A stretch of DNA of 63,035 nucleotides. Origin: Nitriliruptoraceae bacterium (GTDB taxonomy: Bacteria; Actinomycetota; Nitriliruptoria; Nitriliruptorales; Nitriliruptoraceae). Position 1 is the stretch's first letter; each line of letters starts with the position of its first letter. The translations under genes and the position numbers were made by a program. The stretch covers positions 1 through 63,035 of the forward strand of contig SKSM01000026.1 of assembly GCA_007122985.1 (NCBI GenBank), given 5' to 3'. Below the pieces are notes generated by a model. The model had not been told where the DNA came from. It searched no databases and saw only the letters and a program-made list of their open reading frames with translations. This document shows positions 1 to 63,035 of this stretch, piece by piece.

Positions 1-33
1 GCGTCGGTCGTGGCGTCGGTCGTGGCGTCGGTC
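1..33. repeat. 12-bp short tandem repeat at left edge
   Basis: Two perfect copies of GCGTCGGTCGTG are followed by a third copy that degenerates after nine bases. The array runs off the left edge, so its full length is unknown. It could be the end of a gene coding a short peptide repeat, or intergenic. The more A/T-rich stretch at 36-70 next to it could hold a promoter, but I cannot place one. Confidence 0.6.
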
Positions 34-67
34 ACCGAAGATGTCATACGATTGTGTGTACCATACA

Positions 68-83
68 TGCGTCGTGCGACGCA
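68..83. terminator. short inverted repeat downstream of the membrane protein gene
   Basis: Arms TGCGTCG and CGACGCA (7 bp) are separated by two bases and lie about 12 bp past the stop of the minus-strand gene ending at 95. There is no T run. It may be a weak terminator or a protein-binding palindrome. Confidence 0.3.
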
Positions 84-94
84 CGTCCGGACGG

Positions 95-658
95 TCAGGA
101 CAGGTCCTCCGGACGCAGCGGCCGATCGGGCAGGTCGTCCAGATCCGCGACGGCACGCAGTTCGATGTCGCCGCAGCGACGCAAGGTGCGGTAGGCCCGT
201 CCAGCCGACCGCTCGTCGTCGATGCGGATCCCGATGACCACCGGACCGGGGACCATCGGCGCGAACGTCCGCTCCCAGGACGCTGCCATGGTCGGTGCGG
301 TCAGCAGACCCGTCAGGATGCCGACGGCCGCGCCAAAGAACGCCCCTCCCCCGGCACCCGCGAGCACGACCGACACCTCGACGGATCTGACCACAGCCAG
401 CAGGACCGCCCCGAAGGCGGCACCCGGCACACTGCCCCACACCGCACCGCGCAGGACCAGCCCACCCAGTGCCAGGCTCGAACCCAGGTCGGTCTGACGG
501 TCGCCGTAACGACCTGCGGTCACCACCTCCGAGCCGCCGAGGAGCACGATCGACCCGCCGTCGACACCCGCGCGCGACAGCCGCTCGATCGTGGACCGCG
601 CCTGGCGTGCCGCCGGGTGGAAGACGACCAGGTCGGGATGGCCGGAGCCGTATCCCAT
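95..658 (-). CDS. glycine-zipper membrane protein, DUF1269/GSP17M-like layout
   Basis: This is a 187-residue protein of unknown function. A soluble alpha/beta segment (about residues 5-45, with a helix rich in Arg and an IVLLGG strand) is followed by two hydrophobic, Gly/Ala-rich segments (about 65-120) with GxxxG spacing typical of glycine zippers. A second soluble strand-helix segment (about 135-175) closes it. That layout resembles general-stress-protein-17M/DUF1269 proteins, but I do not claim the family firmly. The ATG at 658 has GAGGAGG five to six bases upstream. It lies 45 bp after the BtuF-like gene on the same strand, so it is probably the last gene of the cobalamin unit. Confidence 0.7.
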   Translation of the reverse strand: MGYGSGHPDLVVFHPAARQARSTIERLSRAGVDGGSIVLLGGSEVVTAGRYGDRQTDLGSSLALGGLVLRGAVWGSVPGAAFGAVLLAVVRSVEVSVVLAGAGGGAFFGAAVGILTGLLTAPTMAASWERTFAPMVPGPVVIGIRIDDERSAGRAYRTLRRCGDIELRAVADLDDLPDRPLRPEDLS

Positions 659-703
659 GCCGACCTCCTCACCGCGCGCCGCCCCGAACGTCGTGCCGCG
701 CCC

Positions 704-1609
704 TCAGCCCCGGACCGGTGACGGTCCGGGCTCCCCAACGTGCCCCGTCGGCACCGTGCCCGCCCGTGGTCGTCTGGGCGGTCGGCCAAGCTGGCGCGCC
801 AAGCGGGCGAGGTCACCGATGGCCGACGGCGTCCGGGGTCCCCACCACGACAGGGCGGTGCCGTCGAGGTGGCGCACCCGTGCCGGCCAGGCCGCGAACA
901 CCTCGGCGTCCCCGTCGCCGAACGCATAGGGCTCGTCCGGCAGCAGCACGACGTCGGGACATGCCTCGGCCAGCGCAGCCAACCGATGCCGCGGATAGCG
1001 GGCCTCGGCCTGTCCGGCAAGCGCCGGCCTGAAGCCCGACCGCACCAGCAGGTCTCCGGCGAAGGTGTCGCCGCCGACCAACCACCACGTCTCCGCATCG
1101 CCACGGTGGTCGCCGTCACGCCAGATCGGGCAGACGAAGCTCGGCGGGGTCGCGGGCAGCCGCGCCTGGTCGAGCGCACGCAGCAGCGACTGTCGCAGCG
1201 CGCTGCCCGACGCCGCACGGTTGACCGCGACACCCAGCCGACCCAGTGACTCGGCCGCGTCACGCACGGTGCGCACACGGGTGACGTAGACCGCGATGCC
1301 TGCCTCCGTGAGCTGGGCGACATCGTGGGCGCGGTTCTCCTCCTCGCTGGCGACCACCAGATCGGGGGCGAGGGCGACGATCCGCGCCACGTCCGGGTTC
1401 TTGGTCCCGCGGACACGCTCGGTATGGCGGTAGGCCGCCGGTGGAGCGACACAGTAGGTCGTCACCCCGACGAGCCGGTCAGCCAGGTGCCACCACCACA
1501 GCGTCTCGGTGAGGTTGGGAACCAGTGACACGATCCGCCCGGGATCGTCGGGGACCTCGACCGTCCGACCGAGGTCATCGACCAGTTCAGGCACCTGCCT
1601 GGTCCTCAC
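704..1609 (-). CDS. BtuF-like periplasmic-binding-fold protein (cobalamin/helical backbone type)
   Basis: The 301-residue protein carries the helical-backbone metal-receptor fold of BtuF/FhuD-type binding proteins: DDLGRTVEVPDDPGRIVSLVPNLTE at the N-terminus, a middle PDLVVASEEEN segment and late PDVVLLPDEPYAFG. These receptors normally bind vitamin B12 or a siderophore outside the membrane and feed an ABC importer. Here no signal peptide or lipobox is visible, and no permease or ATPase is next to it, so it may act in the cytoplasm. The GTG start at 1609 overlaps the end of the cobalamin adenosyltransferase gene by 23 bp, which supports a role with corrinoids. The ribosome site is weak, and a later GTG is possible. 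Confidence 0.8.
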   Translation of the reverse strand: MRTRQVPELVDDLGRTVEVPDDPGRIVSLVPNLTETLWWWHLADRLVGVTTYCVAPPAAYRHTERVRGTKNPDVARIVALAPDLVVASEEENRAHDVAQLTEAGIAVYVTRVRTVRDAAESLGRLGVAVNRAASGSALRQSLLRALDQARLPATPPSFVCPIWRDGDHRGDAETWWLVGGDTFAGDLLVRSGFRPALAGQAEARYPRHRLAALAEACPDVVLLPDEPYAFGDGDAEVFAAWPARVRHLDGTALSWWGPRTPSAIGDLARLARQLGRPPRRPRAGTVPTGHVGEPGPSPVRG

Positions 1610-2141
1610 GGGAGGGCAGGTGGGTCCCCTCCGCCTCGCGGGCGAGCACGTACAGCAGGTCGGCGCAGCGGTTGAGGTATCTCACGGGCGTGTCGTCCGG
1701 GAGCATGCCGGCACGGTCCATGGCGACCGCGTAGCGCTCGGCGCGCCGACACACCGTCCGTGCCAGGTCGAGTGCGGCCGCGGCACGGGTGCCGCCCGGG
1801 ACCACGAAGTGCTGCGGCAGGGGGTGGCGCTCGACGCAGGCGTCGATCCGGCCGTCGAGGGCGTCGACCATCGACACGTCGACGCGGCTGACGCCGGGGT
1901 CGAGCCGGTCCCAGTGCTCGTCGAGGGTCGCAAGCTGCGCCCCGACGACGAACAACTCGCGCTGCACGGCCAGCACCTCGTCATGGAGGTGACCATCGAG
2001 TTCGGCCCTGGCGAGCCCCAGCGCGCTGCAGGTCTCGTCGACCGTGCCGTAGGCGGTCGTCCTCAGGTCGTGCTTGTCGACCCTGCCACCGTAGAGCAGG
2101 CCGGTCGTGCCGTCGTCCCCCGTCTTGGTGTAGACCTTCAC
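1587..2141 (-). CDS. cob(I)alamin adenosyltransferase, PduO/MMAB type
   Basis: This 184-residue enzyme transfers the adenosyl group of ATP to cob(I)alamin, making coenzyme B12. The N-terminal VKVYTKTGDDGTTGLLYGG is the diagnostic ATP-binding signature of the PduO-type family. The helical remainder contains the late FVVPGG and ARTVCRRAER motifs that line the corrin site. I start it at the GTG at 2141 because GGGAGG sits just upstream and the signature begins there; a longer frame back to 2234 has no support. It is the first gene of a minus-strand unit with the BtuF-like protein. It is divergent from pabB across 248 bp in which I could not recognise a cobalamin riboswitch. Confidence 0.95.
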   Translation of the reverse strand: MKVYTKTGDDGTTGLLYGGRVDKHDLRTTAYGTVDETCSALGLARAELDGHLHDEVLAVQRELFVVGAQLATLDEHWDRLDPGVSRVDVSMVDALDGRIDACVERHPLPQHFVVPGGTRAAAALDLARTVCRRAERYAVAMDRAGMLPDDTPVRYLNRCADLLYVLAREAEGTHLPSREDQAGA

Positions 2142-2242
2142 CGGCGTGCCTCCCGTGGACCGCTGGTCGACGACGAGCCTACCGGGGTGCCTCGCTGCGC
2201 CCCGGGCGACCGGCCGGCTACCGTCACCGTCCACCCGCCGAC

Positions 2243-2273
2243 GTCCGCACCCGGCACCGCTGCGGACCAGCGG
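2243..2273. promoter_or_regulatory. two mutually exclusive hairpins between cobalamin adenosyltransferase and pabB
   Basis: GTCCGCA at 2243-2249 can pair with TGCGGAC at 2261-2267, while CCGCTG at 2257-2262 can pair with CAGCGG at 2268-2273. The two stems share bases, so only one can form at a time. This is the geometry of an attenuator, but there is no T run and no recognised ligand. The rest of 2142-2389 must hold two divergent promoters that I cannot place. Confidence 0.3.
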
Positions 2274-2389
2274 CGAGCCTGCCCAGGAGCCACCGTGTCC
2301 CAGGATCCGGGCGCACCGCCCCTGCCATGCGCGCTGTGCGGCGACCGGTCAACCGTCCCGGCCGCGACCGCGGCGTCGGATCACGGCGC

Positions 2390-3874
2390 ATGACGACCAT
2401 GACCGCTGCTCCCGACGATGCCCACTGCGTCGCGGTGCCGGCTCCACCGCGTCGCGCGGACGGACGTGTTGACCTCGACCGAGTGGCCGCGTCGCTCGGC
2501 CCGGCGGACCTGCTCGAGTCTGCCACGGGGCGAGGCTGGAGCTACGTCGTGCCCCAGACCGGAGCGCGGCTGGTGGACGACGGCCGCCGGACGCGCCTGC
2601 TGGCGAACGACGGCCCGCCGGTGGAGCTCGGCCACGATCCGCTCGACGCGCTTGACGCGGTCGCCGACCGGCTGGCCGTCGATCCCGCGACGACGCCGGA
2701 CGCCGGACTGCCACCGTTCCCGGGAGGGCTGGTCGGCGCCGTCGCCTACGACCTGGCGCGACGACTCGAGCAGCTGCCCCGCATCGCAGTCCCCGACCGG
2801 GCGCTGCCGCAGCTGTCGATGCGGGTCGCGGAGGTCGTCGTCGCCGTCCCGCCGGACGGTGACGACGCCGTGGTGGTCGCCCGACCTGCCAGCCTGTCGG
2901 GGGCGTCGCCGGCCGAGCGGACCAGCGCCGTGCTCACGCGGCTGGCCGGTGCCGGCACCGTGGACGTGCCGCCCCCGACGGCACCGACGCCACGTCCGGT
3001 GCACAGCTCACTGGGGCGTGACGGCCACCTGGCCGCCGTGCGCGCGGTGCAGGCGGCGATCGCCGCCGGCGACGCCTTCCAGGTCAACGTGACCCAGCGG
3101 CTGACGGCCCGCTGGGACGGCGACGCCAGCAGCCTCTACCGACGGCTGCGCGCGGTCTCCCCCGCGGCGTACGGCGCTGTCCTGCCCGATGTCGGTGTGG
3201 CCTCGATCTCGCCGGAGACGTTCCTCGAGGTCCGAGGTTCCACGGTGACCAGTCGCCCGATCAAGGGCACGCGACCGCGTCACCCCGACCCACGCGTCGA
3301 CGCGGCACTCGCCGACGACCTTGCGACCGCCGCGAAGGACCGCGCCGAGAACGTCATGATCGTCGATCTCCAGCGCAACGATCTGGGCCGTGTGTGCCGG
3401 CCCGGCAGCATCCGGGTGCACCAGCTGGCCGAGCTCGAGGCGTATCCGACCGTGTGGCACCTGGTGTCGACCGTCGGCGGTCAGCTGCGTCCGGGCACGG
3501 GCTACGGCGACCTCCTGCGCGCGACCTTTCCGTGCGGCTCGATCACCGGTGCCCCCAAGATCGCGGCGATGGAACTGATCGATCGGCTCGAGCAGGTTCG
3601 GCGCGGCTGGTACTGCGGCGCGATCGGCTTCCTCGGCCCCGGCGCGGCACACCTGTCGGTGGCGATCCGCACCGCGTCCTGCCAACCCGACGGCACGGTC
3701 GACTACGGAGCGGGTGGGGGCATCGTCGCCGACTCGGACCCCGCCGAGGAGCATGCCGAGGCACTCGACAAGGCGACGGCATTCATGCGTGCGATCGGCG
3801 GAACCCACGTGGTCCCACCACCTGCCGGCGCCGCCGGCGTGCCGGGCGCGACCGCCGACAGCGGGCTGTCATGA
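2390..3874 (+). CDS. pabB: aminodeoxychorismate synthase component I (chorismate-binding enzyme)
   Basis: PabB adds ammonia to chorismate to give 4-amino-4-deoxychorismate, on the way to p-aminobenzoate and folate. The 494-residue protein has a TrpE/PabB N-terminal region and a C-terminal chorismate-binding domain with PIKGTRPRH, AENVMIVDLQRNDLGR and FPCGSITGAPK. The Lys of PIKGT (residue 292) is the feature that separates PabB from anthranilate synthase, which has Ala there. The ATG at 2390 is chosen from the start of readable homology; a frame 63 bp longer exists. No glutaminase (pabA) is in the window. Its stop overlaps the next ATG in an ATGA, so the pair is translationally coupled to pabC. 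Confidence 0.93.
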   Translation: MTTMTAAPDDAHCVAVPAPPRRADGRVDLDRVAASLGPADLLESATGRGWSYVVPQTGARLVDDGRRTRLLANDGPPVELGHDPLDALDAVADRLAVDPATTPDAGLPPFPGGLVGAVAYDLARRLEQLPRIAVPDRALPQLSMRVAEVVVAVPPDGDDAVVVARPASLSGASPAERTSAVLTRLAGAGTVDVPPPTAPTPRPVHSSLGRDGHLAAVRAVQAAIAAGDAFQVNVTQRLTARWDGDASSLYRRLRAVSPAAYGAVLPDVGVASISPETFLEVRGSTVTSRPIKGTRPRHPDPRVDAALADDLATAAKDRAENVMIVDLQRNDLGRVCRPGSIRVHQLAELEAYPTVWHLVSTVGGQLRPGTGYGDLLRATFPCGSITGAPKIAAMELIDRLEQVRRGWYCGAIGFLGPGAAHLSVAIRTASCQPDGTVDYGAGGGIVADSDPAEEHAEALDKATAFMRAIGGTHVVPPPAGAAGVPGATADSGLS

Positions 3875-4776
3875 GCGGGACGGAACCGATCGTCTGGCTC
3901 GACGGCATGCTGCTTGCTGCCTCCGAAGCGCGGGTATCGGTCTACGACCGTGCCTTTCGCAACGGCGAGGGTGTGTTCGAGACGCTGCGGTTCGACGCGG
4001 GACACCCGTTCCGGCTCGACGCCCACCTCGACCGCGCTCTCGCCGGCGCTGCCGAGGTCGGCCTCGTCCTCGACCGGCTCACGCTGCGACGCAGCATCAC
4101 CGAGGTGGTGGCAGCCAACCGCGACCGCCTCGCCGCGGGCTCGGTTCGGCTGACCGTCTCCGCCGGTGAGCTGGACCCCGAGGCCCCCATCCCGGGACAG
4201 CCGGCGCAGGGAGCGGCTGGCAGACCGACGATCGTGGCGACCGTCCATCCGCTGCGGTCCGATCCGGCGGCGATCCCGCCACCGGTGTCGGCCGCGACCG
4301 TGCGGATGCCGCGAGCGCTGCCCCAGGTCAAGGCCGTCTCCTACCTGCCGGTGCTCGTCGCCCGCCGCGCCGCGCGCGAGCGTGGGGCGGACGAGGCCCT
4401 GCTCATCGACGAGCACGACCGGGTCCTCGAAGCCGCAACCGCCAACGTCGCCGCCCTGCACGACCGGACCCTGGTGACGCCTCCGACCGACGCCGGGCTG
4501 CTGGCCGGGATCGCTCGGCAGGTGCTGCTGGAGGTGGCACCGACAGCCGGGTGGCAGGTCGTCGAGCGCTCGCTGCCACTGCATGAGCTGCTGGCAGCCG
4601 ACGAAGCCGTACTGACCTCCTCGAGTCGACAGGTCTTCCCGCTCGTGGTGGTCGACGGCCGGTCGATCGGAACGGGGCGTCCCGGGCCCGGCGCAGCCGA
4701 ACTGCTCGCGGCCTACCGCGCCGAGGTCGCCCGCGAACGGGCCGCGGCCGCCACCGATGCGGGTGACGACGCCTAG
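3871..4776 (+). CDS. pabC: class IV aminotransferase-fold 4-amino-4-deoxychorismate lyase
   Basis: The 301-residue fold-type IV PLP protein probably eliminates pyruvate from aminodeoxychorismate to release p-aminobenzoate. Family features are WLDG near the N-terminus, VSVYDRAFRNGEGVFETLR, the PLP-binding lysine in LPQVKAVSYLP (residue 154) and the cofactor loop VLEAATANVAAL. D-amino-acid and branched-chain aminotransferases share this fold, but the ATGA overlap with pabB strongly favours PabC. It ends convergently with the F420 reductase: the four bases CTAG at 4773-4776 supply the TAG stops of both genes. Confidence 0.9.
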   Translation: MSGTEPIVWLDGMLLAASEARVSVYDRAFRNGEGVFETLRFDAGHPFRLDAHLDRALAGAAEVGLVLDRLTLRRSITEVVAANRDRLAAGSVRLTVSAGELDPEAPIPGQPAQGAAGRPTIVATVHPLRSDPAAIPPPVSAATVRMPRALPQVKAVSYLPVLVARRAARERGADEALLIDEHDRVLEAATANVAALHDRTLVTPPTDAGLLAGIARQVLLEVAPTAGWQVVERSLPLHELLAADEAVLTSSSRQVFPLVVVDGRSIGTGRPGPGAAELLAAYRAEVARERAAAATDAGDDA

Positions 4777-5438
4777 TCCAGGTGCAGGCCGCTGAAGCGG
4801 ATCCCGGTGTGCGCCTTGTGCCGCTTGTTGAGCGAGATCAGCACCGGCGTGATCGACTCGAGGGTCGAGGCCAGTCGCAGCGGACCGACCGCGACGCCGC
4901 GGCAGCCCTCGATCCGGTTGGCCAGGTCGACCACGGTGGCGACCGCCTCCTCGTCGTCACCGACCACCGGTACGTCCTCGTCCATCGGCCGGTCGATCTG
5001 CGAGAGCTGCCGGTTGGACACGGTGTGGAATCCCGCGACGACCCGGGCCGTGGGCAGCCTGGCCGCCACCTGCTCAGCGACACTGCCACCATCGACCGGC
5101 ACGACGTACGGGCCCGCCGCGTCGAACGCCAGGGGGTTGAGCGCAGAGACGACCGTGCACCCGTCCGCGGCGTCGGCGACGGCCTCGACGGTCCCGTCGA
5201 CGCTCTCGAACGGGACCGACAGCACGATGATGTCGCAGCCCTCGAGCTCCGCGAGCTGTCCACCGGTCACCGGGGCCGCACCGGACGGCAGCTCCGCGGC
5301 GAGCTCCTCGGCCGCAGTCTGGCCTCGCTCGGCGGATCGTGAGCCGATCCGTACCGGCAGCCCGGCGATCGCCCAGCGTGCCGCCAGGCCCCGCCCCAGG
5401 TCCCCGGTTCCACCGGCGATCCCAATCAACTCCACCAT
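4773..5438 (-). CDS. NADPH-dependent F420 reductase (F420H2:NADP+ oxidoreductase)
   Basis: This enzyme moves hydride between coenzyme F420 and NADP, supplying reduced F420 to the oxidoreductases elsewhere in the window. The 221-residue protein opens with a Rossmann nucleotide site, IGIAGGTGDLGRGLA (residues 5-18), followed by IGSRSAERG for the NADP phosphate. It continues with DIIVLSVPFES and VVSALNPLAF, as in the Fno family. I start at the ATG at 5438, which has GGAG six bases upstream; the frame stays open 174 bp further, but that part reads as non-coding Cys/Gly sequence. It is convergent with pabC and divergent from the alpha/beta hydrolase. Confidence 0.9.
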   Translation of the reverse strand: MVELIGIAGGTGDLGRGLAARWAIAGLPVRIGSRSAERGQTAAEELAAELPSGAAPVTGGQLAELEGCDIIVLSVPFESVDGTVEAVADAADGCTVVSALNPLAFDAAGPYVVPVDGGSVAEQVAARLPTARVVAGFHTVSNRQLSQIDRPMDEDVPVVGDDEEAVATVVDLANRIEGCRGVAVGPLRLASTLESITPVLISLNKRHKAHTGIRFSGLHLD

Positions 5439-5652
5439 CGTGCGCTCCATGATCTCGTGGACGACGCATGCTGCCACACCACCCCCCTCGCAGCAGAACC
5501 CGGTGGCGCCGTCGCAGCCATCGCAGGTCCCGTCGGCGTGGACCGCAGCGGCTCCGCCGGGCTGCGCCCACCCGTCGGTAGACTCGTCAGCACTGGTGAA
5601 GGCCACGACCATGCGGTCAGGGTCGTCGCCCCGACGATCGTCGGAGGTGGAG

Positions 5653-6534
5653 GTGGCACGCCCCTACGACGTCCGGCTGCGGTGGCACCGGACGCAGATC
5701 CATGGCCGTGCGGTCGGCTACGGAGACGCGGGCGACGGTCCGACGGTGCTGTTCCTCCACGGCTGGGGCCTGTCGGCGCGGCCGTACGCCGACGCGCTAC
5801 CGAGCATCGCGGCGACCGGTTCACGCGTGATCGCGCCGGCACTGCCCGGCTTCGGTCGCAGTGACCCGCTCGAGGGCGACTACACCTTCGACGGCCTGGT
5901 CGCGTGGGTCATCGAACTGCTCGACACCCTCGACCTGCGCGCACCGGTCGCGGTCGTCGGCCACTCGTTCGGCGGCGCGGTCGCCGTCGCGCTGGCCTGG
6001 CAGCACCCCGACCGGGTGCGGTCACTGGTGCTGGTCAACTCGGTCGGCGGGTCAGTGTGGAAGCACAGCCGCCGTGGCGAGCGCACGCTGGCCGACCGCC
6101 CGTGGTGGGACTGGGGACTGCGGCTGCCGGGCGAGTTCTCCGGCCGCGACTACCGCAAGGTGCTCCCGGTCGTGCTCGGGGACCTGGTCACCAACGCCCT
6201 GTCGAACCCGAGGGCGCTGCGACGGGCCGCCGAACTCGCGCGTACCGCCGACCTCCGCGAGGAGCTGCGGTCGCTGGCCGAGCGGGGACTGCCCGTGTCG
6301 ATCCTGTGGGGCTCGGCCGACAAGGTCGTGCCGGAGGCGACCTTCCTGGCGCTGTGCGAGGCCGCGGGGTCGCCGGGCGACATCATCACCGACGCCGGTC
6401 ACTCGTGGCTGCTGGCCGACCCGGAGGGGTTCGGCGAACTGGTCACCAACTCCGCGACCGTCCAGCGCACGCTGGCCGAGCGCACCGCATCGTGGCCGGG
6501 GGCCGACGATCCCGACGTGACCGCGACCGCCTGA
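5653..6534 (+). CDS. alpha/beta hydrolase
   Basis: The 293-residue alpha/beta-hydrolase has LFLHGWG for the oxyanion hole (residues 33-39), the nucleophile elbow GHSFGG (Ser105), LWGSADK (Asp223) and GHSW (His250), so the catalytic triad is complete. Substrate is unknown; esters, epoxides and C-C bonds are all possible in this fold. I chose the GTG at 5653 because GGAGG sits five bases upstream; an ATG at 5611 in the same frame is possible. It stands alone between a divergent F420 reductase and a convergent ferritin-fold gene. Confidence 0.85.
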   Translation: MARPYDVRLRWHRTQIHGRAVGYGDAGDGPTVLFLHGWGLSARPYADALPSIAATGSRVIAPALPGFGRSDPLEGDYTFDGLVAWVIELLDTLDLRAPVAVVGHSFGGAVAVALAWQHPDRVRSLVLVNSVGGSVWKHSRRGERTLADRPWWDWGLRLPGEFSGRDYRKVLPVVLGDLVTNALSNPRALRRAAELARTADLREELRSLAERGLPVSILWGSADKVVPEATFLALCEAAGSPGDIITDAGHSWLLADPEGFGELVTNSATVQRTLAERTASWPGADDPDVTATA

Positions 6535-6559
6535 CCGCAACCGCATGACCGCAACCGCA
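6532..6559. repeat. 14-bp tandem repeat at the hydrolase stop codon
   Basis: TGACCGCAACCGCA occurs twice in a row, and the first copy starts with the hydrolase TGA stop. A third partial copy follows. It looks like slippage in the 3' untranslated region just before the terminator hairpin. Confidence 0.7.
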
Positions 6560-6563
6560 TGAC

Positions 6564-6587
6564 CGGGCGCCCGGCATCGGGCGCCCG
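6564..6587. terminator. bidirectional terminator hairpin
   Basis: A perfect 9-bp G+C stem, CGGGCGCCC and GGGCGCCCG, surrounds a six-base loop. It sits between the convergent hydrolase and ferritin-fold genes. It lacks a T run, as is common in high-GC actinobacteria. Confidence 0.6.
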
Positions 6588-6590
6588 CGA

Positions 6591-7286
6591 TCAACGCACG
6601 TCGTCGAGGTCCTCGAGTCCGAGCTCGATCGTGCGCCTGCGATGCCCACCGAGCACCTCGATGGCCAGTTCCTTGACACGCCGCTCCGGGCTGCGGTCGT
6701 CATCGTCACTGGCGGTCAACAGCACGCTCAGTGCGTCGGTGTCGCTGACGGCCGCCTGGTAGCTGGTCAACGCTCGACCGAGCAGGTCCGCAGCGAGGCG
6801 GCGGGCGTCTTCGCGTGCGTCGTCATCCACCAGCTGCTCGGCGAGCTGTTCGATCGCGGCCCGTTCGAAGCGGTCACGACGGGCGATCGCGTCGGTGACG
6901 ACCTGCGCGGTGCGCTGCTCGAGCACCGGCGCGACCGCGTTGGCGAAGTCGGCGGCCATCGGCAGCCCGAGCGCGTAGAACACCGACGCACCCAGCCAGT
7001 CATCGAGCGGCGCCCGATCGAAGTAGGCGTCGAAGTGCGGCTTCTGGCGATCCATCACCGCCGTCGGCAGCTCGGTGCGGTCGGCGAGGTGGTCGCGCAG
7101 CTGCCGGTACGCCGCGAGTTCGTGGGCGACCACCTCGGTGACCTGGTCGGCGGCGCGGGCATCGGGCGCGACCGCGATCAGCCGCGCAGCGGCTTCGACC
7201 GCTCGCAGCTGTCCGTAGGCCAAGGCACCGAGAAGCTCGACCGTGGCCAGTCCGGCCGGATCGTCGGGCACCGTCGAACCGCCCAT
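6591..7286 (-). CDS. ferritin-like fold-containing protein
   Basis: The 231-residue, mostly helical protein resembles the ferritin-like-fold proteins of Actinobacteria related to tRNA-(MS2IO6A)-hydroxylase. Visible features are helix 1 with LGALAYGQLRAVEAA, helix 2 with EVVAHELAAYRQLRDHL, a middle PLDDWLGASVFYALG segment and two more amphipathic helices. The ExxH iron-ligand motif is not clean, so a diiron role is uncertain. The ATG at 7286 lies one base after the TGA of the IclR regulator (TGACATG), indicating translational coupling, so the two proteins probably serve one function. Confidence 0.75.
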   Translation of the reverse strand: MGGSTVPDDPAGLATVELLGALAYGQLRAVEAAARLIAVAPDARAADQVTEVVAHELAAYRQLRDHLADRTELPTAVMDRQKPHFDAYFDRAPLDDWLGASVFYALGLPMAADFANAVAPVLEQRTAQVVTDAIARRDRFERAAIEQLAEQLVDDDAREDARRLAADLLGRALTSYQAAVSDTDALSVLLTASDDDDRSPERRVKELAIEVLGGHRRRTIELGLEDLDDVR

Positions 7287-7287
7287 G

Positions 7288-8022
7288 TCAGGTGGCTCGC
7301 CGCGGCCGCCAGCCGAGACGCTCGGAGATCTCGCGCGCCGAACGCAGCACCCGCAGCGCGATCGACTCCGGCTCGGGCAGCCGCGCGGTCGGCGCCACGA
7401 TCCCCACCGCCGCAACCGCCTTGCCGGTGTGGTCGAACACCGGGGCCGCGACCCCGGAGGCGCCGGGCTCGAGCTCGTCGCGGGTATAGGCGACACCCCG
7501 CTGACGGACGGTCTGCAGGTCGGGGTTGCGCGCACCCTCCGGCAGGAAGGCGAGCAGTGCCTTGCCGTGAGCGGCCACGCCCAGCTCGTGGCGAAAGCCC
7601 ACCCGGTAGTTGACTTGGACGAACCGGTCGCCCGGCTCGATGACCTCCACGACCACCAGGTCGTTGCGGTCGCGCACCGCCAGGCAGGCGGTCTCGTTGG
7701 TGTCGTCCGACAGTGACCGCAGCGGTGGCCCTGCCAGGCGCCGGACCTCGAGCCCCTGGGCGGCCCGGACACCGAGCTCGAGCATCGACAGTCCGAGCCG
7801 GTAGCGACGGGTCTCGTGGTCGCGGGTCACGAACCCTTCGGCGACCAACGTGTCCAGCAGCCGGTAGAGCACGGCGCGGTCGAGCCCGGTGGCCTCCGCC
7901 AGTCCGGACACCGTGGCGCCGTCGCTGTGCTCACCGAGGGCATTGAGCAACGACAGCCCGCGAGACAGCGTCCGCGAGCCGCTCGAGCGTCGTCCCCGCT
8001 TGCTGTCGTCGTCCTCGCTCAC
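7288..8022 (-). CDS. IclR-family transcriptional regulator
   Basis: The 244-residue protein has a winged helix-turn-helix (about residues 18-75: SRTLSRGLSLLNALGEH, ATGLDRAVLYRLLDTLVAEGFV) and an IclR effector domain (about 85-240: NETACLAVRDRNDLVVVEV, HGKALLAFLP, PVFDHTGKAVAAVGI). The family senses small aromatic or organic acids and usually controls neighbouring catabolic genes. The GTG at 8022 has GAGAGG seven bases upstream. It is coupled to the ferritin-fold gene downstream and divergent from clpP across 318 bp. Confidence 0.93.
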   Translation of the reverse strand: MSEDDDSKRGRRSSGSRTLSRGLSLLNALGEHSDGATVSGLAEATGLDRAVLYRLLDTLVAEGFVTRDHETRRYRLGLSMLELGVRAAQGLEVRRLAGPPLRSLSDDTNETACLAVRDRNDLVVVEVIEPGDRFVQVNYRVGFRHELGVAAHGKALLAFLPEGARNPDLQTVRQRGVAYTRDELEPGASGVAAPVFDHTGKAVAAVGIVAPTARLPEPESIALRVLRSAREISERLGWRPRRAT

Positions 8023-8340
8023 CGTGGATCCTCTCTCTCCCGGCATCTGCACCGCAGCCGGGCGCCCGATCACCATCGACCGACTCCGACGGCCGCAGCA
8101 TCGCACACCAAGGTGCGGTAGTCGCGTGAGTGTGCTGCGCGACCCGCGCACGGTCAAGTGCCACACTGCCCGTCCGTCGGTGACCAGCAACTGCCCGGCA
8201 CCCCGGATCCACCTCGGTCACCGGCCCCTATTGGCGCAGCCTCTTCGGCGGTTCGGCGAAGCCTGCGGGTCCGAACCGGCGCCGTCGCTACCATCTGCGC
8301 CCCCGCGGACCCGCCGCGACCGACGACTGAAGGCATGCAC
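8023..8340. promoter_or_regulatory. 318-bp divergent intergenic region, IclR / clpP
   Basis: No gene is apparent here. TACCAT at 8289-8294 fits the actinobacterial -10 pattern TAnnnT and lies about 45 bp ahead of clpP, but I see no convincing -35. A CTTCG/CGAAG inverted repeat near 8242-8260 could be an IclR site. Nothing else is recognisable. Confidence 0.3.
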
Positions 8341-8910
8341 GTGGCCGACGAGATCGAGAAGCTGATCGGCAGCTCCCGCCGGGCGTTCGACACGCTGTTC
8401 GATTCACGGATCCTGTTCCTCAAAGGACCGCTCGAGGACGAGAACGGCGACCAGATCGTCGCCCAGCTGCTCGCACTGGATGCGGAGAGCGACGACGACA
8501 TCACGCTGTATGTCAACTCACCCGGGGGGATCATCACCGGGATGTTCGCCCTGTACGACACCATGGCGCTGCTGCGCAGCAAGGTGAACACCCGCTGCAT
8601 CGGTCTGGCCGCCTCCGCTGCGGCGTTCCTCCTCGCCACCGGGACCGGCACCCGTGCCGCGACCGAGAACGCACGGATCATGATCCACCAGCCGCTCGGT
8701 GGCGCCCGCGGCACGGCCAAGGACATCGAGATCCAGGCCAAGAACATCGTGTGGATGCGCGAGCGCATCAACGAAATCCTCGCCGAGCGCTCCGGGCAGT
8801 CGGTGGAGAAGGTGCGGCAGGACACCGACCGCGACTTCTGGATGACCGCTCAGGAGGCCCGCGACTACGGGCTGATCGACGAGGTCACCGCGCCAGGTGC
8901 CGGCAGCTGA
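8341..8910 (+). CDS. clpP: ATP-dependent Clp protease proteolytic subunit
   Basis: ClpP forms the barrel protease fed by ClpX or ClpC. The 189-residue protein has the full triad: Ser92 in GLAASAAAFLL, His116 in IMIHQP and Asp165 in TDRDFWM. It also has ITLYVNSPGG and the ending EARDYGLIDEV. Start is taken at the GTG at 8341, seven bases after AAGG; an ATG two codons earlier leaves almost no spacing. There is no propeptide of the kind seen in some actinobacterial ClpP1. It stands alone, without clpX, a trigger factor or a second clpP, so it may be an accessory paralogue. Confidence 0.92.
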   Translation: MADEIEKLIGSSRRAFDTLFDSRILFLKGPLEDENGDQIVAQLLALDAESDDDITLYVNSPGGIITGMFALYDTMALLRSKVNTRCIGLAASAAAFLLATGTGTRAATENARIMIHQPLGGARGTAKDIEIQAKNIVWMRERINEILAERSGQSVEKVRQDTDRDFWMTAQEARDYGLIDEVTAPGAGS

Positions 8911-8928
8911 ACGCCGCTGCCGCCACGT

Positions 8929-8955
8929 GACCCCGTGCCGCTGCCGTACGGGGTC
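8929..8955. terminator. bidirectional terminator hairpin between clpP and NYN gene
   Basis: GACCCCGT and ACGGGGTC form an 8-bp stem with an 11-base loop. An outer CCACG/CGTGG pairing (8923-8927 with 8960-8964) extends it with an internal bulge. The genes on both sides converge on it. No T run is present. Confidence 0.55.
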
Positions 8956-8976
8956 GACCCGTGGCTGCGGCGGTGA

Positions 8977-10107
8977 TCAGGAGGCGTCGGCAGCCGGCTG
9001 CGCATCGGGATCGTCCACGTAGAGGTAGTACTCCTGGTCCTCTTCCTCCCAGTCCATCTCCACGACGTCCTTGGTGACGGCCGCCTTGCAGAACTGCAGG
9101 AACCCTGAGTAGCCGAAGTCCTTCTCCGAGAAGTTCTCGTCGCGCTTGCGCAGCTGGTCCTTGAGCCCCGACAGCGGCGGGTCTCCTCCCAGCTCCACCA
9201 TCAGCTCACGCACGGTGCGTCGGAGCAGGTCGAAGGCGGCGTCCTCGTCCTTGGGCGCCGTCGGCAGGTCGACCTCCGGGTCGCCGGGCGCGGTGCCGTC
9301 GGTGAGGGTGAGCACGCCGTTGTCGGCGAGGTGGCGCAGCAGCTCCCGGAAGCCACGGAAGCCGAACTCCTCCTCGGTGAACGTCGGGTCCTTGCGCAGC
9401 AGTGCACGCTTGAGGTTGGAGGCCTGGACCGAACCGGCCGCCGATGACTGCACGCCCGCCAGGGTGCGGGTGATGAGCCGCTCGAGCTTGCGCAGGTCCT
9501 GCTTCTGCGAGGACCCCGACTCAGCCAGCGCTTCTGGCGGCTGCCCACCGTCGGTGGCGGGGGTCGCGGGCTTGGCGGGCTTGGCGGGACGGCGCTGCGC
9601 CGGGCCCTTCTGCGACTCACGTCGAGGGGCACCCTCCAGGCGGTCGTAGAAGATGAACTCGTCGCAGGACGGCGGCAGCATCGCCGAGGTGGAGCCCTTC
9701 AGCCCGACGCCGATGACCCGCTTGTTCAGCTGGCGCAGCTTGCTGACCAGCGGGGTGAAGTCGGAGTCACCGGAGACCACGACGAAGGTCGAGACGAACT
9801 CGCGGGTCAGCGCGAGCTCCATCGCGTCGACCGCCATCTGGATGTCGGCCGCGTTCTTGCGCACCGAGTCGGACCGCTGCGGGATCTCGATCAGCTCGAC
9901 CGTGGCGTCGACCATCCCACGGCGGTCCTCCTTGAACAGGTTCCAGTCCGCATAGGCGCGGCGGGTGATCAGGCGCCCACGTTCGGCGAGCGCATCCAGC
10001 AGGGGCTGGGGGTCGAAGCGGAAGCCGATGTCGCGGGCACCGATGGCCACGTTCTCGTGGTCGATGAACATCGCCAGGCGTTCTTCTGAAGCATCAGGAG
10101 TGGTCAT
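8977..10107 (-). CDS. NYN-domain protein with two OST-HTH/LOTUS domains
   Basis: The 376-residue protein opens with a NYN/PIN-like domain of the LabA type (residues 1-150) whose acidic positions are visible in AMFIDHENV, DIQMAVDAMEL and VVSGDSDFTPLV; these would bind Mg2+ for RNA cleavage. A Pro/Ala/Lys linker follows (about 165-210). Two winged-helix OST-HTH/LOTUS repeats then share the pattern LKxxLLRKDPTFTEEEFGFRGFRELL and LKDQLRKRDENFSEKDFGYSGFLQF, ending in an acidic tail. RNA binding or processing is likely from the family. The ATG at 10107 has no ribosome site, but a TATGGT lies six bases upstream, suggesting a leaderless mRNA. Confidence 0.88.
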   Translation of the reverse strand: MTTPDASEERLAMFIDHENVAIGARDIGFRFDPQPLLDALAERGRLITRRAYADWNLFKEDRRGMVDATVELIEIPQRSDSVRKNAADIQMAVDAMELALTREFVSTFVVVSGDSDFTPLVSKLRQLNKRVIGVGLKGSTSAMLPPSCDEFIFYDRLEGAPRRESQKGPAQRRPAKPAKPATPATDGGQPPEALAESGSSQKQDLRKLERLITRTLAGVQSSAAGSVQASNLKRALLRKDPTFTEEEFGFRGFRELLRHLADNGVLTLTDGTAPGDPEVDLPTAPKDEDAAFDLLRRTVRELMVELGGDPPLSGLKDQLRKRDENFSEKDFGYSGFLQFCKAAVTKDVVEMDWEEEDQEYYLYVDDPDAQPAADAS

Positions 10108-10113
10108 ACCGCG

Positions 10114-10119
10114 ACCATA
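10114..10119 (-). promoter_or_regulatory. candidate -10 element for leaderless NYN mRNA
   Basis: On the minus strand TATGGT fits TAnnnT and ends six bases before the ATG. That spacing would put the first transcribed base at the start codon, as in leaderless actinobacterial transcripts. No -35 is evident. The rest of 10120-10379 shows nothing I can name. Confidence 0.35.
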
Positions 10120-10379
10120 CTGGACCGCGCGGCGACCAGACCGCACCCACCGGCGCCGGCGGCCACACGTGCGACCATCGCATCCGTGCTCCCGGGCAGC
10201 GACGACCGTCTAGCATCCCCGTCGGGAACGCACGGCAGCGGTCCGCGCACGGACGGTGACGGGCCCATCGGGGTTGATCCGGGTTGCGCTCGCGCCGAGG
10301 GCTTGACCCTGCCGACGGCACTGCCGTGACCACGGCCGATCTCTTTCCCCCCGCCGCGACCACCTGCCGAGGAGCCCGG

Positions 10380-11591
10380 ATGCCCGCAAGCGGGTACCGC
10401 AGCGCGCTGCGCTCGCCGACCGTCCGACGACTGTGGATCGCTGCGGTGACCTCCACGGTCGGCGACTACGTCGGGCTCGGTGCGCTGTTGTTCCTGGCTG
10501 CCGACCGCACCGGCGTCGCGGTGGGCGCCGCAGGAGTGCTGGCCGTCGGCGTGATCCCGTCGCTGCTGACCGGGGTCGTCGCCGGTCCGTGGCTGGACCG
10601 GTTCAACCGGACGCGCACGCTGTCCGCCCTCCAGCTGATCGGCGCGGCGGTGATCTGCCTGCCCGTGGTGATCGAGGGGTCGGTCGTGGTGTTCGTGACG
10701 GCCGGCCTGCTCGCCTGTGTCCGGATCGCGACCGTGGCGGTGCGATCCGGTGCGATGGCCGAAGGGATCGACGACGCCCACCGCGGCCCACTGGTCGCGC
10801 TGCTGAGCTCCACCGACCAGGGTTCCCAGGTCGCCGGCTACCTGACCGGTGGCGCCCTCTACGTCCTGGTCGGTGCCGAGTCGGCCCTGCTCCTCGACGC
10901 CGCCAGCTTTGTCGTCGCCGCGGTGATCCTCGCCCGCCTCGGGCTTCCAGAACCCGAGCACCGCGAGGAGCGTCGACCCGTCGGCGCCGGCATCGCCGAC
11001 ATCCGGCGCGATCCCGTCCTGCGGCCGTTGGCCGCGCTCGTGCTGGTCACCGGGCTCGTCGCGTCACTTCCCGAGGTGCTCGCCCCCACCGTCGCCGGTC
11101 CAGACGACCCACTGCGGCCGGTGGTCCTGGCGGCCGCCCCTGCCGGACAGGTGATCGCGATGACCCTGCTCGGACGCACCCGCCAGATGCGCCGTCCCCG
11201 CATCCAGCTGCTGCACCTGACGCTGCTCGGGGTCATCCTGCTCCTGGCCGCACTGGCCGGCACCCCGGCAGCGGTCGCGGTCGTCAATCTGCTCATCGGG
11301 GCCGGGACCGCCTGGATCATCGGCCCGCAGATCACCTTCCTGCACCGCGCCCCGAGCCTGCGGATGGGACAGATCACCGGCACGATGGTCGCCGGGCTCG
11401 CGGTCGCCGAAGGGGTGGGATCGCTGTCCCTGGCAGCGTTGGCGGACGTCGCCGGTACCCCGACCGCCTACGCCGCGGGCGGCGGCGTGATCCTGCTCGC
11501 GGCCCTGGTGGGCTGGACGGTCCGCTCCCGCACCGCCGAGCTGATCGCCCTGGATCATCCGCCGGATCTGGCTGGGGACCACGGCATCTAG
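10380..11591 (+). CDS. MFS-type membrane transporter
   Basis: The 403-residue protein has about 10-12 hydrophobic segments and the early GVVAGPWLDRFNRTRTL loop, a form of the MFS motif A between helices 2 and 3. A middle cytoplasmic loop (EPEHREERRPVGAGIADIRRDPVLRPLAAL) separates the two halves, as in MFS exporters of the enterobactin-exporter/tetracycline type. Substrate is unknown. The ATG at 10380 has GAGGAG upstream. It is monocistronic: divergent from the NYN gene and convergent with the HAD gene. Confidence 0.87.
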   Translation: MPASGYRSALRSPTVRRLWIAAVTSTVGDYVGLGALLFLAADRTGVAVGAAGVLAVGVIPSLLTGVVAGPWLDRFNRTRTLSALQLIGAAVICLPVVIEGSVVVFVTAGLLACVRIATVAVRSGAMAEGIDDAHRGPLVALLSSTDQGSQVAGYLTGGALYVLVGAESALLLDAASFVVAAVILARLGLPEPEHREERRPVGAGIADIRRDPVLRPLAALVLVTGLVASLPEVLAPTVAGPDDPLRPVVLAAAPAGQVIAMTLLGRTRQMRRPRIQLLHLTLLGVILLLAALAGTPAAVAVVNLLIGAGTAWIIGPQITFLHRAPSLRMGQITGTMVAGLAVAEGVGSLSLAALADVAGTPTAYAAGGGVILLAALVGWTVRSRTAELIALDHPPDLAGDHGI

Positions 11592-11610
11592 TGGTCTGTG
11601 ACCGGACCAC
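11591..11610. terminator. short hairpin between MFS and HAD genes
   Basis: GTGGTC and GACCAC pair around an eight-base loop, starting at the last base of the MFS stop codon. It could serve as a weak terminator. Confidence 0.35.
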
Positions 11611-11634
11611 GAGCGCCCCGGTGCGGGCCCCGGC

Positions 11635-12288
11635 TCAGGGCCGGTCGAGCACCACCTCGATGTCCAGGAGCGCAGCCACACGCGCGATGGTCGCGACATC
11701 GTCGCCCTGATGCAGCACCGCCTCCATGCCCACTCCGCGCGCCGCGACCACGTTGCGCTCGTGGTCGTCGACGAACACACAGCGCGACGGTTCGACCCCG
11801 ACCTGCTGCGCCGCCAGTTCGAAGATCGCAGGATCGGGCTTGCGTACGCCGACCTGCCCCGAGATCAGCTGTGCATCGAAGTGGGCGTCGATCCGATCGA
11901 AGTCATAGATCTCCATCCCCCACGAGTTGGAGACCAGGGCCGTCGCGACCCCCGCCGCACGTGCCTGCGCGGCAACGTCCCACAGCTGCCCCTGCGTCCG
12001 GACGGACGCGAACAGCCGGGGCAACAACTCGCCCGGGGGCGGTGCTCCTCCGTCAGCGGTCAACAGGTCGCGCAGCCGGTGTTCGAACACCGACGCGTCG
12101 ACCTCGCCGCGCTCGAACGCGGCGAGGACGCCGCCGTCCGAGTGGTTCGACGCGTCCTCGAGCAGCAGCTCGAAGCACCGACCTTCAGGGATGCCGGCCG
12201 ACCGCTCGAAGACCGCGGACGAATCGGCGACGTCGGAGGTGAGCACGCCGACGTAGTCGAGCAGCAGTGCGCGGCCGGGAACGGTCAC
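11635..12288 (-). CDS. HAD-superfamily hydrolase (HAD-IA, ACAD10 N-terminal type)
   Basis: The 217-residue haloacid-dehalogenase-fold phosphatase has motif I LLLDYVGVLTS, motif II ALVSNSWG, the conserved GVRKPDP lysine region and motif III CVFVDDHERNVVAARGVG. The DYxGVL form of motif I, with a hydrophobic residue where many phosphatases have the second Asp, is typical of the subgroup found at the N-terminus of human ACAD10 and soluble epoxide hydrolase. Its GTG start overlaps the stop of the APH-type kinase gene by 4 bp (GTGA), so both proteins are made together. The likely job is removing phosphate from a CoA- or acid-linked substrate. Confidence 0.88.
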   Translation of the reverse strand: MTVPGRALLLDYVGVLTSDVADSSAVFERSAGIPEGRCFELLLEDASNHSDGGVLAAFERGEVDASVFEHRLRDLLTADGGAPPPGELLPRLFASVRTQGQLWDVAAQARAAGVATALVSNSWGMEIYDFDRIDAHFDAQLISGQVGVRKPDPAIFELAAQQVGVEPSRCVFVDDHERNVVAARGVGMEAVLHQGDDVATIARVAALLDIEVVLDRP

Positions 12289-13334
12289 CGTCCCGCCATC
12301 GACGCGGCCTCCGCAGCGCGCTCGCCGAGCTCGACGACCAGTTGTCCGAACTGATCGGCGCCAGCGGTGTCGTCGCCGTAGGCGCCCGAGCGAGTCCGGG
12401 TGTAGACCCCCTCAAGGATGCAGGCGAGCTTCCAGTAGCCGAAGGCGACGAAGAACCCGACGTCGTCGACGTCGCGGCCGGAGCCGGCGGCGTAGCGCAC
12501 CACCAGATCGTCACGGCCGGGAAAGCCCTCGACCAGGCTCGGAGCATCCAGCAGTGGGATCGTCCGGTCCCCCGGCTGTGCCCAGTAGACCAACAGCAGT
12601 CCGAGGTCGGCCAGCGGCTCGCCGAGGGTGGTCAGCTCCCAGTCGAGCACGGCAGTGACCCGTCCGGTGTCCGGGTCGACGATCAGGTTGTCCAACCGGT
12701 AGTCGCCGTGGACGATCCCGGCCGGCCCCTGCTCCGGGATCGTGGCAGCCAGGCGGTCGTGGACCTCGTCGAGCAACGGCAGTTCGCGGGTACGGCCCTC
12801 TTCGAGCTGACGGTGCCACCGCCGCAGCTGTCGCTCGATGTAGGCCTCTCGACGTGCGAGGTCACCGAGCCCGACGGCGTCGACGTCCGTGGCGTGGAGG
12901 GCCACGAGGACGTCCACGAGATCCTCGCCGACCGTGGCTCGCGTGGCCGGGGTCAGGGCGCGGGCGGCGTCGGCGTCACGCAGCACCACCCCGTTGACGT
13001 ACTCCATGACGTAGAAGGGGGCGCCGGTCACCGCCGGGTCCGGTTCGTAGCCGACGCATGCGGGCACCGGGACCTCGCACCCGGCCAGCGCCGAGATGAT
13101 CCGATGCTCGCGACCCATGTCGTGCGCGGACTCGAGCACGCCGTGCAGCGGCGGGCGGCGCAGGACAAGCCGACGGCCATCGGCGTCGGTGACCGCGTAG
13201 GTGAGGTTGGAGCGCCCGCCCTCGATCAGGTCGAACCGCAGGGGCACGGCGATCTCGACCCGGTCGGCGAGCCAGCGGGTGACCCGGTCGCGGTCGATGC
13301 CCGGAACTGCGTCACCGTCGTCGAACTCGCCCAC
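12285..13334 (-). CDS. APH-family phosphotransferase (ACAD10/11 kinase-domain type)
   Basis: The 349-residue kinase has the nucleotide loop IEGGRSNLTYAV, the lysine strand RRLVLRRPP, the catalytic IVHGDYRLDNLI and the metal-binding VLDWELTTLGEPLADLG. This is the form found in the middle domain of ACAD10/ACAD11 and in bacterial 4-hydroxyacyl-CoA phosphotransferases such as LvaA, rather than in antibiotic kinases. The GTG at 13334 has GGAGG seven bases upstream. It overlaps the HAD gene, rebuilding the HAD-kinase pair of ACAD10 as two proteins. Phosphorylation of a 4-hydroxyacyl-CoA is the best guess. Confidence 0.9.
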   Translation of the reverse strand: MGEFDDGDAVPGIDRDRVTRWLADRVEIAVPLRFDLIEGGRSNLTYAVTDADGRRLVLRRPPLHGVLESAHDMGREHRIISALAGCEVPVPACVGYEPDPAVTGAPFYVMEYVNGVVLRDADAARALTPATRATVGEDLVDVLVALHATDVDAVGLGDLARREAYIERQLRRWHRQLEEGRTRELPLLDEVHDRLAATIPEQGPAGIVHGDYRLDNLIVDPDTGRVTAVLDWELTTLGEPLADLGLLLVYWAQPGDRTIPLLDAPSLVEGFPGRDDLVVRYAAGSGRDVDDVGFFVAFGYWKLACILEGVYTRTRSGAYGDDTAGADQFGQLVVELGERAAEAASMAGR

Positions 13335-13471
13335 CTTGCATCCTCCCTCTGCGTCGGCGAGCAGCCTGGCAGACCCGTGCGCGAGCGGCCAATTCCGACC
13401 ACTCGTGCGGTGTGGGAACCGTGGCCCGCCTCACCTACGGTGCCTTCCGTACGGCGAGATGGAGTCGGTTG

Positions 13472-14293
13472 ATGGCAGACGGCACGGCCAGGGAACCAAC
13501 GCCCGACCGACCGGACAACACCGCCGCCTGGGACACCCTGTCCGCCAGCTACGACCGGGAGATCGGCTGGCCGGACCGGGAGCTCGCCTGGGGCATCCGC
13601 TGCCCGCCCGAGTCGCAGCTGCAGGTGATCAGCGACGTGGTCACCGGCGCCGACACCACGGTCGTCGGCTGTGGCGGTGGCCAGGACCTGCTCGCACTCC
13701 ATCGACTGGGGGCGACCGGCCTCACCGGGCTCGATCCGTCCACCGCTCAGCTGGAGCGGGCCCGTCAGCGCCTGGACACCGCCGGCGTGCGCGCGCACCT
13801 GCTGCTCGGTGACGACCGCCGGCTCGACGAGCTACCGGCTGGCCATGCGGATCTTGTGGTCACGGTCCAGGCGCTCGACTACGTCGAGGAGCTCGACCGC
13901 TGCCTGCGCGGCGTCGTGCGCGCACTGCGGCCAGGCGGCGTGTTCGCCATGAGCGTGCTCCATCCCGCCGATGTGTCGACCGCGGACACCCCGCCGTTCG
14001 GCTGGCACACCTCCTACCACCGGGAGCAACGCGACTGGAGCTGGGACGGGCTGACCGACGAGCCGGTGCGCCTGCGTTCGTGGTTCCGGTCCCCTTCGAC
14101 CTGGTTCACCGCGGTATCGGACGCCGGACTCGTCGTGGAGCGGATGCTCGAGCCGGCTCCCGGACCGGCCGAGCCCTGGGTGGAGCGCGGCTGGCTCGAT
14201 GAAGCGTCCGCCGCCAAGCTCGACCTGGTCCCGAGCACCTTCGTGCTCCGGGCACGCCGACCGGGCGGGCCGGCAGCACCGGCCGCACGGTAG
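13472..14293 (+). CDS. class I SAM-dependent methyltransferase
   Basis: The 273-residue protein has a short N-terminal cap (TLSASYDREIGWPDRELAWG) and a Rossmann methyltransferase core: motif I TVVGCGGGQDLLAL, the acidic post-I GLDPSTAQLERA, LLGDDRRLDELPAGHADLVV and ALRPGGVFAMSVLHP. A substrate domain follows, with WHTSYHREQRDWSW. The acceptor is unknown; small molecules or lipids are usual for this shape. The ATG at 13472 has GGAG eight bases upstream. It ends 9 bp before the second MFS gene, so they are probably co-transcribed. Confidence 0.88.
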   Translation: MADGTAREPTPDRPDNTAAWDTLSASYDREIGWPDRELAWGIRCPPESQLQVISDVVTGADTTVVGCGGGQDLLALHRLGATGLTGLDPSTAQLERARQRLDTAGVRAHLLLGDDRRLDELPAGHADLVVTVQALDYVEELDRCLRGVVRALRPGGVFAMSVLHPADVSTADTPPFGWHTSYHREQRDWSWDGLTDEPVRLRSWFRSPSTWFTAVSDAGLVVERMLEPAPGPAEPWVERGWLDEASAAKLDLVPSTFVLRARRPGGPAAPAAR

Positions 14294-14302
14294 CGTCGTG
14301 GC

Positions 14303-15685
14303 GTGAGCGGCGACATCGGCGACCGAAACAGCCAGCAGCCGACCGCAGCGTCCGGTGCTGCACCCAGCACCACACCGCTCGGGCGGCTGGGGCGCAAGAG
14401 CGCTCGCCGGCTCACCGGCAGCATGCGTTCGCTGTTCGAGACCGGAGGCACGGGCTTCCGCGACCTGGCCGTCACCCAGGTCTTCAGCACCGCCACGGAC
14501 ACCCTGGTCGCCGTCGGCCTTGCGGGAACACTGTTCTTCTCCGTGCCCTCCGCCGAGGCTCGGGGCAACGTTGCGATCTACCTGCTGCTGACCGTCGCAC
14601 CGTTCGCCGTCATCGGACCGACCCTGGGACGCGTCCTGGACCGGACACCGGTGGCGATCCGCACGATGCTGGTCATCGCCGCCGTGGTCCGCGGGCTGCT
14701 CGCGCTGGCACTGGTCTGGCACCTGGACGGGCTGTGGCTCTACCCCGCAGCATTCGGTCTGCTGGTGTTCTCACGCGTGCACGGCATCACCCGCAACTCG
14801 CTGCTCCCTCTCGCCCTGGACCACCCCCGTGCGCTCGTCGCCGCGAACGCCCGACTGGCGTGGATCAGTGTGCTCGCCGGCGGCGTCGCTGCGGGGTTCG
14901 GCTTCGGCTCGTTGGCGGTCCTGGATGCCCGCGGCCCCCTGGCACTGGCTGCGCTCACCGGGCTGACCGCGGCGGTGCTGGGCGTCAGACTCCCGGAGCC
15001 GGACGGCCACGCGGTCAGGCTCGCGGTCGCCCGCCCCAGGTCCCGGCTGCACCTGCCGCGCGCGGTCCGTCTGGCACAGCTTGCGACCGCAGTGGTTCGG
15101 GCCTTCAACGGCTTCCTGCTGCTCCTGCTGGCCTTCGAGCTGCAGCAGGCCGAGGCGGGGCTGCTCGACTTCGGTGCCCTGGTGGCAGCTGCCGGCGCGG
15201 GCTTCGCGATCGCCTCGCGGCTGGTTCCGTTTCTCGAGCGACGCGTGCCCGAAGAGCCCATGGTCGTCGCCGGGCTCGCCGTGACCGCCGGCGCGGCCTT
15301 CGCGGCAGGTCAGTGGTTCGGCCTGGTCGCTGCCGCCGCGCTGGCCGGTGCGGCCGGGCTCGCCTGGGGTGTGGCGAAGCTGGCCTTCGACGGACTGCTC
15401 CAGGCCACGGTGCCGACGAGCCAACGTGGGGCCGCGTTCACCCGCTCGGAGACGGTGTTCTCCGTGGCCTGGGTGCTCGGCGCGATCGTGCCGACGGTGG
15501 TTTCCTTGCCGGCGTCCCTCGGCCTGGTCCTGGCCGGGTTCGGTGCGCTCGCAGCGCAGATCGTCTACGTCGGGGCCCTGCTCGAATCGCGGTCCCCCAG
15601 CGCACGGCTCCCGGACGAGGTGCCGGACAGCGCCCACCTCGATGACCTGCGGACGCCGACGGACGGGGGTGGCGCCACCCCCTGA
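14303..15685 (+). CDS. MFS-type membrane transporter
   Basis: The 460-residue protein has an N-terminal cytoplasmic stretch of about 50 residues with TGFRDLAVTQVFSTATDTLVAVGLAGTLFF at the first helix. About 12 hydrophobic segments and the GPTLGRVLDRTPVAIR loop (motif A-like) follow. It ends in an acidic, Pro/Gly-rich tail. Related actinobacterial proteins are annotated only as MFS transporters. The GTG start at 14303 follows the methyltransferase by 9 bp. It converges with korB inside a hairpin that holds both stop codons. Confidence 0.85.
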   Translation: MSGDIGDRNSQQPTAASGAAPSTTPLGRLGRKSARRLTGSMRSLFETGGTGFRDLAVTQVFSTATDTLVAVGLAGTLFFSVPSAEARGNVAIYLLLTVAPFAVIGPTLGRVLDRTPVAIRTMLVIAAVVRGLLALALVWHLDGLWLYPAAFGLLVFSRVHGITRNSLLPLALDHPRALVAANARLAWISVLAGGVAAGFGFGSLAVLDARGPLALAALTGLTAAVLGVRLPEPDGHAVRLAVARPRSRLHLPRAVRLAQLATAVVRAFNGFLLLLLAFELQQAEAGLLDFGALVAAAGAGFAIASRLVPFLERRVPEEPMVVAGLAVTAGAAFAAGQWFGLVAAAALAGAAGLAWGVAKLAFDGLLQATVPTSQRGAAFTRSETVFSVAWVLGAIVPTVVSLPASLGLVLAGFGALAAQIVYVGALLESRSPSARLPDEVPDSAHLDDLRTPTDGGGATP

Positions 15686-15717
15686 CGGTGCGTCGCCACC
15701 CCTGGTCGCGCCGTCAG
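15682..15717. terminator. hairpin containing both stop codons of MFS gene and korB
   Basis: CTGACGG at 15682-15688 pairs with CCGTCAG at 15711-15717, and a T-G wobble plus GCG/CGC lengthen the stem to 11 bp around a 14-base loop. The TGA of the plus-strand gene and the TCA (TGA) of korB lie in opposite arms. Confidence 0.5.
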
Positions 15718-16730
15718 CCGACGTCCCAGACGTTGCCGCTGGCGAGCAGCGCCTGCAGATCGCCGTCACCCTGCTGGGCACGGGACTGCTCGACCTGCTC
15801 ACGTACCAGATCGTCGTAGACCGGCCGGTCGACGTCCCGGAAGATCCCGATCGGGGTCGGACCCACCGGATTGAGCGCGAGCCGCGACAGCGCGAACGCC
15901 GTGGTCGGCTCCTCACGCGCCGGGTCGTGGATCACGACACGGTCTCCGGCCTCTTCGGTCGGCACGATCGACATCGACCCATCCGGTTCGGCCACCACGG
16001 CACGCTCGTTGTCGGGCCCGAAGGTGATCGGCTCACCTGATTCGAGCCGAATCTGGTTGTGATCCTTGCGGTCCTTGTCCTTGAGCGCAGCGAAGGCACC
16101 GTCGTTGAAGATGTTGCAGTTCTGATAGATCTCCACGAACGCCGAGCCGCGGTGCTGGTAGGCGCGACGCAGCACCTCGCTCAGATGCTGTCGATCGGTG
16201 TCGATCGAGCGGGCGACGTAGGTGGCCTCGACACCCAACGCGAGGCTGACCGGGTTGATGGGCCGGTCCAACGACCCGAGGGGTGTGGACTTGTGGGTGG
16301 AGCCCAGTGGCGAGGTCGGTGAGTACTGGCCCTTGGTCAGCCCGTAGATCTCGTTGTTGAACAACAGGATCTTGAGGTTGACGTTGCGGCGCAGCGCGTG
16401 CATCAGGTGGTTGCCCCCGATCGACAGCCCGTCGCCGTCTCCGGTCACGACCCAGACGTCCAGATCCGGGCGCGAGATCGCCAGACCGGTCGCCAGCGCC
16501 GGCGCACGGCCGTGGATCGAATGGATGCCGTAGGTGTCCATGTAGTACGGGAACCGCGACGAGCAGCCGATCCCGGACACGAACACCGTGGACTCCGGCC
16601 GCGCCCCCATCTCGGGCAGCAGCGACTGCACGGTCGCAAGGATCGCGTAGTCACCGCAGCCAGGGCACCACCGGACCTCACGGTCGGAGGTGAAGTCCTT
16701 CTTGGTGAGCTTGCCCTCATTGGTGGTCAT
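15714..16730 (-). CDS. korB: 2-oxoacid:ferredoxin oxidoreductase, beta subunit
   Basis: The 338-residue subunit binds thiamine diphosphate and an iron-sulfur cluster in the enzyme that converts 2-oxoglutarate (or pyruvate) and CoA to acyl-CoA, CO2 and reduced ferredoxin. Cys22 and Cys25 (WCPGCGDYAIL), GIGCSS and a later YQNCNIF give the four cluster cysteines. GDGDGLSIGGNHL with a downstream FNNEIYGLTKGQ is the thiamine diphosphate site. Its ATG overlaps the korA stop (ATGA), and both are similar in layout to mycobacterial KorAB, an oxygen-tolerant form that bypasses 2-oxoglutarate dehydrogenase. Confidence 0.93.
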   Translation of the reverse strand: MTTNEGKLTKKDFTSDREVRWCPGCGDYAILATVQSLLPEMGARPESTVFVSGIGCSSRFPYYMDTYGIHSIHGRAPALATGLAISRPDLDVWVVTGDGDGLSIGGNHLMHALRRNVNLKILLFNNEIYGLTKGQYSPTSPLGSTHKSTPLGSLDRPINPVSLALGVEATYVARSIDTDRQHLSEVLRRAYQHRGSAFVEIYQNCNIFNDGAFAALKDKDRKDHNQIRLESGEPITFGPDNERAVVAEPDGSMSIVPTEEAGDRVVIHDPAREEPTTAFALSRLALNPVGPTPIGIFRDVDRPVYDDLVREQVEQSRAQQGDGDLQALLASGNVWDVG

Positions 16731-18622
16731 GCCTGCTCCCCCCAGCCGAAGTCCTCGATGGCGGCGGCTAGTTCGTCTGACGCGAACGGTTGGCCGGTCA
16801 CGCGGTGATAGCCCTTGATGTCCACCAGCGTGCGCGCACGCAGGATCGTGGACAGCTGGCCCATGTTGTTCTCCGGACAGACCACGGTCCGGTAGCTGCG
16901 CAGCAGTTCGTCGAGATCGTTGGGCAGCGGTGAGAGGTGACGCAGGTGAACGCGTGCGACCTGGAGCCCGCGCTCACGCAGCTGCGCACAAGCCGCCCGG
17001 ATCGGCCCGGAGGTCGATCCCCATCCGACGACGAGCACCTCCGCCTCGCCCGAAGGGTCCTCGACCTCGAGCGGCGGGAGCCCGTCGGCGATGCGCCGGA
17101 CCCGCTCGTGGCGCAGTTCGGTCATCGCGTGGTGGTTGGCGGGGTCGTAGCTGATGTGGCCGCTGTCGAGCTCCTTCTCGAGTCCGCCGATCCGGTGCTC
17201 GAGACCCGGGGTCCCCGGCAGTGCCCACGGGCGGGCGAGGGTCTGCTCGTCACGCTTGTACGGCTGGAACGCACCGTCGGCGTTCGGCTCGGTCGTGACC
17301 TCGAACGCCTCGGACAGCCGCGGCAGATCGTCGACCGCCGGCAGCAGCCAGGGCTCAGCCGAGTTGGCGAGGTAGCCGTCGGAGAGCACCACGACCGGTA
17401 TGCGGTAGGTCAACGCGATTCGCGCGGCCTCGAGGGTGACATCGAAGCAGTCGGACGGCGAGGCCGCGGCAACGACCGGCAGGGGCGCCTCACCGTTGCG
17501 GCCGTAGAGCACCTGGTTGAGGTCGGACTGCTCGGTCTTGGTCGGAAGGCCCGTGGACGGCCCGCCGCGCATCACATTGACCACCAGCAGCGGCAGCTCG
17601 GTTGCGACGGCGAGGCCCATCGCCTCGGTCTTGAGCGCGATGCCCGGCCCGGACGAAGCGGTCACCGCAAGCGAGCCACCGAACGCGGCACCGATGACCG
17701 AGCCGATCGCGGCGATCTCGTCCTCGGCCTGGAAGGTCTGCACACCGAAGTTCTTCTGCTTCGCCAACTCGTGGAGGATGTCCGACGCGGGCGTGATCGG
17801 GTAGGAGCCGTAGAACAGCGGCAGCTCGGCACGCACGCTGGCGGCGATCAACCCGTAGGCCACGGCCTGGTTGCCGGTGATGTTGCGGTACCGGCCAGCC
17901 AACAGCGGCGCCGCCTTGACCTCGTAGTGGAAGACGAACGCCTCGGTCGTCTCGCCGTAGTTCCATCCGGCGCGCAGCGCCGTCACGTTGGCATCGGCGA
18001 GCTCCGGCTTGGCCGCGAACTTCGACTGCAGCCACGTCTCTGTCTCGTCGATCCGGCGCGAGAACATCCACGAGACGAGCCCGAGCGCGAGCATGTTCTT
18101 GCAGCGCTCCGCCCCCTTCTTGTTGAGCTCACCTCGTTCGACGTGACCTTCGAGGGCCCGAAGGGTCAGGTCGGTGACCGGCACCTCGTGGACCTGGAAA
18201 TCGGTGAGCGACCCGTCGTAGCGCGGATCGTCCTCGTAGCCCGCCTTCTGCAGGTTGCGCTCGGTGAACGCGTCGGTATTGAGGATCACCGTGCCACCGG
18301 GCTTCAGGGCCTCGAGGTGCTTCATCAGCGCCGCCGGGTTCATCGCGACCAGCACGTCCGGCGCATCGCCGGGGGTGTGGATGTCCTGATCCGAGAAGTG
18401 CAGCTGGAAGGAGCTGACGCCGGCCAGCGTGCCGGCGGGTGCACGGATCTCGGCGGGGAAGTCCGGCAACGTGGCGAGGTCGTTGCCGGCCAGGGCGCTC
18501 TGGGCGGTGAAGCGATCACCCGTCAGCTGCATGCCGTCGCCGGAGTCGCCGGCGAAGCGGATGACGGCGTTGTGCAACTGCACACGCTCGCGTGGGTGTT
18601 CCTCGGTTGCGGTGTCGCTCAT
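16727..18622 (-). CDS. korA: 2-oxoacid:ferredoxin oxidoreductase, fused gamma-alpha subunit
   Basis: The 631-residue protein fuses a gamma domain (about 15-200: IRFAGDSGDGMQLTGDRF, DFPAEIRAPAGT) to an alpha pyrimidine-binding domain (about 215-450: GNQAVAYGLIAASV, YPITPASDILHELA, QAEDEIAAIGSVIGAAFGG). The end is a transketolase C-like domain (VLVVGWGSTSGPI, VCPENNMGQLSTILRA). With KorB it forms the ferredoxin-linked 2-oxoglutarate oxidoreductase. The alpha-gamma fusion is the actinobacterial form. No ferredoxin gene is adjacent. The ATG at 18622 begins at the end of a 238-bp spacer that holds a repeated element. Confidence 0.93.
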   Translation of the reverse strand: MSDTATEEHPRERVQLHNAVIRFAGDSGDGMQLTGDRFTAQSALAGNDLATLPDFPAEIRAPAGTLAGVSSFQLHFSDQDIHTPGDAPDVLVAMNPAALMKHLEALKPGGTVILNTDAFTERNLQKAGYEDDPRYDGSLTDFQVHEVPVTDLTLRALEGHVERGELNKKGAERCKNMLALGLVSWMFSRRIDETETWLQSKFAAKPELADANVTALRAGWNYGETTEAFVFHYEVKAAPLLAGRYRNITGNQAVAYGLIAASVRAELPLFYGSYPITPASDILHELAKQKNFGVQTFQAEDEIAAIGSVIGAAFGGSLAVTASSGPGIALKTEAMGLAVATELPLLVVNVMRGGPSTGLPTKTEQSDLNQVLYGRNGEAPLPVVAAASPSDCFDVTLEAARIALTYRIPVVVLSDGYLANSAEPWLLPAVDDLPRLSEAFEVTTEPNADGAFQPYKRDEQTLARPWALPGTPGLEHRIGGLEKELDSGHISYDPANHHAMTELRHERVRRIADGLPPLEVEDPSGEAEVLVVGWGSTSGPIRAACAQLRERGLQVARVHLRHLSPLPNDLDELLRSYRTVVCPENNMGQLSTILRARTLVDIKGYHRVTGQPFASDELAAAIEDFGWGEQA

Positions 18623-18676
18623 CGGCGGCCCCGATCGGTCAACACGGTCGTTCTCCTGGTTGGTCAGACTGGCTGC

Positions 18677-18716
18677 GGCCTTGCTGCCCCGGCTGGACGG
18701 GGCCTTGCTGCCCCGG
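18677..18716. repeat. 24-bp-period direct repeat upstream of korA
   Basis: GGCCTTGCTGCCCCGG occurs perfectly at 18677-18692 and again at 18701-18716, in the untranslated region 55-95 bp upstream of the korA start. A period of about two helical turns would place two protein contacts on the same DNA face. It may be a regulator site or simple duplication. Confidence 0.5.
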
Positions 18717-18720
18717 ACTG

Positions 18721-18741
18721 ATCACCGCAGACCGCGGTGAT
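18721..18741. terminator. hairpin between M23 peptidase gene and korA
   Basis: ATCACCGC and GCGGTGAT pair perfectly (8 bp) around a five-base loop. It lies 120 bp past the end of the M23 gene and about 100 bp ahead of korA, both on the minus strand. It may stop read-through into korA or be an operator for it. Confidence 0.4.
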
Positions 18742-18860
18742 GGTTCGCACGGGTCGAGTGCACGCTGCACGGCCACCGGTCGGGCGCCGTGGTCCTGCCC
18801 ACGACCGTATCGCGCCGACACGGTGCGGGTGTAGACGGTGCCCGCACGACGGTCACCACC

Positions 18861-20006
18861 TCAGCCACAGACCTGACGAAGCGTCGGATACGGGTTGATG
18901 GCGGAGCCGCCACCGGGATGGAGTTCGAAGTGGACGTGTTCGGCACCGGCGACGGCGTTACCGGTGGAACCGTTGGTGCCGACCTGGTCGCCGGCGGACA
19001 CACGCGCACCGTTGGAGACGGTGTGGCTGTCGAGGTGGAGGTACCAGTAGTGGTTGCCGTCGCTGCCGCGGAGGATCGCCCACAGCCCCGCGTTCGGTCC
19101 GGGCGACTGGATGTCCCAGACCCCGTCGACGATCGCCCGCACGGGCGTGCCGAGCGGCCCCATGAGGTCCGTGCCACGGTGGGCGCGGCCCCCGGAGCGC
19201 GGAGCCCCCCACGAGTCCACGAAGTGGCGGGGCTGATCCAGCGGGCAGGCCATGCCCCCGGAGGTAGCCGCCGTCGATCCGCTGTCCGCCCCACCACCGG
19301 CCTGCTCGGCCTCCGCGGCCTCCTCGGCCTGCTGCTGGGCGGCTTCGCGACGCTCGCGCTCACGGCGCTCCTCCTCGATGCGCGCACGCTCGGCTCGTGC
19401 CTCGTCGGAGAGCTCCTCCTTCAGGGTCTCGAGTTCCTCCTGGTCTGCCCGTAGCTCGTCGGCCAGCTCACGCTGGCGCTCCCGGGCATCTGCGAGCTGC
19501 TGCAAGCGGTCGTCGAGCTCGTCCTCGAGCGCCGCGACGCGCTGCTGTGCAGCCACCAACTCCTCGGACCGCACCTGATCGCCGGTGATCACGTGCTCGA
19601 TGATCTCCACCCGGTTGAGGGCCGCGGTCGGGTCCTCGCTGCCGAGGAACACCGCGATGGGATCAAGCGTGGGCCCGTGCTTGAACGCCTCGCGGACACG
19701 GAACTCCGCCTGCTCCTCGGTCTCCTCGAGCTCGTGGCGCAGCGTCTCCAGCGCCCGCTCGAGCTCGTCGGCCTGCGTGTCGAGCTCCGCCGTGCGTGCG
19801 CGCAGCTGCTCCTGCTCCTCGCCGGCACGCTCCAGGCGCTGTCGGACCTCCGACTGCGCCTGCTCGACCTGTTCGATCTCGGCCTCGATGCGGTCGAGCT
19901 CGGCCTCGTCGGCGACCACCTCGACCGGCGGCAGCAGGAGCACGATGACCGCGAGCACCGACACGGTGACGGTCGCGACCACGGGCGCGGAGCGGGACAA
20001 GCGCAC
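18861..20006 (-). CDS. secreted coiled-coil M23 (LytM) peptidase, EnvC-like
   Basis: The 381-residue protein has a short basic N-terminus and a hydrophobic signal or anchor (about 8-30) ending near VVA-DE. A long Glu/Arg/Leu coiled coil follows (about 35-240), interrupted by a FKHGPTLDPIAVFLGSEDP segment. A LytM domain (about 260-380) closes it. The zinc ligands look complete: His276 and Asp280 in AHRGTD, and His357 and His359 in EHVHFELHP. Such proteins cut or help cut peptidoglycan cross-links during division; the coiled-coil layout is that of EnvC/RipC-type proteins. The GTG at 20006 has GAGGT five bases upstream and starts right before the signal. No ftsEX is in view. Confidence 0.9.
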   Translation of the reverse strand: MRLSRSAPVVATVTVSVLAVIVLLLPPVEVVADEAELDRIEAEIEQVEQAQSEVRQRLERAGEEQEQLRARTAELDTQADELERALETLRHELEETEEQAEFRVREAFKHGPTLDPIAVFLGSEDPTAALNRVEIIEHVITGDQVRSEELVAAQQRVAALEDELDDRLQQLADARERQRELADELRADQEELETLKEELSDEARAERARIEEERRERERREAAQQQAEEAAEAEQAGGGADSGSTAATSGGMACPLDQPRHFVDSWGAPRSGGRAHRGTDLMGPLGTPVRAIVDGVWDIQSPGPNAGLWAILRGSDGNHYWYLHLDSHTVSNGARVSAGDQVGTNGSTGNAVAGAEHVHFELHPGGGSAINPYPTLRQVCG

Positions 20007-20245
20007 GGATACCTCAGGGACACGGCGTGGACGACCGAACGACAGGGCGGAGGCTACCGACCGTGTCGAATCCGTCAGCACCGGCCGGCGCGCCCGGAGT
20101 GTCACCCCATCAGGCGACGATCAGGTGACGATCAACCCTGTCCATGGCCACCATCGAACGGCCATTCCCCGACCGTTGCTCAGCGGCGTATGGTCACCGC
20201 GTCCGAGGTCCGACGACGACGATGCGCCGAGAGGAGGCACGGACG

Positions 20246-20329
20246 ATGTTCACGCTCACCCTCCCGCCGTCCGTCGCCGTCATCGGCGACGGCACCGTCG
20301 CCGGTCACCGGGCCTGCTGGACGCACTGA
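20246..20329 (+). CDS. 27-residue small ORF with strong ribosome site, possible leader peptide
   Basis: The ATG at 20246 is preceded by GAGGAGG with eight bases spacing, one of the best ribosome sites in the window. The peptide starts MFTLTLPPSVAVIGDG and ends HRACWTH. Its stop is 15 bp before a perfect 15-bp hairpin. This is the geometry of a leader peptide with an attenuator, or of a small secreted or regulatory peptide with its own terminator. I recognise no family. The region 20007-20245 ahead of it should contain its promoter and that of the divergent M23 gene, but I cannot place either. Confidence 0.5.
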   Translation: MFTLTLPPSVAVIGDGTVAGHRACWTH

Positions 20330-20344
20330 CGTCCACCTCTCCCC

Positions 20345-20380
20345 GACTCGGAGCCGGCGGTTTCACGCCGGCTCCGAGTC
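20345..20380 (+). terminator. perfect 15-bp stem, terminator or attenuator
   Basis: GACTCGGAGCCGGCG at 20345-20359 pairs with its exact complement at 20366-20380 around the loop GTTTCA. It is the strongest hairpin in the window. GTGTGTCT follows rather than a T run. CGCCGG inside the preceding small ORF could pair with the first arm and act as an antiterminator. Confidence 0.65.
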
Positions 20381-20452
20381 GTGTGTCTGGACCGCCGCTC
20401 CGTGACCGCAGCTGACGCCCTGCCGCGTCCATCCGCAACCATCGGAGCCGCC

Positions 20453-20653
20453 ATGATGCCCTATCACCCTGATGCCCATGTCCTGCTCGCGAGCCAGCGC
20501 CTGGCCGAGGACCACGCTGCCGTGCAGCGACGCCGGCTCGCCCGCCGTCCGCGGCCTCCCGGGCCACTGCGCCAGTGGCTCGCAGCGCGCCTCACCAGCG
20601 CGGCGGAGCGGCTGCTCGACGGGCCACCGACCACCTATCCCCGCCGTGCGTGA
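20453..20653 (+). CDS. 66-residue basic hypothetical protein
   Basis: The protein starts MMPYHPDAHVLLASQRLAED and has an Arg-rich middle (VQRRRLARRPRPPGP), then LRQWLAARLTSAAERLL and a proline-rich end. It has no membrane segment. The high positive charge could favour nucleic acid binding, but no motif is recognised. GGAG lies five bases before the first of two tandem ATGs (20453 and 20456). It follows the 15-bp hairpin, so its expression may depend on read-through of that structure. It ends just before a bidirectional terminator shared with gltB. Confidence 0.55.
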   Translation: MMPYHPDAHVLLASQRLAEDHAAVQRRRLARRPRPPGPLRQWLAARLTSAAERLLDGPPTTYPRRA

Positions 20654-20677
20654 GCGTGTCGTCCGTCCGGCGGGACG

Positions 20678-20706
20678 GCGGCCCGCCCAACACCGGGGCG
20701 GGCCGC
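20678..20706. terminator. bidirectional terminator hairpin ahead of gltB end
   Basis: GCGGCCCGCCC and GGGCGGGCCGC form a perfect 11-bp stem around a seven-base loop between the 66-residue gene and the convergent gltB. Confidence 0.65.
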
Positions 20707-20721
20707 GGTCGTGGTTCGTGC

Positions 20722-25392
<4,671 letters not shown>

Positions 25393-25708
25393 GACGTGAC
25401 CTCCGGTCGGTGCGCGAACGCGGTCGACGCGCCGGGCGTGGCAGTACAGCGACCCACAGTCACTGGGCCCACAGGCACCGGTGGACACGACGAACGGCGC
25501 CCACGAGCCCTGGGGATCGGGAACGCGAGCGCCGTTGCTCGGCCCGCACGGTAGCGCGCGCGACCGAACTCGTGCATCACGTGCGCAGGGGCCACGCGAT
25601 CGCGACGACCCGCGACCACGCGACCGGTCCGCAGGACCCGGGCCACTACCGCCAGCAGCTAGCGTCACGGGGTGACCGCAGCGACCCGACGATCGACGGT
25701 GATACCGG
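25393..25708. promoter_or_regulatory. 316-bp divergent region between gltB and RimK-like gene
   Basis: No ORF in this stretch looks real. It must contain the promoters of both genes, but the uniformly high G+C shows no clear -10/-35 pair. I saw no fold like a glutamine riboswitch and no tRNA. Confidence 0.4.
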
Positions 25709-26917
25709 ATGAAGCTCGCCATCCTCTCGCGTGCTCCCGAGAGCTACAGCACGCGGCGCCTCCGCGCCGCTGCCCACGAGCGCGACCACACGGTCAAGGT
25801 GCTCAACACCCTGCGGTTCGCGATCGACCTGGCCAGCGACGAACCCGATCTGCAGTACCGGGGCAAGGCACTGTCCGACTACGACGCGATCCTGCCCCGG
25901 ATCGGTGCCTCGATCACGTTCTTCGGGCTCGCGGTCGTTCGGCAGTTCGAGCAGATGGACGTCTACACGGCGAATACTGCGGCAGGCATCGCCAACTCGC
26001 GGGACAAGCTGCGGGCCATGCAGATCCTCTCGCGACACGACGTGCAGATGCCTGCGACCACCTTCGTCCGAGACCGCGCCGACGTCCTTCCGGCGATCGA
26101 GCGGGTCGGAGGGGCGCCGGTCGTGATCAAGCTGCTCGAGGGCACCCAGGGCATCGGCGTGATCCTGGCACCCAACCGCAAGGTCGCCGAGGCCGTCATC
26201 GAGACCCTGCAGTCGACGCGTCAGAACGTGCTGGTCCAGGAGTTCATCGCGGAGAGCAAGGGCAGCGACGTTCGCGCCTTCGTGATCGGTGACCGGGTCG
26301 TCGCTGCGATGCGTCGCAGTGCCGAGGGCGACGAGTTCAGGTCCAACGTCCACCGGGGCGGACGCACCGAGGTGGTGGAGCTCGACGACGAGGCCGAGCG
26401 TGTCGCGGTCCAGGCCGCGCAGATCATGGGGCTGAAGGTCGCGGGCGTCGACATGCTCGAGAGCGAACGGGGGCCGCTGGTGATGGAGGTCAACTCCTCG
26501 CCGGGCCTCGAAGGGATCGAGACCGCGACCGATCTGGACATCGCCGGCGCGGTGATCGACTTCATCGCCAACCAGGTCGCCTTCCCGGAGCTCGATGTCC
26601 GCCAGCGCCTGACGGTGAGCGCCAGCTACGGCGTGGCGGAGCTCGAGATCGGGGAGGGCTCCTCGATGGTCGGGCGCACCCTTGCGACCTCGGGGCTGCG
26701 TGAGCGTGACATCACCGTGCTGACCCTGACGCGCGGAACCAAGGTGGTCCCCAACCCGAAGGGCACACGCGAGCTCGAGGCGCACGACCGGCTGCTGTGC
26801 TTCGGCCGCTACGAGGAGATGCGCGACCTGGTGCCCGCGCGCCGCCGCCGCCGTGCCCACCCCAAGCTGGCACCGCTGCCCGACGACGCGGAGGAGCTGT
26901 CTGCGCCGGAGGGCTGA
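25709..26917 (+). CDS. RimK-like ATP-grasp ligase with C-terminal RCK_C/TrkA-C-like domain
   Basis: Residues 1-290 are a RimK-type ligase: MKLAILSRAPESYSTRRL, the pre-ATP segment YTANTAAGIANSRDKLRAMQIL, VVIKLLEGTQGIGVILA, the nucleotide hinge VLVQEFIAESKGSDVRAFVIG and metal ligands in LVMEVNSSPGLEGIE. RimK adds glutamates to ribosomal protein S6; relatives add amino acids to F420 or other acids. Residues about 300-385 (VAELEIGEGSSMVGRTLA, LREREDITVL-like, GTRELEAHDRLLCFG) match the RCK_C ligand-binding fold seen in TrkA. The end is Lys/Arg-rich, then acidic. The ATG at 25709 has only a weak ribosome site. Confidence 0.88.
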   Translation: MKLAILSRAPESYSTRRLRAAAHERDHTVKVLNTLRFAIDLASDEPDLQYRGKALSDYDAILPRIGASITFFGLAVVRQFEQMDVYTANTAAGIANSRDKLRAMQILSRHDVQMPATTFVRDRADVLPAIERVGGAPVVIKLLEGTQGIGVILAPNRKVAEAVIETLQSTRQNVLVQEFIAESKGSDVRAFVIGDRVVAAMRRSAEGDEFRSNVHRGGRTEVVELDDEAERVAVQAAQIMGLKVAGVDMLESERGPLVMEVNSSPGLEGIETATDLDIAGAVIDFIANQVAFPELDVRQRLTVSASYGVAELEIGEGSSMVGRTLATSGLRERDITVLTLTRGTKVVPNPKGTRELEAHDRLLCFGRYEEMRDLVPARRRRRAHPKLAPLPDDAEELSAPEG

Positions 26918-26986
26918 CCGACGTCTGCCGACGCATGGGGGGATGCGCCGGACCACCCGCAACACCACCTTCAACCGGAGCGACCC

Positions 26987-27778
26987 ATGTCCGTACAGCT
27001 CGACCGACACGACGACGGCGTCATCGTGCTCACCCTGGACGATCCCGACCGTCGCAACGCCATGACCGACGCGATGGGCGACGCGCTCGCCGAGCGCTGT
27101 GACGAGCTCGCCACCGACGAGCACGTCCGGGCGGTGGTGATCACCGGCACACCGCCGGCGTTCTCCGGCGGTGGTGACCTCGGGATGCTGGAGGATCTCA
27201 GCCGGCGGACACGCGACGAGGGGTTCGACGCGGCCGACACCATGACGGCGTTCTACCGACGGTTCCTCTCGGTCGGCGAGCTACCGGTCCCGGTCGTGGC
27301 CGCGGTCAACGGCCACGCGATCGGCGCCGGCCTGTGCGTCGCGCTCGCATGCGATCTGCGGGTCGTCGCCGACGATGCCAAGGTGGGCCTCAACTTCGCC
27401 CGCTTGGGTCTCCACCCGGGGATGGGTGGCACCTGGTTCCTGCCGCGGGTACTCGGTCCCCAGCGTGCCGCCGCCTGGCTCTACACCGGCGACCTCGTCG
27501 ACGGTGCCAGCGCCGCCGACCAGGGCCTGGCCCTGGCGTCCTACCCGGCGACAGAGGTACTCGACCGGGCGCTCGAGCTGGCCGGCCGCATCGCCTCCGC
27601 CGCCCCCGGCACCGTCCGACAGCTCAAGCGGACGCTGGCCGAGGTGGAACGGCTCGATCTCGACGAGGCCCTGGCGGCCGAAGCCGCAGCGCAGGCGGTG
27701 AGCTACGGCACCGACGACCTCGTCGAGGGCCTGGCTGCCGCCAGGGAACGCCGAACGCCGCGGTTCGAGGGCCGCTGA
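26987..27778 (+). CDS. enoyl-CoA hydratase/isomerase-family protein
   Basis: The 263-residue crotonase-fold protein has LDDPDRRNAM, the oxyanion-hole segments FSGGGDLGML and GHAIGAGLCVALACDLRVV, and LNFARLGLHPGMGG. Hydratases carry a catalytic Glu in the FPEV-type segment before LGL.PG and a second one about 20 residues later; here those positions read Phe and Ala/Trp. It may therefore be an isomerase, a thioesterase-like member or a binding protein. The ATG at 26987 has GGAG six bases upstream. It follows the RimK-like gene by 69 bp and converges with the CstR-like gene. Confidence 0.85.
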   Translation: MSVQLDRHDDGVIVLTLDDPDRRNAMTDAMGDALAERCDELATDEHVRAVVITGTPPAFSGGGDLGMLEDLSRRTRDEGFDAADTMTAFYRRFLSVGELPVPVVAAVNGHAIGAGLCVALACDLRVVADDAKVGLNFARLGLHPGMGGTWFLPRVLGPQRAAAWLYTGDLVDGASAADQGLALASYPATEVLDRALELAGRIASAAPGTVRQLKRTLAEVERLDLDEALAAEAAAQAVSYGTDDLVEGLAAARERRTPRFEGR

Positions 27779-27795
27779 CCCTCGCTCGTGGTCAG
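27775..27795. terminator. short hairpin holding both stop codons (ECH / CstR-like genes)
   Basis: CTGACC at 27775-27780 pairs with GGTCAG at 27790-27795 around nine bases. The TGA of the hydratase gene and the TGA of the convergent regulator are in opposite arms. Confidence 0.4.
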
Positions 27796-28058
27796 GACAG
27801 CTCGACGAGCGCGCGTTGGAAGCGCTCGAGGTCGGTGTCGGCCCGGCTACCGCTGACGCACGTCTCGACACCGTCGACGGCCAACTGCACCCCGACGCGT
27901 CGCAGTGCCTTGCTGGCCGCACCGATCTGGCGCAGCACCTGCTCGCAGTCATCACCCTCGTCCAGCATCCGCTGCAGGGCGCGCACCTGTCCTTCGACAC
28001 GGCGCAGGCGGCTGTGTGCCCGCCTGACCCGGTCGTCACCCAACTCGCGCACGTCCAT
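27792..28058 (-). CDS. CsoR/RcnR (DUF156) family repressor, CstR-like cysteine pattern
   Basis: This 88-residue all-helical repressor has RLRRVEGQVRALQRML and DDCEQVLRQIGAASKALR. Copper sensors of the family use Cys-x-His-x-Cys, with His four residues before the second Cys. Here Cys38 and Cys67 are kept, 29 residues apart as in both CsoR and CstR, but position 63 is Gly instead of His. This is the pattern of CstR, which senses per/polysulfide through the two cysteines. It lies downstream of the VKOR gene, whose promoter carries a perfect palindrome typical of this family, so autoregulation of the pair is likely. Formaldehyde or copper sensing cannot be ruled out. Confidence 0.88.
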   Translation of the reverse strand: MDVRELGDDRVRRAHSRLRRVEGQVRALQRMLDEGDDCEQVLRQIGAASKALRRVGVQLAVDGVETCVSGSRADTDLERFQRALVELS

Positions 28059-28105
28059 GCTGCTGTCTCCCGTCCGAGGGTGAGCCTATTCGCATGTTCG
28101 CAGCC

Positions 28106-28149
28106 GTCCACCGCGAGGGCCGCCGCGAGCGGCGACCCTCGCGGTGGAC
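28106..28149 (-). terminator. strong hairpin between VKOR and CstR-like genes
   Basis: A perfect 14-bp stem (28106-28119 with 28136-28149, core CCACCGCGAGGG) encloses a 16-base loop that can itself form CCGC/GCGG. It starts 13 bp past the VKOR stop. It should reduce read-through into the repressor gene, giving the repressor a lower level than VKOR. Confidence 0.65.
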
Positions 28150-28161
28150 CTCCGTGACGCC

Positions 28162-28764
28162 TCAGTTGCCGGGAAGCGGCAGCACCGTCAGCGACCACAT
28201 CGCCACCAGGGTCATCGCCATGGTGGCCACGAATGTGGCTGGCCAGACGCGCTCGGCCGGCACGGCCGGTGCTGCGGTCGAGCCGCCCCGGCGCCGGATC
28301 ACGACCTCGGTCAGGAACAGCAGTGTGGTCGCGGCGGCCGACATCATGCAGAACGGGCAGATCGCACCGATCGGACCGAGCTGCAGGTAGACGAACACGG
28401 CCGACGCGAGCACGCCCGTCGCGGTCACCGGTAGCAGCAGACGCTCGATGAGCCGGCTCTTGGTGTGCAGCCAGGTCGCACCGGCGGCGATCATCGCCGT
28501 GTAGTAGAGGGCACCGATCAGCGCCACCGGCACGGGTCCGACATAGGCCCACTGGCTGGTCATCACCTGCATCGGTCCTTCGGGCTGCGCGCCTGCCGGG
28601 AGCGGTAGGACCCAGAAGTGGATGGCGGTCAGCAACGAACTCGCGCCCCAGCCGATCACCGCGACCGCGATGAACATGCGGATCAGGCCGTTCACGGTGC
28701 GGTCGCTGCCCCCGGTCGATGTCGAGTCTTCGGGGAGCGTCGGGGCGGTCGTGGTGTCGGTCAT
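28162..28764 (-). CDS. VKOR-family membrane thiol oxidoreductase
   Basis: The 200-residue protein has a cytoplasmic N-tail and about five membrane helices. Helix 2-3 carries SQWAYVGPVPVALIGALYYTA, matching the VKOR S...G.P.a..G..~Y pattern. The active-site motif is Cys136-Pro-Phe-Cys139, followed by MMSAAATTLLFL. VKOR proteins pass electrons from DsbA-like thiol proteins to quinone. The first, loop cysteine pair of VKOR is not visible, so it may use another partner; a DsbA-like protein is coded at 60059-60763. The ATG at 28764 has GAGGT seven bases upstream, and a CsoR/CstR-type operator lies 65 bp upstream. Confidence 0.87.
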   Translation of the reverse strand: MTDTTTAPTLPEDSTSTGGSDRTVNGLIRMFIAVAVIGWGASSLLTAIHFWVLPLPAGAQPEGPMQVMTSQWAYVGPVPVALIGALYYTAMIAAGATWLHTKSRLIERLLLPVTATGVLASAVFVYLQLGPIGAICPFCMMSAAATTLLFLTEVVIRRRGGSTAAPAVPAERVWPATFVATMAMTLVAMWSLTVLPLPGN

Positions 28765-28828
28765 CGTGCTACCTCGCGAATCGTCGTCGGACGGTGACGG
28801 TCTCAGCGACGCCCGATCGTCGGACGCC

Positions 28829-28848
28829 ATATACCCCTAGGGGTATAT
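28829..28848. promoter_or_regulatory. perfect 20-bp palindrome, likely CsoR/CstR-type operator
   Basis: ATATACCCCTAGGGGTATAT is a perfect palindrome in otherwise very G+C-rich DNA. CsoR-family repressors bind inverted repeats of the TACCCC..GGGGTA kind. It sits 65 bp ahead of the VKOR ATG, overlapping where the promoter should be, and the matching repressor gene is the next gene downstream. Confidence 0.85.
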
Positions 28849-28971
28849 CGTCCAACGCGGACGCTGCGGTGGGCCATCCCGGTCCGTGACGCCTGAGGGC
28901 GATCGGTGACCTCCGACTCCGTGCTCCCGGGACCTTCGGCCCCGACGTGGCGCCACGCGACCGCCGGGGAC

Positions 28972-28989
28972 GGGCCGGTCGACCGGCCC
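28972..28989. terminator. 18-bp palindrome downstream of acyl-CoA dehydrogenase
   Basis: GGGCCGGTCGACCGGCCC is perfectly palindromic and begins about 40 bp past the stop of the minus-strand dehydrogenase. With no loop it could be a terminator stem or a dimer-binding site. The rest of 28849-29030 shows no gene. Confidence 0.45.
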
Positions 28990-29030
28990 TCCGTCGTCGG
29001 GTGTCGGGCGGATCGCCCGGTGGTCGCCGG

Positions 29031-30665
29031 TCAGCCGACCTCGGCGAGGGCGTCGGTCAGCAGCTGACGAGCGATGACACGCAGGGCCAGGACCTCGTCG
29101 GCCCCCTCGAAGATCGACAGGACCCGTGCATCGACGAACAACCGGCTGACCGTGTACTCCTCCGCGTAGCCGTACCCGCCGTGGATCTGCTGGGCCTCGC
29201 GGGTCACCCACTCCGCTGCCCGGCACGCCAGCTGCTTGACCTGGCTGGCCGCGAGCTGTGCGGTCGCATCGCCGCGGGCGAGCTGGCGCGCCACGTCCAT
29301 CGAGAGCACGCGCGATGCCGCCAGCCACGCCGCCATCCGCGCCAACTTCGCTCGGGTGAGCTCGTAGTCACCGAGGGCGGCCGCGAACACCTGCCGCTCA
29401 CCGCTGTAGCGCGCCGCCTCCTCGAGCGCGGCCTGCATCACACCCTGCGCGCGTGCCGCCGTCTGCACCCGGCCGTTGGCGAAGGCCTGGAGCTGCAGAT
29501 AGAACCCCCGGCCGATCCCCTCGTCCTCGCCGATCAGCGCCGAGTGCGGGACCCGCCACCCGTCGAACGACACCTCGAACGAGTGCATCCCCCGGTAGCC
29601 GAGGGTCGGAATCGCGCGCGCATCCATCACCCCGCCGCTGTCCTGCTCGGCCCGCCATGCATGCCCGGGGAAGGCGTCCTTCTCGACGACGAACAGGCTC
29701 AGCCCGCGGTGCCCGAGGCTGCGGTCGGGATCGGTGCGGGCCAGCACCAGCAGGTACTGCGCGCGACCCGCAAAGGTGCACCAGGTCTTCACACCGTCCA
29801 GGACCCACTCGTCACCGTCGCGCCGAGCCGTACAACTGACCCCGGCAACATCGGATCCGACCGCCGGTTCGGTGACCGCGACCGCGCACATCTTCTCCCC
29901 GGAGGCGATCGCCGGCAGCCACCGCGACTTCTGCTCGTCGGTGCCGCCCTTGAGGATCGCGGTACCGATGATCTCCGGACGGGTGATCAGCGACCCGGCG
30001 ACCCCGAGCGACCCACGGGAGAGCTCCTCGGTCACCAGGACCATGTTGGTGAGCTCATCTTCTCCCCCGGTCGCGAACCCACCGTGCTCCTCGGGGATCG
30101 ACAGGGCGAAGCAGCCGAGCTCGGCCAGCCCGGCGATGATCTCCTCGGGAATGTCGTCGTCCTGGCGATGGATGTGCTCGGCGACCGGCTTGACCCGGTC
30201 CTCCGCGAAGCGACGGAAGGTCTGGCGCACCATCTCGAGCTCCTCGGTCAGGTGGCGCCCTCCGGCCTCGTTGCTGGTGAGCACCTGCTCGCCCAGCGTG
30301 GCCAGGGTCTGCGGGTCGCGGCCCGCCTCGATCGCCTCGGCCTGGCCCCGCAGCACGTCGGTCGGCAGTCCGAACGCCGACTCGCGGCCGCTGACCCGTC
30401 CTCGCAGGTCGGCCGCGACGTCCGCCGCGAACGTCAACGCGAGCAGCGACTCCACCTCGCCGTGCTCGGCCCACTCGACCAGCCGCTCCGCAGCGGTGAC
30501 TGCCGAGGCGAGCGTTGCCAGGTCGTAGGCGACCGAGCCGTGGTCGTCGATCCGGCGGGCATTGATCCTGCCGTCCACGGCGCAGGCGGCAGCCAGATGG
30601 CTGCTGGCCGTGTCGACCACCTCCCGCAGCGCTGGGACGAGCGTGCTGGCATGAGCGAGATGCAT
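29031..30665 (-). CDS. acyl-CoA dehydrogenase with extra N-terminal helical domain
   Basis: The 544-residue flavoenzyme oxidises an acyl-CoA at the alpha-beta bond. Residues about 1-150 form an additional helical region (HLAHASTLVPALREVVDTA, SAVTAAERLVEW). Residues about 165-540 form the standard fold: FALSIPEEHGG, VAVTEPAVGSDVAGV, WVLDGVKTWCTFAG, GGYGYAEEYTVSRLFVDAR and IFEGADEVLALRVIARQLL. The N-terminal extension is unusual compared with the usual 380-400 residues. The ATG at 30665 has AGGAGG ten bases upstream. It is the last gene of a likely LLM-EamA-ROK-ACAD unit. Confidence 0.9.
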   Translation of the reverse strand: MHLAHASTLVPALREVVDTASSHLAAACAVDGRINARRIDDHGSVAYDLATLASAVTAAERLVEWAEHGEVESLLALTFAADVAADLRGRVSGRESAFGLPTDVLRGQAEAIEAGRDPQTLATLGEQVLTSNEAGGRHLTEELEMVRQTFRRFAEDRVKPVAEHIHRQDDDIPEEIIAGLAELGCFALSIPEEHGGFATGGEDELTNMVLVTEELSRGSLGVAGSLITRPEIIGTAILKGGTDEQKSRWLPAIASGEKMCAVAVTEPAVGSDVAGVSCTARRDGDEWVLDGVKTWCTFAGRAQYLLVLARTDPDRSLGHRGLSLFVVEKDAFPGHAWRAEQDSGGVMDARAIPTLGYRGMHSFEVSFDGWRVPHSALIGEDEGIGRGFYLQLQAFANGRVQTAARAQGVMQAALEEAARYSGERQVFAAALGDYELTRAKLARMAAWLAASRVLSMDVARQLARGDATAQLAASQVKQLACRAAEWVTREAQQIHGGYGYAEEYTVSRLFVDARVLSIFEGADEVLALRVIARQLLTDALAEVG

Positions 30666-30766
30666 GCGGGACGGCCTCCTGCGACGGGCGCGGTCCCCGG
30701 AGCGCAACGACCGGGGTGCGGATCGCCGGCAAGCCTGCCACCCGGGGCCCGGGGGACCAAGCCGGC

Positions 30767-31720
30767 TCAGGCGACCTCGCGGGCCAACAGCGCCGCTCCG
30801 ATCGCACCACCCTCGTCGCCGAGCTCGGCTGCGACCAGTTCGATCCTGGGCGGCTGGAGGAACAGCAGCGGCTGCAGCGCGGCGTCGACCCAACGCCGGA
30901 ACGGGGCACCGAGCTGATCGGCGAGCCCACCGCCGAGCACGACGCGTTCGAGGTCGAGCAGGTTCACTGCGCTCGCGATGCCGGCCGCGAGCACCTGTGC
31001 GGCCTCCTCCAACAGATCGGCGACCACCCGGTCACCGCTCTCGAACGCCGTACGAAAGACACCGGACGTCGCACGCGGCTTGCCCTTGTCGGCCATCACG
31101 TCGAACAGCAGTGTCGGCGTGCCGGCGGCCCGTCCGCGCTCGGCGGCGAGCTCCATCGCCCGCCGACCGGCATACGCCTCCACGCAGCCACGCCGTCCGC
31201 AGGGACACACCTCGCCGCCCTGCCGCACGATCAGGTGGCCGAGCTCTCCCGCGCCGCCGTGGCTGCCTTCGAACGGTCGACCCCGCAGGATCAACCCTCC
31301 CCCGACGCCCGTGCCGGCGAACACGCACAGCAGGTCGTCCACACCGCGGCCGCCTCCGAGCCGATGCTCACCGACCGCTCCGGCCGTCACGTCGTTGGCG
31401 ATGCGCACCGGCCGACCGAGCGGGTCCCGCAGCAGACCACCGAGGTCGAACCGCTCGTCAAAGCCGGGCACATTGGCGCCACCCCCGACCGTGCCGTCGA
31501 TCACCACACCCGGCGAGCCGACGCCCACGGCGTCCAGCTGCCCGATGTCCAGCCCGGCGGAGGCCGCCGCCTCGTGGGCGGCGTCGAGGAGCGCCTCCAC
31601 CACCCGGTCACGCCCACCCTTGCCCGGCGTCTTGCGCTTGGCGCGGCCAACGACGGTGTCCCCGTCGAGCACCACGGAGTAGATGTTGGTTCCCCCGAGG
31701 TCGATGCCGACGGTCCGCAC
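30767..31720 (-). CDS. ROK-family sugar kinase (glucokinase-like)
   Basis: The 317-residue kinase opens with RTVGIDLGGTNIYSVVLD (ATP phosphate loop) and has VGVGSPGVVIDGTV, ANDVTAGAVGEHRLGGG, FAGTGVGGGLI and the zinc motif CPCGRRGCVEAYAG. HGGAGELGHLIV supplies the sugar-binding residues. No DNA-binding domain is present, so it is a kinase rather than a ROK repressor; glucose is the commonest substrate. I start at the GTG at 31720, which has GGAGG five bases upstream; an earlier GTG at 31732 is possible. It lies 24 bp after the EamA gene. Confidence 0.92.
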   Translation of the reverse strand: MRTVGIDLGGTNIYSVVLDGDTVVGRAKRKTPGKGGRDRVVEALLDAAHEAAASAGLDIGQLDAVGVGSPGVVIDGTVGGGANVPGFDERFDLGGLLRDPLGRPVRIANDVTAGAVGEHRLGGGRGVDDLLCVFAGTGVGGGLILRGRPFEGSHGGAGELGHLIVRQGGEVCPCGRRGCVEAYAGRRAMELAAERGRAAGTPTLLFDVMADKGKPRATSGVFRTAFESGDRVVADLLEEAAQVLAAGIASAVNLLDLERVVLGGGLADQLGAPFRRWVDAALQPLLFLQPPRIELVAAELGDEGGAIGAALLAREVA

Positions 31721-31744
31721 AGCCACCTCCACGTCACTGCGATC

Positions 31745-32680
31745 CTACGCGCCGCGAGCACCAACCGTGTTGGGTGCACTGCGGCCGCTGACCAGGGTCA
31801 GCCCTGCGAGCAGCAGCGCCGCACCGACGGCCCCGGCACCGGTCAGGCGCTCCCCGACGGCCACCAGCGCGAGTCCGGTCGCCGTCAACGGCTCCGCCAG
31901 GGTCAGCGTGGTCACGGTCGGTGCGTCGAGCCACCGCAGGCCACGTGCGGACAGCAGGTACCCACCAACGGTCGCCACGGTCAGCCAGACTGCCGTCGTC
32001 CCCCCGGTGGGTGTCGCCACCCACCCGATGTCACCGACGAACAGCAGCGGCGAGAGCACCAGCGCCGCCACGATGAAGACGACCGCGACCATCGCGGGGC
32101 CGGTCGCGCCAGCAGCCAGCACCCGCTTCGACGCCGTGGCGTAGGCGGCGTACGCCGCACCGGCCACCAGGCTCGACACGATCCCCACCGGGCTCGGCGT
32201 CACCACGCCCTGACCGTCGCCCCCCTGCGTGCCGAACAGCAGCAGCACGCCTGCCCCCGCGACGGTCAGCATGGTCGCCACCATCCACCGCACCCCCGGC
32301 CGGCGTCCGGCCACGACTGCGAAGGTCCCCGCCCAGGCAGGAGCGCTGCCGATCGCCAGCAGCGTCCCCAGTGCGACCCCGGCCTCGCGGACACCGGTCA
32401 GCAACCCGACCTGGAACACCGCGATCGCCACCCCGCTGGCGAGCGCAGCCCCCCGACCCGTGCGTACCACCAGCACGAGGTCCCGACCACGTCGGGCGAT
32501 CAGCAGCACCGCGACGAGCGCGACCGCGGCTCCGACCGTGCGGACCGCCGCGACGGTGAACGGCTGAGCCGTCGCCGCGCCGAGCTCCTGCGCCGCCCCA
32601 ACGGTGCCCCACAGCACTGCTGCCGCGAGCACCGCAGCCGCTGCGGCCCGACCGCTCGCGACGCCGACGACCCGGCTCAC
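31745..32680 (-). CDS. EamA/DMT-family transporter
   Basis: The 311-residue membrane protein has ten hydrophobic segments in two EamA repeats: first LAAAVLWGTVGAAQELGAATAQPFTVAAVR and later VAGAAYAAYATASKRVLA, each followed by TLLAIGSAPAW- or TLTLAEPLTAT-type helices. The DMT superfamily exports amino acids, nucleosides or drugs. The GTG at 32680 overlaps the LLM stop in a GTGA. Substrate is unknown. Confidence 0.9.
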   Translation of the reverse strand: MSRVVGVASGRAAAAAVLAAAVLWGTVGAAQELGAATAQPFTVAAVRTVGAAVALVAVLLIARRGRDLVLVVRTGRGAALASGVAIAVFQVGLLTGVREAGVALGTLLAIGSAPAWAGTFAVVAGRRPGVRWMVATMLTVAGAGVLLLFGTQGGDGQGVVTPSPVGIVSSLVAGAAYAAYATASKRVLAAGATGPAMVAVVFIVAALVLSPLLFVGDIGWVATPTGGTTAVWLTVATVGGYLLSARGLRWLDAPTVTTLTLAEPLTATGLALVAVGERLTGAGAVGAALLLAGLTLVSGRSAPNTVGARGA

Positions 32681-33690
32681 GCGGTGGCGAGGTCGGCTCG
32701 CAGCCGTGCGACGCTCCGGTCGTCGAAGGCGAACGTGGTGTAGAGGCTGACCCGGTCGGCCAGCGCGCCGTAGCGCTCCACGATCGCCGCGCCGACCTCG
32801 TCGGGTGCGGCGACGATCGCGAACGCCTCGACCACCTCCTCGGTGATCAGCTCCGACATCTGCTCCCACCCGTCGGTCGTGGACAGCCGATGGAGCTGCT
32901 CGTGCAGTTCCCCCCAGCCGTGCAGATCCAGTACGCCCCGGTAGGCCGGGGTCGAGCCGTAGAAGGCGATCTGGCCCCTGACCATCGCCTCGCTGGCCGC
33001 GCGCTCACGCTCGTCGCGACCGGTGACCACGAACACCGGCATCGCGACCGCCACATCGTCCGCGCCACGGCCGACCCGGGCCGCTCCTGTCGCCAGGGTT
33101 GGCAGGGTGACCTCACGCAGGTAGCGCTGCGTGGTGAAGGGGTGCACCAGCAACCCGTCGGCGACCTCACCGGTGACCTCGGTCATGCGGGGGCCGACGG
33201 CGGCGAGCCACACTGCCGGGTGCCCGTGGCCGTGGTCCTCGGGCGTGAAGAACGGCGTCATCAGCGTGTGGCGGTAGAACTCTCCTCGAAACGCGAGCCG
33301 CTCACCGGTCGCCCAGGCGTCCCAGATCGCCCGCAGCGCCTGGACGTACTCGCGCATCCGGGCGGCCGGGCGCGACCATTCGGTCGAGAACCGCTTCTCG
33401 ATGTGCGGCTTGACCTGCGAGCCCAGGCCGAGCACGAACCTGCCCCCGGTCTGCGCCTGGAGGTCGTGAGCGGCGTAGGCCAGGTGCATCGGGCTGCGCG
33501 GGAAGGCCACGGTGATCGCGGTGCCGATCTCCATCCCACCGGACACCTGGCCGGCCAGGGCACACTGGAGCAACGGATCATGGGCCGTCTCGCCGACGAA
33601 CCAACCGTCGTAGCCGCGGCGACGCACGCCGTCGACCTCGTCGACGACCTCGGTCAACCGACGTCCGAAGGACATCGCGTCGAGCCTCAT
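32677..33690 (-). CDS. LLM-class F420-dependent oxidoreductase (TIGR03617-like)
   Basis: The 337-residue TIM-barrel protein belongs to the luciferase-like monooxygenase superfamily: YDGWFVGETAHDPLLQCALA, IGTAITVAFPRSPMHLAYAAHDLQAQTGGRFVLGLG, AFRGEFYRHTLMTPFF and HPAVWLAAVGPRMTEVTGEVADGLLVHPF. Members of this actinobacterial subgroup are predicted to use F420 rather than FMN; the F420 reductase at 4773-5438 shows the cofactor is made. The ATG at 33690 has GAGAGG upstream. It heads the LLM-EamA-ROK-ACAD unit. Substrate is unknown. Confidence 0.9.
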   Translation of the reverse strand: MRLDAMSFGRRLTEVVDEVDGVRRRGYDGWFVGETAHDPLLQCALAGQVSGGMEIGTAITVAFPRSPMHLAYAAHDLQAQTGGRFVLGLGSQVKPHIEKRFSTEWSRPAARMREYVQALRAIWDAWATGERLAFRGEFYRHTLMTPFFTPEDHGHGHPAVWLAAVGPRMTEVTGEVADGLLVHPFTTQRYLREVTLPTLATGAARVGRGADDVAVAMPVFVVTGRDERERAASEAMVRGQIAFYGSTPAYRGVLDLHGWGELHEQLHRLSTTDGWEQMSELITEEVVEAFAIVAAPDEVGAAIVERYGALADRVSLYTTFAFDDRSVARLRADLATA

Positions 33691-33738
33691 GCTGCTGCCT
33701 CTCTCTCTGGGGGCGTGCGCCCGGGTCTCGGCGACGCC

Positions 33739-33758
33739 GCTCCACCGAACGATGGAGC
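33739..33758 (-). terminator. hairpin after the thioesterase gene
   Basis: GCTCCA and TGGAGC pair around an eight-base loop, 12 bp past the stop of the minus-strand thioesterase gene and ahead of the LLM gene. Confidence 0.4.
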
Positions 33759-33769
33759 CGAGCGGTCAC

Positions 33770-34282
33770 TCAGCTGCCGAGCTGGGACACTGCGACGTTC
33801 TGGAGGCGGACCTGACCCCGCGCGACCGGCTTGTCGTCCTGCGCGCGCCGGAGCACGACCTGCCACAGCTGCTGGAGCCGACCGACGTGGATCGGACTGG
33901 CCACGCCCTCGATGCGTCCTCGCCGATGGGCGCGCAGGAAGTCGGTTGCGTTGCTCACCCCGACGCAGAGCCTGCCCTCCGGTGCGACCCGGAGCGCAGC
34001 TGCCATCGATGCCATCGACTCGATCATCGAGCACCAGACGCCGCCGTGCACGATGCCGTAGGGCTGGTGGTGCCGCTCGTCGACGTCGAGGTGGGCGGTG
34101 AGCAGGTCGACGGCCACGGTGCCCCAGACGATGCCGATCGCGGTCTGATCGAACCCGCCGACGGCGAACGGATCGAGCGGGTCGTCGAGGGACGCCACCT
34201 CGACGGTCTCGCCGGCGGCGACACGCCGGCCGAGTACGGCCATCGGGTCGTCGTCAGCAGGCCGTCCATCGTCTGCACCCAC
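33770..34282 (-). CDS. PaaI-type hotdog-fold thioesterase
   Basis: The 170-residue protein has the hotdog core [23 protein letters not shown], in which HGG is the PaaI oxyanion motif, then [38 protein letters not shown]. It should hydrolyse an acyl- or aryl-CoA. The GTG at 34282 has GGAGG nine bases upstream; an ATG at 34253 would also keep the fold. It is divergent from ilvD, sharing 185 bp with a repeated ACCGACCGGT element. Confidence 0.87.
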
Positions 34283-34342
34283 TGCCCTGCACCTCCACCG
34301 TGACTCGCGGTGCTCGCTGCCGCGCAGCGTGGACCGTAGTGC

Positions 34343-34407
34343 ACACCGGTCGACCGACCGGTGTCGACGACCCGTTCGGCGACGGTCACGCACCGACCGG
34401 TTCGACG
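34343..34407. promoter_or_regulatory. inverted and direct repeats in the thioesterase/ilvD divergent region
   Basis: ACACCGGTC at 34343-34351 and GACCGGTGT at 34356-34364 form a 9-bp inverted repeat with a four-base centre. The element ACCGACCGGTGTCGACG at 34353 recurs as ACCGACCGGTTCGACG at 34392, 39 bp later. Repeated half-sites in a divergent promoter suggest an operator, but the regulator is not identified. Confidence 0.45.
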
Positions 34408-34467
34408 TCGCGGCAGACGGTGTGCTCAGATTGCCACGAGGTGTCCGCACGTCAGGAAGGCAGGACC

Positions 34468-36150
34468 ATGGCCGATCCGAAGCACCGCAGCCGCGACGTG
34501 ACCGACGGCTACGAGCGCGCCCCTGCCCGGGCGATGCTCCGGGCCGTCGGGATGACCGACGACGACTGGGGTCGGCCGCAGGTGGGCATCGCCTCGTCCT
34601 GGAACGAGGTCACGCCCTGCAACCTGCCGCTCGACCGCTTGGCCAAGCAGGCCAAGGAAGGCGTCCGCGAGGCCGGAGGCTTCCCGATCGAGTTCAACAC
34701 GATCGCGGTGTCGGACGGCATCTCGATGGGGCACGAGGGCATGAGGGCCTCGCTGGTCTCACGCGAGGTGATCGCCGACTCGGTCGAGACCGTCATGCAC
34801 GCCGAACGGCTCGACGGCATGGTCACCTTCGCCGGCTGCGACAAGTCCCTGCCCGGCATGGTCATGGCCGCGGTGCGCATGGACGTTCCGAGCGTCTTCC
34901 TGTACGGGGGGACGATCCTGCCCGGCCGCCACGATGACCGCGACATCACCATCCAGGACGTGTTCGAGGCGGTCGGTGCCCGTGGTCGTGGGTCGATCGA
35001 CGACGACGAGCTCAACGCGATCGAGCGCGCAGCCTGCCCCACCGAGGGCGCATGCGGCGGGATGTTCACCGCCAACACCATGGCCGCTGCGATCGAGGCC
35101 CTCGGTCTGGCCCTGCCCGGGTCGTCGTCGCCGCCCGCTCCCGACCCACGCCGCGACGTCCTCGCCCGCCGCTCGGGAGCGGCGGTGGTCGGACTGCTCG
35201 ACAGCGGACTCAGCGCCCGCCGCATCGTCACCCGCGACGCGCTGGAGAACGCCATTGCGGTGGTGATGGCGGTCGGCGGATCCACCAACGCGGTGCTCCA
35301 CCTGCTCGCGATCGCCCGAGAAGCGCAGGTCGAGCTCGAGCTCGAGGACTTCGATCGCATCGGTCGACGCGTGCCGCACATCGCCGACACCAAGCCGGGC
35401 GGCCGGTTCATCATGACCGACCTCGACCGCATCGGTGGGGTTCCCGTGGTGATGCGCGAGTTGCTCGATGCCGGCCTGCTGCACGGCGACTGCCTGACCG
35501 TGACCGGTGCCACGATCGCCGACGAACTCGCGGCCATGGACGTCCCGGACCCGGACGGCGAGGTGGTGCACCCGCTGTCAGCCCCGATCCACAGCGACGG
35601 GGGCATCGCGATCCTGCGGGGCACGCTCGCGCCCGACGGCGCGGTGGTGAAGGTCGCAGGGCTGACCAAGGAGCAGGAGCTGTTCGAGGGGCCGGCGCGG
35701 GTGTTCGACGACGAGGCAGATGCGATGCAGGCCGTGCTCACCGGCGGCATCACCGACGGCGACGTGATCGTGATCCGCTACGAAGGTCCGACCGGCGGCC
35801 CGGGGATGCGCGAGATGCTCGCGGTCACCTCGGCGGTCAAGGGCGCCGGGCTCGGATCCACCGTGGCACTGCTCACCGACGGCCGGTTCTCCGGCGCCAC
35901 CCACGGCTTCTCGATCGGTCACGTGGCTCCAGAAGCGGCGAACGGTGGACCGATCGCGCTGGTCGAGGACGGCGACCGCGTCCGTATCGACGTGCCAGCG
36001 CGCACGATGGACCTGCTCGTCGACGACGCCGAGCTCGAGCGTCGGCGCGACAGCTGGCGTCCGCGGGCGCCGCGCTACGAGCGCGGCGTGCTGGCCAAGT
36101 ACGCCCGCAACGTCAGCTCCGCCGCGGACGGCGCGGTGACCGGCACCTGA
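34468..36150 (+). CDS. ilvD: dihydroxy-acid dehydratase
   Basis: IlvD removes water from 2,3-dihydroxy-isovalerate and -3-methylvalerate in valine and isoleucine synthesis. The 560-residue protein keeps all three cluster cysteines: Cys51 (VTPCN), Cys124 ([10 protein letters not shown]) and Cys196 ([12 protein letters not shown]). This pattern indicates a 2Fe-2S enzyme. Other family blocks are [40 protein letters not shown] and [23 protein letters not shown]. The ATG at 34468 has AGGAAGG upstream. The other ilv/leu genes are not in the window. Confidence 0.97.
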
Positions 36151-36215
36151 GACGCCGCCGGTTCTCGGTGTCGGCGACCGGTACCGTCGACGGCCGTCCA
36201 CGCACGGAGGTCGCG

Positions 36216-36722
36216 GTGCAGTTCGAGGAACTGCGGTTCGTGTGCCAGGAGGCAGCGCTCGACGTGCTGCGGCAGCGGGGCCGGCCGATGCCGCCGACCG
36301 TGGTGCTGCCCGGCGCTGAGCGGACCAGACTGGTCACACTGCCCGAGCTGCCCGAGGACGACCAGGACCGGCACACGGTGATCGCCCAGCTCGCACACGA
36401 TGCGGTGACCGCTGACTCGGTGCCCTGCTGGGGGTTCGTCGCCGAAGCTGACATCGCCGGAGAGGACGGGGTGGTCGTGGTCTACGGGGCGCGCCGGCAC
36501 CAGCCGCACCTCACGGGCGCCGTCTTCGATGGCGACGGCGCCATCGACGAGTTCCTGCCGAGCGAGGAGCTCGACCCAACGGCGCTGCCGTTCCTCCACC
36601 CGCTCCAGCACGCCGTGGACGCACTGCCGGGAATCGGCGACGTCTTCGACGCCGCCGACCCCAAACGCGGCGGACCGGACGACGACGGAGGCCTGCCGAT
36701 CGTCAGCGACTCCGGAGACTGA
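36216..36722 (+). CDS. hypothetical protein
   Basis: I do not recognise this 168-residue protein. It starts VQFEELRFVCQEAALDVLRQ and has an alternating strand-rich middle (SVPCWGFVAEADIAGEDGVVVVYGARRHQPHLTG). It ends in an acidic tail with no membrane segment. The GTG at 36216 has GGAGG five bases upstream. The gene begins 66 bp after ilvD on the same strand, so read-through is possible. Third-position G+C looks normal for coding sequence here. Confidence 0.75.
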   Translation: MQFEELRFVCQEAALDVLRQRGRPMPPTVVLPGAERTRLVTLPELPEDDQDRHTVIAQLAHDAVTADSVPCWGFVAEADIAGEDGVVVVYGARRHQPHLTGAVFDGDGAIDEFLPSEELDPTALPFLHPLQHAVDALPGIGDVFDAADPKRGGPDDDGGLPIVSDSGD

Positions 36723-36747
36723 GCGGACGCCGCAACGGCGCCGCTGG

Positions 36748-36903
36748 TCACCAGTAGTAGCGGCGCGGCCCGACCGACCGGTCGATCACACCGAGCACGA
36801 CGAGGATCAGACCGATCACGGTCAGGATGCCGCCGATCGTCCAGAGCACGCCGATGTCGAGCAGCACGGCGAGGATCAGCAGTACGACTCCCAGGGTGAG
36901 CAT
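36748..36903 (-). CDS. 51-residue two-helix membrane protein, DUF6131-like
   Basis: The protein is MLTLGVVLLILAVLLDIG, then a second hydrophobic helix (TIGGILTVIGLILVVLGVI) and the tail DRSVGPRRYYW. The hairpin of two membrane helices with a basic, Tyr-rich end is common in actinobacteria as DUF6131-type proteins of unknown role. The ATG at 36903 has GAGGA five bases upstream; a longer frame reaches 36951. The gap to the LysR gene (36904-37081) shows nothing else. Confidence 0.7.
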   Translation of the reverse strand: MLTLGVVLLILAVLLDIGVLWTIGGILTVIGLILVVLGVIDRSVGPRRYYW

Positions 36904-37081
36904 GGTCTTCCTCACGTCGGTGGGCGCCCCGTTCGGGACACCAGTCACCATCGCGCAGCGAAGCCACGATCGCCAGCGCCCGTCTGGCCACTTCGGTACG
37001 GCTGTCCGGACTGTGGTGCCCGGGTTTGCGCTCTCCGCACGGTGGCGGCTGCGGCGGGTAGCGGGAGCGAGGGTGGTGCCG

Positions 37082-37993
37082 TTACCCCGTCAGCTCGGTC
37101 TCCATGGCGTCGAGGGTGACCTCGATCGCCGGACGTCCGCGGGCAGCGGAGCGGGTGATGGCGTCCAGGTGGCGGCCGACCGGGGTGCTCAGCTCACGCA
37201 GCACGACGCGATCGGTCAGGCCCGGCGCGACCGCCAGCCGAGGAAGCAGCGCGATACCGACACCGTGGCCGACCAACGCGGCGATCGTGGCGAGCCCCTG
37301 GAACTCCCACCGGATCGTCGCCTCAACGCCCGCGGCGGCCAACACCCGGTCGAACGCCTCGCGCGACGGCTCACCGGGCGGCGCGCAGATCCACGGCTCG
37401 TCGGCCATCTCTGCGAGGTCGATCGGACCGCGACCGGCCGCCAGGGGGTGCGAGCCAGGCAGGGCGAGTGAGACGGGGTCACGCAGCAGCCGACGGCGGT
37501 CGCGCCCGGGCCGTTGCCGTGGTCGTGCATCGGTCCAGTCGTCGACGACCGCGACATCGATCTCGTGGGCGTCCAGGTCCGCGATCGCGCGGTCCGGACC
37601 CGCCTGTCGGACCACGACCTCCAGCTGCTCGTGGCTGGCGCGCAGACCCGCCAAGGCCGGGGCAAGGGCCACCGCCGCCGTCGGCGCCGCAGCGACCACC
37701 ACCCGCCCCACCGGTGACGCCCGGTAGCTGGCCAGGTCGGCCTCCGCGGTCTCCACGGCGTCGAGGATCGTGGCAGCGTGCCCGGCCAGCCGGCGCCCGA
37801 CGTCGGTGAGCTCGGCGCTCCGAGCCGTGCGCTCGAGCAGCGTGGCTCCGACCTCGCGTTCCAGGGCCGCGAGCTGCTGCGACACCGCCGAGGGCGAGTA
37901 GCCGAGGGACGCCGCGGTGGCGACGATGCTGCCGTGGGTCGCGAACCGGTGCAGCAGCGCCAGTCGGTGGAGATCGAGAATAAGCGTTTCCAT
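37082..37993 (-). CDS. LysR-family transcriptional regulator
   Basis: The 303-residue protein has an N-terminal helix-turn-helix (about residues 5-65: LALLHRFATHGSIVATAASLGYSPSAVSQQLAALEREVGATLLERT) and a periplasmic-binding-like effector domain (about 95-300). LysR proteins usually control the gene divergent from them; here that is the aminotransferase at 38122. The ATG at 37993 lies in a more A/T-rich stretch that probably holds both promoters. Confidence 0.93.
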   Translation of the reverse strand: METLILDLHRLALLHRFATHGSIVATAASLGYSPSAVSQQLAALEREVGATLLERTARSAELTDVGRRLAGHAATILDAVETAEADLASYRASPVGRVVVAAAPTAAVALAPALAGLRASHEQLEVVVRQAGPDRAIADLDAHEIDVAVVDDWTDARPRQRPGRDRRRLLRDPVSLALPGSHPLAAGRGPIDLAEMADEPWICAPPGEPSREAFDRVLAAAGVEATIRWEFQGLATIAALVGHGVGIALLPRLAVAPGLTDRVVLRELSTPVGRHLDAITRSAARGRPAIEVTLDAMETELTG

Positions 37994-38053
37994 TGCTCGG
38001 AATAAGTAACCCGCACTTTACATGATGCTCGCAACGCAGCACAGTCGGGGCCG

Positions 38054-38089
38054 ACCAACCGGCAATGCACCACCAACCGGCAATGCACC
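38054..38089. repeat. two perfect tandem copies of an 18-bp unit in the LysR/aminotransferase region
   Basis: ACCAACCGGCAATGCACC occurs at 38054-38071 and again at 38072-38089. It lies between the divergent LysR gene and the aminotransferase start. It could be a duplicated regulator half-site, placed downstream of the LysR-proximal A/T-rich stretch at 37985-38030. Confidence 0.6.
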
Positions 38090-38121
38090 ACTGCGTGCAC
38101 ACCAGTCAACCGAGGGCGAGC

Positions 38122-39375
38122 GTGGCTGTCTCTGCGACCCTGGCAATCAACGAGGCCGTGATCCGGCGGCGCCAGGACGGCCAACGCGTCGTGGCGATGG
38201 GCTTTGGCGAGGCCGGTCTCCCCGTCCACGACGAGCTACGCGACCGACTCGCGGCGGCCGCGGGCGAGGGTGGCTACGGGCCGGTCGCCGGCATCGAACC
38301 GTTGCGGCTGTCCGTGGCCGGCCACTTCGACCGTCGCGGCCTGCCCACGTCCGCGAGTCAGGTGGTCGCCGGCCCGGGGACCAAACCGCTGCTCTACGCG
38401 CTGCTGCAGGCCGTCGGCGGCAGCGTGGCGCTGCCGCGGCCGTCGTGGGTCAGCTACGCGGCGCAGGCCGCCCTGCTCCACCAGGTCGCGGCGATGGTCC
38501 CGACACTGCCCGGGCAGGGTGGGGTGCCGGACCCGGAGCAGCTCGAGCAGGCAGCCATCGACGCGCGCGCGACGGGACAACCCCTGCGTGCCGTCGTCCT
38601 GACCCTGCCGGACAACCCCACGGGCACGCTGGCCTCGACCGACGTCGTGTCCGCGGTCTGCGACGTCGCGGAACGCCACGACCTGATCGTGATCTCCGAC
38701 GAGATCTACCGCGACCTGATCCACGATCCGGACACCGGGTTCGTCAGCCCGGCCGAGCTCGCCCCCGAACGCACCGTGGTCACCACCGGCCTGAGCAAGA
38801 ACCTCGCACTCGGTGGATGGCGGCTCGGCGTCGCCCGGATGCCGGACGGCGCGCGCGGCGCCGCGCTCACCGAGCACCTGACCGAGATCGCCAGCGAGCT
38901 CTGGTCGAGCCCCGCCAAGCCCGTCCAGCACGCTGCGGCCTGGGCGTTCACCGAGCCCGAGCCACTCCGGCAACGCATCGACGCCAGCCGCCGGCTGCAC
39001 GCCATGGTTGCACGTTCGACCGCCGAACGGTTCGAACTCGCCGGAGCGACCGTCGCCCCGGTCGGCGGCGCGTTCTATCTCTATCCCGACTTCGGTGCAC
39101 ACCGCGAACTGCTGCAACGCCGCTGGGGCATCGAGACCTCCGACGACCTCGCACGCGTACTGATCGAGGACCACGGGGTGGCCACGCTGCCGGGAGCAGC
39201 GTTCGGGGATCCACCGCAGCGACTGTCGCTGCGTGTGGCCACCAGCCTGCTCTACGGCGAATCGTCGGAAGAGCGCACTGCCAGTCTCACCGCCCCGGAC
39301 CCGTTGACGCTGCCGTGGATCTCGACGCAGCTCGACCAGGTCGACGACGCGTTGCGGGTCCTGCTCGGTCCGTGA
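38122..39375 (+). CDS. PLP-dependent aminotransferase, class I/II
   Basis: The 417-residue fold-type I enzyme has VVAMGFGEAGLPVH, YGPVAGIEPLRLSVAGHF, the substrate strand LTLPDNPTGTLAS, VISDEIYRDL and the PLP lysine in TGLSKNLALGGWRLG (Lys226), with LSLRVATSLL near the end. It transfers an amino group from an amino acid to a keto acid; which one is unclear. The GTG at 38122 has GAGGG about six bases upstream; in-frame ATGs 40-60 bp earlier lie inside the 18-bp repeats and are unlikely starts. Probably controlled by the divergent LysR protein. Confidence 0.9.
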   Translation: MAVSATLAINEAVIRRRQDGQRVVAMGFGEAGLPVHDELRDRLAAAAGEGGYGPVAGIEPLRLSVAGHFDRRGLPTSASQVVAGPGTKPLLYALLQAVGGSVALPRPSWVSYAAQAALLHQVAAMVPTLPGQGGVPDPEQLEQAAIDARATGQPLRAVVLTLPDNPTGTLASTDVVSAVCDVAERHDLIVISDEIYRDLIHDPDTGFVSPAELAPERTVVTTGLSKNLALGGWRLGVARMPDGARGAALTEHLTEIASELWSSPAKPVQHAAAWAFTEPEPLRQRIDASRRLHAMVARSTAERFELAGATVAPVGGAFYLYPDFGAHRELLQRRWGIETSDDLARVLIEDHGVATLPGAAFGDPPQRLSLRVATSLLYGESSEERTASLTAPDPLTLPWISTQLDQVDDALRVLLGP

Positions 39376-39406
39376 CCGGGATGCATGACCGGGACGCGTG
39401 ACCTGG

Positions 39407-39691
39407 TCAGCCCTGCGGCCCCATCGGGCCGAACATCGCGGTGTGGCTGCGCGCTGCACCGCTGATGCCCGTGCACCGGATCTCCTCGACGCGCTCGTCC
39501 GCGCCACGCGTCACCCCGACGAGGTTTGGGCAGGCCAGGCACTCCTCGATCGCGACGTCGCGGCCCTTTGCGCCACAGCCGACCAGCCCGAAGGCGTCCA
39601 CGAGGCGACGCTCCACCCTGCGTCCAAGCATGCGCACGCCAGCCTCCTCGCCCGCGCAGTGAGCACCTGCAGCGTGCAGCGCCTCGGCCAC
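39407..39691 (-). CDS. small cysteine-containing hypothetical protein
   Basis: The 94-residue protein has five cysteines: Cys12, Cys39, Cys51, Cys54 and Cys73, including ECLACPNLVGV and IRCTG. Spacing could fit a metal or cluster site but matches no ferredoxin I know. It begins with GTG and a poor ribosome site, yet codon third positions are strongly G/C as in real genes here. It is downstream of the second PaaI-type thioesterase on the same strand (57-bp gap). The end runs close to the convergent aminotransferase. Confidence 0.5.
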   Translation of the reverse strand: MAEALHAAGAHCAGEEAGVRMLGRRVERRLVDAFGLVGCGAKGRDVAIEECLACPNLVGVTRGADERVEEIRCTGISGAARSHTAMFGPMGPQG

Positions 39692-39748
39692 CCTGTCCAG
39701 GGCCGCCGGTCACCGCGAGGGCGTGCCGAGCCACCCGTCCGGATTCGC

Positions 39749-40375
39749 TCAGGGACGCAGGCGCGACGGATCGATCGTGACGAACGTGGCCTCGGCGGAC
39801 GCCACCACCTCGCCGTCGGCCGATGCCTCCGCGGCGGTGTAGAGCTTGCGGCCGTCGCGTTCGAGCAGCCGACCACGGATCGTCAGCGGCTGGCCGATCG
39901 GCGTCGCGGCGAGGTAGCGCACCCGCAGCTCACCGGTGAAGGCAGGCGTGCGGTGCAAGGTGAGCAGGTAGCCGAGGACGTCATCGAAGATCGCGGCGAC
40001 GATCCCGCCGTGGGACCGACCCGGAGCCCCTTCGAAGGCGGCGCCGAGCGTGACGTCGGCGACCGCCTCGTCACCCTCACGATGGACCTCGATGGCGATG
40101 CCGAGCGGATTCCACGGCCCCGAGACGAAGCACTCGTCGAAGTGCACGAACGTCGCGCCGTCGGGGATGTCGACGTCGAACATCCGCTGCTTGAGGCGCA
40201 GCGGATCGCGACGCCGAGGTGGCCCACTCTCCACGTCGGTGGCGACCTGATCGGCGGCGCGGGCAACGCGGTCGAGCAGGTCCTCGTCGGCCTCGTGCGA
40301 CATCAGTGCGTGGCCCAGCCGACGCAGGGCGGCGGCGGCCCGGGCACGGGGATGATCGGCATCGGTCGCGGTCAC
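39749..40375 (-). CDS. PaaI-type hotdog-fold thioesterase
   Basis: The 208-residue protein carries an N-terminal helical segment (ARAAAALRRLGHALMSHEADEDLLDRVARAAD) and a hotdog domain with FDECFVSGPWNPLG and APGRSHGGIVAAIFDDVLGYLL, the HGG motif being the PaaI active-site turn. The C-terminal strands are LRVRYLAATPIGQPLTIRGRLLERDGRKLYTAAEA. Acyl-CoA hydrolysis is expected. The GTG at 40375 has GGAGG five bases upstream; a GTG two codons earlier leaves no spacing. It lies 66 bp after the CNNM gene, which reads toward it on the same strand. Confidence 0.87.
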   Translation of the reverse strand: MTATDADHPRARAAAALRRLGHALMSHEADEDLLDRVARAADQVATDVESGPPRRRDPLRLKQRMFDVDIPDGATFVHFDECFVSGPWNPLGIAIEVHREGDEAVADVTLGAAFEGAPGRSHGGIVAAIFDDVLGYLLTLHRTPAFTGELRVRYLAATPIGQPLTIRGRLLERDGRKLYTAAEASADGEVVASAEATFVTIDPSRLRP

Positions 40376-40440
40376 GGGCACCTCCGGGAACAGGCCGCGG
40401 AAAGGGTATGCCGCACGGGTCCACGCCCCGACCGACCCCG

Positions 40441-41787
40441 TCAGCCGGCTCGCGTCGGGGCGCGCACCTCGATCCGGCCGGCACGGCGCCCTTCCAGCTC
40501 GAGCACCGTCAGCTCCCAGCCGTCATCGGTGACCACGCGGTCACCGACCTGCGGCAACCGACCGATCCGCTCGACCATCCAGCCCGAGACGGTCTCCGCG
40601 TCGCCGTCGGCCAGTTCCGCGCCGGTGCTGCGCTGCACCTCGTCACGCCGTGCCGTGCCGACGACCACCCACCGCCGCTCCTCGCCCTCTGGGGTGTGCT
40701 CGACGTCGTCGAACTCGTCGGCGATCTCGCCGACCAACTCCTCGAGCACGTCCTCGAGGGTGAGCACCCCGGCGGTCCCGCCGAACTCGTCGACGACCAG
40801 CACCGCGTGGGCGCGGTCGTCGAGCATGTCGCGCAGTAGCTGTTCGAGATCGCGTGACTCGGGCACGGCCGGGATGGGTCGGAGCAGCTGGGAGATCACC
40901 AGGGTCTCGAGCTCGTCGTCGTCGCGCATCAGGACGTCCTTGACGTGCAGGATGCCGACGATGTGATCGAGGTCGCCGTGATAGACGGGGATGCGCGTGT
41001 GGCCGGTCTCCAGTGCCAGCTCCAGCAGCTCTGTGACCGACCCGGTGTCCTCGACGGCGTGTAGGTCGACCCGCGGGGTCATGGCGGCCTCGGCGTCGAT
41101 CGATGCCAGCCGCAGCACGGCGCCCATCAGGCGGGCGTCCTGCGGGGCGATGGTGCCCACGTCGTGCGACTCGGCCAGCACCAGCGCGAGCTCCTGAGGG
41201 GTGTGCACCAGCTGCCGCTCGTCGACCGGTTCGACCCGGACGAGTCGCACGAGCGCGTTCGTCGCGCGGTTGAGCAGGATGATCAACGGGCGCAGCACCG
41301 CGACGAACCACCCGAACGGGCGCGCGAGCCGCATCGCGACCGCTTCGGCACGCGCGATGGCGACGTTCTTCGGCGCCATGTCGCCGATCACCATGTGCAG
41401 GAACACCATGAGGGTCAGCGCAGCCACCACGGCGGCGATCGGCACGACCCCCGGGGGCAGCCGGGCGCCCTCGAACAGCTCGGCGAACAGCGCCGCCAGT
41501 GCCGGCTCTGCGGTCGCACCGAGCCCGAGCGAGCTGGCCGTGATGCCAAGCTGCGCTCCAGAGAAGGTCAGCGGCAGCTCGCGAAGGGCGCGCAGGGCGG
41601 CGCGGGCACGTCGGTCCCCCGATTCGGCCGCCTCCTCGATCCGGCCTCGGCGGGCTGCCAGCAACGAGATCTCAAGGGCGGTGAAGTAGCCGTTGGTCAG
41701 CAGCAGCACGACACCGACCGCAACGGCCCACCAGGAGAACGACGCGGTGACGGCGTCCTCGACCGAGACCGCGAGCAGCAGGCTCAT
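40441..41787 (-). CDS. CNNM/HlyC-CorC family membrane transport protein (second of pair)
   Basis: The 448-residue protein has a DUF21/CNNM membrane domain of about four helices (residues about 20-190: NGYFTALEISLLAARRGRIEE, HMVIGDMAPKNVAIARAE), two CBS domains (about 205-330: MTPRVDLHAV, TRIPVYHGDLDHIVGILHVKDVL, AVLVVDEFGGTAGVLTLEDVLEELVGEI) and a CorC_HlyC domain (about 360-440). The family handles Mg2+ or Na+/Mg2+ exchange and reads nucleotides through CBS. Its ATG overlaps the stop of the preceding paralogue (ATGA), so the two may form a heterodimer. Confidence 0.93.
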   Translation of the reverse strand: MSLLLAVSVEDAVTASFSWWAVAVGVVLLLTNGYFTALEISLLAARRGRIEEAAESGDRRARAALRALRELPLTFSGAQLGITASSLGLGATAEPALAALFAELFEGARLPPGVVPIAAVVAALTLMVFLHMVIGDMAPKNVAIARAEAVAMRLARPFGWFVAVLRPLIILLNRATNALVRLVRVEPVDERQLVHTPQELALVLAESHDVGTIAPQDARLMGAVLRLASIDAEAAMTPRVDLHAVEDTGSVTELLELALETGHTRIPVYHGDLDHIVGILHVKDVLMRDDDELETLVISQLLRPIPAVPESRDLEQLLRDMLDDRAHAVLVVDEFGGTAGVLTLEDVLEELVGEIADEFDDVEHTPEGEERRWVVVGTARRDEVQRSTGAELADGDAETVSGWMVERIGRLPQVGDRVVTDDGWELTVLELEGRRAGRIEVRAPTRAG

Positions 41788-43124
41788 CGCAGGCCTTCCG
41801 TCCCGGCATCGACGACCGAACCGTCCGACGGCAGCTCACGGACTGCGATCTCGGTGATCCGCACACCCTCGAGCCGCGTCACCGTGAACTCGAGCCGACC
41901 GCAGGTGGCCGACTCCCCCGGCTCGGGGATGTGCCCCAGCTGATCGAGCAGGAAGCCGGCCACCGTCTCGTACTCCCCGTCGGGGAGCTCCTGGCCGAAC
42001 AGCTCACCGACCCGGTCGGCCCGCAGCGCGCCGGGCACGAGGTGACGACCGGCGCCGACACGTCGGACGAGGTGCCCGCCGCGGTCGAACTCGTCCTCGA
42101 TCTCTCCCACCAACTCCTCGAGCACGTCCTCGAGGGTGATCAGCCCGGCCGTCCCGCCGTACTCGTCGACGACCAACGCCTGGGTGCGCTGCTCGCGGCG
42201 CAGGTCCGCGAGCAGCCGACGCAGCGGTTCGGACTCGGGCACGACCAGCATCGCCGTGGCGAGCTCGGTGACCGAGGTGGCCGCGTGCTCCTGCGGTGGC
42301 ACGCCGATCAGGTCCTTGACGTGGACGCTGCCAACGACCTCGTCCTCGGAGTCCCCCCGCACGGGAAAGCGGCTGTGGCCGGTGCGGCGGGCCGCGGCGC
42401 GCAGGTCGGCGAGGGTGTCGTCGGTCGTGAGCCAGCACACGTCCGGCCGGGGGACCATGACCTCTCCGACCCGTCGGTCCCCCAACGCCACAGCGCGTCG
42501 CAGCAGCTCGGCCTGTTCGGAGGTGAGGCTGCCCTCCGCCCCCGAGGCGGCGATGATCCGCGCGAGCTCGTCCAGGCTGTGGCCGGCCTCGAGCTCGTCG
42601 GCCACTTCCACCCGCAGGACCCGCTCGGTGAAGGCCACCGCGGCAGCGTCGAACACCCGAATGACCGGTCCGAAGACCAGGCCGAACATCCGGGTGAAGG
42701 GCACGACGGCCAGTGCGACCCCGAATGGCCGCGCGATGGCCAGGTTCTTGGGGAACAGCTCCCCGATGACCATCTGGAGCATGGTCGAGAGCAGCAGGGT
42801 CACGGTCACCGCGACCGGCAACGCCGCCTGCTCGGGCAGACCGACCAGGTCGAGCACGGGTCGGACGAGCGTGTCACCGAGCGTGCGCTCGGCGATGTAG
42901 CCCACGAGGAGCGAGGTCGCTGTGATCCCGAACTGGGCCACCGACAGCGCGAAGGTCAGGTCCGAGAGCTCACGGCTGACCAGGCGCGCCCGACGATCGC
43001 CGCGGGCGGCACGGTCCTCGACGTTCGGACGACGCAGCGAGACCAGGGCGAACTCGGAGGCGACGAACACCCCGTTGGCGGCGATGAGCGCGGCCACCAG
43101 CAACAGGCCGACGACGCCGTTCAC
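41784..43124 (-). CDS. CNNM/HlyC-CorC family membrane transport protein (first of pair)
   Basis: The 446-residue paralogue has the same order: DUF21 domain (residues about 1-185: ANGVFVASEFALVSLRRPNVED, QMVIGELFPKNLAIARPF), CBS pair (about 205-335: VMVPRPDVCWL, HSRFPVRGDSEDEVVGSVHVKDLI, ALVVDEYGGTAGLITLEDVLEELVGEI) and CorC_HlyC end (about 345-430). The E-x-FPKN motif here reads GELFPKN, while its partner has GDMAPKN, so the ion path differs slightly. The GTG at 43124 has a poor ribosome site. The tandem layout is common in actinobacteria. Confidence 0.93.
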   Translation of the reverse strand: MNGVVGLLLVAALIAANGVFVASEFALVSLRRPNVEDRAARGDRRARLVSRELSDLTFALSVAQFGITATSLLVGYIAERTLGDTLVRPVLDLVGLPEQAALPVAVTVTLLLSTMLQMVIGELFPKNLAIARPFGVALAVVPFTRMFGLVFGPVIRVFDAAAVAFTERVLRVEVADELEAGHSLDELARIIAASGAEGSLTSEQAELLRRAVALGDRRVGEVMVPRPDVCWLTTDDTLADLRAAARRTGHSRFPVRGDSEDEVVGSVHVKDLIGVPPQEHAATSVTELATAMLVVPESEPLRRLLADLRREQRTQALVVDEYGGTAGLITLEDVLEELVGEIEDEFDRGGHLVRRVGAGRHLVPGALRADRVGELFGQELPDGEYETVAGFLLDQLGHIPEPGESATCGRLEFTVTRLEGVRITEIAVRELPSDGSVVDAGTEGLR

Positions 43125-43190
43125 GCCGACGACGCCTGATCAGGGGGGTCAGCATCCATCGCGGCGCAGGTTAGCCGCGACACCGACCGG

Positions 43191-43712
43191 TCAGCCCGGC
43201 GCGTGTGTCGCTTCGCACCAGACACCGCTCAGCTCGTCCGCGTCGATGGCGAACGGGTCGCTGACCGGGAACTCATGGCGCTGTCCGGCGTCGAGCTCGA
43301 CCTGCAGATTGATGATCTGACGGGCCGTGCGGTCGAGGTCGCCCGAGCGGTACTCGCGCATGAGATCGACCCTGAGCTGGCCGTGCGCGTCCAGCGGGCG
43401 GTCGTCCGGGGCCTGCAGGGTCGCGCGACAGCTCACCAGGCCGTCCTGCTGTTCGATCACATCCGCGACGAGCACCGACGCGGGATCGGTGTCGATCGGG
43501 CCGTGACCACCGAGCTCGACCCCCGCCTCGCCGAATCCGAGGATGCTGCCGAGCTCGGAGGTCTCCGCACCGAGCACCAGCGGCTCCTCGGCGACATCGT
43601 CGGCGTCCTCCGCATCGAGGACCACGCCCGCGACCTCCGTCTGGTCGTCGTCCCCCGTGGTGCATGCGCCGAGCAGTGCCAGCACCACCAACCACCCAGC
43701 CGATGTGCGCAC
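43191..43712 (-). CDS. hypothetical lipoprotein
   Basis: The 173-residue protein has a lipoprotein signal MRTSAGWLVVLALLGAC with the lipidated Cys17, then an acidic linker TTGDDDQTEVAGVVLDAEDADD. The mature part contains VSCRATLQAPDDRPLDAHGQLRVDLMREY and ends near GVWCEATHAPG; the two cysteines could form a disulfide. No family is recognised. The GTG at 43712 has AGGAAGG upstream and starts exactly at the signal. The region 43713-43871 up to the TetR gene shows no gene. Confidence 0.82.
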   Translation of the reverse strand: MRTSAGWLVVLALLGACTTGDDDQTEVAGVVLDAEDADDVAEEPLVLGAETSELGSILGFGEAGVELGGHGPIDTDPASVLVADVIEQQDGLVSCRATLQAPDDRPLDAHGQLRVDLMREYRSGDLDRTARQIINLQVELDAGQRHEFPVSDPFAIDADELSGVWCEATHAPG

Positions 43713-43871
43713 GGTCCCCTTCCTGGTCGGTCGGGCCGATCGAGGCCTGCGAGGCAGTCGGGCACACGTCGCGGGCGGTGACACCGGCTGCTGCACTGGC
43801 CGGAGTCGATCCCCGTCTGCGTGGCCGACGGTCACGTCGCCACCCCTGCTCGTCCGAGCTGTGAGGGCAGG

Positions 43872-44435
43872 CTACCTACCGACGACCGCAGAAGCTGGTA
43901 GGAGCTCCATCGCATGCGCGCGCATGTCGAAGCGCTCGTCCATCAGGGCGGTCAGGCCGAGCCCCGTCAGCGCGGCGAGCATCAACTCGGCGCGCTGCTC
44001 CGCCTCGGTCGCGTCCAGGCGCGGGTCCTCACGCCGCCAGGCGTCGGCGAACCGCTCGACCCGACGCCGGTGGCTGCGCAGCACGCGGGCCGCGATCGCC
44101 TGGTCGGTCAGCCCGCGGCCGGCCAACTGCAGGTAGATGCGGGCGATCGGCGACGAGCCCGTCATGAACGCGACGAAGGCGTCGACCAGGTCTGCCAGCG
44201 AGTCGGTGCCGGCACCGGCGGGATCCGGGTCGACCGCATCGATGGCCTCACGCACCACCTCGAAGACCGCGTCGTCCTTGGAGTCGAACAGGTTGTAGAA
44301 GCTGCCGGCTCCGACGCTGGCCTGGTCGGTGATCGCTTTGAGCGTGACCCCTTCGATGCCCACCTCGGACAGCAACCGGCGGGTTGCTGCCAGGATGCGT
44401 TCGCGGGTCTCCAGACCCACCCGGTAGCGCGCCAC
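43872..44435 (-). CDS. TetR-family transcriptional regulator
   Basis: The 187-residue protein has the TetR helix-turn-helix near the N-terminus (TRERILAATRRLLSEVGIEGVTLKAITDQASVGAGSFYNLFDSKDDAV) and a helical ligand domain (about 60-180). The GTG at 44435 has AGGAGG four bases upstream. It is divergent from the FadE5-type dehydrogenase, so it likely represses that gene and itself in response to an acyl-CoA. Confidence 0.93.
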   Translation of the reverse strand: MARYRVGLETRERILAATRRLLSEVGIEGVTLKAITDQASVGAGSFYNLFDSKDDAVFEVVREAIDAVDPDPAGAGTDSLADLVDAFVAFMTGSSPIARIYLQLAGRGLTDQAIAARVLRSHRRRVERFADAWRREDPRLDATEAEQRAELMLAALTGLGLTALMDERFDMRAHAMELLPASAVVGR

Positions 44436-44512
44436 GGCTCCTCCTCGAGCTCACCGCGGCGGACCCTACCGCCGCGCTCATCTGGGTCGGTGTCACCGGG
44501 AATTTGCGGAAA

Positions 44513-44528
44513 TGGAGTAAACGTTCCA
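44513..44528. promoter_or_regulatory. candidate TetR operator in the TetR/FadE5-like region
   Basis: TGGAGTAAACGTTCCA is an imperfect 16-bp palindrome (TGGA...TCCA) in the only A/T-rich part of the 214-bp divergent region. TetR proteins bind palindromes of about this length near their own promoter. Flanking GGAA/TTCC adds symmetry. The -10 of the dehydrogenase may lie in TAGCATACACT just to the right. Confidence 0.4.
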
Positions 44529-44649
44529 ATATGTAGCATACACTCAAAGATGAGATCGGCGACCGTCCAGCAGATCGGTCGTCGTGGGACCGGCCGGACG
44601 GGACGCGTGAGCTGAGCCGCGCGGCCGCCACGCAGGAGAGGACGCGATC

Positions 44650-46527
44650 GTGAGCCACTACCGCAGCAACCTGCGCGACATCGAGTTCAATCTCTTCGAG
44701 GTGCTCGGCGCCGACGACTACTTCGGGACCGGCCCCTTCGAGCTCGTCGACAGCGACCAGGCCCGGATGCTGCTGAGCGAGCTCGAGCGCTTCGCGCGCG
44801 AGTCCGTCTGGGCCGAATCCTTCACGACGGCGGACCGCGAACCGCTCGAGCTCTCCGCCGAGGGCGACGTCACCATCCCCGAACAGCTCGACGAGGCGAT
44901 CCGCGCCTTCTACGAGGCGGGCTGGCACCTGATGCCGCTGCCGCCCCACCTGGGCGGGTCCGGCGCACCACCGACGATCCGCTGGGCCGCCACCGAACTG
45001 CTCGCCGGCGGTCACGCCACGGCCAGCCTGTGGCCGATCGGTGCCCTGATGGGCGGGATCGTCGACCATGTCGGCACCGAGGGCCAGAAGCAGCGCTTCG
45101 GACGGCCGATGATCGAGCGCTGCTGGGGCGGCACGATGGTGCTGACCGAGCCCGACGCAGGCTCCGACGTCGGCGCCGGCACCACCAAGGCCACCTTCGT
45201 CGAAGCGGCGGGGTCGGACGACCTCGGCGCCGTCTACCACCTCGAAGGAGTCAAGCGGTTCATCACCTCCGCGGATGCCCAGACCCACGAGAACACCGTC
45301 CACCTGGTGCTCGCCCGCCCGGAGGGTGCGGGCCCCGGCACCAAGGGACTGAGCCTGTTCCTCGTGCCGAAGCTCCACGTCGCAGCCGACGGCCAGCTCG
45401 GGGAACGCAACGGTGTGCGGGTCTCCAACCTCGAGAAGAAGATGGGCATCAAGGGCTCTGCCACCTGCGAGCTGAGCCTCGGCCAGGACGGCACCCCGTG
45501 CGTGGGCTACCTCGCCGGTGACGTCCACGAAGGCATCAAGCAGATGTTCCTGGTCATCGAGTACGCCCGGATGATGGTCGGGACCAAGGCCATGGCCACC
45601 TTGTCGACCGGCTACTTGAACGCACTGGACTACGCCAAGGTCCGCGTGCAGGGCGCCGACATGACCCAGATGGCGGACAAGACCGCGCGCAAGGTGGAGA
45701 TCATCAACCACCCGGACGTGCGCCGGATGCTGATGGAGCAGAAGGCGCACGCCGAGGGCATGCGCGCACTGGTGATGTTCGCCGGTTGGGTACAGGACCA
45801 GGCCCAGCTCGCTGCGGCCGAGGACACCGGCGACGGCGCCGACCACGACGAGCACGACCGCTGGATCGCCCGCGAGGATCTGCTGCTGCCGCTGGTCAAG
45901 GGCTACTGCTCGGAGAAGGCCTACGAACTGCTGTCGCTGTCGCTGCAGACCTTCGGGGGCTCCGGCTACACCCAGGACTACCCCATCGAGCAGTACATCC
46001 GCGACGCACGAATCGACAGCCTCTACGAGGGCACCACGGCCATCCAGGCGCTCGACCTGCTGTTCCGCAAGATCGTGCGCGACCAGGGCACGACGCTGAC
46101 CTGGGTCGCCGACCAGATCCGTGCGTTCGCCAAGGCCGGCGGCGACCATGACACCTTCGCCACCGAGCGTGCCCACCTCGGCGACGCCCTCGACGAGGCC
46201 CAGGGCCACCTCGGTGTGCTCATCGGGCACGCCATGGCCTCGCAGGACGAGGCCAAGCGTGACGAGATCTACAAGACCGGGCTGCACTCGACCTCACTGC
46301 TCGAATCGCTCGCCGAGGTCGTCATCGGCTGGCTGCTGCTCCGCCATGCCGAGGTGGCAGCTGACCGGCTCGAGGTCGGAGCCGGCACGGACGAGGACTT
46401 CTACCGCGGCAAGGTCGCCTCGGCCCGCTGGTTCGCCCGCAACGTGCTGCCGAAGGCCGGGTTGCGCAAGCGCCAGGCCGAGCAGGAGGACGGCGCACTG
46501 ATGGCGCTGCCGACCGACGCCTTCTAG
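44650..46527 (+). CDS. FadE5-like acyl-CoA dehydrogenase
   Basis: The 625-residue enzyme is of the long form (FadE5 of mycobacteria, about 610 residues), with wide chain-length use in beta-oxidation. Visible blocks are HLMPLPPHLGGSGAPP, MVLTEPDAGSDVGAGTTKA, YHLEGVKRFITSADA, NLEKKMGIKGSATCEL, LQTFGGSGYTQDYPIEQYIRDARID and SLYEGTTAIQALDLLFRKI. An extra C-terminal helical domain of about 130 residues follows. The GTG at 44650 has GGAGAGG upstream. It is divergent from a TetR gene and followed by a hairpin, so it is monocistronic. Confidence 0.93.
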   Translation: MSHYRSNLRDIEFNLFEVLGADDYFGTGPFELVDSDQARMLLSELERFARESVWAESFTTADREPLELSAEGDVTIPEQLDEAIRAFYEAGWHLMPLPPHLGGSGAPPTIRWAATELLAGGHATASLWPIGALMGGIVDHVGTEGQKQRFGRPMIERCWGGTMVLTEPDAGSDVGAGTTKATFVEAAGSDDLGAVYHLEGVKRFITSADAQTHENTVHLVLARPEGAGPGTKGLSLFLVPKLHVAADGQLGERNGVRVSNLEKKMGIKGSATCELSLGQDGTPCVGYLAGDVHEGIKQMFLVIEYARMMVGTKAMATLSTGYLNALDYAKVRVQGADMTQMADKTARKVEIINHPDVRRMLMEQKAHAEGMRALVMFAGWVQDQAQLAAAEDTGDGADHDEHDRWIAREDLLLPLVKGYCSEKAYELLSLSLQTFGGSGYTQDYPIEQYIRDARIDSLYEGTTAIQALDLLFRKIVRDQGTTLTWVADQIRAFAKAGGDHDTFATERAHLGDALDEAQGHLGVLIGHAMASQDEAKRDEIYKTGLHSTSLLESLAEVVIGWLLLRHAEVAADRLEVGAGTDEDFYRGKVASARWFARNVLPKAGLRKRQAEQEDGALMALPTDAF

Positions 46528-46528
46528 G

Positions 46529-46551
46529 GGGCGGGTGAGCGCACCCCGCCC
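46529..46551 (+). terminator. G+C-rich hairpin after FadE5-like gene
   Basis: GGGCGGGTG and CACCCCGCCC pair with one bulged base around AGCG, starting one base after the stop codon. It should end the dehydrogenase transcript ahead of the PBP gene. Confidence 0.5.
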
Positions 46552-46682
46552 ACCGATCACCCGGTGACCGGGCCGCCACCGTCAGGCGTGCTGTCGAGTC
46601 CGGATACTGTGGCCGGTCGCGTCCACCTCGGTGGGCGCCGTGCCGGTGGTTGCTTCGGCACGCAACCACCCGGGGGTTGTGA

Positions 46683-48992
46683 ATGAGCGCAGGTTCGAAG
46701 CGTGATCGCACGGCTCGCAGCTCGAGCCGGACGGCCGCTCCACGTCGTCGGTGGCACCGGTGGCTGTTCGGGCTCCTTGTGGTCCCGGCCGTGGCCGTCG
46801 GTGCGGCCGGCCTGCTCGGCTTCTACCTAGTGTTCTCGAGCGTTCCGCTCCCCGACGACCTGACCACCACCTCGTCGGTGGTCTTCGACCGGGACGGCGA
46901 AGAGCTCGGAGGTCTGCTCGGCGAGGTCGCTCGCGAGGACGTCGCACTGGCCTCGCTGCCCCAGCACGTCCCGGCCGCCGTGCTCGGCGCCGAGGACCGC
47001 GGCTTCTTCGACCACCGGGGGATCTCGGCCCGCGGTGTGCTGCGCGCACTGTTCACCAACGTCCGCGCCGGCTCCGTCCAGCAGGGTGGCTCGACCATCA
47101 CCCAGCAGTACATCAAGAACGCGACGCTCACGGCCGACCAGACCTACACCCGCAAAGTCGAGGAGGCGGCGCTCGCGATCAAGATGGAGCGGGAGTTCGA
47201 CAAGGACGAGATCCTCGAGAACTACCTCAACACGATCTACTGGGGACGAGGGACCTACGGCATCGAGGCGGCCGCCCGGACCTACTTCGACGTCCCCGCC
47301 GCGGACCTCGACGTGAACCAGGCCGCGACCCTCGCCGGGATCATCGCCGCACCGGAGGCGTTCGACCCGGTGGATGCCCCTGAGCGCGCTGACCAACGAC
47401 GTCGCTTCGCCCTCAACGGCATGCTGGAGATCGACGCGCTGACCGAGGCCGAGTACGACGAGCTGGTCGCCGCCGGACTGCCCGAGACCTCCGAACGGGC
47501 GGTCATCGATCAGGGCCCCAACGCCTACTACCTCGACGCGGTCCGCCGCGAGCTCGGCAGCAATCCCGCCTTCGCCCAGGGCGAGGTCTTCCGGGGGCTG
47601 CAGATCCACACCGAGCTCGACACCTCGATGCAGCTCGCCGCCCAGGAGGTGCTCACCGAGACGATCTCCGAGGGCCCGACCGACACCGGCGCGATCGTCA
47701 CCGTCGACCCGGCGACCGGTGGGGTCCGGGCCCTGGCCGGCGGCCCCGACATCGACGCCCAGCAGTTCAACACCGCGGTCCGTGCGACCCGGCAGCCCGG
47801 CTCGACCTTCAAGCCGTTCACCCTCCAGGCGTTCATCGAGGCCGGCTGGTCGCCGGACTCGACCTTCCCCGCACCGGCCGAGATCGACGTCGACGACGAC
47901 GCCACCGTCCGCAACTTCGGTGGGTCGAGCTTCGGTGAGCAGACCGTCCACCAGGCGACCGCCTCATCGACCAACACCGTCTACGTCCAGATGCAGGAGG
48001 AGGTCGGCCGTGAAGCCGTGATCGGCGCCGCCCGCGCTGCGGGGCTGCCCGGCGACGCCGCCGACGAGGTGTTTCGCACCGACCGCTCGGGCCCCGTGCT
48101 CACCCCGGTCGCCACGCTCACCCTGGGCGTGGCCAGTGTCACCCCCCTGGAGATGACCAGCGCCATCGGCACCTACGCCGCCGAAGGCCGCCACGTCCAG
48201 CCACGCCTGGTGACCCGGGTGGAGGACACCGACGGCCAGATCCTGTTCGAGCCCGACCCACGGGAGCGCGAGGCCATCGACACCGAGGTCGCCCGCGCCG
48301 TCACCGACGTGCTACGCGGGGTGGTCACTGCCGGCAGCGGGACGGCCGCTGCCCTCGAGGACCGTCCGGTCGCCGGCAAGACTGGCACGACCCAGGAAGG
48401 CCGCGACGTCTGGTTCACCGGCTACGTGCCGCAGCTGTCGACCAGCGTCTGGCTCGGCAACCTCGACAACTCCCCCATCGAGGCGGACAACGCTACCGGC
48501 GGCGGCATGGCCGCACCGGTCTGGCGGGAGTACATGACCCGGGCCGTCGACGGCATGGAGGTCCTCGACTTCACGGCGCCGTCACTCGAGCTCGAGCTGC
48601 TCGCGGGCGAACCCGAGGAGGAGTGCCCCGACGGCTACGAGTTCGCCGAGCCGCCGACCGAGGCCGATGAGGACGGGTTCTTCCCCGACGTGCTGGTCGA
48701 CATCACCGACGAGGACGATCGTCCGTGTGTCGAGATCAAGCCTGAGCTCGACGAGTGTCCTGCCGGCTATGAGTTCGCCGACCCGCCGTCGGAACCAGAC
48801 GAGCACGGGCGCATGCCCGACGTGCTCGACGAGCCCCGCGACTTCCAGGGCCGGCCCTGCGTCGAGGTGCTCGAGGAACCGGAGGAGGAACCGGAGGAGG
48901 AACCGGACGAGGACGAGGACGACGACGAGGACGACGACGAGGACGACGACAACGGCGACGACGGCGACGAGGACGACGGCGACGCAGACTGA
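46683..48992 (+). CDS. bifunctional penicillin-binding protein (class A) with Cys-repeat and acidic tail
   Basis: PBP1-type enzymes polymerise glycan strands and cross-link peptides. The 769-residue protein has an N-terminal membrane anchor (about 24-52) and a GT51 domain (about 65-240) with catalytic Glu104 in GAEDRGFFDHRG, QQGGSTITQQYIKN and NYLNTIYWGRGTYGIEAAARTYF. The transpeptidase domain (about 325-620) has Ser374-x-x-Lys377 (PGSTFKPF), Ser429-Thr-Asn431 and Lys566-Thr-Gly. From about residue 640 two 41-residue repeats, each ECPxGYEFAxPP...PDVL...RPCVE, lead into an Asp/Glu-only tail. The ATG at 46683 has a weak ribosome site. Confidence 0.95.
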   Translation: MSAGSKRDRTARSSSRTAAPRRRWHRWLFGLLVVPAVAVGAAGLLGFYLVFSSVPLPDDLTTTSSVVFDRDGEELGGLLGEVAREDVALASLPQHVPAAVLGAEDRGFFDHRGISARGVLRALFTNVRAGSVQQGGSTITQQYIKNATLTADQTYTRKVEEAALAIKMEREFDKDEILENYLNTIYWGRGTYGIEAAARTYFDVPAADLDVNQAATLAGIIAAPEAFDPVDAPERADQRRRFALNGMLEIDALTEAEYDELVAAGLPETSERAVIDQGPNAYYLDAVRRELGSNPAFAQGEVFRGLQIHTELDTSMQLAAQEVLTETISEGPTDTGAIVTVDPATGGVRALAGGPDIDAQQFNTAVRATRQPGSTFKPFTLQAFIEAGWSPDSTFPAPAEIDVDDDATVRNFGGSSFGEQTVHQATASSTNTVYVQMQEEVGREAVIGAARAAGLPGDAADEVFRTDRSGPVLTPVATLTLGVASVTPLEMTSAIGTYAAEGRHVQPRLVTRVEDTDGQILFEPDPREREAIDTEVARAVTDVLRGVVTAGSGTAAALEDRPVAGKTGTTQEGRDVWFTGYVPQLSTSVWLGNLDNSPIEADNATGGGMAAPVWREYMTRAVDGMEVLDFTAPSLELELLAGEPEEECPDGYEFAEPPTEADEDGFFPDVLVDITDEDDRPCVEIKPELDECPAGYEFADPPSEPDEHGRMPDVLDEPRDFQGRPCVEVLEEPEEEPEEEPDEDEDDDEDDDEDDDNGDDGDEDDGDAD
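48870..48988 (+). repeat. low-complexity GAGGAACCG / GACGACGAG tract coding the acidic tail
   Basis: Three copies of GAGGAACCGGAG-type units are followed by runs of GAC and GAG codons. The tract codes the Glu/Pro then Asp/Glu end of the penicillin-binding protein. Such tracts change length by slippage. Confidence 0.7.
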
Positions 48993-49014
48993 GCGCTCCC
49001 GCCCGCGGATTCGC

Positions 49015-50154
49015 TCAACGCACCGCGCCGCGTTCGCGCAGCCGCTGGATCTCGGCGGGGTCGAGCCCGAGCTCGGCGAGGACCGCGTCCGTGTCGTCGC
49101 CGGGGTCGGGAGCCGAGCGGGTGACCGCACCGGGGGTGCGTGACAGCCGCGGCGCCGGCGCCGGTTGCGGGCTGCCTTCGATGTCGATGAACGTGCCCCG
49201 TGCGACGTTGTGCGGGTGGGCCGGTGCCTCGGCGAGGTCGAGCACCGGCGCGACGCAGGCGTCGCTGCCCTCGAACGCGGCGACCCACTCGTCGCGGGAT
49301 CGGGAGGCGAACAGCTCGGCGAGCCGCGCCTTCTGCTCCGGCCAGCGGCTCCGGTCGTGCTGCGGCCACTGCTCCGGGTCGAGCCCGAGCACCTCGCACA
49401 GCTGCGCGAAGAACGGCGGCTCGAGCGCTCCGACGGCGATGAACCGACCGTCAGCACACCGGTAGGTGTCGTAGTAGGGGGCGGCACCATCCAACAGGTT
49501 GCTGCCCCGATCCGTCGACCACGCCCCGATCGCCAGCAGCCCGTGCAGGAACGCGGTCAGGGACGCGGCGCCGTCGACCATGGCGGCGTCGACGACCTGG
49601 CCCTCGCCGGAGCGATCACGCTCGAGCAGCGCAGCCATCACACCCAGGGCCAGGAACGCACCGCCGCCCCCGAAGTCCGCGAGGTAGTTGATCGGTGGTG
49701 GCGGGGGCTCGTCCGGCCGTCCGATGGGGTGCAGCGCGCCTGCGATCGCCGCGTAGTCCAGGTCGTGACCCGCTCGGGGCGCCATCGGGCCGTCCTGCCC
49801 CCATCCGGTCATGCGTGCGTAGATCAGTCGGGGGTGGTCGGAACGCAGCTCGTCGGGGCCAAGGCCCAGCCGCTCGGTCACCCCGGGCCGGAATCCCTCG
49901 ACCAGCACGTCGGCGGCGGCCACCAGGCGACGAACCGTCGCCAGCCCCTCGGCGTCCTTGAGATCCACGGCGATGGAGCGGCGGTTGCGCGACAGCCCGA
50001 CCATCGACGCTGCCGCCTCCGGCTGATCCACGCTGGCCACCCGGTCGACCCGGATCACCTCGGCACCGAGGTCGGCCAGCAGCATCACCCCGTACGGAGC
50101 GGGCCCGATGCCCGCGAGTTCGACGATGCGGATCCCGGCCAACGCTCCCGACAC
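49015..50154 (-). CDS. CaiB/BaiF-family CoA-transferase, alpha-methylacyl-CoA racemase-like
   Basis: The 379-residue class III CoA-transferase-fold protein has LAGIRIVELAGIGPAPYGVMLLADLGAEVIRVDR, DLKDAEGLATVRRLVAAADVLVEGFRPGV, MTGWGQDGPMAPRAGHDLDY and INYLADFGGGGAFLALG, where the Asp is the active-site carboxylate. The overall look is closest to alpha-methylacyl-CoA racemase, which lets (R)-branched acyl-CoAs enter beta-oxidation. The GTG at 50154 has GGAG eight bases upstream and starts 11 bp after the SDR stop. It converges with the PBP gene, stops lying in a TGAGCG/CGCTCA repeat. Confidence 0.9.
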   Translation of the reverse strand: MSGALAGIRIVELAGIGPAPYGVMLLADLGAEVIRVDRVASVDQPEAAASMVGLSRNRRSIAVDLKDAEGLATVRRLVAAADVLVEGFRPGVTERLGLGPDELRSDHPRLIYARMTGWGQDGPMAPRAGHDLDYAAIAGALHPIGRPDEPPPPPINYLADFGGGGAFLALGVMAALLERDRSGEGQVVDAAMVDGAASLTAFLHGLLAIGAWSTDRGSNLLDGAAPYYDTYRCADGRFIAVGALEPPFFAQLCEVLGLDPEQWPQHDRSRWPEQKARLAELFASRSRDEWVAAFEGSDACVAPVLDLAEAPAHPHNVARGTFIDIEGSPQPAPAPRLSRTPGAVTRSAPDPGDDTDAVLAELGLDPAEIQRLRERGAVR

Positions 50155-50165
50155 CCCGCCTGCTC

Positions 50166-50888
50166 CTAGTGCTCGCGCAGGTCGACGACCGTGCCGCCGG
50201 CCACCGCGTCGTCGTCCAGCAGCGCCCACAACCGGCGCGCAGCGTCGAGCGGATCGGCGAGGGCTCCCTGCTCGTGGAGTTGCTCGAAGCGGTCCACCTG
50301 CGGGAAGTCGGTCGGATCACTCTGGCGGATCGCCTCCTGCATCGGCGTCGCCACCACGCCCGGCGCGACCGAGAGCACGCGCACGCCACCGCGTGTGGCC
50401 TGCTCGGCCCCCACCACGCGCACCCACTGGTCGATGGCCGCCTTCGCCGCGCCGTAGGACGACCAGCCGGGGTAGGCGCTGCGGGCCGCGCCCGAGGACA
50501 GCAGCACCAGCTCACGTCGCGCCCCGACGCCACTGACGGCGGCGAGGACGTGATGACCGATGACCTGTCCCGCAGCGGAGTTCACCAGCACGTTGCGCGT
50601 GTAGGCGGCGCCGTCCACCTCCCCGGCGAAGCCGATCGGATCGAGCGTCCCAGCCGCGTGCACGACCGTGATCCGCTTCCAGCGACGTTCGGCGACCCGG
50701 GCGGCGACCGCCGCACCGACCGCCGGCCAGCTGGCCGGCTCAGCGAGATCGGCCCGCACGTGGTCGTCGACCCCGTCCGGCGGGCCGGATCGGCTGATGT
50801 CCACCCGGAACGCTCCGTCGGGCGCGCTGCCGAGCAGTGCACGACCGAGCCCGCTCGAGCCGCCGGTGACCATCACGAGAGTGTCCAT
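50166..50888 (-). CDS. short-chain dehydrogenase, sepiapterin-reductase-like
   Basis: The 240-residue SDR starts DTLVMVTGGSSGLGRALLG (NADP site), has VVHAAGTLDPIGFAGE, the Ser in LVLLSSGAARSAYPG and the Tyr-Lys pair in SSYGAAKAAID, then VLSVAPGVVATPMQ. The layout is that of sepiapterin or benzil reductases. I start at the ATG at 50888; another ATG at 50927 in frame would overlap the hydrolase stop by 16 bp. No strong ribosome site precedes either. It lies in a unit alpha/beta hydrolase - SDR - CaiB. Confidence 0.87.
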   Translation of the reverse strand: MDTLVMVTGGSSGLGRALLGSAPDGAFRVDISRSGPPDGVDDHVRADLAEPASWPAVGAAVAARVAERRWKRITVVHAAGTLDPIGFAGEVDGAAYTRNVLVNSAAGQVIGHHVLAAVSGVGARRELVLLSSGAARSAYPGWSSYGAAKAAIDQWVRVVGAEQATRGGVRVLSVAPGVVATPMQEAIRQSDPTDFPQVDRFEQLHEQGALADPLDAARRLWALLDDDAVAGGTVVDLREH

Positions 50889-50911
50889 GCCCGTGCAGCG
50901 TAGGGGCTGGC

Positions 50912-51694
50912 TCACCGCACGCCCCATCCGAGTCGGTGGAGCCGGTCGAGGAACCGCCGCACGCTGCGGTTGAACCGCTGCGACGCCTGCTCGGGAAACG
51001 CGTGGCCCATGCCCGAGTAGCGTTCGAGTCGGGCAGCGGACAGGCCGTCGGCGAGCGCCACCGTCGCCGCCGGAGCGACCACCCGGTCCCGGTCGCCGAG
51101 GAGGACCAGGGCGGGTGCCACCACCGCGTCCAGGCGCCCGCGCGCATCATGGGTCGCGCACGCCTGGGACAGCGCACGGTGCCGCGCGACCAACTCCGGT
51201 CGAGGCGGGTCGGGGGGCGCGGCGGCGAGCAGGTCGAGCTGCTGGTCACGGGCCGAGCCGGTGAACGACATCTCGATCGCATCGCGCGCGAAGCCCTGGT
51301 GGTCACCACCGACCACCAGCTCCTCCCACCGTCGCAGCACACCGCGCAGGCGGTCGTCGGCGGCCGCCGTGGTCGCCGACAGCACGAGTCCGGCCACCAG
51401 GTCCGGCCGGTCCGCGGCCAGGTGCAACGCCACCATGCCGCCCATCGAGTGCCCCACCAGCACGGCGGGCCGGTCCAGCAGCGCATCCAGTGCTGCGGCG
51501 GCGTCCGTGGCCAGGACGCGGGTAGTCAGCGCTCCGGTCGCCGGCAGGCGATGGGAGAGCACCAGCCCGCGGTAGCCGGTCATCGGCACGGGCACGTGCC
51601 GGAACAGCCGTCGTGCTGCCGGCTCGGTCACGGGTGCCAGCCCGTCGCTCAGCCCCGGCACCACCACGACGGGTGGGCCGGCCGCCGCACCCAC
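50912..51694 (-). CDS. alpha/beta hydrolase
   Basis: The 260-residue protein has VVVVPGLSDG, the nucleophile elbow VGHSMGGMVALHLA, LVLLGDRDRVV for the acidic residue and the late GMGHAFPEQA histidine, so the triad is complete. I use the GTG at 51694, the only normal start codon. The frame upstream reads PYRVASGDVELAVLE, which looks like a true alpha/beta-hydrolase first strand, yet no ATG, GTG or TTG is found for another 40 codons. The gene may start at a rare codon or be shortened. Substrate is unknown. Confidence 0.83.
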   Translation of the reverse strand: MGAAAGPPVVVVPGLSDGLAPVTEPAARRLFRHVPVPMTGYRGLVLSHRLPATGALTTRVLATDAAAALDALLDRPAVLVGHSMGGMVALHLAADRPDLVAGLVLSATTAAADDRLRGVLRRWEELVVGGDHQGFARDAIEMSFTGSARDQQLDLLAAAPPDPPRPELVARHRALSQACATHDARGRLDAVVAPALVLLGDRDRVVAPAATVALADGLSAARLERYSGMGHAFPEQASQRFNRSVRRFLDRLHRLGWGVR

Positions 51695-51889
51695 CTCGAG
51701 GACAGCGAGCTCGACGTCGCCGCTGGCGACGCGGTACGGCGGGGACGGCTCGTGGCAGATCTGCCTGGCTCCCGGGCTGCCGTCGCGGCATGTCGAGCGG
51801 AGTCGGACGCTACCCGTGACGAGCAGCCGCGGCCGAGCCGGCTGCCGCCGGGCGGATGGGTACGGTCGCCCACGACACGGAGGCAGGTG

Positions 51890-52699
51890 GTGGACGACGT
51901 ACCCACGAACCGGCGCTGGGCGCTGGCGCTCGGTGCGCTGACGCTGTTGGCTGCGTCCGGCGTCGGACTGGGCGCGCTCGGCTTGTGGCTCGTGACCGAA
52001 CAGCGTCCGTCAGCCACGATCACCGCGGTGTCCGACGGCGTCGCCTACCAGGGGGCCTCGACCGACGGCTACACGGTGTGGGACCGCAACGACGATGGAC
52101 AGCCGGTGCGGTGGGACCCGTGCCGGCCGGTCGAGTTCGTGATCGCACCGGACGGCTGGCCCGTGGGCACGCGCACCGATCTCGAGCTGAGCATGGACCG
52201 GCTCGCTGCGGCCAGCGGCCTCGAGCTGTCGATCGTGGGCGAGACCGACGAACGTCCCAGTGGGACGCGCCTGCCGTACCAGCCGGAGCGCTACGGCGAA
52301 CGCTGGGCGCCGGTGCTCGTGGCATGGAGCCGACCGGGCGAGTCCGGCCTCGGTCTGCGCGACGTCGACCGTGGTCTGGCGGCCCCCGTCGCCGTCGGTG
52401 CGGACGGCGACCGCTCGCTCGTCTCCGGGCAGGTGGTGTTCAACGCCGAGCGTGACGATCTGGAGCCCGGGGCCGCCGACCGTGCGACCTCGTGGCGCTC
52501 GACGATGCTGCACGAGCTCGCACACCTGCTCGGACTCGGCCACGTCCAGGACGAGGACGAGCTGATGTCGACCTTTCCGGGGGAGGGCCCGGTCGAGCTC
52601 GGCCCAGGCGACCGACGCGGGCTCGCCGCGGTCGGCGCTGAGCTCGGCTGCCGCCCACCACCGCCCGCGCAGCCCGTCGAGGTGTCCCCCGGCGGATGA
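51890..52699 (+). CDS. membrane-anchored metzincin-type zinc metalloprotease
   Basis: The 269-residue protein has an N-terminal signal anchor (RRWALALGALTLLAASGVGLGALGLWLV, about 8-35) and an extracellular domain. His208-Glu209-x-x-His212-x-x-Gly-x-x-His218 (MLHELAHLLGLGH) is the full metzincin motif HExxHxxGxxH, and the Met of DELMSTF ten residues on fits the Met-turn. YTVWDRNDDGQPVRWDPCRPVEFVI precedes it. The target is unknown. The GTG at 51890 has GGAGG six bases upstream. It is divergent from the hydrolase and abuts the SDR gene exactly (TGA then TCA at 52697-52702). Confidence 0.88.
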   Translation: MDDVPTNRRWALALGALTLLAASGVGLGALGLWLVTEQRPSATITAVSDGVAYQGASTDGYTVWDRNDDGQPVRWDPCRPVEFVIAPDGWPVGTRTDLELSMDRLAAASGLELSIVGETDERPSGTRLPYQPERYGERWAPVLVAWSRPGESGLGLRDVDRGLAAPVAVGADGDRSLVSGQVVFNAERDDLEPGAADRATSWRSTMLHELAHLLGLGHVQDEDELMSTFPGEGPVELGPGDRRGLAAVGAELGCRPPPPAQPVEVSPGG

Positions 52700-53461
52700 T
52701 CAGCTGGGCAGCTGCCCGCCGGCCCCGGTCACACCACCGTCGACGGGCAGGATCACCCCGGTCACCCACGAGGCCGCATCGGAGAGCAGGAAGGTCACTG
52801 CGCGGGCGACGTCCTCCGGCTCACCGAGTCGCTGGAGCGGATGCCGCTGCGCAGCGGCCTGCTCGTCGGCGCTCCAGAGCAGCTCGGAGAGCCGGGTGCG
52901 CACGATCGCCGCCGCGACGGCGTTGACCCGCACGGTTGGACTCAACTCGTGGGCGAGTTGACGCGTGAGGTGGTGCAGCGCCGCCTTGGAGATGTTGTAG
53001 GCGCCGATGACCGGACTCGGGGCGATGCCGCCGACCGACCCGATCGCGACGATCGAGCCACCGCCGTCGCGCATCGAAGCGTGCCAGGCGTGACGGGCCC
53101 ACAGCAACGGCGCACGCAGGTTGACCTCCCAGGTCTTGTCGACCGCGCCCATGTCCACGTCCACCAGCGGCCCCGCCGACGGGTTCGTGCCGGCGTTGAG
53201 CACCAACAGGTCGCACGATCCGAAGGTGTCGACCGCCGTGCCGACGGCCTGTTCGATGTGCCCCTCGTCAGCGGCGTTGCCCGTCACCGCCACCGCCCGA
53301 TCGCCGAGCTGCTCGGCCAGCGGTTCGAGGGTGTCGGGCTTGCGTCCCGTCACGACCACGCCGGTGGCGCCGCTGGCCAGCAGCTCGGCCGCGATCGCCT
53401 CGCCGATGCCACGGCTGGCGCCGGTCACAACTGCGACCCGGCCGTCGACCCGTGCCTCCAT
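52700..53461 (-). CDS. short-chain dehydrogenase/reductase
   Basis: The 253-residue SDR shows GRVAVVTGASRGIGEAIAAELL (NAD(P) site), LLVLNAGTN, SIVAIGSVGG with the catalytic Ser, GAYNISKAALHHLTRQLA with Tyr and Lys, VNAVAAAIVRT and the end EDVARAVTFLLSDAASWVTG.ILPVDGG, all of the FabG-like classical family. The ATG at 53461 has GGAG eight bases upstream. Substrate is unknown. Confidence 0.9.
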   Translation of the reverse strand: MEARVDGRVAVVTGASRGIGEAIAAELLASGATGVVVTGRKPDTLEPLAEQLGDRAVAVTGNAADEGHIEQAVGTAVDTFGSCDLLVLNAGTNPSAGPLVDVDMGAVDKTWEVNLRAPLLWARHAWHASMRDGGGSIVAIGSVGGIAPSPVIGAYNISKAALHHLTRQLAHELSPTVRVNAVAAAIVRTRLSELLWSADEQAAAQRHPLQRLGEPEDVARAVTFLLSDAASWVTGVILPVDGGVTGAGGQLPS

Positions 53462-53572
53462 TCCTGCCACTCCCGTGTCGTCGCCGGCCGTGGAACCTAG
53501 CGGCCCACGGGCAGGAGGCCGAGCCGGTCGGCGACCTGCCGACCGCGTCGACACCGGTCGCGCAAGCGCCGG

Positions 53573-53854
53573 TCAGCCCGCGGCGCGCTCGATCTCCCGC
53601 GCCAGCGCAAGGTCCTTCTCGGTGACACCACCGGCGTCATGGGTGGTCAGGGTCACCGACACGGTCGAGTAGACGTTGGTCAGCTCGGGGTGGTGGTCGG
53701 CCGCGTCGGCCGCGTCGGCGACACGGTTGATGAACTCGATCGCCTCGCGGAAGCCACCGAAGCGGTACTCCCGGTGGATCGCGTCGTCGCCCAGCGTCCA
53801 GCCGGGCAGTCCGTCCAGGGCCTCATGGATGGCAGACGGCTCCAGGATGCTCAT
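53573..53854 (-). CDS. 4a-hydroxytetrahydrobiopterin dehydratase (PCD/DCoH)
   Basis: The 93-residue protein recycles the 4a-carbinolamine form of pterin cofactors. It has GWTLGDDAIHREYRFGGFREAIEFINRVADAADAADHHPELTNVYSTVSVTLTTHDAGGVTEKD, including DHHPE, the active-site histidine pair. Pterin-4a-carbinolamine dehydratases occur in many bacteria without phenylalanine hydroxylase and may serve Moco or be moonlighting. The ATG at 53854 has AAGGAG nine bases upstream. It is downstream of nothing obvious and divergent from the F420/PPOX-fold gene. Confidence 0.93.
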   Translation of the reverse strand: MSILEPSAIHEALDGLPGWTLGDDAIHREYRFGGFREAIEFINRVADAADAADHHPELTNVYSTVSVTLTTHDAGGVTEKDLALAREIERAAG

Positions 53855-54024
53855 GATCGTGCGCTCCTTGGTCGCGTCACGTGACGGCCCCCGGTCGGGA
53901 GGCCTAGCGTGGCCTGGTGACGAGCGGGTCGGTCAGCAGTTGGCGACCGAGCCACCGACCGTGGCGGGCGCCGATCCCATGGTGACCGCTGTCCCGCGCC
54001 ACGTCGAGCCCGCAAAGGATCCCC

Positions 54025-54435
54025 GTGCATCCCGACGACGCCCGCCAGTTCCTGACCGAGCACCACCATGCGGTCATGCACACCTACCGCGAGGACGGCA
54101 GCCCCCAGCTCTCACCGGTGGCTGCGACCGTCGACGCGGACGGCCGCGCGATCGTGTCCACCCGCGAGACCGCCGTGAAGGTCGTCAATCTCGGCAACGA
54201 TTCCCGCACCTCGCTGTGCGTGTTCACCGAGGCCTTCTTCGGCCCTTGGATCCGAATCGACGGCCACGCCGAGGTCGTGCCCCTCCCGGACGCGATGGAA
54301 CTGTTGATCGACTACTACCGAAGGATCAGCGGCGAGCATCCCGACTGGGACGACTACCGCGCGGCGATGGAGGCCGAGCGTCGCGTCGTGGTGTGCATCG
54401 ACATCCACTCCGCCGGCCCGGACGTCGCCGGCTGA
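54025..54435 (+). CDS. PPOX-class (FMN/F420-binding split barrel) protein
   Basis: The 136-residue split-barrel protein has ARQFLTEHHHAVMHTYREDGSPQLSPVAATVDADGRAIVSTRETAVKVVNLGNDSRTSLCVFTEAFFGPWIRIDGHAEVV, matching the actinobacterial PPOX-class F420-dependent enzymes. These reduce biliverdin, quinones or other small molecules. Cofactor assignment to F420 is by family only. The GTG at 54025 has a modest GGAT upstream. It lies 74 bp ahead of the first of two acyl-CoA dehydrogenases on the same strand. Confidence 0.85.
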   Translation: MHPDDARQFLTEHHHAVMHTYREDGSPQLSPVAATVDADGRAIVSTRETAVKVVNLGNDSRTSLCVFTEAFFGPWIRIDGHAEVVPLPDAMELLIDYYRRISGEHPDWDDYRAAMEAERRVVVCIDIHSAGPDVAG

Positions 54436-54509
54436 CCTGGAACGAACTTCGCGATACCGTTCCACCCGACGTGGCAGGACCGGCTGCCCACCGCAGACCC
54501 GGAGGCGTG

Positions 54510-55664
54510 GTGCGCACCTCACCGTTCAGCGACGAACACGAGCAGCTGCGCACCTCGATCCGCCGGTTCGTCGTCGACGAGCTCGCACCGCACGCGCGGG
54601 ACTGGGAGGCGGACGGCTGGATCGCCGACTGGGTGTGGCTACGGATGGGCGAGCTCGGCCTGCTCGGACTGAGCGTCCCCACGGCGTGGGGCGGCCAGGG
54701 CGGCGACTACTGGTCGAGCGTGGTGCTCGCCGAGGAGCTGCCGCGGTGCGGCTCGGGGTCGCTGCCGATGGCCATCGCCGTCCAGACCGACATGGCCACC
54801 CCGCCGATCCTCAAGTTCGGCACTGACCAGCAGCGACACGACTACCTCACCCCCGCCGTGCGCGGCGAGAAGGTCGCCGCCATCGGCATCAGCGAGCCCG
54901 ACGCCGGATCGGACGTCCGCTCCATCCGCACGCGGGCACACCGGCACGACGACGGCTGGGTGCTCGACGGCGCGAAGCTCTACATCACCAACGGGGTGCG
55001 CGCCGACTTCGTGACGATGGTGGTACGCACCGCCGACGCCACTGCCGACGACCCGTGGGGTGGACTGTCGCTGTTCCTCGTCGACACCGACCGGGACGGC
55101 TTCGTGGTCGCCGAGAAGCTCGACAAGGTCGGCATGCGTGCCTCCGACACCGCCCTGATCCACCTCGACGGTGTCCACCTGCCGGAGGGAGCGCTGCTCG
55201 GGGAACTCCATCACGGCTTCAAGCAGATCATGTGGCAGCTCCAGGGCGAGCGGCTGATCGGGGCCATCGGCAGCGTCGCCTCGGCTCAGCTCGCGTTCGA
55301 CGACGCCGTCGCCTACGTGCGACAGCGCGAGGCGTTCGGTCGCACCGTCGCCGACTTCCAGGTCACCAAGCACACCCTTGCCGATCTCGCGACTCGGATC
55401 GAGGCGACCCGGGCGCTGGTCTACGAGGCCTGTGACGCCTGGAACCAGGGCAGCTACGACACCGAACGCATCGCGGTCGCCAAGCTCGTGGCCGCGCAGC
55501 TCGGATTCGACGCCGCCGACACCGCCCTGCAGCTGCACGGCGGCCACGGCTACAGCGCGGAGCTCGATGTCGAGCGCGGCTGGCGTGACGCCCGGCTCAG
55601 CCGGATCGGCGGCGGCGCTGACGAGGTGCAGCGCGAGATCATCGCAAAGCACCTCGGCCTGTGA
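54510..55664 (+). CDS. acyl-CoA dehydrogenase
   Basis: The 384-residue enzyme is of standard length: LGLLGLSVPTAWGGQGGDYWSS, AIGISEPDAGSDVRSIRTRA, WVLDGAKLYITNGVRADFV, LDKVGMRASDTALIHLDGV, FGRTVADFQVTKHTLADLA, LQLHGGHGYSAELDVERGWRDARLSRIGGGADEVQREIIAKHLGL. It oxidises an acyl-CoA with FAD and passes electrons to ETF. The GTG at 54510 follows GGAGG by four bases. A second dehydrogenase begins 58 bp downstream; such pairs often form heteromers in sterol or branched-acid catabolism. Confidence 0.93.
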   Translation: MRTSPFSDEHEQLRTSIRRFVVDELAPHARDWEADGWIADWVWLRMGELGLLGLSVPTAWGGQGGDYWSSVVLAEELPRCGSGSLPMAIAVQTDMATPPILKFGTDQQRHDYLTPAVRGEKVAAIGISEPDAGSDVRSIRTRAHRHDDGWVLDGAKLYITNGVRADFVTMVVRTADATADDPWGGLSLFLVDTDRDGFVVAEKLDKVGMRASDTALIHLDGVHLPEGALLGELHHGFKQIMWQLQGERLIGAIGSVASAQLAFDDAVAYVRQREAFGRTVADFQVTKHTLADLATRIEATRALVYEACDAWNQGSYDTERIAVAKLVAAQLGFDAADTALQLHGGHGYSAELDVERGWRDARLSRIGGGADEVQREIIAKHLGL

Positions 55665-55722
55665 GCCCACCACTGGCACCCGTCGCCGGGAGGCCGGACC
55701 CCCCGATGAGAAGGACGTGGCC

Positions 55723-56949
55723 GTGAGCACCGCCGACCTCTCGCCCACCACCACGGCCGACGGACCGACACTGCCGCTGTTCCGCCCTGAGCACGACCAG
55801 CTGCGTGCCAGCGCCCGGGCATTCGTCGACCGCGAGATCGTTCCCCACGTCGAGGACTGGGAGCGCGAACGCGACTTCCCCCGCGAGCTGTTCGGCCGGG
55901 CGGGTGACGCCGGCTTCCTCGGACTGCGGTTCCCCGCCGACGTCGGCGGCTCCGGTCCGGACCTGCTCGCCCAGGCGGTGTGGATCGAGGAACTCGCCCG
56001 CAGCCTGGCGGGTGGGGTGGCGGCGGACCTCGGCGCGACCACTGACCTGGCCGCGACCTACGTCGACGCCGCAGGGACCGACGAACAGCGCCACCGGCAC
56101 CTGCCCGGTCTGCTCGCCGGCACGCGGCTCGGGGCGCTGGCGATCACCGAACCGGGGGCCGGCTCGGACGTGGCCGGGATCGCCACACGGGCGCGCCGCG
56201 ACGGCGACCAGTGGGTGCTGGACGGCACCAAGGTGTTCATCACCAACGGCGCCCGGTGCGACGACGTGGTGGTGGCAGCCACGGTCGCGCCGGACGACGG
56301 TGCACCCACCGACGACCCGCACGACCGGATCACGCTGTTCCTGGTGCCGACGCAGGCGGCGGGCGTCTCGCGTCGACGGATGCCGATGCTGGGCTGGCGG
56401 AGCTCCCACACCGGGGAGCTCACTTTCGACGCGGTGCGCGTGGGCGACGACCGGCGGCTCGGTGACATCGGCAGCGGCTTCACCCACATCACGGCTGCGT
56501 TCGCCTGGGAGCGGCTGGCGATGTCGCTCGGGGCGGTCGCCGCCGCTCAGCGCACCCTGGAGCTCGGCATCGACTACGCCAGGCAACGCGAGGCGTTCGG
56601 ACGGCCGATCGCCCGCTTCCAGGTGTGGAAGCACCGGTTCGCCGACTGTCACGCGTCGATCGTCACCGGCAGAGCGCTGACCCGCAGGGCCCTGCGACTG
56701 GTCGTCGCACAGGCCGAGGGGGACCCGGTGGACCCCACCGAGGTGGTGCGTACGGTGGCGATGGCCAAGCTCCACACCCAGCGGTTGGCCTTCGACGTCG
56801 CCGACGAGTGCCTGCAGGTCCACGGCGGCGCCGGCTACATGATGGAGTACCCCATCCAACGCGCGTGGCGCGACGCCCGCCTGGGTCCCATCGGCGGCGG
56901 CACCGACCAGATCATGCGCGGCATCATCGCGCGCACGCTCGGCCTGTGA
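55723..56949 (+). CDS. acyl-CoA dehydrogenase
   Basis: The 408-residue enzyme has FLGLRFPADVGGSGPDLL, LAITEPGAGSDVAGIATRA, WVLDGTKVFITNGARC, MPMLGWRSSHTGELTFDAV, YARQREAFGRPIARFQVWKHRFAD, LQVHGGAGYMMEYPIQRAWRDARLGPIGGGTDQIMRGIIARTLGL. It differs from its neighbour enough to suggest a separate substrate or a partner subunit. The GTG at 55723 has AAGGA eight bases upstream. Its TGA overlaps the GTG of the methyltransferase-GNAT gene (GTGA at 56946-56949). Confidence 0.93.
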   Translation: MSTADLSPTTTADGPTLPLFRPEHDQLRASARAFVDREIVPHVEDWERERDFPRELFGRAGDAGFLGLRFPADVGGSGPDLLAQAVWIEELARSLAGGVAADLGATTDLAATYVDAAGTDEQRHRHLPGLLAGTRLGALAITEPGAGSDVAGIATRARRDGDQWVLDGTKVFITNGARCDDVVVAATVAPDDGAPTDDPHDRITLFLVPTQAAGVSRRRMPMLGWRSSHTGELTFDAVRVGDDRRLGDIGSGFTHITAAFAWERLAMSLGAVAAAQRTLELGIDYARQREAFGRPIARFQVWKHRFADCHASIVTGRALTRRALRLVVAQAEGDPVDPTEVVRTVAMAKLHTQRLAFDVADECLQVHGGAGYMMEYPIQRAWRDARLGPIGGGTDQIMRGIIARTLGL

Positions 56950-58196
56950 TCCACGCCGCCGAACCCTGCGAGACCTCCGTGCCGGTTCCGTCCTTCCACC
57001 GTCGTGACCATCGTGATCTGTCAGCCCTCGAGCTGCGCTGCCGCGACCGTCCGGGACACGTCACCGCCCGCCTCGATGCCCTGCTGCCGCGCCATGGCAC
57101 GGTCCTGGAGGTCGGTGGGAGCGCCGGGGAGACAGCGGCACGACTGGCGACCGACACACGCCATGTGGTGACGTTGGAACCGTGGGCTGCGACGCACCGG
57201 CGGGCCACGCGCCACCCTCAGGTCTCCCGGCTCGCTGGCGAACCGGGCGCCCTGCCGCTGGCCGACGGTGCGGTGGACGCCGCCTACGCGACATGGGCCT
57301 ACTTCCTGCCGTCGCGGCGGGACCCGTCGCGCGGGTTGTCGCAGCTGCACCGGGTGGTGCGGCCCGGTGGCCGGATCGCGATCGCGGTCGACGCTGGTGG
57401 CGACGGGCTCACCTCACTGGGTGTGACGGGCGAGGACCTGACGTGGTTCACCGACCGGGGCTTCGACATCGAGGTGGTGGACACCGCCTTCGGACTGGAC
57501 GGCGAGGACCGCCGGGCCGCCCGGAAGCTGCTCGCCCACCTCCTCGGTGGCGCCTCGGCCCTGCCCGATCCCCTGCCGACCTCATTGGGGCACCGGGTCG
57601 CGATCGCCACCACCGACTCGTCCGGTCCCCCAGCGGTCCGTGTCCGGGGCATGCGTGTGAACGAGGCGCCACGCGTCGGCGCGATCACGCTGGACGGCTA
57701 CGACGCCTACGGCGAGATCGTGGGGGACTACCGGGACTTCCTCGGCGACCCGCTCGCGCGGCTGGAAGGCTGCACCTCCCTGCTCGTCGCCGAGCTCGAC
57801 GGCGAGGTGGTGGGCACCGTCACCTTCGTGCTGCCGGGCGATGCCCAGTGGGAGGGCCGCCCGACCCCGGACGGTGATGCCGGTTTCCGTGTGCTGGCCG
57901 TCGCCCGTGGGCACGAGGGCCGTGGCATCGGGCGACGGCTGGTGCAGGCGTGCGTCGACCGGGCCCGCGAACGCGGCTGTCACCGCATCTTCATCGTGTC
58001 GATGGCGTGGATGGACCGTGCGCACCGCCTCTACGAGCGGTTGGGGTTCGTGCGGCGGCCGGATCTGGACGTGCGCTTTCCTGGGGGCCACGGCTACGTG
58101 TTCACCCGTGACCTCAGCGACGAGGCGCCCACGCGGTTCTCGCCCGCGGGCCCCGTGCCCTCCGAGATCCCGTGGTTCGCCGACGTCTGGTCCTGA
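56946..58196 (+). CDS. SAM-methyltransferase - GNAT acetyltransferase fusion
   Basis: The 416-residue protein has an N-terminal class I methyltransferase-like domain (about 15-220: ALLPRHGTVLEVGGSAGETAARLA, LEPWAATHRRATRHP, GEPGALPLADGAVDAAYATWAYF, VVRPGGRIAIAVD) and a C-terminal GNAT domain (about 235-390: SLLVAELDGEVVGTVTFVLP, FRVLAVARGHEGRGIGRRLVQACVDRARERGCHRIFI, RLYERLGFVRRPD). The AcCoA pyrophosphate loop HEGRGIGRR is intact. Start is taken at the GTG overlapping the dehydrogenase stop; a GTG at 56979 is the alternative. An internal ATG at 57651 could also release the GNAT part alone. Substrates are unknown. Confidence 0.85.
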   Translation: MIHAAEPCETSVPVPSFHRRDHRDLSALELRCRDRPGHVTARLDALLPRHGTVLEVGGSAGETAARLATDTRHVVTLEPWAATHRRATRHPQVSRLAGEPGALPLADGAVDAAYATWAYFLPSRRDPSRGLSQLHRVVRPGGRIAIAVDAGGDGLTSLGVTGEDLTWFTDRGFDIEVVDTAFGLDGEDRRAARKLLAHLLGGASALPDPLPTSLGHRVAIATTDSSGPPAVRVRGMRVNEAPRVGAITLDGYDAYGEIVGDYRDFLGDPLARLEGCTSLLVAELDGEVVGTVTFVLPGDAQWEGRPTPDGDAGFRVLAVARGHEGRGIGRRLVQACVDRARERGCHRIFIVSMAWMDRAHRLYERLGFVRRPDLDVRFPGGHGYVFTRDLSDEAPTRFSPAGPVPSEIPWFADVWS

Positions 58197-58214
58197 CCCC
58201 GCCGTCGCTCCCGG

Positions 58215-59129
58215 TCAGGACATGGCGGCCAGCTGCCGCAGCGCCGCGATGGCCAACGGGAACAGCACGGCCAGGCCGAGCGCCGCGATCACGGTCATCA
58301 ACAGCCATCGGCCGGTGCGCGGTGGGCCGTCCAGTTCGACGAAGCGGGTCTCCTCGTCCTCCAGCGGCTGCGCCGCCAGCCGCGCGTCCTCGACCGGACG
58401 CGACACGGGGCCCGCTGCCGCAAGCGCCTCGGCCGGCGGCGGGGGCGGACCGTTCGGATCGGGCAACAGTGGGGGCTGCGTGCCCGCCGCACCGACCGGC
58501 TCCGCGGTGGGTTCGACCACCCGGGTCGGCGGCGAGAGCCGGTGGGTTCCCTGCGACGCAGCGTCGTCTGACACGCCGGCGTCGCTGCGGGCGGCGATGA
58601 CATCGGCGACGATCCGTGCGGCCACGTCGGTCGGCGAACTGAACAGCCCGACCGGCTCGTGCGGTGCCGACGACGTCGCCGGCTCGTCCAGTCCATCCGG
58701 TCGGTCGGACGCCGGGCGCTCGGCGAACAGCTGATCGGGGAATGCTGCCTCCAACGCGTCCGCACCGACCTCGGTGTCGGGGTCGGTGTCGGGGTCCTGC
58801 GCGCTGACACGGTCGTTCGGTCCGGGCTGCGCGGCAGGCTCCTCCTCGGCTGCCGGCGCCGACTCCACGGGTCCGGGCGCGGCTGCCGGCGCCGACTCCA
58901 CGGGTCCGGGCGCGGCGGTCACCGCCGGCGCGGCATCGAACACCGCGGCGACGATGCGTCGGGCCGCCGTCCGTGCCGGGGTCTCCGGCGCTTTCGCGGC
59001 GCGCCTGAGCTCCGGCTCGGTCGTCGGCGACCGCGTGCGTGGGGCGGCCCGATCGACCCGGTAGTCACCTTGCACGCGCACGGCCTCGTCGACGATCCGA
59101 CGCGCGGCCTCGCGGGCGTCGATGGACAC
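58215..59129 (-). CDS. Ala/Pro-rich protein with three AARRIV helices and C-terminal membrane anchor
   Basis: The 304-residue protein is not recognised. It starts VSIDAREAARRIVDEAVRVQ; similar short helices recur as ARTAARRIVAAVF and DVAARIVADVIAARS, so the motif A-A-R-(R)-I-V is used three times. Between them lie acidic, Pro-rich linkers, including a perfect 11-residue tandem repeat (APGPVESAPAA twice). A single C-terminal helix (WLLMTVIAALGLAVLFPLAIAAL) would anchor it with the N-terminus in the cytoplasm. The GTG at 59129 has GGAGG six bases upstream. It is divergent from the SRAP gene. Confidence 0.75.
   Translation of the reverse strand: MSIDAREAARRIVDEAVRVQGDYRVDRAAPRTRSPTTEPELRRAAKAPETPARTAARRIVAAVFDAAPAVTAAPGPVESAPAAAPGPVESAPAAEEEPAAQPGPNDRVSAQDPDTDPDTEVGADALEAAFPDQLFAERPASDRPDGLDEPATSSAPHEPVGLFSSPTDVAARIVADVIAARSDAGVSDDAASQGTHRLSPPTRVVEPTAEPVGAAGTQPPLLPDPNGPPPPPAEALAAAGPVSRPVEDARLAAQPLEDEETRFVELDGPPRTGRWLLMTVIAALGLAVLFPLAIAALRQLAAMS
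58848..58913. repeat. 33-bp perfect tandem repeat inside the AARRIV protein gene
   Basis: A 33-bp unit starting GGCTGCCGGCGCCGACTCC is repeated exactly twice (58848-58880 and 58881-58913), coding the duplicated APGPVESAPAA linker. Exact identity at the DNA level suggests a recent duplication. Confidence 0.85.
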
Positions 59130-59289
59130 GGTCAGCCTCCGCGAAGAGACGGGCTCGTCGGCCGCACCGGCGGGACGGACCAGCACATGATATGTGCCAA
59201 CCGGGTGCCGGCCCAGGGCCGTTCGCACAGGTCGACAGCTCCTGCCGGGCCCGCAGGCTGGCCACCCGGTGCCGCTAGGCTCGAGGTCG

Positions 59290-59979
59290 ATGTGTGGACG
59301 CTTCCTGCTGGTGTCATCGGTGGAGCAGCTCGCTGAGCGCTTCGCGGTCGACGAGGTGCGCACCGACGGACGCCCACCGCGCTACAACGTCGCACCGTCG
59401 ACCGAGGTCTACGCGATCATCGAGGACGATGCCCGGCGGCTCGGCACGCTGCGCTGGGGGTTCGTCCCTCCCTGGGCCAAGCAACTCAAGGGCAGCCCGC
59501 AGCCGATCAACGCGCGGGTGGAGACGGTGGCGACCTCGCGGATGTTCGCGCCGAGCTTCAAGCGCAAGCGCTGCCTGGTGCCGGCCGACGGCTTCTACGA
59601 GTGGCAGGCGCGCGGCGACGACCAGCGCAAGCGGCCCTACCACATCACCGACCCGGACGGGGCGCCGCTGGCGTTCGCGGGGATCTGGGCCAGCTGGCGC
59701 GACCCCGGCGAGCCCGACCACTCCCCGCTGTTCTCCGCGGCGATCGTCACGACCGATGCCCGGGGCGAGATGGCCAACCTGCACCACCGCATGCCGCTGA
59801 TTCTTCCGAGCACGCTGTGGGCCGACTGGCTGACGGCATCCGAGGACGACGCCCCTCACCTGCTGGACACGGTCCAGGCGTTGCCACCTCCACGGCTCAC
59901 CGCGACACCGATCAGCGACCGGGTGAACTCGGTACGCAACGACGGACCGGAGCTGCTCGAGCCTGCCACGGTCGACTGA
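59290..59979 (+). CDS. SOS response-associated peptidase / HMCES-like abasic-site protein (SRAP)
   Basis: SRAP proteins (YedK, HMCES) bind abasic sites in single-stranded DNA through a covalent bond to Cys2. The 229-residue protein starts MCGRFLL, keeps RYNVAPSTEVYAI, LRWGFVPPWAK, NARVETVATSRMFA, RCLVPADGFYEW with the conserved Glu, and MANLHHRMPLIL with the active-site His. Cleavage of the initiator Met is needed to expose the Cys. The ATG at 59290 has GAGG three bases upstream. It stands alone; no lexA or recA site is evident nearby. Confidence 0.95.
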   Translation: MCGRFLLVSSVEQLAERFAVDEVRTDGRPPRYNVAPSTEVYAIIEDDARRLGTLRWGFVPPWAKQLKGSPQPINARVETVATSRMFAPSFKRKRCLVPADGFYEWQARGDDQRKRPYHITDPDGAPLAFAGIWASWRDPGEPDHSPLFSAAIVTTDARGEMANLHHRMPLILPSTLWADWLTASEDDAPHLLDTVQALPPPRLTATPISDRVNSVRNDGPELLEPATVD

Positions 59980-60038
59980 GCTCCCGGGGGTGCATCGCCG
60001 GGTCCGACCCCGAGCGGATGCGGGGCGGTCGACCGGGG

Positions 60039-60052
60039 CACCACCGGTGGTG
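60039..60052. terminator. 14-bp palindrome between SRAP and DsbA-like genes
   Basis: CACCACCGGTGGTG is a perfect palindrome just ahead of the convergent DsbA-like stop codon. The gap 59980-60058 holds nothing else. Confidence 0.35.
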
Positions 60053-60058
60053 TGGCGG

Positions 60059-60763
60059 CTAGCCGGCTTCCTGGATCGCAGCGGCGAGGGCCTCGATCGA
60101 CTGCAGACCCATCATGCCCTGATCGCCCACGATGAACGCCGGCGTTGCCTGGACGCCCAGCTGACGGGCCTGCTCGAGGTCACGGCGCACGGCCAGTTCC
60201 AAAGCTGGGTCGTCGAGGTCCTGCTGGAACCGGTCGGTGTCCAGACCGGCACGGTCCGCGGCGGCGGCGACCGCCTCGGGTGCCGGATCGGCGCCGTGGC
60301 TGAACACCTCCTCCTTGAACTCCCAGAACCCGTCCTGGAGCTCGGCGGCGCGGCCGGCGACCGCCAGGTCCATCGCGCCGGGGCCCTGGAGCGGCAGGTC
60401 GTGCCACACCAGCCGGACCTCGCCGGTCTCCACGTAGCGCTCGACCAGCTCCGGCTCGACCTGCTGGTCGTGCTGCTGGCAGTACGGACACAGAAAGTCG
60501 CTGTAGAGCGTGACCGTGACCGGCGCGTCGTCCGCGCCGAGCGACGAGCGCGGCACCTCGTCGGCGGCGACCAGCGTCCCCGCGTCACCGTCGGCGGCCG
60601 AGCCCCCACCACTGCCGCTGAACAGCGCCGCGCCGACCGCGAGGCCGATGAGCAGCCCGAGCAGGCCGGTGAACAGCGGACTCAATGCCCCGCTGCCCCG
60701 CGACGCGGATGCGGCGTCCGCGCCGGCCGTCGCCACTGCGGTGCCGTGCTGGTGGTCTGTCAC
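60059..60763 (-). CDS. DsbA-like thioredoxin-domain protein (Thioredoxin_4)
   Basis: The 234-residue protein has a cytoplasmic N-tail, one membrane helix (about 28-50: PLFTGLLGLLIGLAVGAALF) and an extracellular DsbA-like domain with Cys92-Pro-Tyr-Cys95 (YSDFLCPYCQQHDQ). The cis-Pro loop QATPAFIVGDQGMMG and helical insert WEFKEEVFSHG follow. It should oxidise or isomerise disulfides in secreted proteins. The GTG at 60763 has GAGGG upstream. It lies 20 bp after the protoporphyrinogen oxidase gene. The VKOR-family protein at 28162-28764 is a candidate electron partner. Confidence 0.9.
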   Translation of the reverse strand: MTDHQHGTAVATAGADAASASRGSGALSPLFTGLLGLLIGLAVGAALFSGSGGGSAADGDAGTLVAADEVPRSSLGADDAPVTVTLYSDFLCPYCQQHDQQVEPELVERYVETGEVRLVWHDLPLQGPGAMDLAVAGRAAELQDGFWEFKEEVFSHGADPAPEAVAAAADRAGLDTDRFQQDLDDPALELAVRRDLEQARQLGVQATPAFIVGDQGMMGLQSIEALAAAIQEAG

Positions 60764-60783
60764 CCCGCCCTCGATCCGATTGC

Positions 60784-62238
60784 TCAGCTGCGAGGCAAGG
60801 TACCCGGCCGCCTGGTGGCTTCCGGACCGACACCGCGGCTGTGCCCGGTCGTGCTGCGTGCGCGCGGGGCCGCCAGGTCCTCACGCACCTCGTGGCTGAG
60901 CCGCTCGGCATCGCGTGCTCGTGCCGACAGACCGAGGCCGTCGAGCGCGGCGCCACCGACGTGCAGCCCACGCGCACCGGCCGCCTCCAGCGCGAACCGG
61001 ATGCGGTCGACACGAGCACGGTGGCCGACGTCGTACTGCGAGAGTGCACCGTCCCACCGTATGACCCGGCGTTCACGTGCGGGGCGTCGCAGACGCAGGG
61101 CCCAGCGGACCTCGGCGTCCACCCGTGTCGCCAGCGTGGCGTCGTCGAGCGCCAACGCCGACGGATCGTCCACCCGCCCGACCGAGGCACGCACCACGAA
61201 GGTGTCGCCAGCGTGGTGCGGCCACTTGCGCGAGCTGACGGTGATGGCCTTGACCAACCTGCCCTCGGACCGCGGGACGAGGACCCCCGAACCGGCGGGG
61301 GCGTCCACCGCGTCAGCGGGGTCGTAGGCGAGCGCGACGACCCCGACCGACGCCGTGGAGATCCCGGCCAGCTCGCGGGCGGCCTCTGGCACGGTGGCGG
61401 CGAGGAGGCTGGCCGCCACGGGTGCGGGCGTGGCGACCACGACCGCGTCCGCCGCGTCCACGCGGCCGTCGAGCTCGAGCTGCCACCGGCTCCCGGCCGC
61501 GGTCACGGCGTGCACGGGCGCCCGGGTTCGCACGCGGGTGCCGAGCTCGTCCGCCAATCGGTCCACCAGCCGTCCGAGGCCCCCACGCAGGGTGACGAAG
61601 ACCGGCCGGTCGTCACCCGCGCTGTGGTCACGGTGGGCGCGCAGGCCGAAGGTGAGCGAACGGTGCTGCTGCGCTGCGGCCCACACCGGCCCGATCGTCG
61701 CCTCGGCTGACAACCGCTCGGGGTCACCGGCGTACACCCCACCGAGCAACGGCTCGACCAGCCGCTCCACGACGGCCCGCCCGAAGCGCTCGCCCAGCAG
61801 GTCGGCCACGCTGCGGTCGCCGGCGACCGTCCGACGCGGCAGCAGTGGCTCGACCGCCGCGCGGACCAGTTGGCCGGGGGTGAGCACGCGACTGCGGACC
61901 AGCCCCCGGACGTCGGTCGGCACCCCCATCACCGTGCTCTGCGGCAGCGGCCGCAGGCGTCCGTCGATCCACAGGTGGACCTGCCCGGTCGCCGGGCTGA
62001 CCAGGTCCGCGTCGCCGAAGCCCAGGTCGCGGGCGAGCCGCTCGCCCTCCGGCTGGCGGGCCAGCAGCGCGTCGGCGCCGACGTCGACGGGGCGACCGGC
62101 CAGCTCGATCGTGTGGATCTGGCCACCGAGTCGGTCACCGGCCTCGTAGACGACCACATCGCCGGCGTCGGACAGTCGCCAGGCGGCGGCGAGCCCGGTC
62201 AGCCCGCCGCCGATGACCGCGATGCGCGGGTGGTTCAT
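60784..62238 (-). CDS. hemY: copro/protoporphyrinogen III oxidase (HemY/CgoX type)
   Basis: The 484-residue FAD enzyme carries out the six-electron oxidation of a porphyrinogen in haem synthesis. It starts RIAVIGGGLTGLAAAWRLSDAGDVVVYEAGDRLGGQIHTIELAGRPVDVGADALLARQ, with the Rossmann and post-Rossmann FAD motifs. It has VERLVEPLLGGVYAGDPERLS, VFVTLRGGLGRLVDRLA and the late GLHVGGAALDGLGL FAD-contact block. In actinobacteria this enzyme oxidises coproporphyrinogen. Its ATG overlaps the stop of the ferrochelatase-like gene (ATGA). Confidence 0.93.
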   Translation of the reverse strand: MNHPRIAVIGGGLTGLAAAWRLSDAGDVVVYEAGDRLGGQIHTIELAGRPVDVGADALLARQPEGERLARDLGFGDADLVSPATGQVHLWIDGRLRPLPQSTVMGVPTDVRGLVRSRVLTPGQLVRAAVEPLLPRRTVAGDRSVADLLGERFGRAVVERLVEPLLGGVYAGDPERLSAEATIGPVWAAAQQHRSLTFGLRAHRDHSAGDDRPVFVTLRGGLGRLVDRLADELGTRVRTRAPVHAVTAAGSRWQLELDGRVDAADAVVVATPAPVAASLLAATVPEAARELAGISTASVGVVALAYDPADAVDAPAGSGVLVPRSEGRLVKAITVSSRKWPHHAGDTFVVRASVGRVDDPSALALDDATLATRVDAEVRWALRLRRPARERRVIRWDGALSQYDVGHRARVDRIRFALEAAGARGLHVGGAALDGLGLSARARDAERLSHEVREDLAAPRARSTTGHSRGVGPEATRRPGTLPRS

Positions 62239-62918
62239 GCGCCACTCGTGCGGTCGGCGTCGTCAGGACCGTCGAAGCGGGAGGGGGTGTCCGGACCGGA
62301 CGATCCGCCGACCCCGCCGTCCAGCTCGTGGTCGGCGACGGTGGCGACCACCTCGGTGAGCAGGTCCAACTGGGTGGCGCGGCCGAGGTCCGCGGTCGTC
62401 AGTCGGACCCCCAACTCCTCTGCGGTCGCCAGCAACGCCGCGTCGCCTCCGGTCCCGGGCGCGACCGGGCACTCGACGACGTCGCGGCGACCGTGGGCAT
62501 CGATGAGCGCCCGCAGCGCAGCCACCGCCGTGGGTGTGCGGGTGGTCCCGCGCCAGGCGATCGTCACCGAGGCCGGCTCGACCCGCTCGCCGACCGCCGC
62601 GGCGACCTCACGCAGGAACGTCGCGTCGCCGGGCTCCAGGTCCGGGCCAGGGTCGGGTGCGGTCACGAGCACGTGGGCTCCACCGCTGGCGCCCGGCGCG
62701 ACCGCCTGGGCGAGCTGCTCGTGCAGCGCCGGGAGCGCGTGCCAGGACACCACGCCGGTGTAGGCCGGCAGCTCGGCCGAGCCGCGGGCGTGGAGCTCCG
62801 GCTCGACCGGCCACGGCACCGTCGCGACCCCAACGACCAGGTCGACGTCTGCTCCCAGTCGCCGACAGACGTCGAGGTGGTCGGCAACCGTCGTGGCGGC
62901 GACCGTCACGCCGGCCAT
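62235..62918 (-). CDS. ferrochelatase-like protein, apparently 5'-truncated by a frameshift
   Basis: The 227-residue reading has HVLVTAPDPGPDLEPGDATFLREVAAAVG and IAWRGTTRTPTAVAALRALIDAHGRRDVVECPVAPGTGGDAALLATAEELGVRL. These lie where ferrochelatase has its second-half FTAHS, YQS-G and late DH.EV/A.~~G blocks, but the metal ligands His and Glu are missing. The context beside hemY fits a haem role. The ATG at 62918 has poor spacing to GAGG. Upstream, a different frame codes a near copy of the IAWRGTT segment, so the gene likely continues past the window. Function, if any, is uncertain. Confidence 0.45.
   Translation of the reverse strand: MAGVTVAATTVADHLDVCRRLGADVDLVVGVATVPWPVEPELHARGSAELPAYTGVVSWHALPALHEQLAQAVAPGASGGAHVLVTAPDPGPDLEPGDATFLREVAAAVGERVEPASVTIAWRGTTRTPTAVAALRALIDAHGRRDVVECPVAPGTGGDAALLATAEELGVRLTTADLGRATQLDLLTEVVATVADHELDGGVGGSSGPDTPSRFDGPDDADRTSGA
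62497..62612. repeat. internal duplication, downstream copy
   Basis: This 116-bp segment is about 80% identical to 62921-63035, 424 bp to the right. Both code IAWRGTTRTPTAV on the minus strand. Confidence 0.75.
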
Positions 62919-63035
62919 GGGCCTCGACCAGCGACCGCAGCGCGTCGACCGCCGTCGGCGTGCGCGTGGTCCCGCGCCAGGCGATCGACGCCGACGCCGG
63001 CGTGACCAGCTCGCCGACCGCCGCTGCGACCTCCC
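62919..63035 (-). pseudogene. upstream part of the ferrochelatase-like gene in another frame
   Basis: From 63033 leftwards the minus strand reads EVAAAVGELVTPASASIAW then RGTTRTPTAVDALRSLVEAH. It then runs out of frame at the CCC of GAGGCCCATGG. Removing one C would join it to the frame starting at 62918. It is therefore either a one-base insertion (mutation or sequencing error) or the end of a second gene. It runs off the right edge. Confidence 0.5.
62921..63035. repeat. internal duplication, upstream copy, cut by window edge
   Basis: Matches 62497-62612. The 424-bp offset is 141 codons plus one base, consistent with the apparent frameshift between the copies. Confidence 0.75.

Follow-up and report, generated by a model that had tools for sequence, protein, structure and literature searches.

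The analyzed stretch of DNA, hereafter the window, comprises 63,035 nt with a GC content of 71.6%. Two minus-strand genes, encoding an M23-type peptidase (18861–20105) and GltB (gltB, 20722–25722), flank an intergenic stretch at 20106–20721; both gene names were read from the translations and do not stem from family matches. A promoter-like site, a 27-codon leader ORF (ORF1), the window's best hairpin, and the gene for a 66-residue arginine-rich protein (ORF2) follow one another on the plus strand of this stretch, and together they form one unit, which is real and conserved. The promoter-like site (20165–20194), which scored best among those upstream of ORF1, is composed of a −35 element, TTCCCC (20165–20170), and a −10 element, TATGGT (20189–20194), with a spacing of 18, and an equally high score was reached in 1.5% of control windows. 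ORF1 (20246–20329) starts with the ATG at 20246, ends with a TGA stop codon, and encodes MFTLTLPPSVAVIGDGTVAGHRACWTH, a peptide of 27 amino acid residues. Its Shine-Dalgarno sequence, GAGGAGG (20231–20237), is located 8 nt ahead of the ATG. An earlier note on this DNA had called this ribosome site excellent, and the description is apt, with GGAGG or AGGAG found 5–17 nt upstream of only 7 of the 458 ATGs in the window. The same note had placed the end of ORF1 15 bp before the strongest hairpin; the two are indeed close, but the actual distance is 14 nt. The hairpin (20344–20381; about −37 to −38 kcal/mol) is terminator-like, a perfect stem of 16 bp closing a loop of 6 nt, and is the longest perfect hairpin in the 63 kb, the next best having 11 bp. 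Also as described earlier, the protein encoded by ORF2 (20453–20653) is basic, containing 12 Arg, no Lys, and 5 Asp and Glu residues, and a second hairpin of 11 bp is present at 20678–20706. The second hairpin, to which no strand was assigned, is situated where ORF2 and gltB converge, between their stops at 20653 and 20722, respectively; it has equivalents in the corresponding position in L004, L006, L008, and L010 and is probably a terminator shared by the two genes.

ORF2 homologues were present in a search of 61 genomes, consisting of the window's own genome and its relatives. Of 66 genomes of the class, 12 gave strong matches (E < 1e-9) to a profile made from 12 ORF2 sequences; these 12 belong without exception to the window's family (f1), and one of them carries two copies. 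A diverged thirteenth genome, G004, was recognized by reading the gltB flank of other family members. The leader–ORF2 unit occurs in 13 of the 35 genomes of the family, mostly between the M23 peptidase gene and gltB. The unit lies between homologues of the window's flanking genes in G014, G025, G029, G009, and G026 and elsewhere in G005, G017, and G033; only one flank is visible in G006 and G002, where the contig ends. Beyond this family, ORF2 homologues are more sparsely distributed across the phylum. The dN/dS values of ORF2 were 0.27–0.73 for six pairs within one genus, which indicates moderate purifying selection; as judged from these sequence comparisons, ORF2 is conserved as a protein. 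Searches with ORF2 yielded no match above the cut-off in Pfam and NCBIfam, none in PHROGs, and no useful match in a PDB profile search. The DUF1127 model (PF06568) exceeded its cut-off in none of six genomes and at none of the ORF2 loci. The AlphaFold model of ORF2 contains two helices (residues 6–30 and 38–55), with a pLDDT of 73.9 and a pTM of 0.31, and is too weak for a fold search. The window's genome contains another, diverged ORF2-like gene (G000:C105:151–297; L126), and no leader ORF was found upstream of it.

The upstream regions of 12 ORF2-homologue loci were read. Eleven of them contained a short ORF of 24–37 codons with a Shine-Dalgarno sequence, 117–231 nt upstream of the ORF2 match; the remaining locus was cut by a contig end, and the later-found G004 brought the number of readable leaders to 12. 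This count excludes L014, whose contig starts inside the leader, and L048, a second copy in G017 with no leader seen. All 12 leaders have a short ORF of 24–37 amino acid residues at the ORF1 position, preceded by a Shine-Dalgarno-like sequence, and thus appear to possess the translatable short leader ORF that a ribosome-mediated attenuator generally requires. The peptides themselves share no common C-terminus, and the C-terminal codons of ORF1 had dN/dS values of 0.73–2.08 (three pairs, one genus), showing no purifying selection. The leader ORF is conserved as a short translated-looking frame and not as a peptide sequence. A lack of conservation of either ORF, which the earlier note had named as evidence against its reading, was not what we observed: the protein is kept in the case of ORF2, and the frame in the case of ORF1.

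Because the leader peptide is unconserved, the proposed stalling at a terminal Cys-Trp-Thr-His is unlikely, and this part of the earlier note was abandoned. More broadly, it is extremely unlikely that the locus is a peptide-specific attenuator, with a metabolite or charged tRNA as the signal and ribosome stalling brought about by this nascent sequence or by a single Cys. Cys, a scarce residue, does occur exactly once in 9 of the 12 leaders, as such a mechanism might lead one to expect, but its position varies, it is absent from the other three leaders, no run of scarce codons was found in the 12 peptides, no C-terminus is common to them, and ORF2 is not biosynthetic. The only run of at least three identical residues among the leader peptides is Ala-Ala-Ala in L005. 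Neither the leaders nor ORF2 display the combination of a regulatory codon run and a biosynthetic target that trp-type attenuation requires. As to composition, Glu, Gln, and Asn are nearly absent from the 12 pooled leader peptides, each accounting for one to two of 339 residues.

The terminator-like hairpin is found at the same place in all 12 leaders, 14–32 nt after the ORF1 stop. Nine leaders have variants of (GA)GCCGGCGG as the stem; the stem is ACGCGGTGGCC in L012 and L019, which belong to one genus, and GAGACGGCGG in G004; the position is the same and the sequences are unrelated. A TTCGTCG-like tail follows the hairpin in most relatives, and the tail of the window hairpin is T-poor. Covariance models of known Rfam leader families gave no match at the gathering score in the window and 18 related loci. 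Promoter-like sites precede the leader ORF in 10 of 12 leaders, and none was found in the ORF1–ORF2 spacer at any of the 12 loci. This distribution bears on an alternative in which ORF1 and ORF2 are independent genes, the former encoding a small protein and ending at a terminator of its own. The strong ribosome site of ORF1, a hairpin that could merely terminate ORF1, and the existence of ORF2-family copies without a leader in front (L048, L035, and L054) would fit two separate genes; the lack of promoter-like sites in all 12 spacers and the unconserved ORF1 peptide (dN/dS of about 0.7–2) speak against them, and the pairing described below would be left unexplained. We therefore regard such an arrangement as unlikely. 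The sequence comparison points instead to one promoter before ORF1 and none before ORF2, and to a hairpin 5′ arm shared by a terminator (3:4) and an antiterminator (2:3).

Before the 3′ arm of the terminator is made, most of the 12 leaders are predicted to fold into one long hairpin, in which the 3′ portion of ORF1 is base-paired to the 5′ arm of the terminator and the tip is a small hairpin carrying the ORF1 stop codon. According to the fold of the window, the 5′ strand of this proposed antiterminator (segment 2) lies within ORF1 at 20294–20312, with support at the family level and none above chance in the window alone. The 3′ strand (segment 3, 20341–20361) overlaps the terminator 5′ arm (20344–20359), and the tip is the stop-codon hairpin (20318–20335), which has a 6-bp stem and a loop, CACTGA, containing the ORF1 stop. 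Pairing between the 3′ part of ORF1 and the terminator 5′ arm exceeded that of shuffled sequences (Fisher, 1.6e-4) and of control windows taken from these loci (4.7e-4). The pairing ended 14–22 nt before the end of the ORF in 8 of 12 leaders, compared with 1.5 expected (P = 1.7e-5 for a range picked post hoc). The folding energy of the antiterminator state gave a mean z of −1.9 (Fisher, 1.7e-7), the window having a z of −0.06. The stop-codon hairpin was significant in 11 leaders (Fisher, 5.4e-6; window, p = 0.042) but not in G004, which was identified later (p = 0.35), or in G045, a member of a different family of the class (p = 0.24). Since the leaders are related, these Fisher values are too optimistic; swap tests are less affected. 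When the 5′ and 3′ halves of the antiterminator were swapped between species, a leader's own halves fitted better (p = 2e-5 for 12 leaders, which is the floor of 50,000 permutations). The corresponding values were 0.011 without the stop-hairpin zone, 0.033 for swaps between groups with differing terminators, and 1e-5 for the stop-codon hairpin.

Early tests of pairing within the ORF were negative (swap p = 0.38 in the window's family); they had used loosely bounded hairpins and leaders with near-alike terminator arms. The tests became positive when redone with exact hairpin cores, and the choice of boundaries therefore matters. No convincing alternative partner was found for the arms of the stop-codon hairpin besides the opposite arm. 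Low p values were also obtained for the 5′-UTR with ORF1 (0.008) and for the terminator 3′ arm with the spacer (0.004), among about 20 tests in which the L019 rows were wrong. The pairing, folding-energy, and swap tests suggest that the terminator and antiterminator are mutually exclusive at the level of the family, the window alone not exceeding chance.

The window's own copy was considered separately. The earlier note had proposed that CGCCGG within ORF1 pairs with the first hairpin arm; this motif (20299–20304) does so in the fold, and family-level support was obtained, but in the window alone the pairing of ORF1 with the arm was no stronger than in shuffled sequence (p = 0.43 and 0.70). 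The terminator was more stable than the antiterminator by 2–23 kcal/mol in 12 of 12 leaders, and the competition between the two must therefore be kinetic. The window has the largest gap (23 kcal/mol) and one of the weakest antiterminators of the 12, and for this reason its copy, a weak example, may be degenerate or mostly to tightly OFF.

A second actinobacterial family, f15, has an ORF2 homologue in 24 of 39 genomes. Among the 30 f15 loci read, many consist of a leader ORF (core sequence, for example, GGEVRPEV), a hairpin, and ORF2, in this order, and others carry a different ORF2 paralogue without a leader. Eighteen f15 leaders fold into the same architecture (Fisher, 2.7e-8), as do 11 less redundant ones (1.8e-6), which were picked by eye against near-duplicates. 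The f15 set omits L077, which is identical to L076 over the compared stretch; L083, L089, L090, and L073, whose starts were not set automatically, were outside the 18-leader tests, and the first three were included in the 14-row alignment (A8). In the swap test, the 11 leaders gave p = 2e-5, and 0.82 without the stop-hairpin zone; the hairpin with the stop in its loop was not significant by itself in f15. Column covariation in the 14 aligned leaders did not differ from that in shuffles, with 90.4% paired and 0 of 23 pairs double-changed. Of the alignment signals that the earlier note had asked for, compensating changes appeared in the swap tests between species but not in column-by-column counts, and a conserved peptide end was not seen. 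When 296 genomes were searched with an RNA model built from the 14 leaders, 10 genomes, exclusively of f15, had a single match, and a comparison of positions placed all 10 matches shortly upstream of an ORF2 homologue. Among the loci scanned, the model also recovered leaders outside its training set (L069, L070, L074, and L075; E of 0.012 or better). The model gave no match to leaders of the window's family, and the two families therefore share an architecture and not a demonstrable RNA family.

On the basis of these results, the locus is likely to be a translation-coupled transcription attenuator controlling the arginine-rich ORF2. The relatives support the leader ORF with an attenuator and the alternative pairing of the earlier note, and likewise its view that control is exerted on the basic protein. 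As to direction and signal, we infer that ORF2 would be OFF when the leader ORF is efficiently translated and ON otherwise. A ribosome reaching the ORF1 stop would melt the antiterminator tip and clear segment 2; the terminator (3:4) could then form, RNA polymerase would stop, and ORF2 would be OFF. When ribosomes are scarce, or stalled early in ORF1, the antiterminator (2:3) would form ahead of the synthesis of the 3′ arm, and transcription would continue into ORF2. The sensed quantity would be ribosome passage, for which the peptide sequence is not needed.

In trpL, the stop codon sits in the 1:2 pause hairpin. whiB7 is an antibiotic-responsive uORF attenuator, and Escherichia coli topAI is reportedly another. 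The present locus resembles the latter two in that translation of a leader ORF would set the expression of the downstream gene; it differs in that ORF2 is unrelated to their downstream proteins, and the antibiotic link belongs to whiB7 and topAI. Classical attenuators of amino-acid operons have been proposed for actinobacteria (PMC1262725, excerpt). As far as that excerpt goes, they share with this locus a short ORF and competing antiterminator and terminator hairpins (PMC1262725), whereas here there is no regulatory codon run and no biosynthetic gene. A further difference from the classical type is the stop codon located at the tip of the antiterminator hairpin.

The closest functional analogue appears to be duf1127_1 of Sinorhizobium meliloti, in which, according to the excerpted report, a 29-aa uORF in a leader of about 280 nt precedes a small arginine-rich protein whose function is unclear (PMC12218461). 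Its expression is described there as reciprocal to uORF translation and induced by tetracycline and chloramphenicol, with a sensing element at the uORF start; in the same excerpt, no intrinsic terminator was found and Rho was suspected (PMC12218461). Both systems thus have a short uORF or leader ORF ahead of a small arginine-rich protein; unlike duf1127_1 as excerpted, the present locus has a terminator/antiterminator pair for which the end of the ORF serves as the basis (PMC12218461), and ORF2 is unmatched by the DUF1127 Pfam model. The analogy raises Rho-dependent attenuation, in which translation of ORF1 would hide or expose a Rho site and the hairpin would be minor. We consider this very unlikely, given that all 12 leaders have a stable hairpin in this position and most relatives a TTCGTCG-like tail after it, in spite of the T-poor tail in the window and the Rho link that the authors of the excerpted report suggested for the analogue (PMC12218461).

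Returning to the translation-coupled attenuator, we tentatively propose, with slightly less than even confidence, that it may represent an Actinomycetota class sensing ribosome traffic, in which the leader ORF is free in sequence and the antiterminator is capped by its stop codon, finished translation turns expression off, and the controlled gene encodes an arginine-rich protein, as a possibly convergent counterpart of the proteobacterial DUF1127 system. A search of full-text literature, judged by title and start of abstract, found no description of the leader-ORF/ORF2 element. If the proposal is correct, two distantly related high-GC actinobacterial families use translation efficiency to control one arginine-rich protein family, in parallel with the experimentally studied Sinorhizobium case. 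It would give a first handle on the role of ORF2, which would lie in responding to translation stress or to a shortage of ribosomes. The leader ORF would be kept for being translated and not for its peptide, and homology searches with leader peptides would miss such ORFs.

Several further observations were made in f15. Segment 2 had been assigned to the PVFGGE codons or to CCTGATGTCC with the loop, and both assignments were superseded by the later fold. The leader ORF of L089 (1170–1280) contains an internal duplication of the GGAGAGGTGCGTCCC block and preceding sequence, with the frame kept. In L074, L075, and L076, whose start codons are uncertain, the RNA block GTGCG(C/T)CC(T/C)GATGTCC may be read in another frame; if so, this would point to a constraint at the level of RNA rather than of the peptide. 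L078, L080, L085, L094, L097, and L098 are leaderless ORF2 paralogues. As seen by eye, several of them have a short motif in common upstream, GACCTGTTT or GACCTCTTT-like, and adjoin an apparent DNA-binding regulator gene.

Follow-up and report, generated by a model that had tools for sequence, protein, structure and literature searches.

Which signal controls a VKOR-family gene that lies between a perfect palindrome and a gene for a DUF156 repressor, and what would its product do there? Members of the VKOR family are familiar from disulfide formation and the vitamin K cycle. CstR, the CsoR-like sulfurtransferase repressor of, for example, S. aureus, E. faecalis and S. pneumoniae, with YrkD as its B. 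licheniformis counterpart, has known targets by which sulfide and persulfide are processed, namely SQR, persulfide dioxygenases and rhodaneses. The locus described here lies in a window of 63,035 nucleotides (the whole stretch of DNA that was analyzed), which is one contig (C165) of a 3.19-Mb, 348-contig Nitriliruptoraceae assembly that is about 76% complete. MAGs of Nitriliruptoraceae are the closest named relatives of the source genome; their isolate prefix, CSSed, presumably refers to the Cock Soda Lake sediment sets (PMC6704655). Our preferred reading, to which we give a probability of roughly two in three, is that the locus is a small autoregulated CstR-type operon that responds to sulfane sulfur and expresses a quinone-linked membrane thiol or persulfide oxidase. 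Read along the minus strand, the locus comprises in turn the operator, the VKOR gene, a hairpin and the DUF156 gene (Table 1); the upstream acyl-CoA dehydrogenase gene and the convergent enoyl-CoA hydratase gene look unrelated. A longer VKOR frame starting at 28830 was rejected, because its start codon would fall within the operator and the orthologues align from 28764.

Table 1. Features of the VKOR-DUF156 locus (positions in the window)
Feature	Position	Strand	Description	Basis
Operator	28829..28848	.	Perfect palindrome ATATACCCCTAGGGGTATAT; 14-bp core TACCC-N4-GGGTA	One copy in the genome; conserved ahead of orthologous VKOR genes; spacing as for His-less DUF156 regulators
Two-cysteine VKOR-family membrane protein	28162..28764	-	200 aa; CPFC at 136-139; Pro56 and Pro64 at the positions of the loop cysteines; Ser70 as the VKOR-signature serine	PF07884, fold, alignment
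Hairpin between VKOR and regulator genes	28106..28149	-	GC-rich, perfect 20-bp hairpin	Folding energy
CstR-like DUF156 repressor (predicted)	27792..28058	-	88 aa; C38-G63-C67	PF02583, residues, tree

The putative repressor matches PF02583 (E=2.2e-19, 70.1 bits against a cut-off of 22.8), and its Cys38, Gly63 and Cys67 are invariant in 8/8 orthologues; the sensing cysteines of S. aureus CstR are C31 and C60. In an alignment with solved structures, Gly63, four residues ahead of the second cysteine, occupies the slot of the copper-ligand histidine of CsoR (PDB 4m1p, 4adz), so that the C-H-C ligand set of CsoR and RicR is missing. The protein of PDB 7mq1-3, deposited under the CsoR name and which we take to be S. 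pneumoniae CstR, likewise lacks a histidine at this slot, although 7mq3 carries a residue other than glycine there. A maximum-likelihood tree of 71 DUF156 domains separates all 26 His-less regulators (C-G-C or C-A-C) from 31 C-H-C CsoRs by one branch (93/88) and nests the window regulator (98/98) with regulators that adjoin persulfide dioxygenase and SulP genes. The 7mq3 CstR joins the His-less group, and hence the actinobacterial branch, on a long branch with weak support (90/64), the deep forks of the tree being unsure because few columns could be aligned. The best NCBIfam matches were RicR (50.3 bits, cut-off 175), FrmR (32.4 bits, cut-off 133) and RcnR, all far under their cut-offs. The window regulator has no frm genes beside it, the VKOR operons have no neighbors related to copper, nickel or formaldehyde, and a C-H-C CsoR is already encoded at another locus of the source genome. 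Sulfur genes adjoin the related regulators; in the window, only the VKOR gene is adjacent. The proposal of the initial annotation, that a repressor keeping both cysteines with glycine at the copper-histidine slot is CstR-like and not of the copper type, is thus supported at the sequence level by residues, phylogeny, operator spacing (see below) and the sulfur-gene neighborhoods of orthologous regulators; placement in the FrmR/CsoR clade would have spoken against it, and the tree puts the protein in the His-less clade instead.

The palindrome lies 65 bp ahead of the VKOR ATG at 28764. Among the perfect palindromes of the window it is the longest; about 0.3 palindromes of 20 bp would be expected by chance in 63 kb at 72% GC, and by its length alone it is weak evidence. 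The arrangement described earlier, a 20-bp palindrome 65 bp before a VKOR-family gene with the repressor gene downstream, is borne out, but its half-sites are separated by two bases (TACCCC-TA-GGGGTA), so that the motif given then as TACCCC-N-GGGGTA should read TACCCC-NN-GGGGTA. This motif has a single copy in the 3.19-Mb assembly and 9 sites in the 36 genomes of the order, against 1 for the reversed-pattern control, and 7 of the 9 lie just upstream of orthologues of the window VKOR. Such conservation is far beyond chance and excludes a fortuitous palindrome, which length could not. Palindrome and VKOR thus recur together in other genomes, in some of which the DUF156 gene is not adjacent. The site TACCCCGGGGGGTA adjoins a divergent DUF156 gene in a genome that has no VKOR.

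We then scanned the sequence upstream of every available DUF156 gene, with duplicates removed. C-H-C regulators have 15-bp TACCC-N5-GGGTA operators (11 loci), whereas His-less regulators have 14-bp TACCC-N4-GGGTA operators (15 loci), with one C-H-C locus having both (Fisher p about 1e-6 with the mixed locus counted against, a guide only, because related genomes are not independent samples). The window operator is of the N4 kind and lacks the 15-bp N5 spacing, which was seen beside C-H-C regulators only. CsoR and RicR copper sensors share the Pfam family and the general operator style of the window system but differ by their C-H-C residues and, in the genomes examined, by N5 operators beside csoR, copZ or copA. 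Operator spacing separates copper from sulfur DUF156 types without using the protein at all, and the 14- versus 15-bp rule offers a cheap way of telling them apart in actinobacterial genomes. A third class in Actinomycetota, with arginine at the histidine slot (C-R-C), was seen at eight loci, some of them with N4 operators.

The operator is also conserved where regulator and VKOR are encoded apart. This holds for five related genomes (Cellulomonas bogoriensis, an Egibacter sp., one Nitriliruptorales and two Nitriliruptoria MAGs), whose C-G-C regulator and VKOR genes lie far from each other; an N4 operator stands 35-78 bp before the VKOR start, and the regulator locus is preceded by the operator as well. 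The neighbors of these distant regulators, whose identities were confirmed with Pfam and NCBIfam, are sulfur genes: in Egibacter, MBL+rhodanese proteins similar to persulfide dioxygenase, together with SulP and a universal stress protein; a persulfide-dioxygenase-like MBL+rhodanese set plus a rhodanese-YgaP in the Nitriliruptoria; SulP in the Nitriliruptorales; and, in C. bogoriensis, a CoA-disulfide reductase fused to rhodanese, which resembles the CstR-controlled CoAPR of E. faecalis with its C-terminal rhodanese domain (PMC9405070). The Nitriliruptorales genome and each of the two Nitriliruptoria genomes have 3 TACCC-N4-GGGTA sites in all, confined to the VKOR and regulator loci; Nesterenkonia muleiensis also has 3, all around the VKOR gene. 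Further sites occur in C. bogoriensis (at a rhodanese-thioredoxin-DUF302 group) and in Egibacter (at thioredoxin and a CitMHS-type symporter), along with some that look incidental. As the thioredoxin genes of both genomes have an N4 operator to themselves, they would seem to be part of this regulon. Of 396 Actinomycetota genomes, 7 have a regulator of the tight subfamily and 10 the two-cysteine VKOR, with both in 7/7 regulator carriers (Fisher p 4e-13 before allowing for relatedness; the counts cover related genomes and are not independent events). Two genomes (G009 and G007) have the operator without a detected tight regulator, G009 having a more distant C-G-C regulator, and in three genomes of one genus the VKOR gene lacks both the operator and a regulator next to it.

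The operator, kept both in cis and in trans, supports the placing of the VKOR gene under a persulfide-type sensor, as a predicted target of a sulfane-sulfur regulator. The source genome itself has, on contigs C89 and C225, a cluster of persulfide-dioxygenase-like, SulP and rhodanese-YgaP genes and another dioxygenase-like gene, which adjoins an ArsR-rhodanese fusion. No N4 operator was found in the stretches read at these two loci, so that the sulfur label of the window regulator rests on its orthologues, and the regulator may now serve the VKOR alone. The system thus resembles CstR in its DUF156 fold, its two cysteines without the copper histidine, its G/C-tract palindromic operator and the CoA-disulfide reductase-rhodanese, rhodanese and persulfide dioxygenase genes beside its orthologues, and differs in that the window target is a VKOR.

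We next asked what kind of VKOR this is. CPFC-type sites are extracytoplasmic in known VKORs, which form a quinone enzyme family, and in VKOR and DsbB enzymes the loop cysteines carry out the thiol relay. The window protein matches PF07884 (E=7.5e-20, 71.9 bits against a cut-off of 27.5), and although a PDB sequence search with the VKOR profile gave no match, the 14 best PDB matches to its AlphaFold2 model (pLDDT 90.6) are all VKOR structures. It shares the fold, the CXXC and the conserved serine with bacterial VKORs (Synechococcus 3kp9/4nv5 and actinobacterial VKORs), the active-site residues Cys132, Cys135 and Ser57 of human numbering being present as C136, C139 and S70. Unlike them, it has neither a fused thioredoxin domain nor the loop (shuttle) pair: its only two cysteines are those of CPFC. 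Both shuttle cysteines are absent in 29/29 relatives, where the single extra cysteine precedes the start codon, whereas 24/24 ordinary actinobacterial VKORs have both; in alignment with these 24, the first position is an invariant proline and the second Pro, Ala, Ser or Gly. As the loop cysteines (Cys43 and Cys51) are fully conserved in 327 VKORs (PMC4555120), the protein is a variant homologue rather than a four-cysteine VKOR and belongs to what is apparently an undescribed subfamily. In the order, 13 of 36 genomes have any VKOR, and each has only the two-cysteine form. This bears on the initial annotation, which had spoken of a thiol relay and of disulfide formation tied to sulfane-sulfur stress: with the cysteines missing, both are unsupported as written, disulfide formation being just one of several possible activities.

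In the preferred reading of a sulfane-sulfur-responsive operon, the reduced repressor would sit on the 14-bp operator ahead of the VKOR gene as long as reactive sulfur is absent. Rising persulfides or polysulfides would link Cys38 and Cys67' by a di- or trisulfide, as expected by homology with CstR, and the cross-linked repressor would leave the operator, allowing expression of the VKOR and the downstream repressor gene, whose newly made product would close the loop. Without shuttle cysteines, a relay from DsbA through the loop to CXXC is impossible and the reductant must meet CPFC directly. CPFC could therefore take electrons from a small thiol, a (hydro)polysulfide or persulfide, or a thioredoxin-like partner, most simply from one of the small molecules, and the VKOR would pass them to the membrane quinone, with reduced or sulfane sulfur being removed or detoxified at the cell surface. 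The residues, the operator and its conservation, the regulator clade, the sulfur regulon of the orthologues, the VKOR fold and the lack of shuttle cysteines are observed, while repressor binding, inducer, quinone coupling and substrate are inferred.

A serious rival, which we nevertheless consider unlikely, keeps the CstR-type operon but makes the VKOR a DsbB-like oxidase, on whose CPFC a DsbA- or thioredoxin-like partner docks directly to restore extracytoplasmic disulfides damaged by persulfidation. CPFC, Ser70 and the fold do match VKORs, thioredoxin or thioredoxin-reductase genes are neighbors in haloarchaea, and thioredoxin genes carry the same operator in two actinobacteria; the thioredoxins seen, however, look cytoplasmic, the gene is accessory (13/36 genomes), and the shuttle cysteines are gone in every relative, the first to an invariant proline. 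We give distinctly less weight to a repressor that senses oxidative or electrophile stress in general (for example quinones, HNO or disulfide stress), the VKOR answering quinone or thiol imbalance. Membership of a quinone enzyme family would fit, HNO too reacts with S. aureus CstR (PMC5480029), and disulfide linkage into a dimer, which Cu(II) or H2O2 promotes, costs Thermus TTHA1953 its DNA affinity (PMC10318464), but the regulon in trans is specific to sulfur (persulfide dioxygenase, rhodanese, CoA-disulfide reductase-rhodanese, SulP). TTHA1953, a CsoR-family protein of T. thermophilus, is likewise a Cys-x-Cys DUF156 regulator of sulfur genes, but its operator, TACNNTACNNNNGTANNGTA, has no G/C tracts and it targets the Sox operon (PMC10318464). 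Least credible, and in our view very improbable, is a copper- or formaldehyde-responsive operon of CsoR/FrmR type with a ligand other than His63: the sub-threshold RicR, FrmR and RcnR matches and the similar G/C-tract operators of CsoRs speak for it, and against it stand the glycine of all orthologues in a clade apart from C-H-C CsoRs, the N4 site where CsoR sites are N5, the sulfur genes beside orthologues with no copper, nickel or formaldehyde neighbors, and the separate C-H-C CsoR of the genome. A copper CsoR proper was rejected on the same residues, tree, spacing and separate gene.

If the sulfane-sulfur reading holds, the VKOR is a new predicted target for a CstR-type regulator and, as far as we found, the family is tied to sulfur stress for the first time. 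A literature search found no link between VKOR and CstR, persulfide or soda lakes, and papers that name both VKOR and CsoR, judged largely by title, suggest none either; our comparison with published CstR operators is limited. A quinone-linked thiol enzyme family would thus join the CstR regulon in a form incapable of the classical relay, raising the question of whether a VKOR can use polysulfide or persulfide directly.

Two-cysteine VKORs were found at 30 loci in a scan of public genomes. Carriers are Nitriliruptoraceae, other Nitriliruptoria, Egibacter, C. bogoriensis and N. muleiensis among actinobacteria, and otherwise Balneolales (Balneolota) and haloarchaea such as Natronolimnohabitans, Natronosalvus and Halalkalirubrum, with 35 of 292 haloarchaeal genomes positive. 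Their names or isolate codes mostly point to soda lakes or alkaliphiles, a picture biased by the intense sampling that soda-lake MAGs have received. VKOR genes from outside Actinomycetota showed no TACCC operator upstream. An ArsR-rhodanese fusion lies about 60 bp directly before the VKOR gene in a Balneolaceae MAG; a persulfide-dioxygenase-like MBL+rhodanese, Sulf_transp and thioredoxin precede it in one haloarchaeon; and a Natronorubrum daqingense plasmid has an island YeeE-YeeE-DsrE-TauE-VKOR-HTH. Many other haloarchaeal VKOR loci have no sulfur-type neighbors. That the gene occurs in two bacterial phyla and in haloarchaea suggests that it contributes, so far unrecognized, to the tolerance of sulfur in alkaline brines. 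High alkalinity makes polysulfides chemically more stable (PMC6704655). We tentatively raise the possibility that the two-cysteine VKOR takes the place of SQR without being related to it: it would be a new type of sulfide- or persulfide:quinone oxidoreductase, induced by sulfane sulfur and spread horizontally among soda-lake bacteria and archaea, in whose alkaline habitat polysulfide is stabilized. Thioredoxin and an FAD oxidoreductase also occur near the N. daqingense island and, divergently, at the Natrialba magadii VKOR locus, and a similar TrmB-like HTH gene recurs beside other archaeal two-cysteine VKORs.

The region between the VKOR and regulator genes (28059-28161) has a folding energy of -60.2 kcal/mol (z=-4.55). 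Hairpins with unrelated sequences are also predicted between the two genes at orthologous loci, where about half clearly beat shuffled sequences, and such a structure could reduce read-through into the repressor gene.
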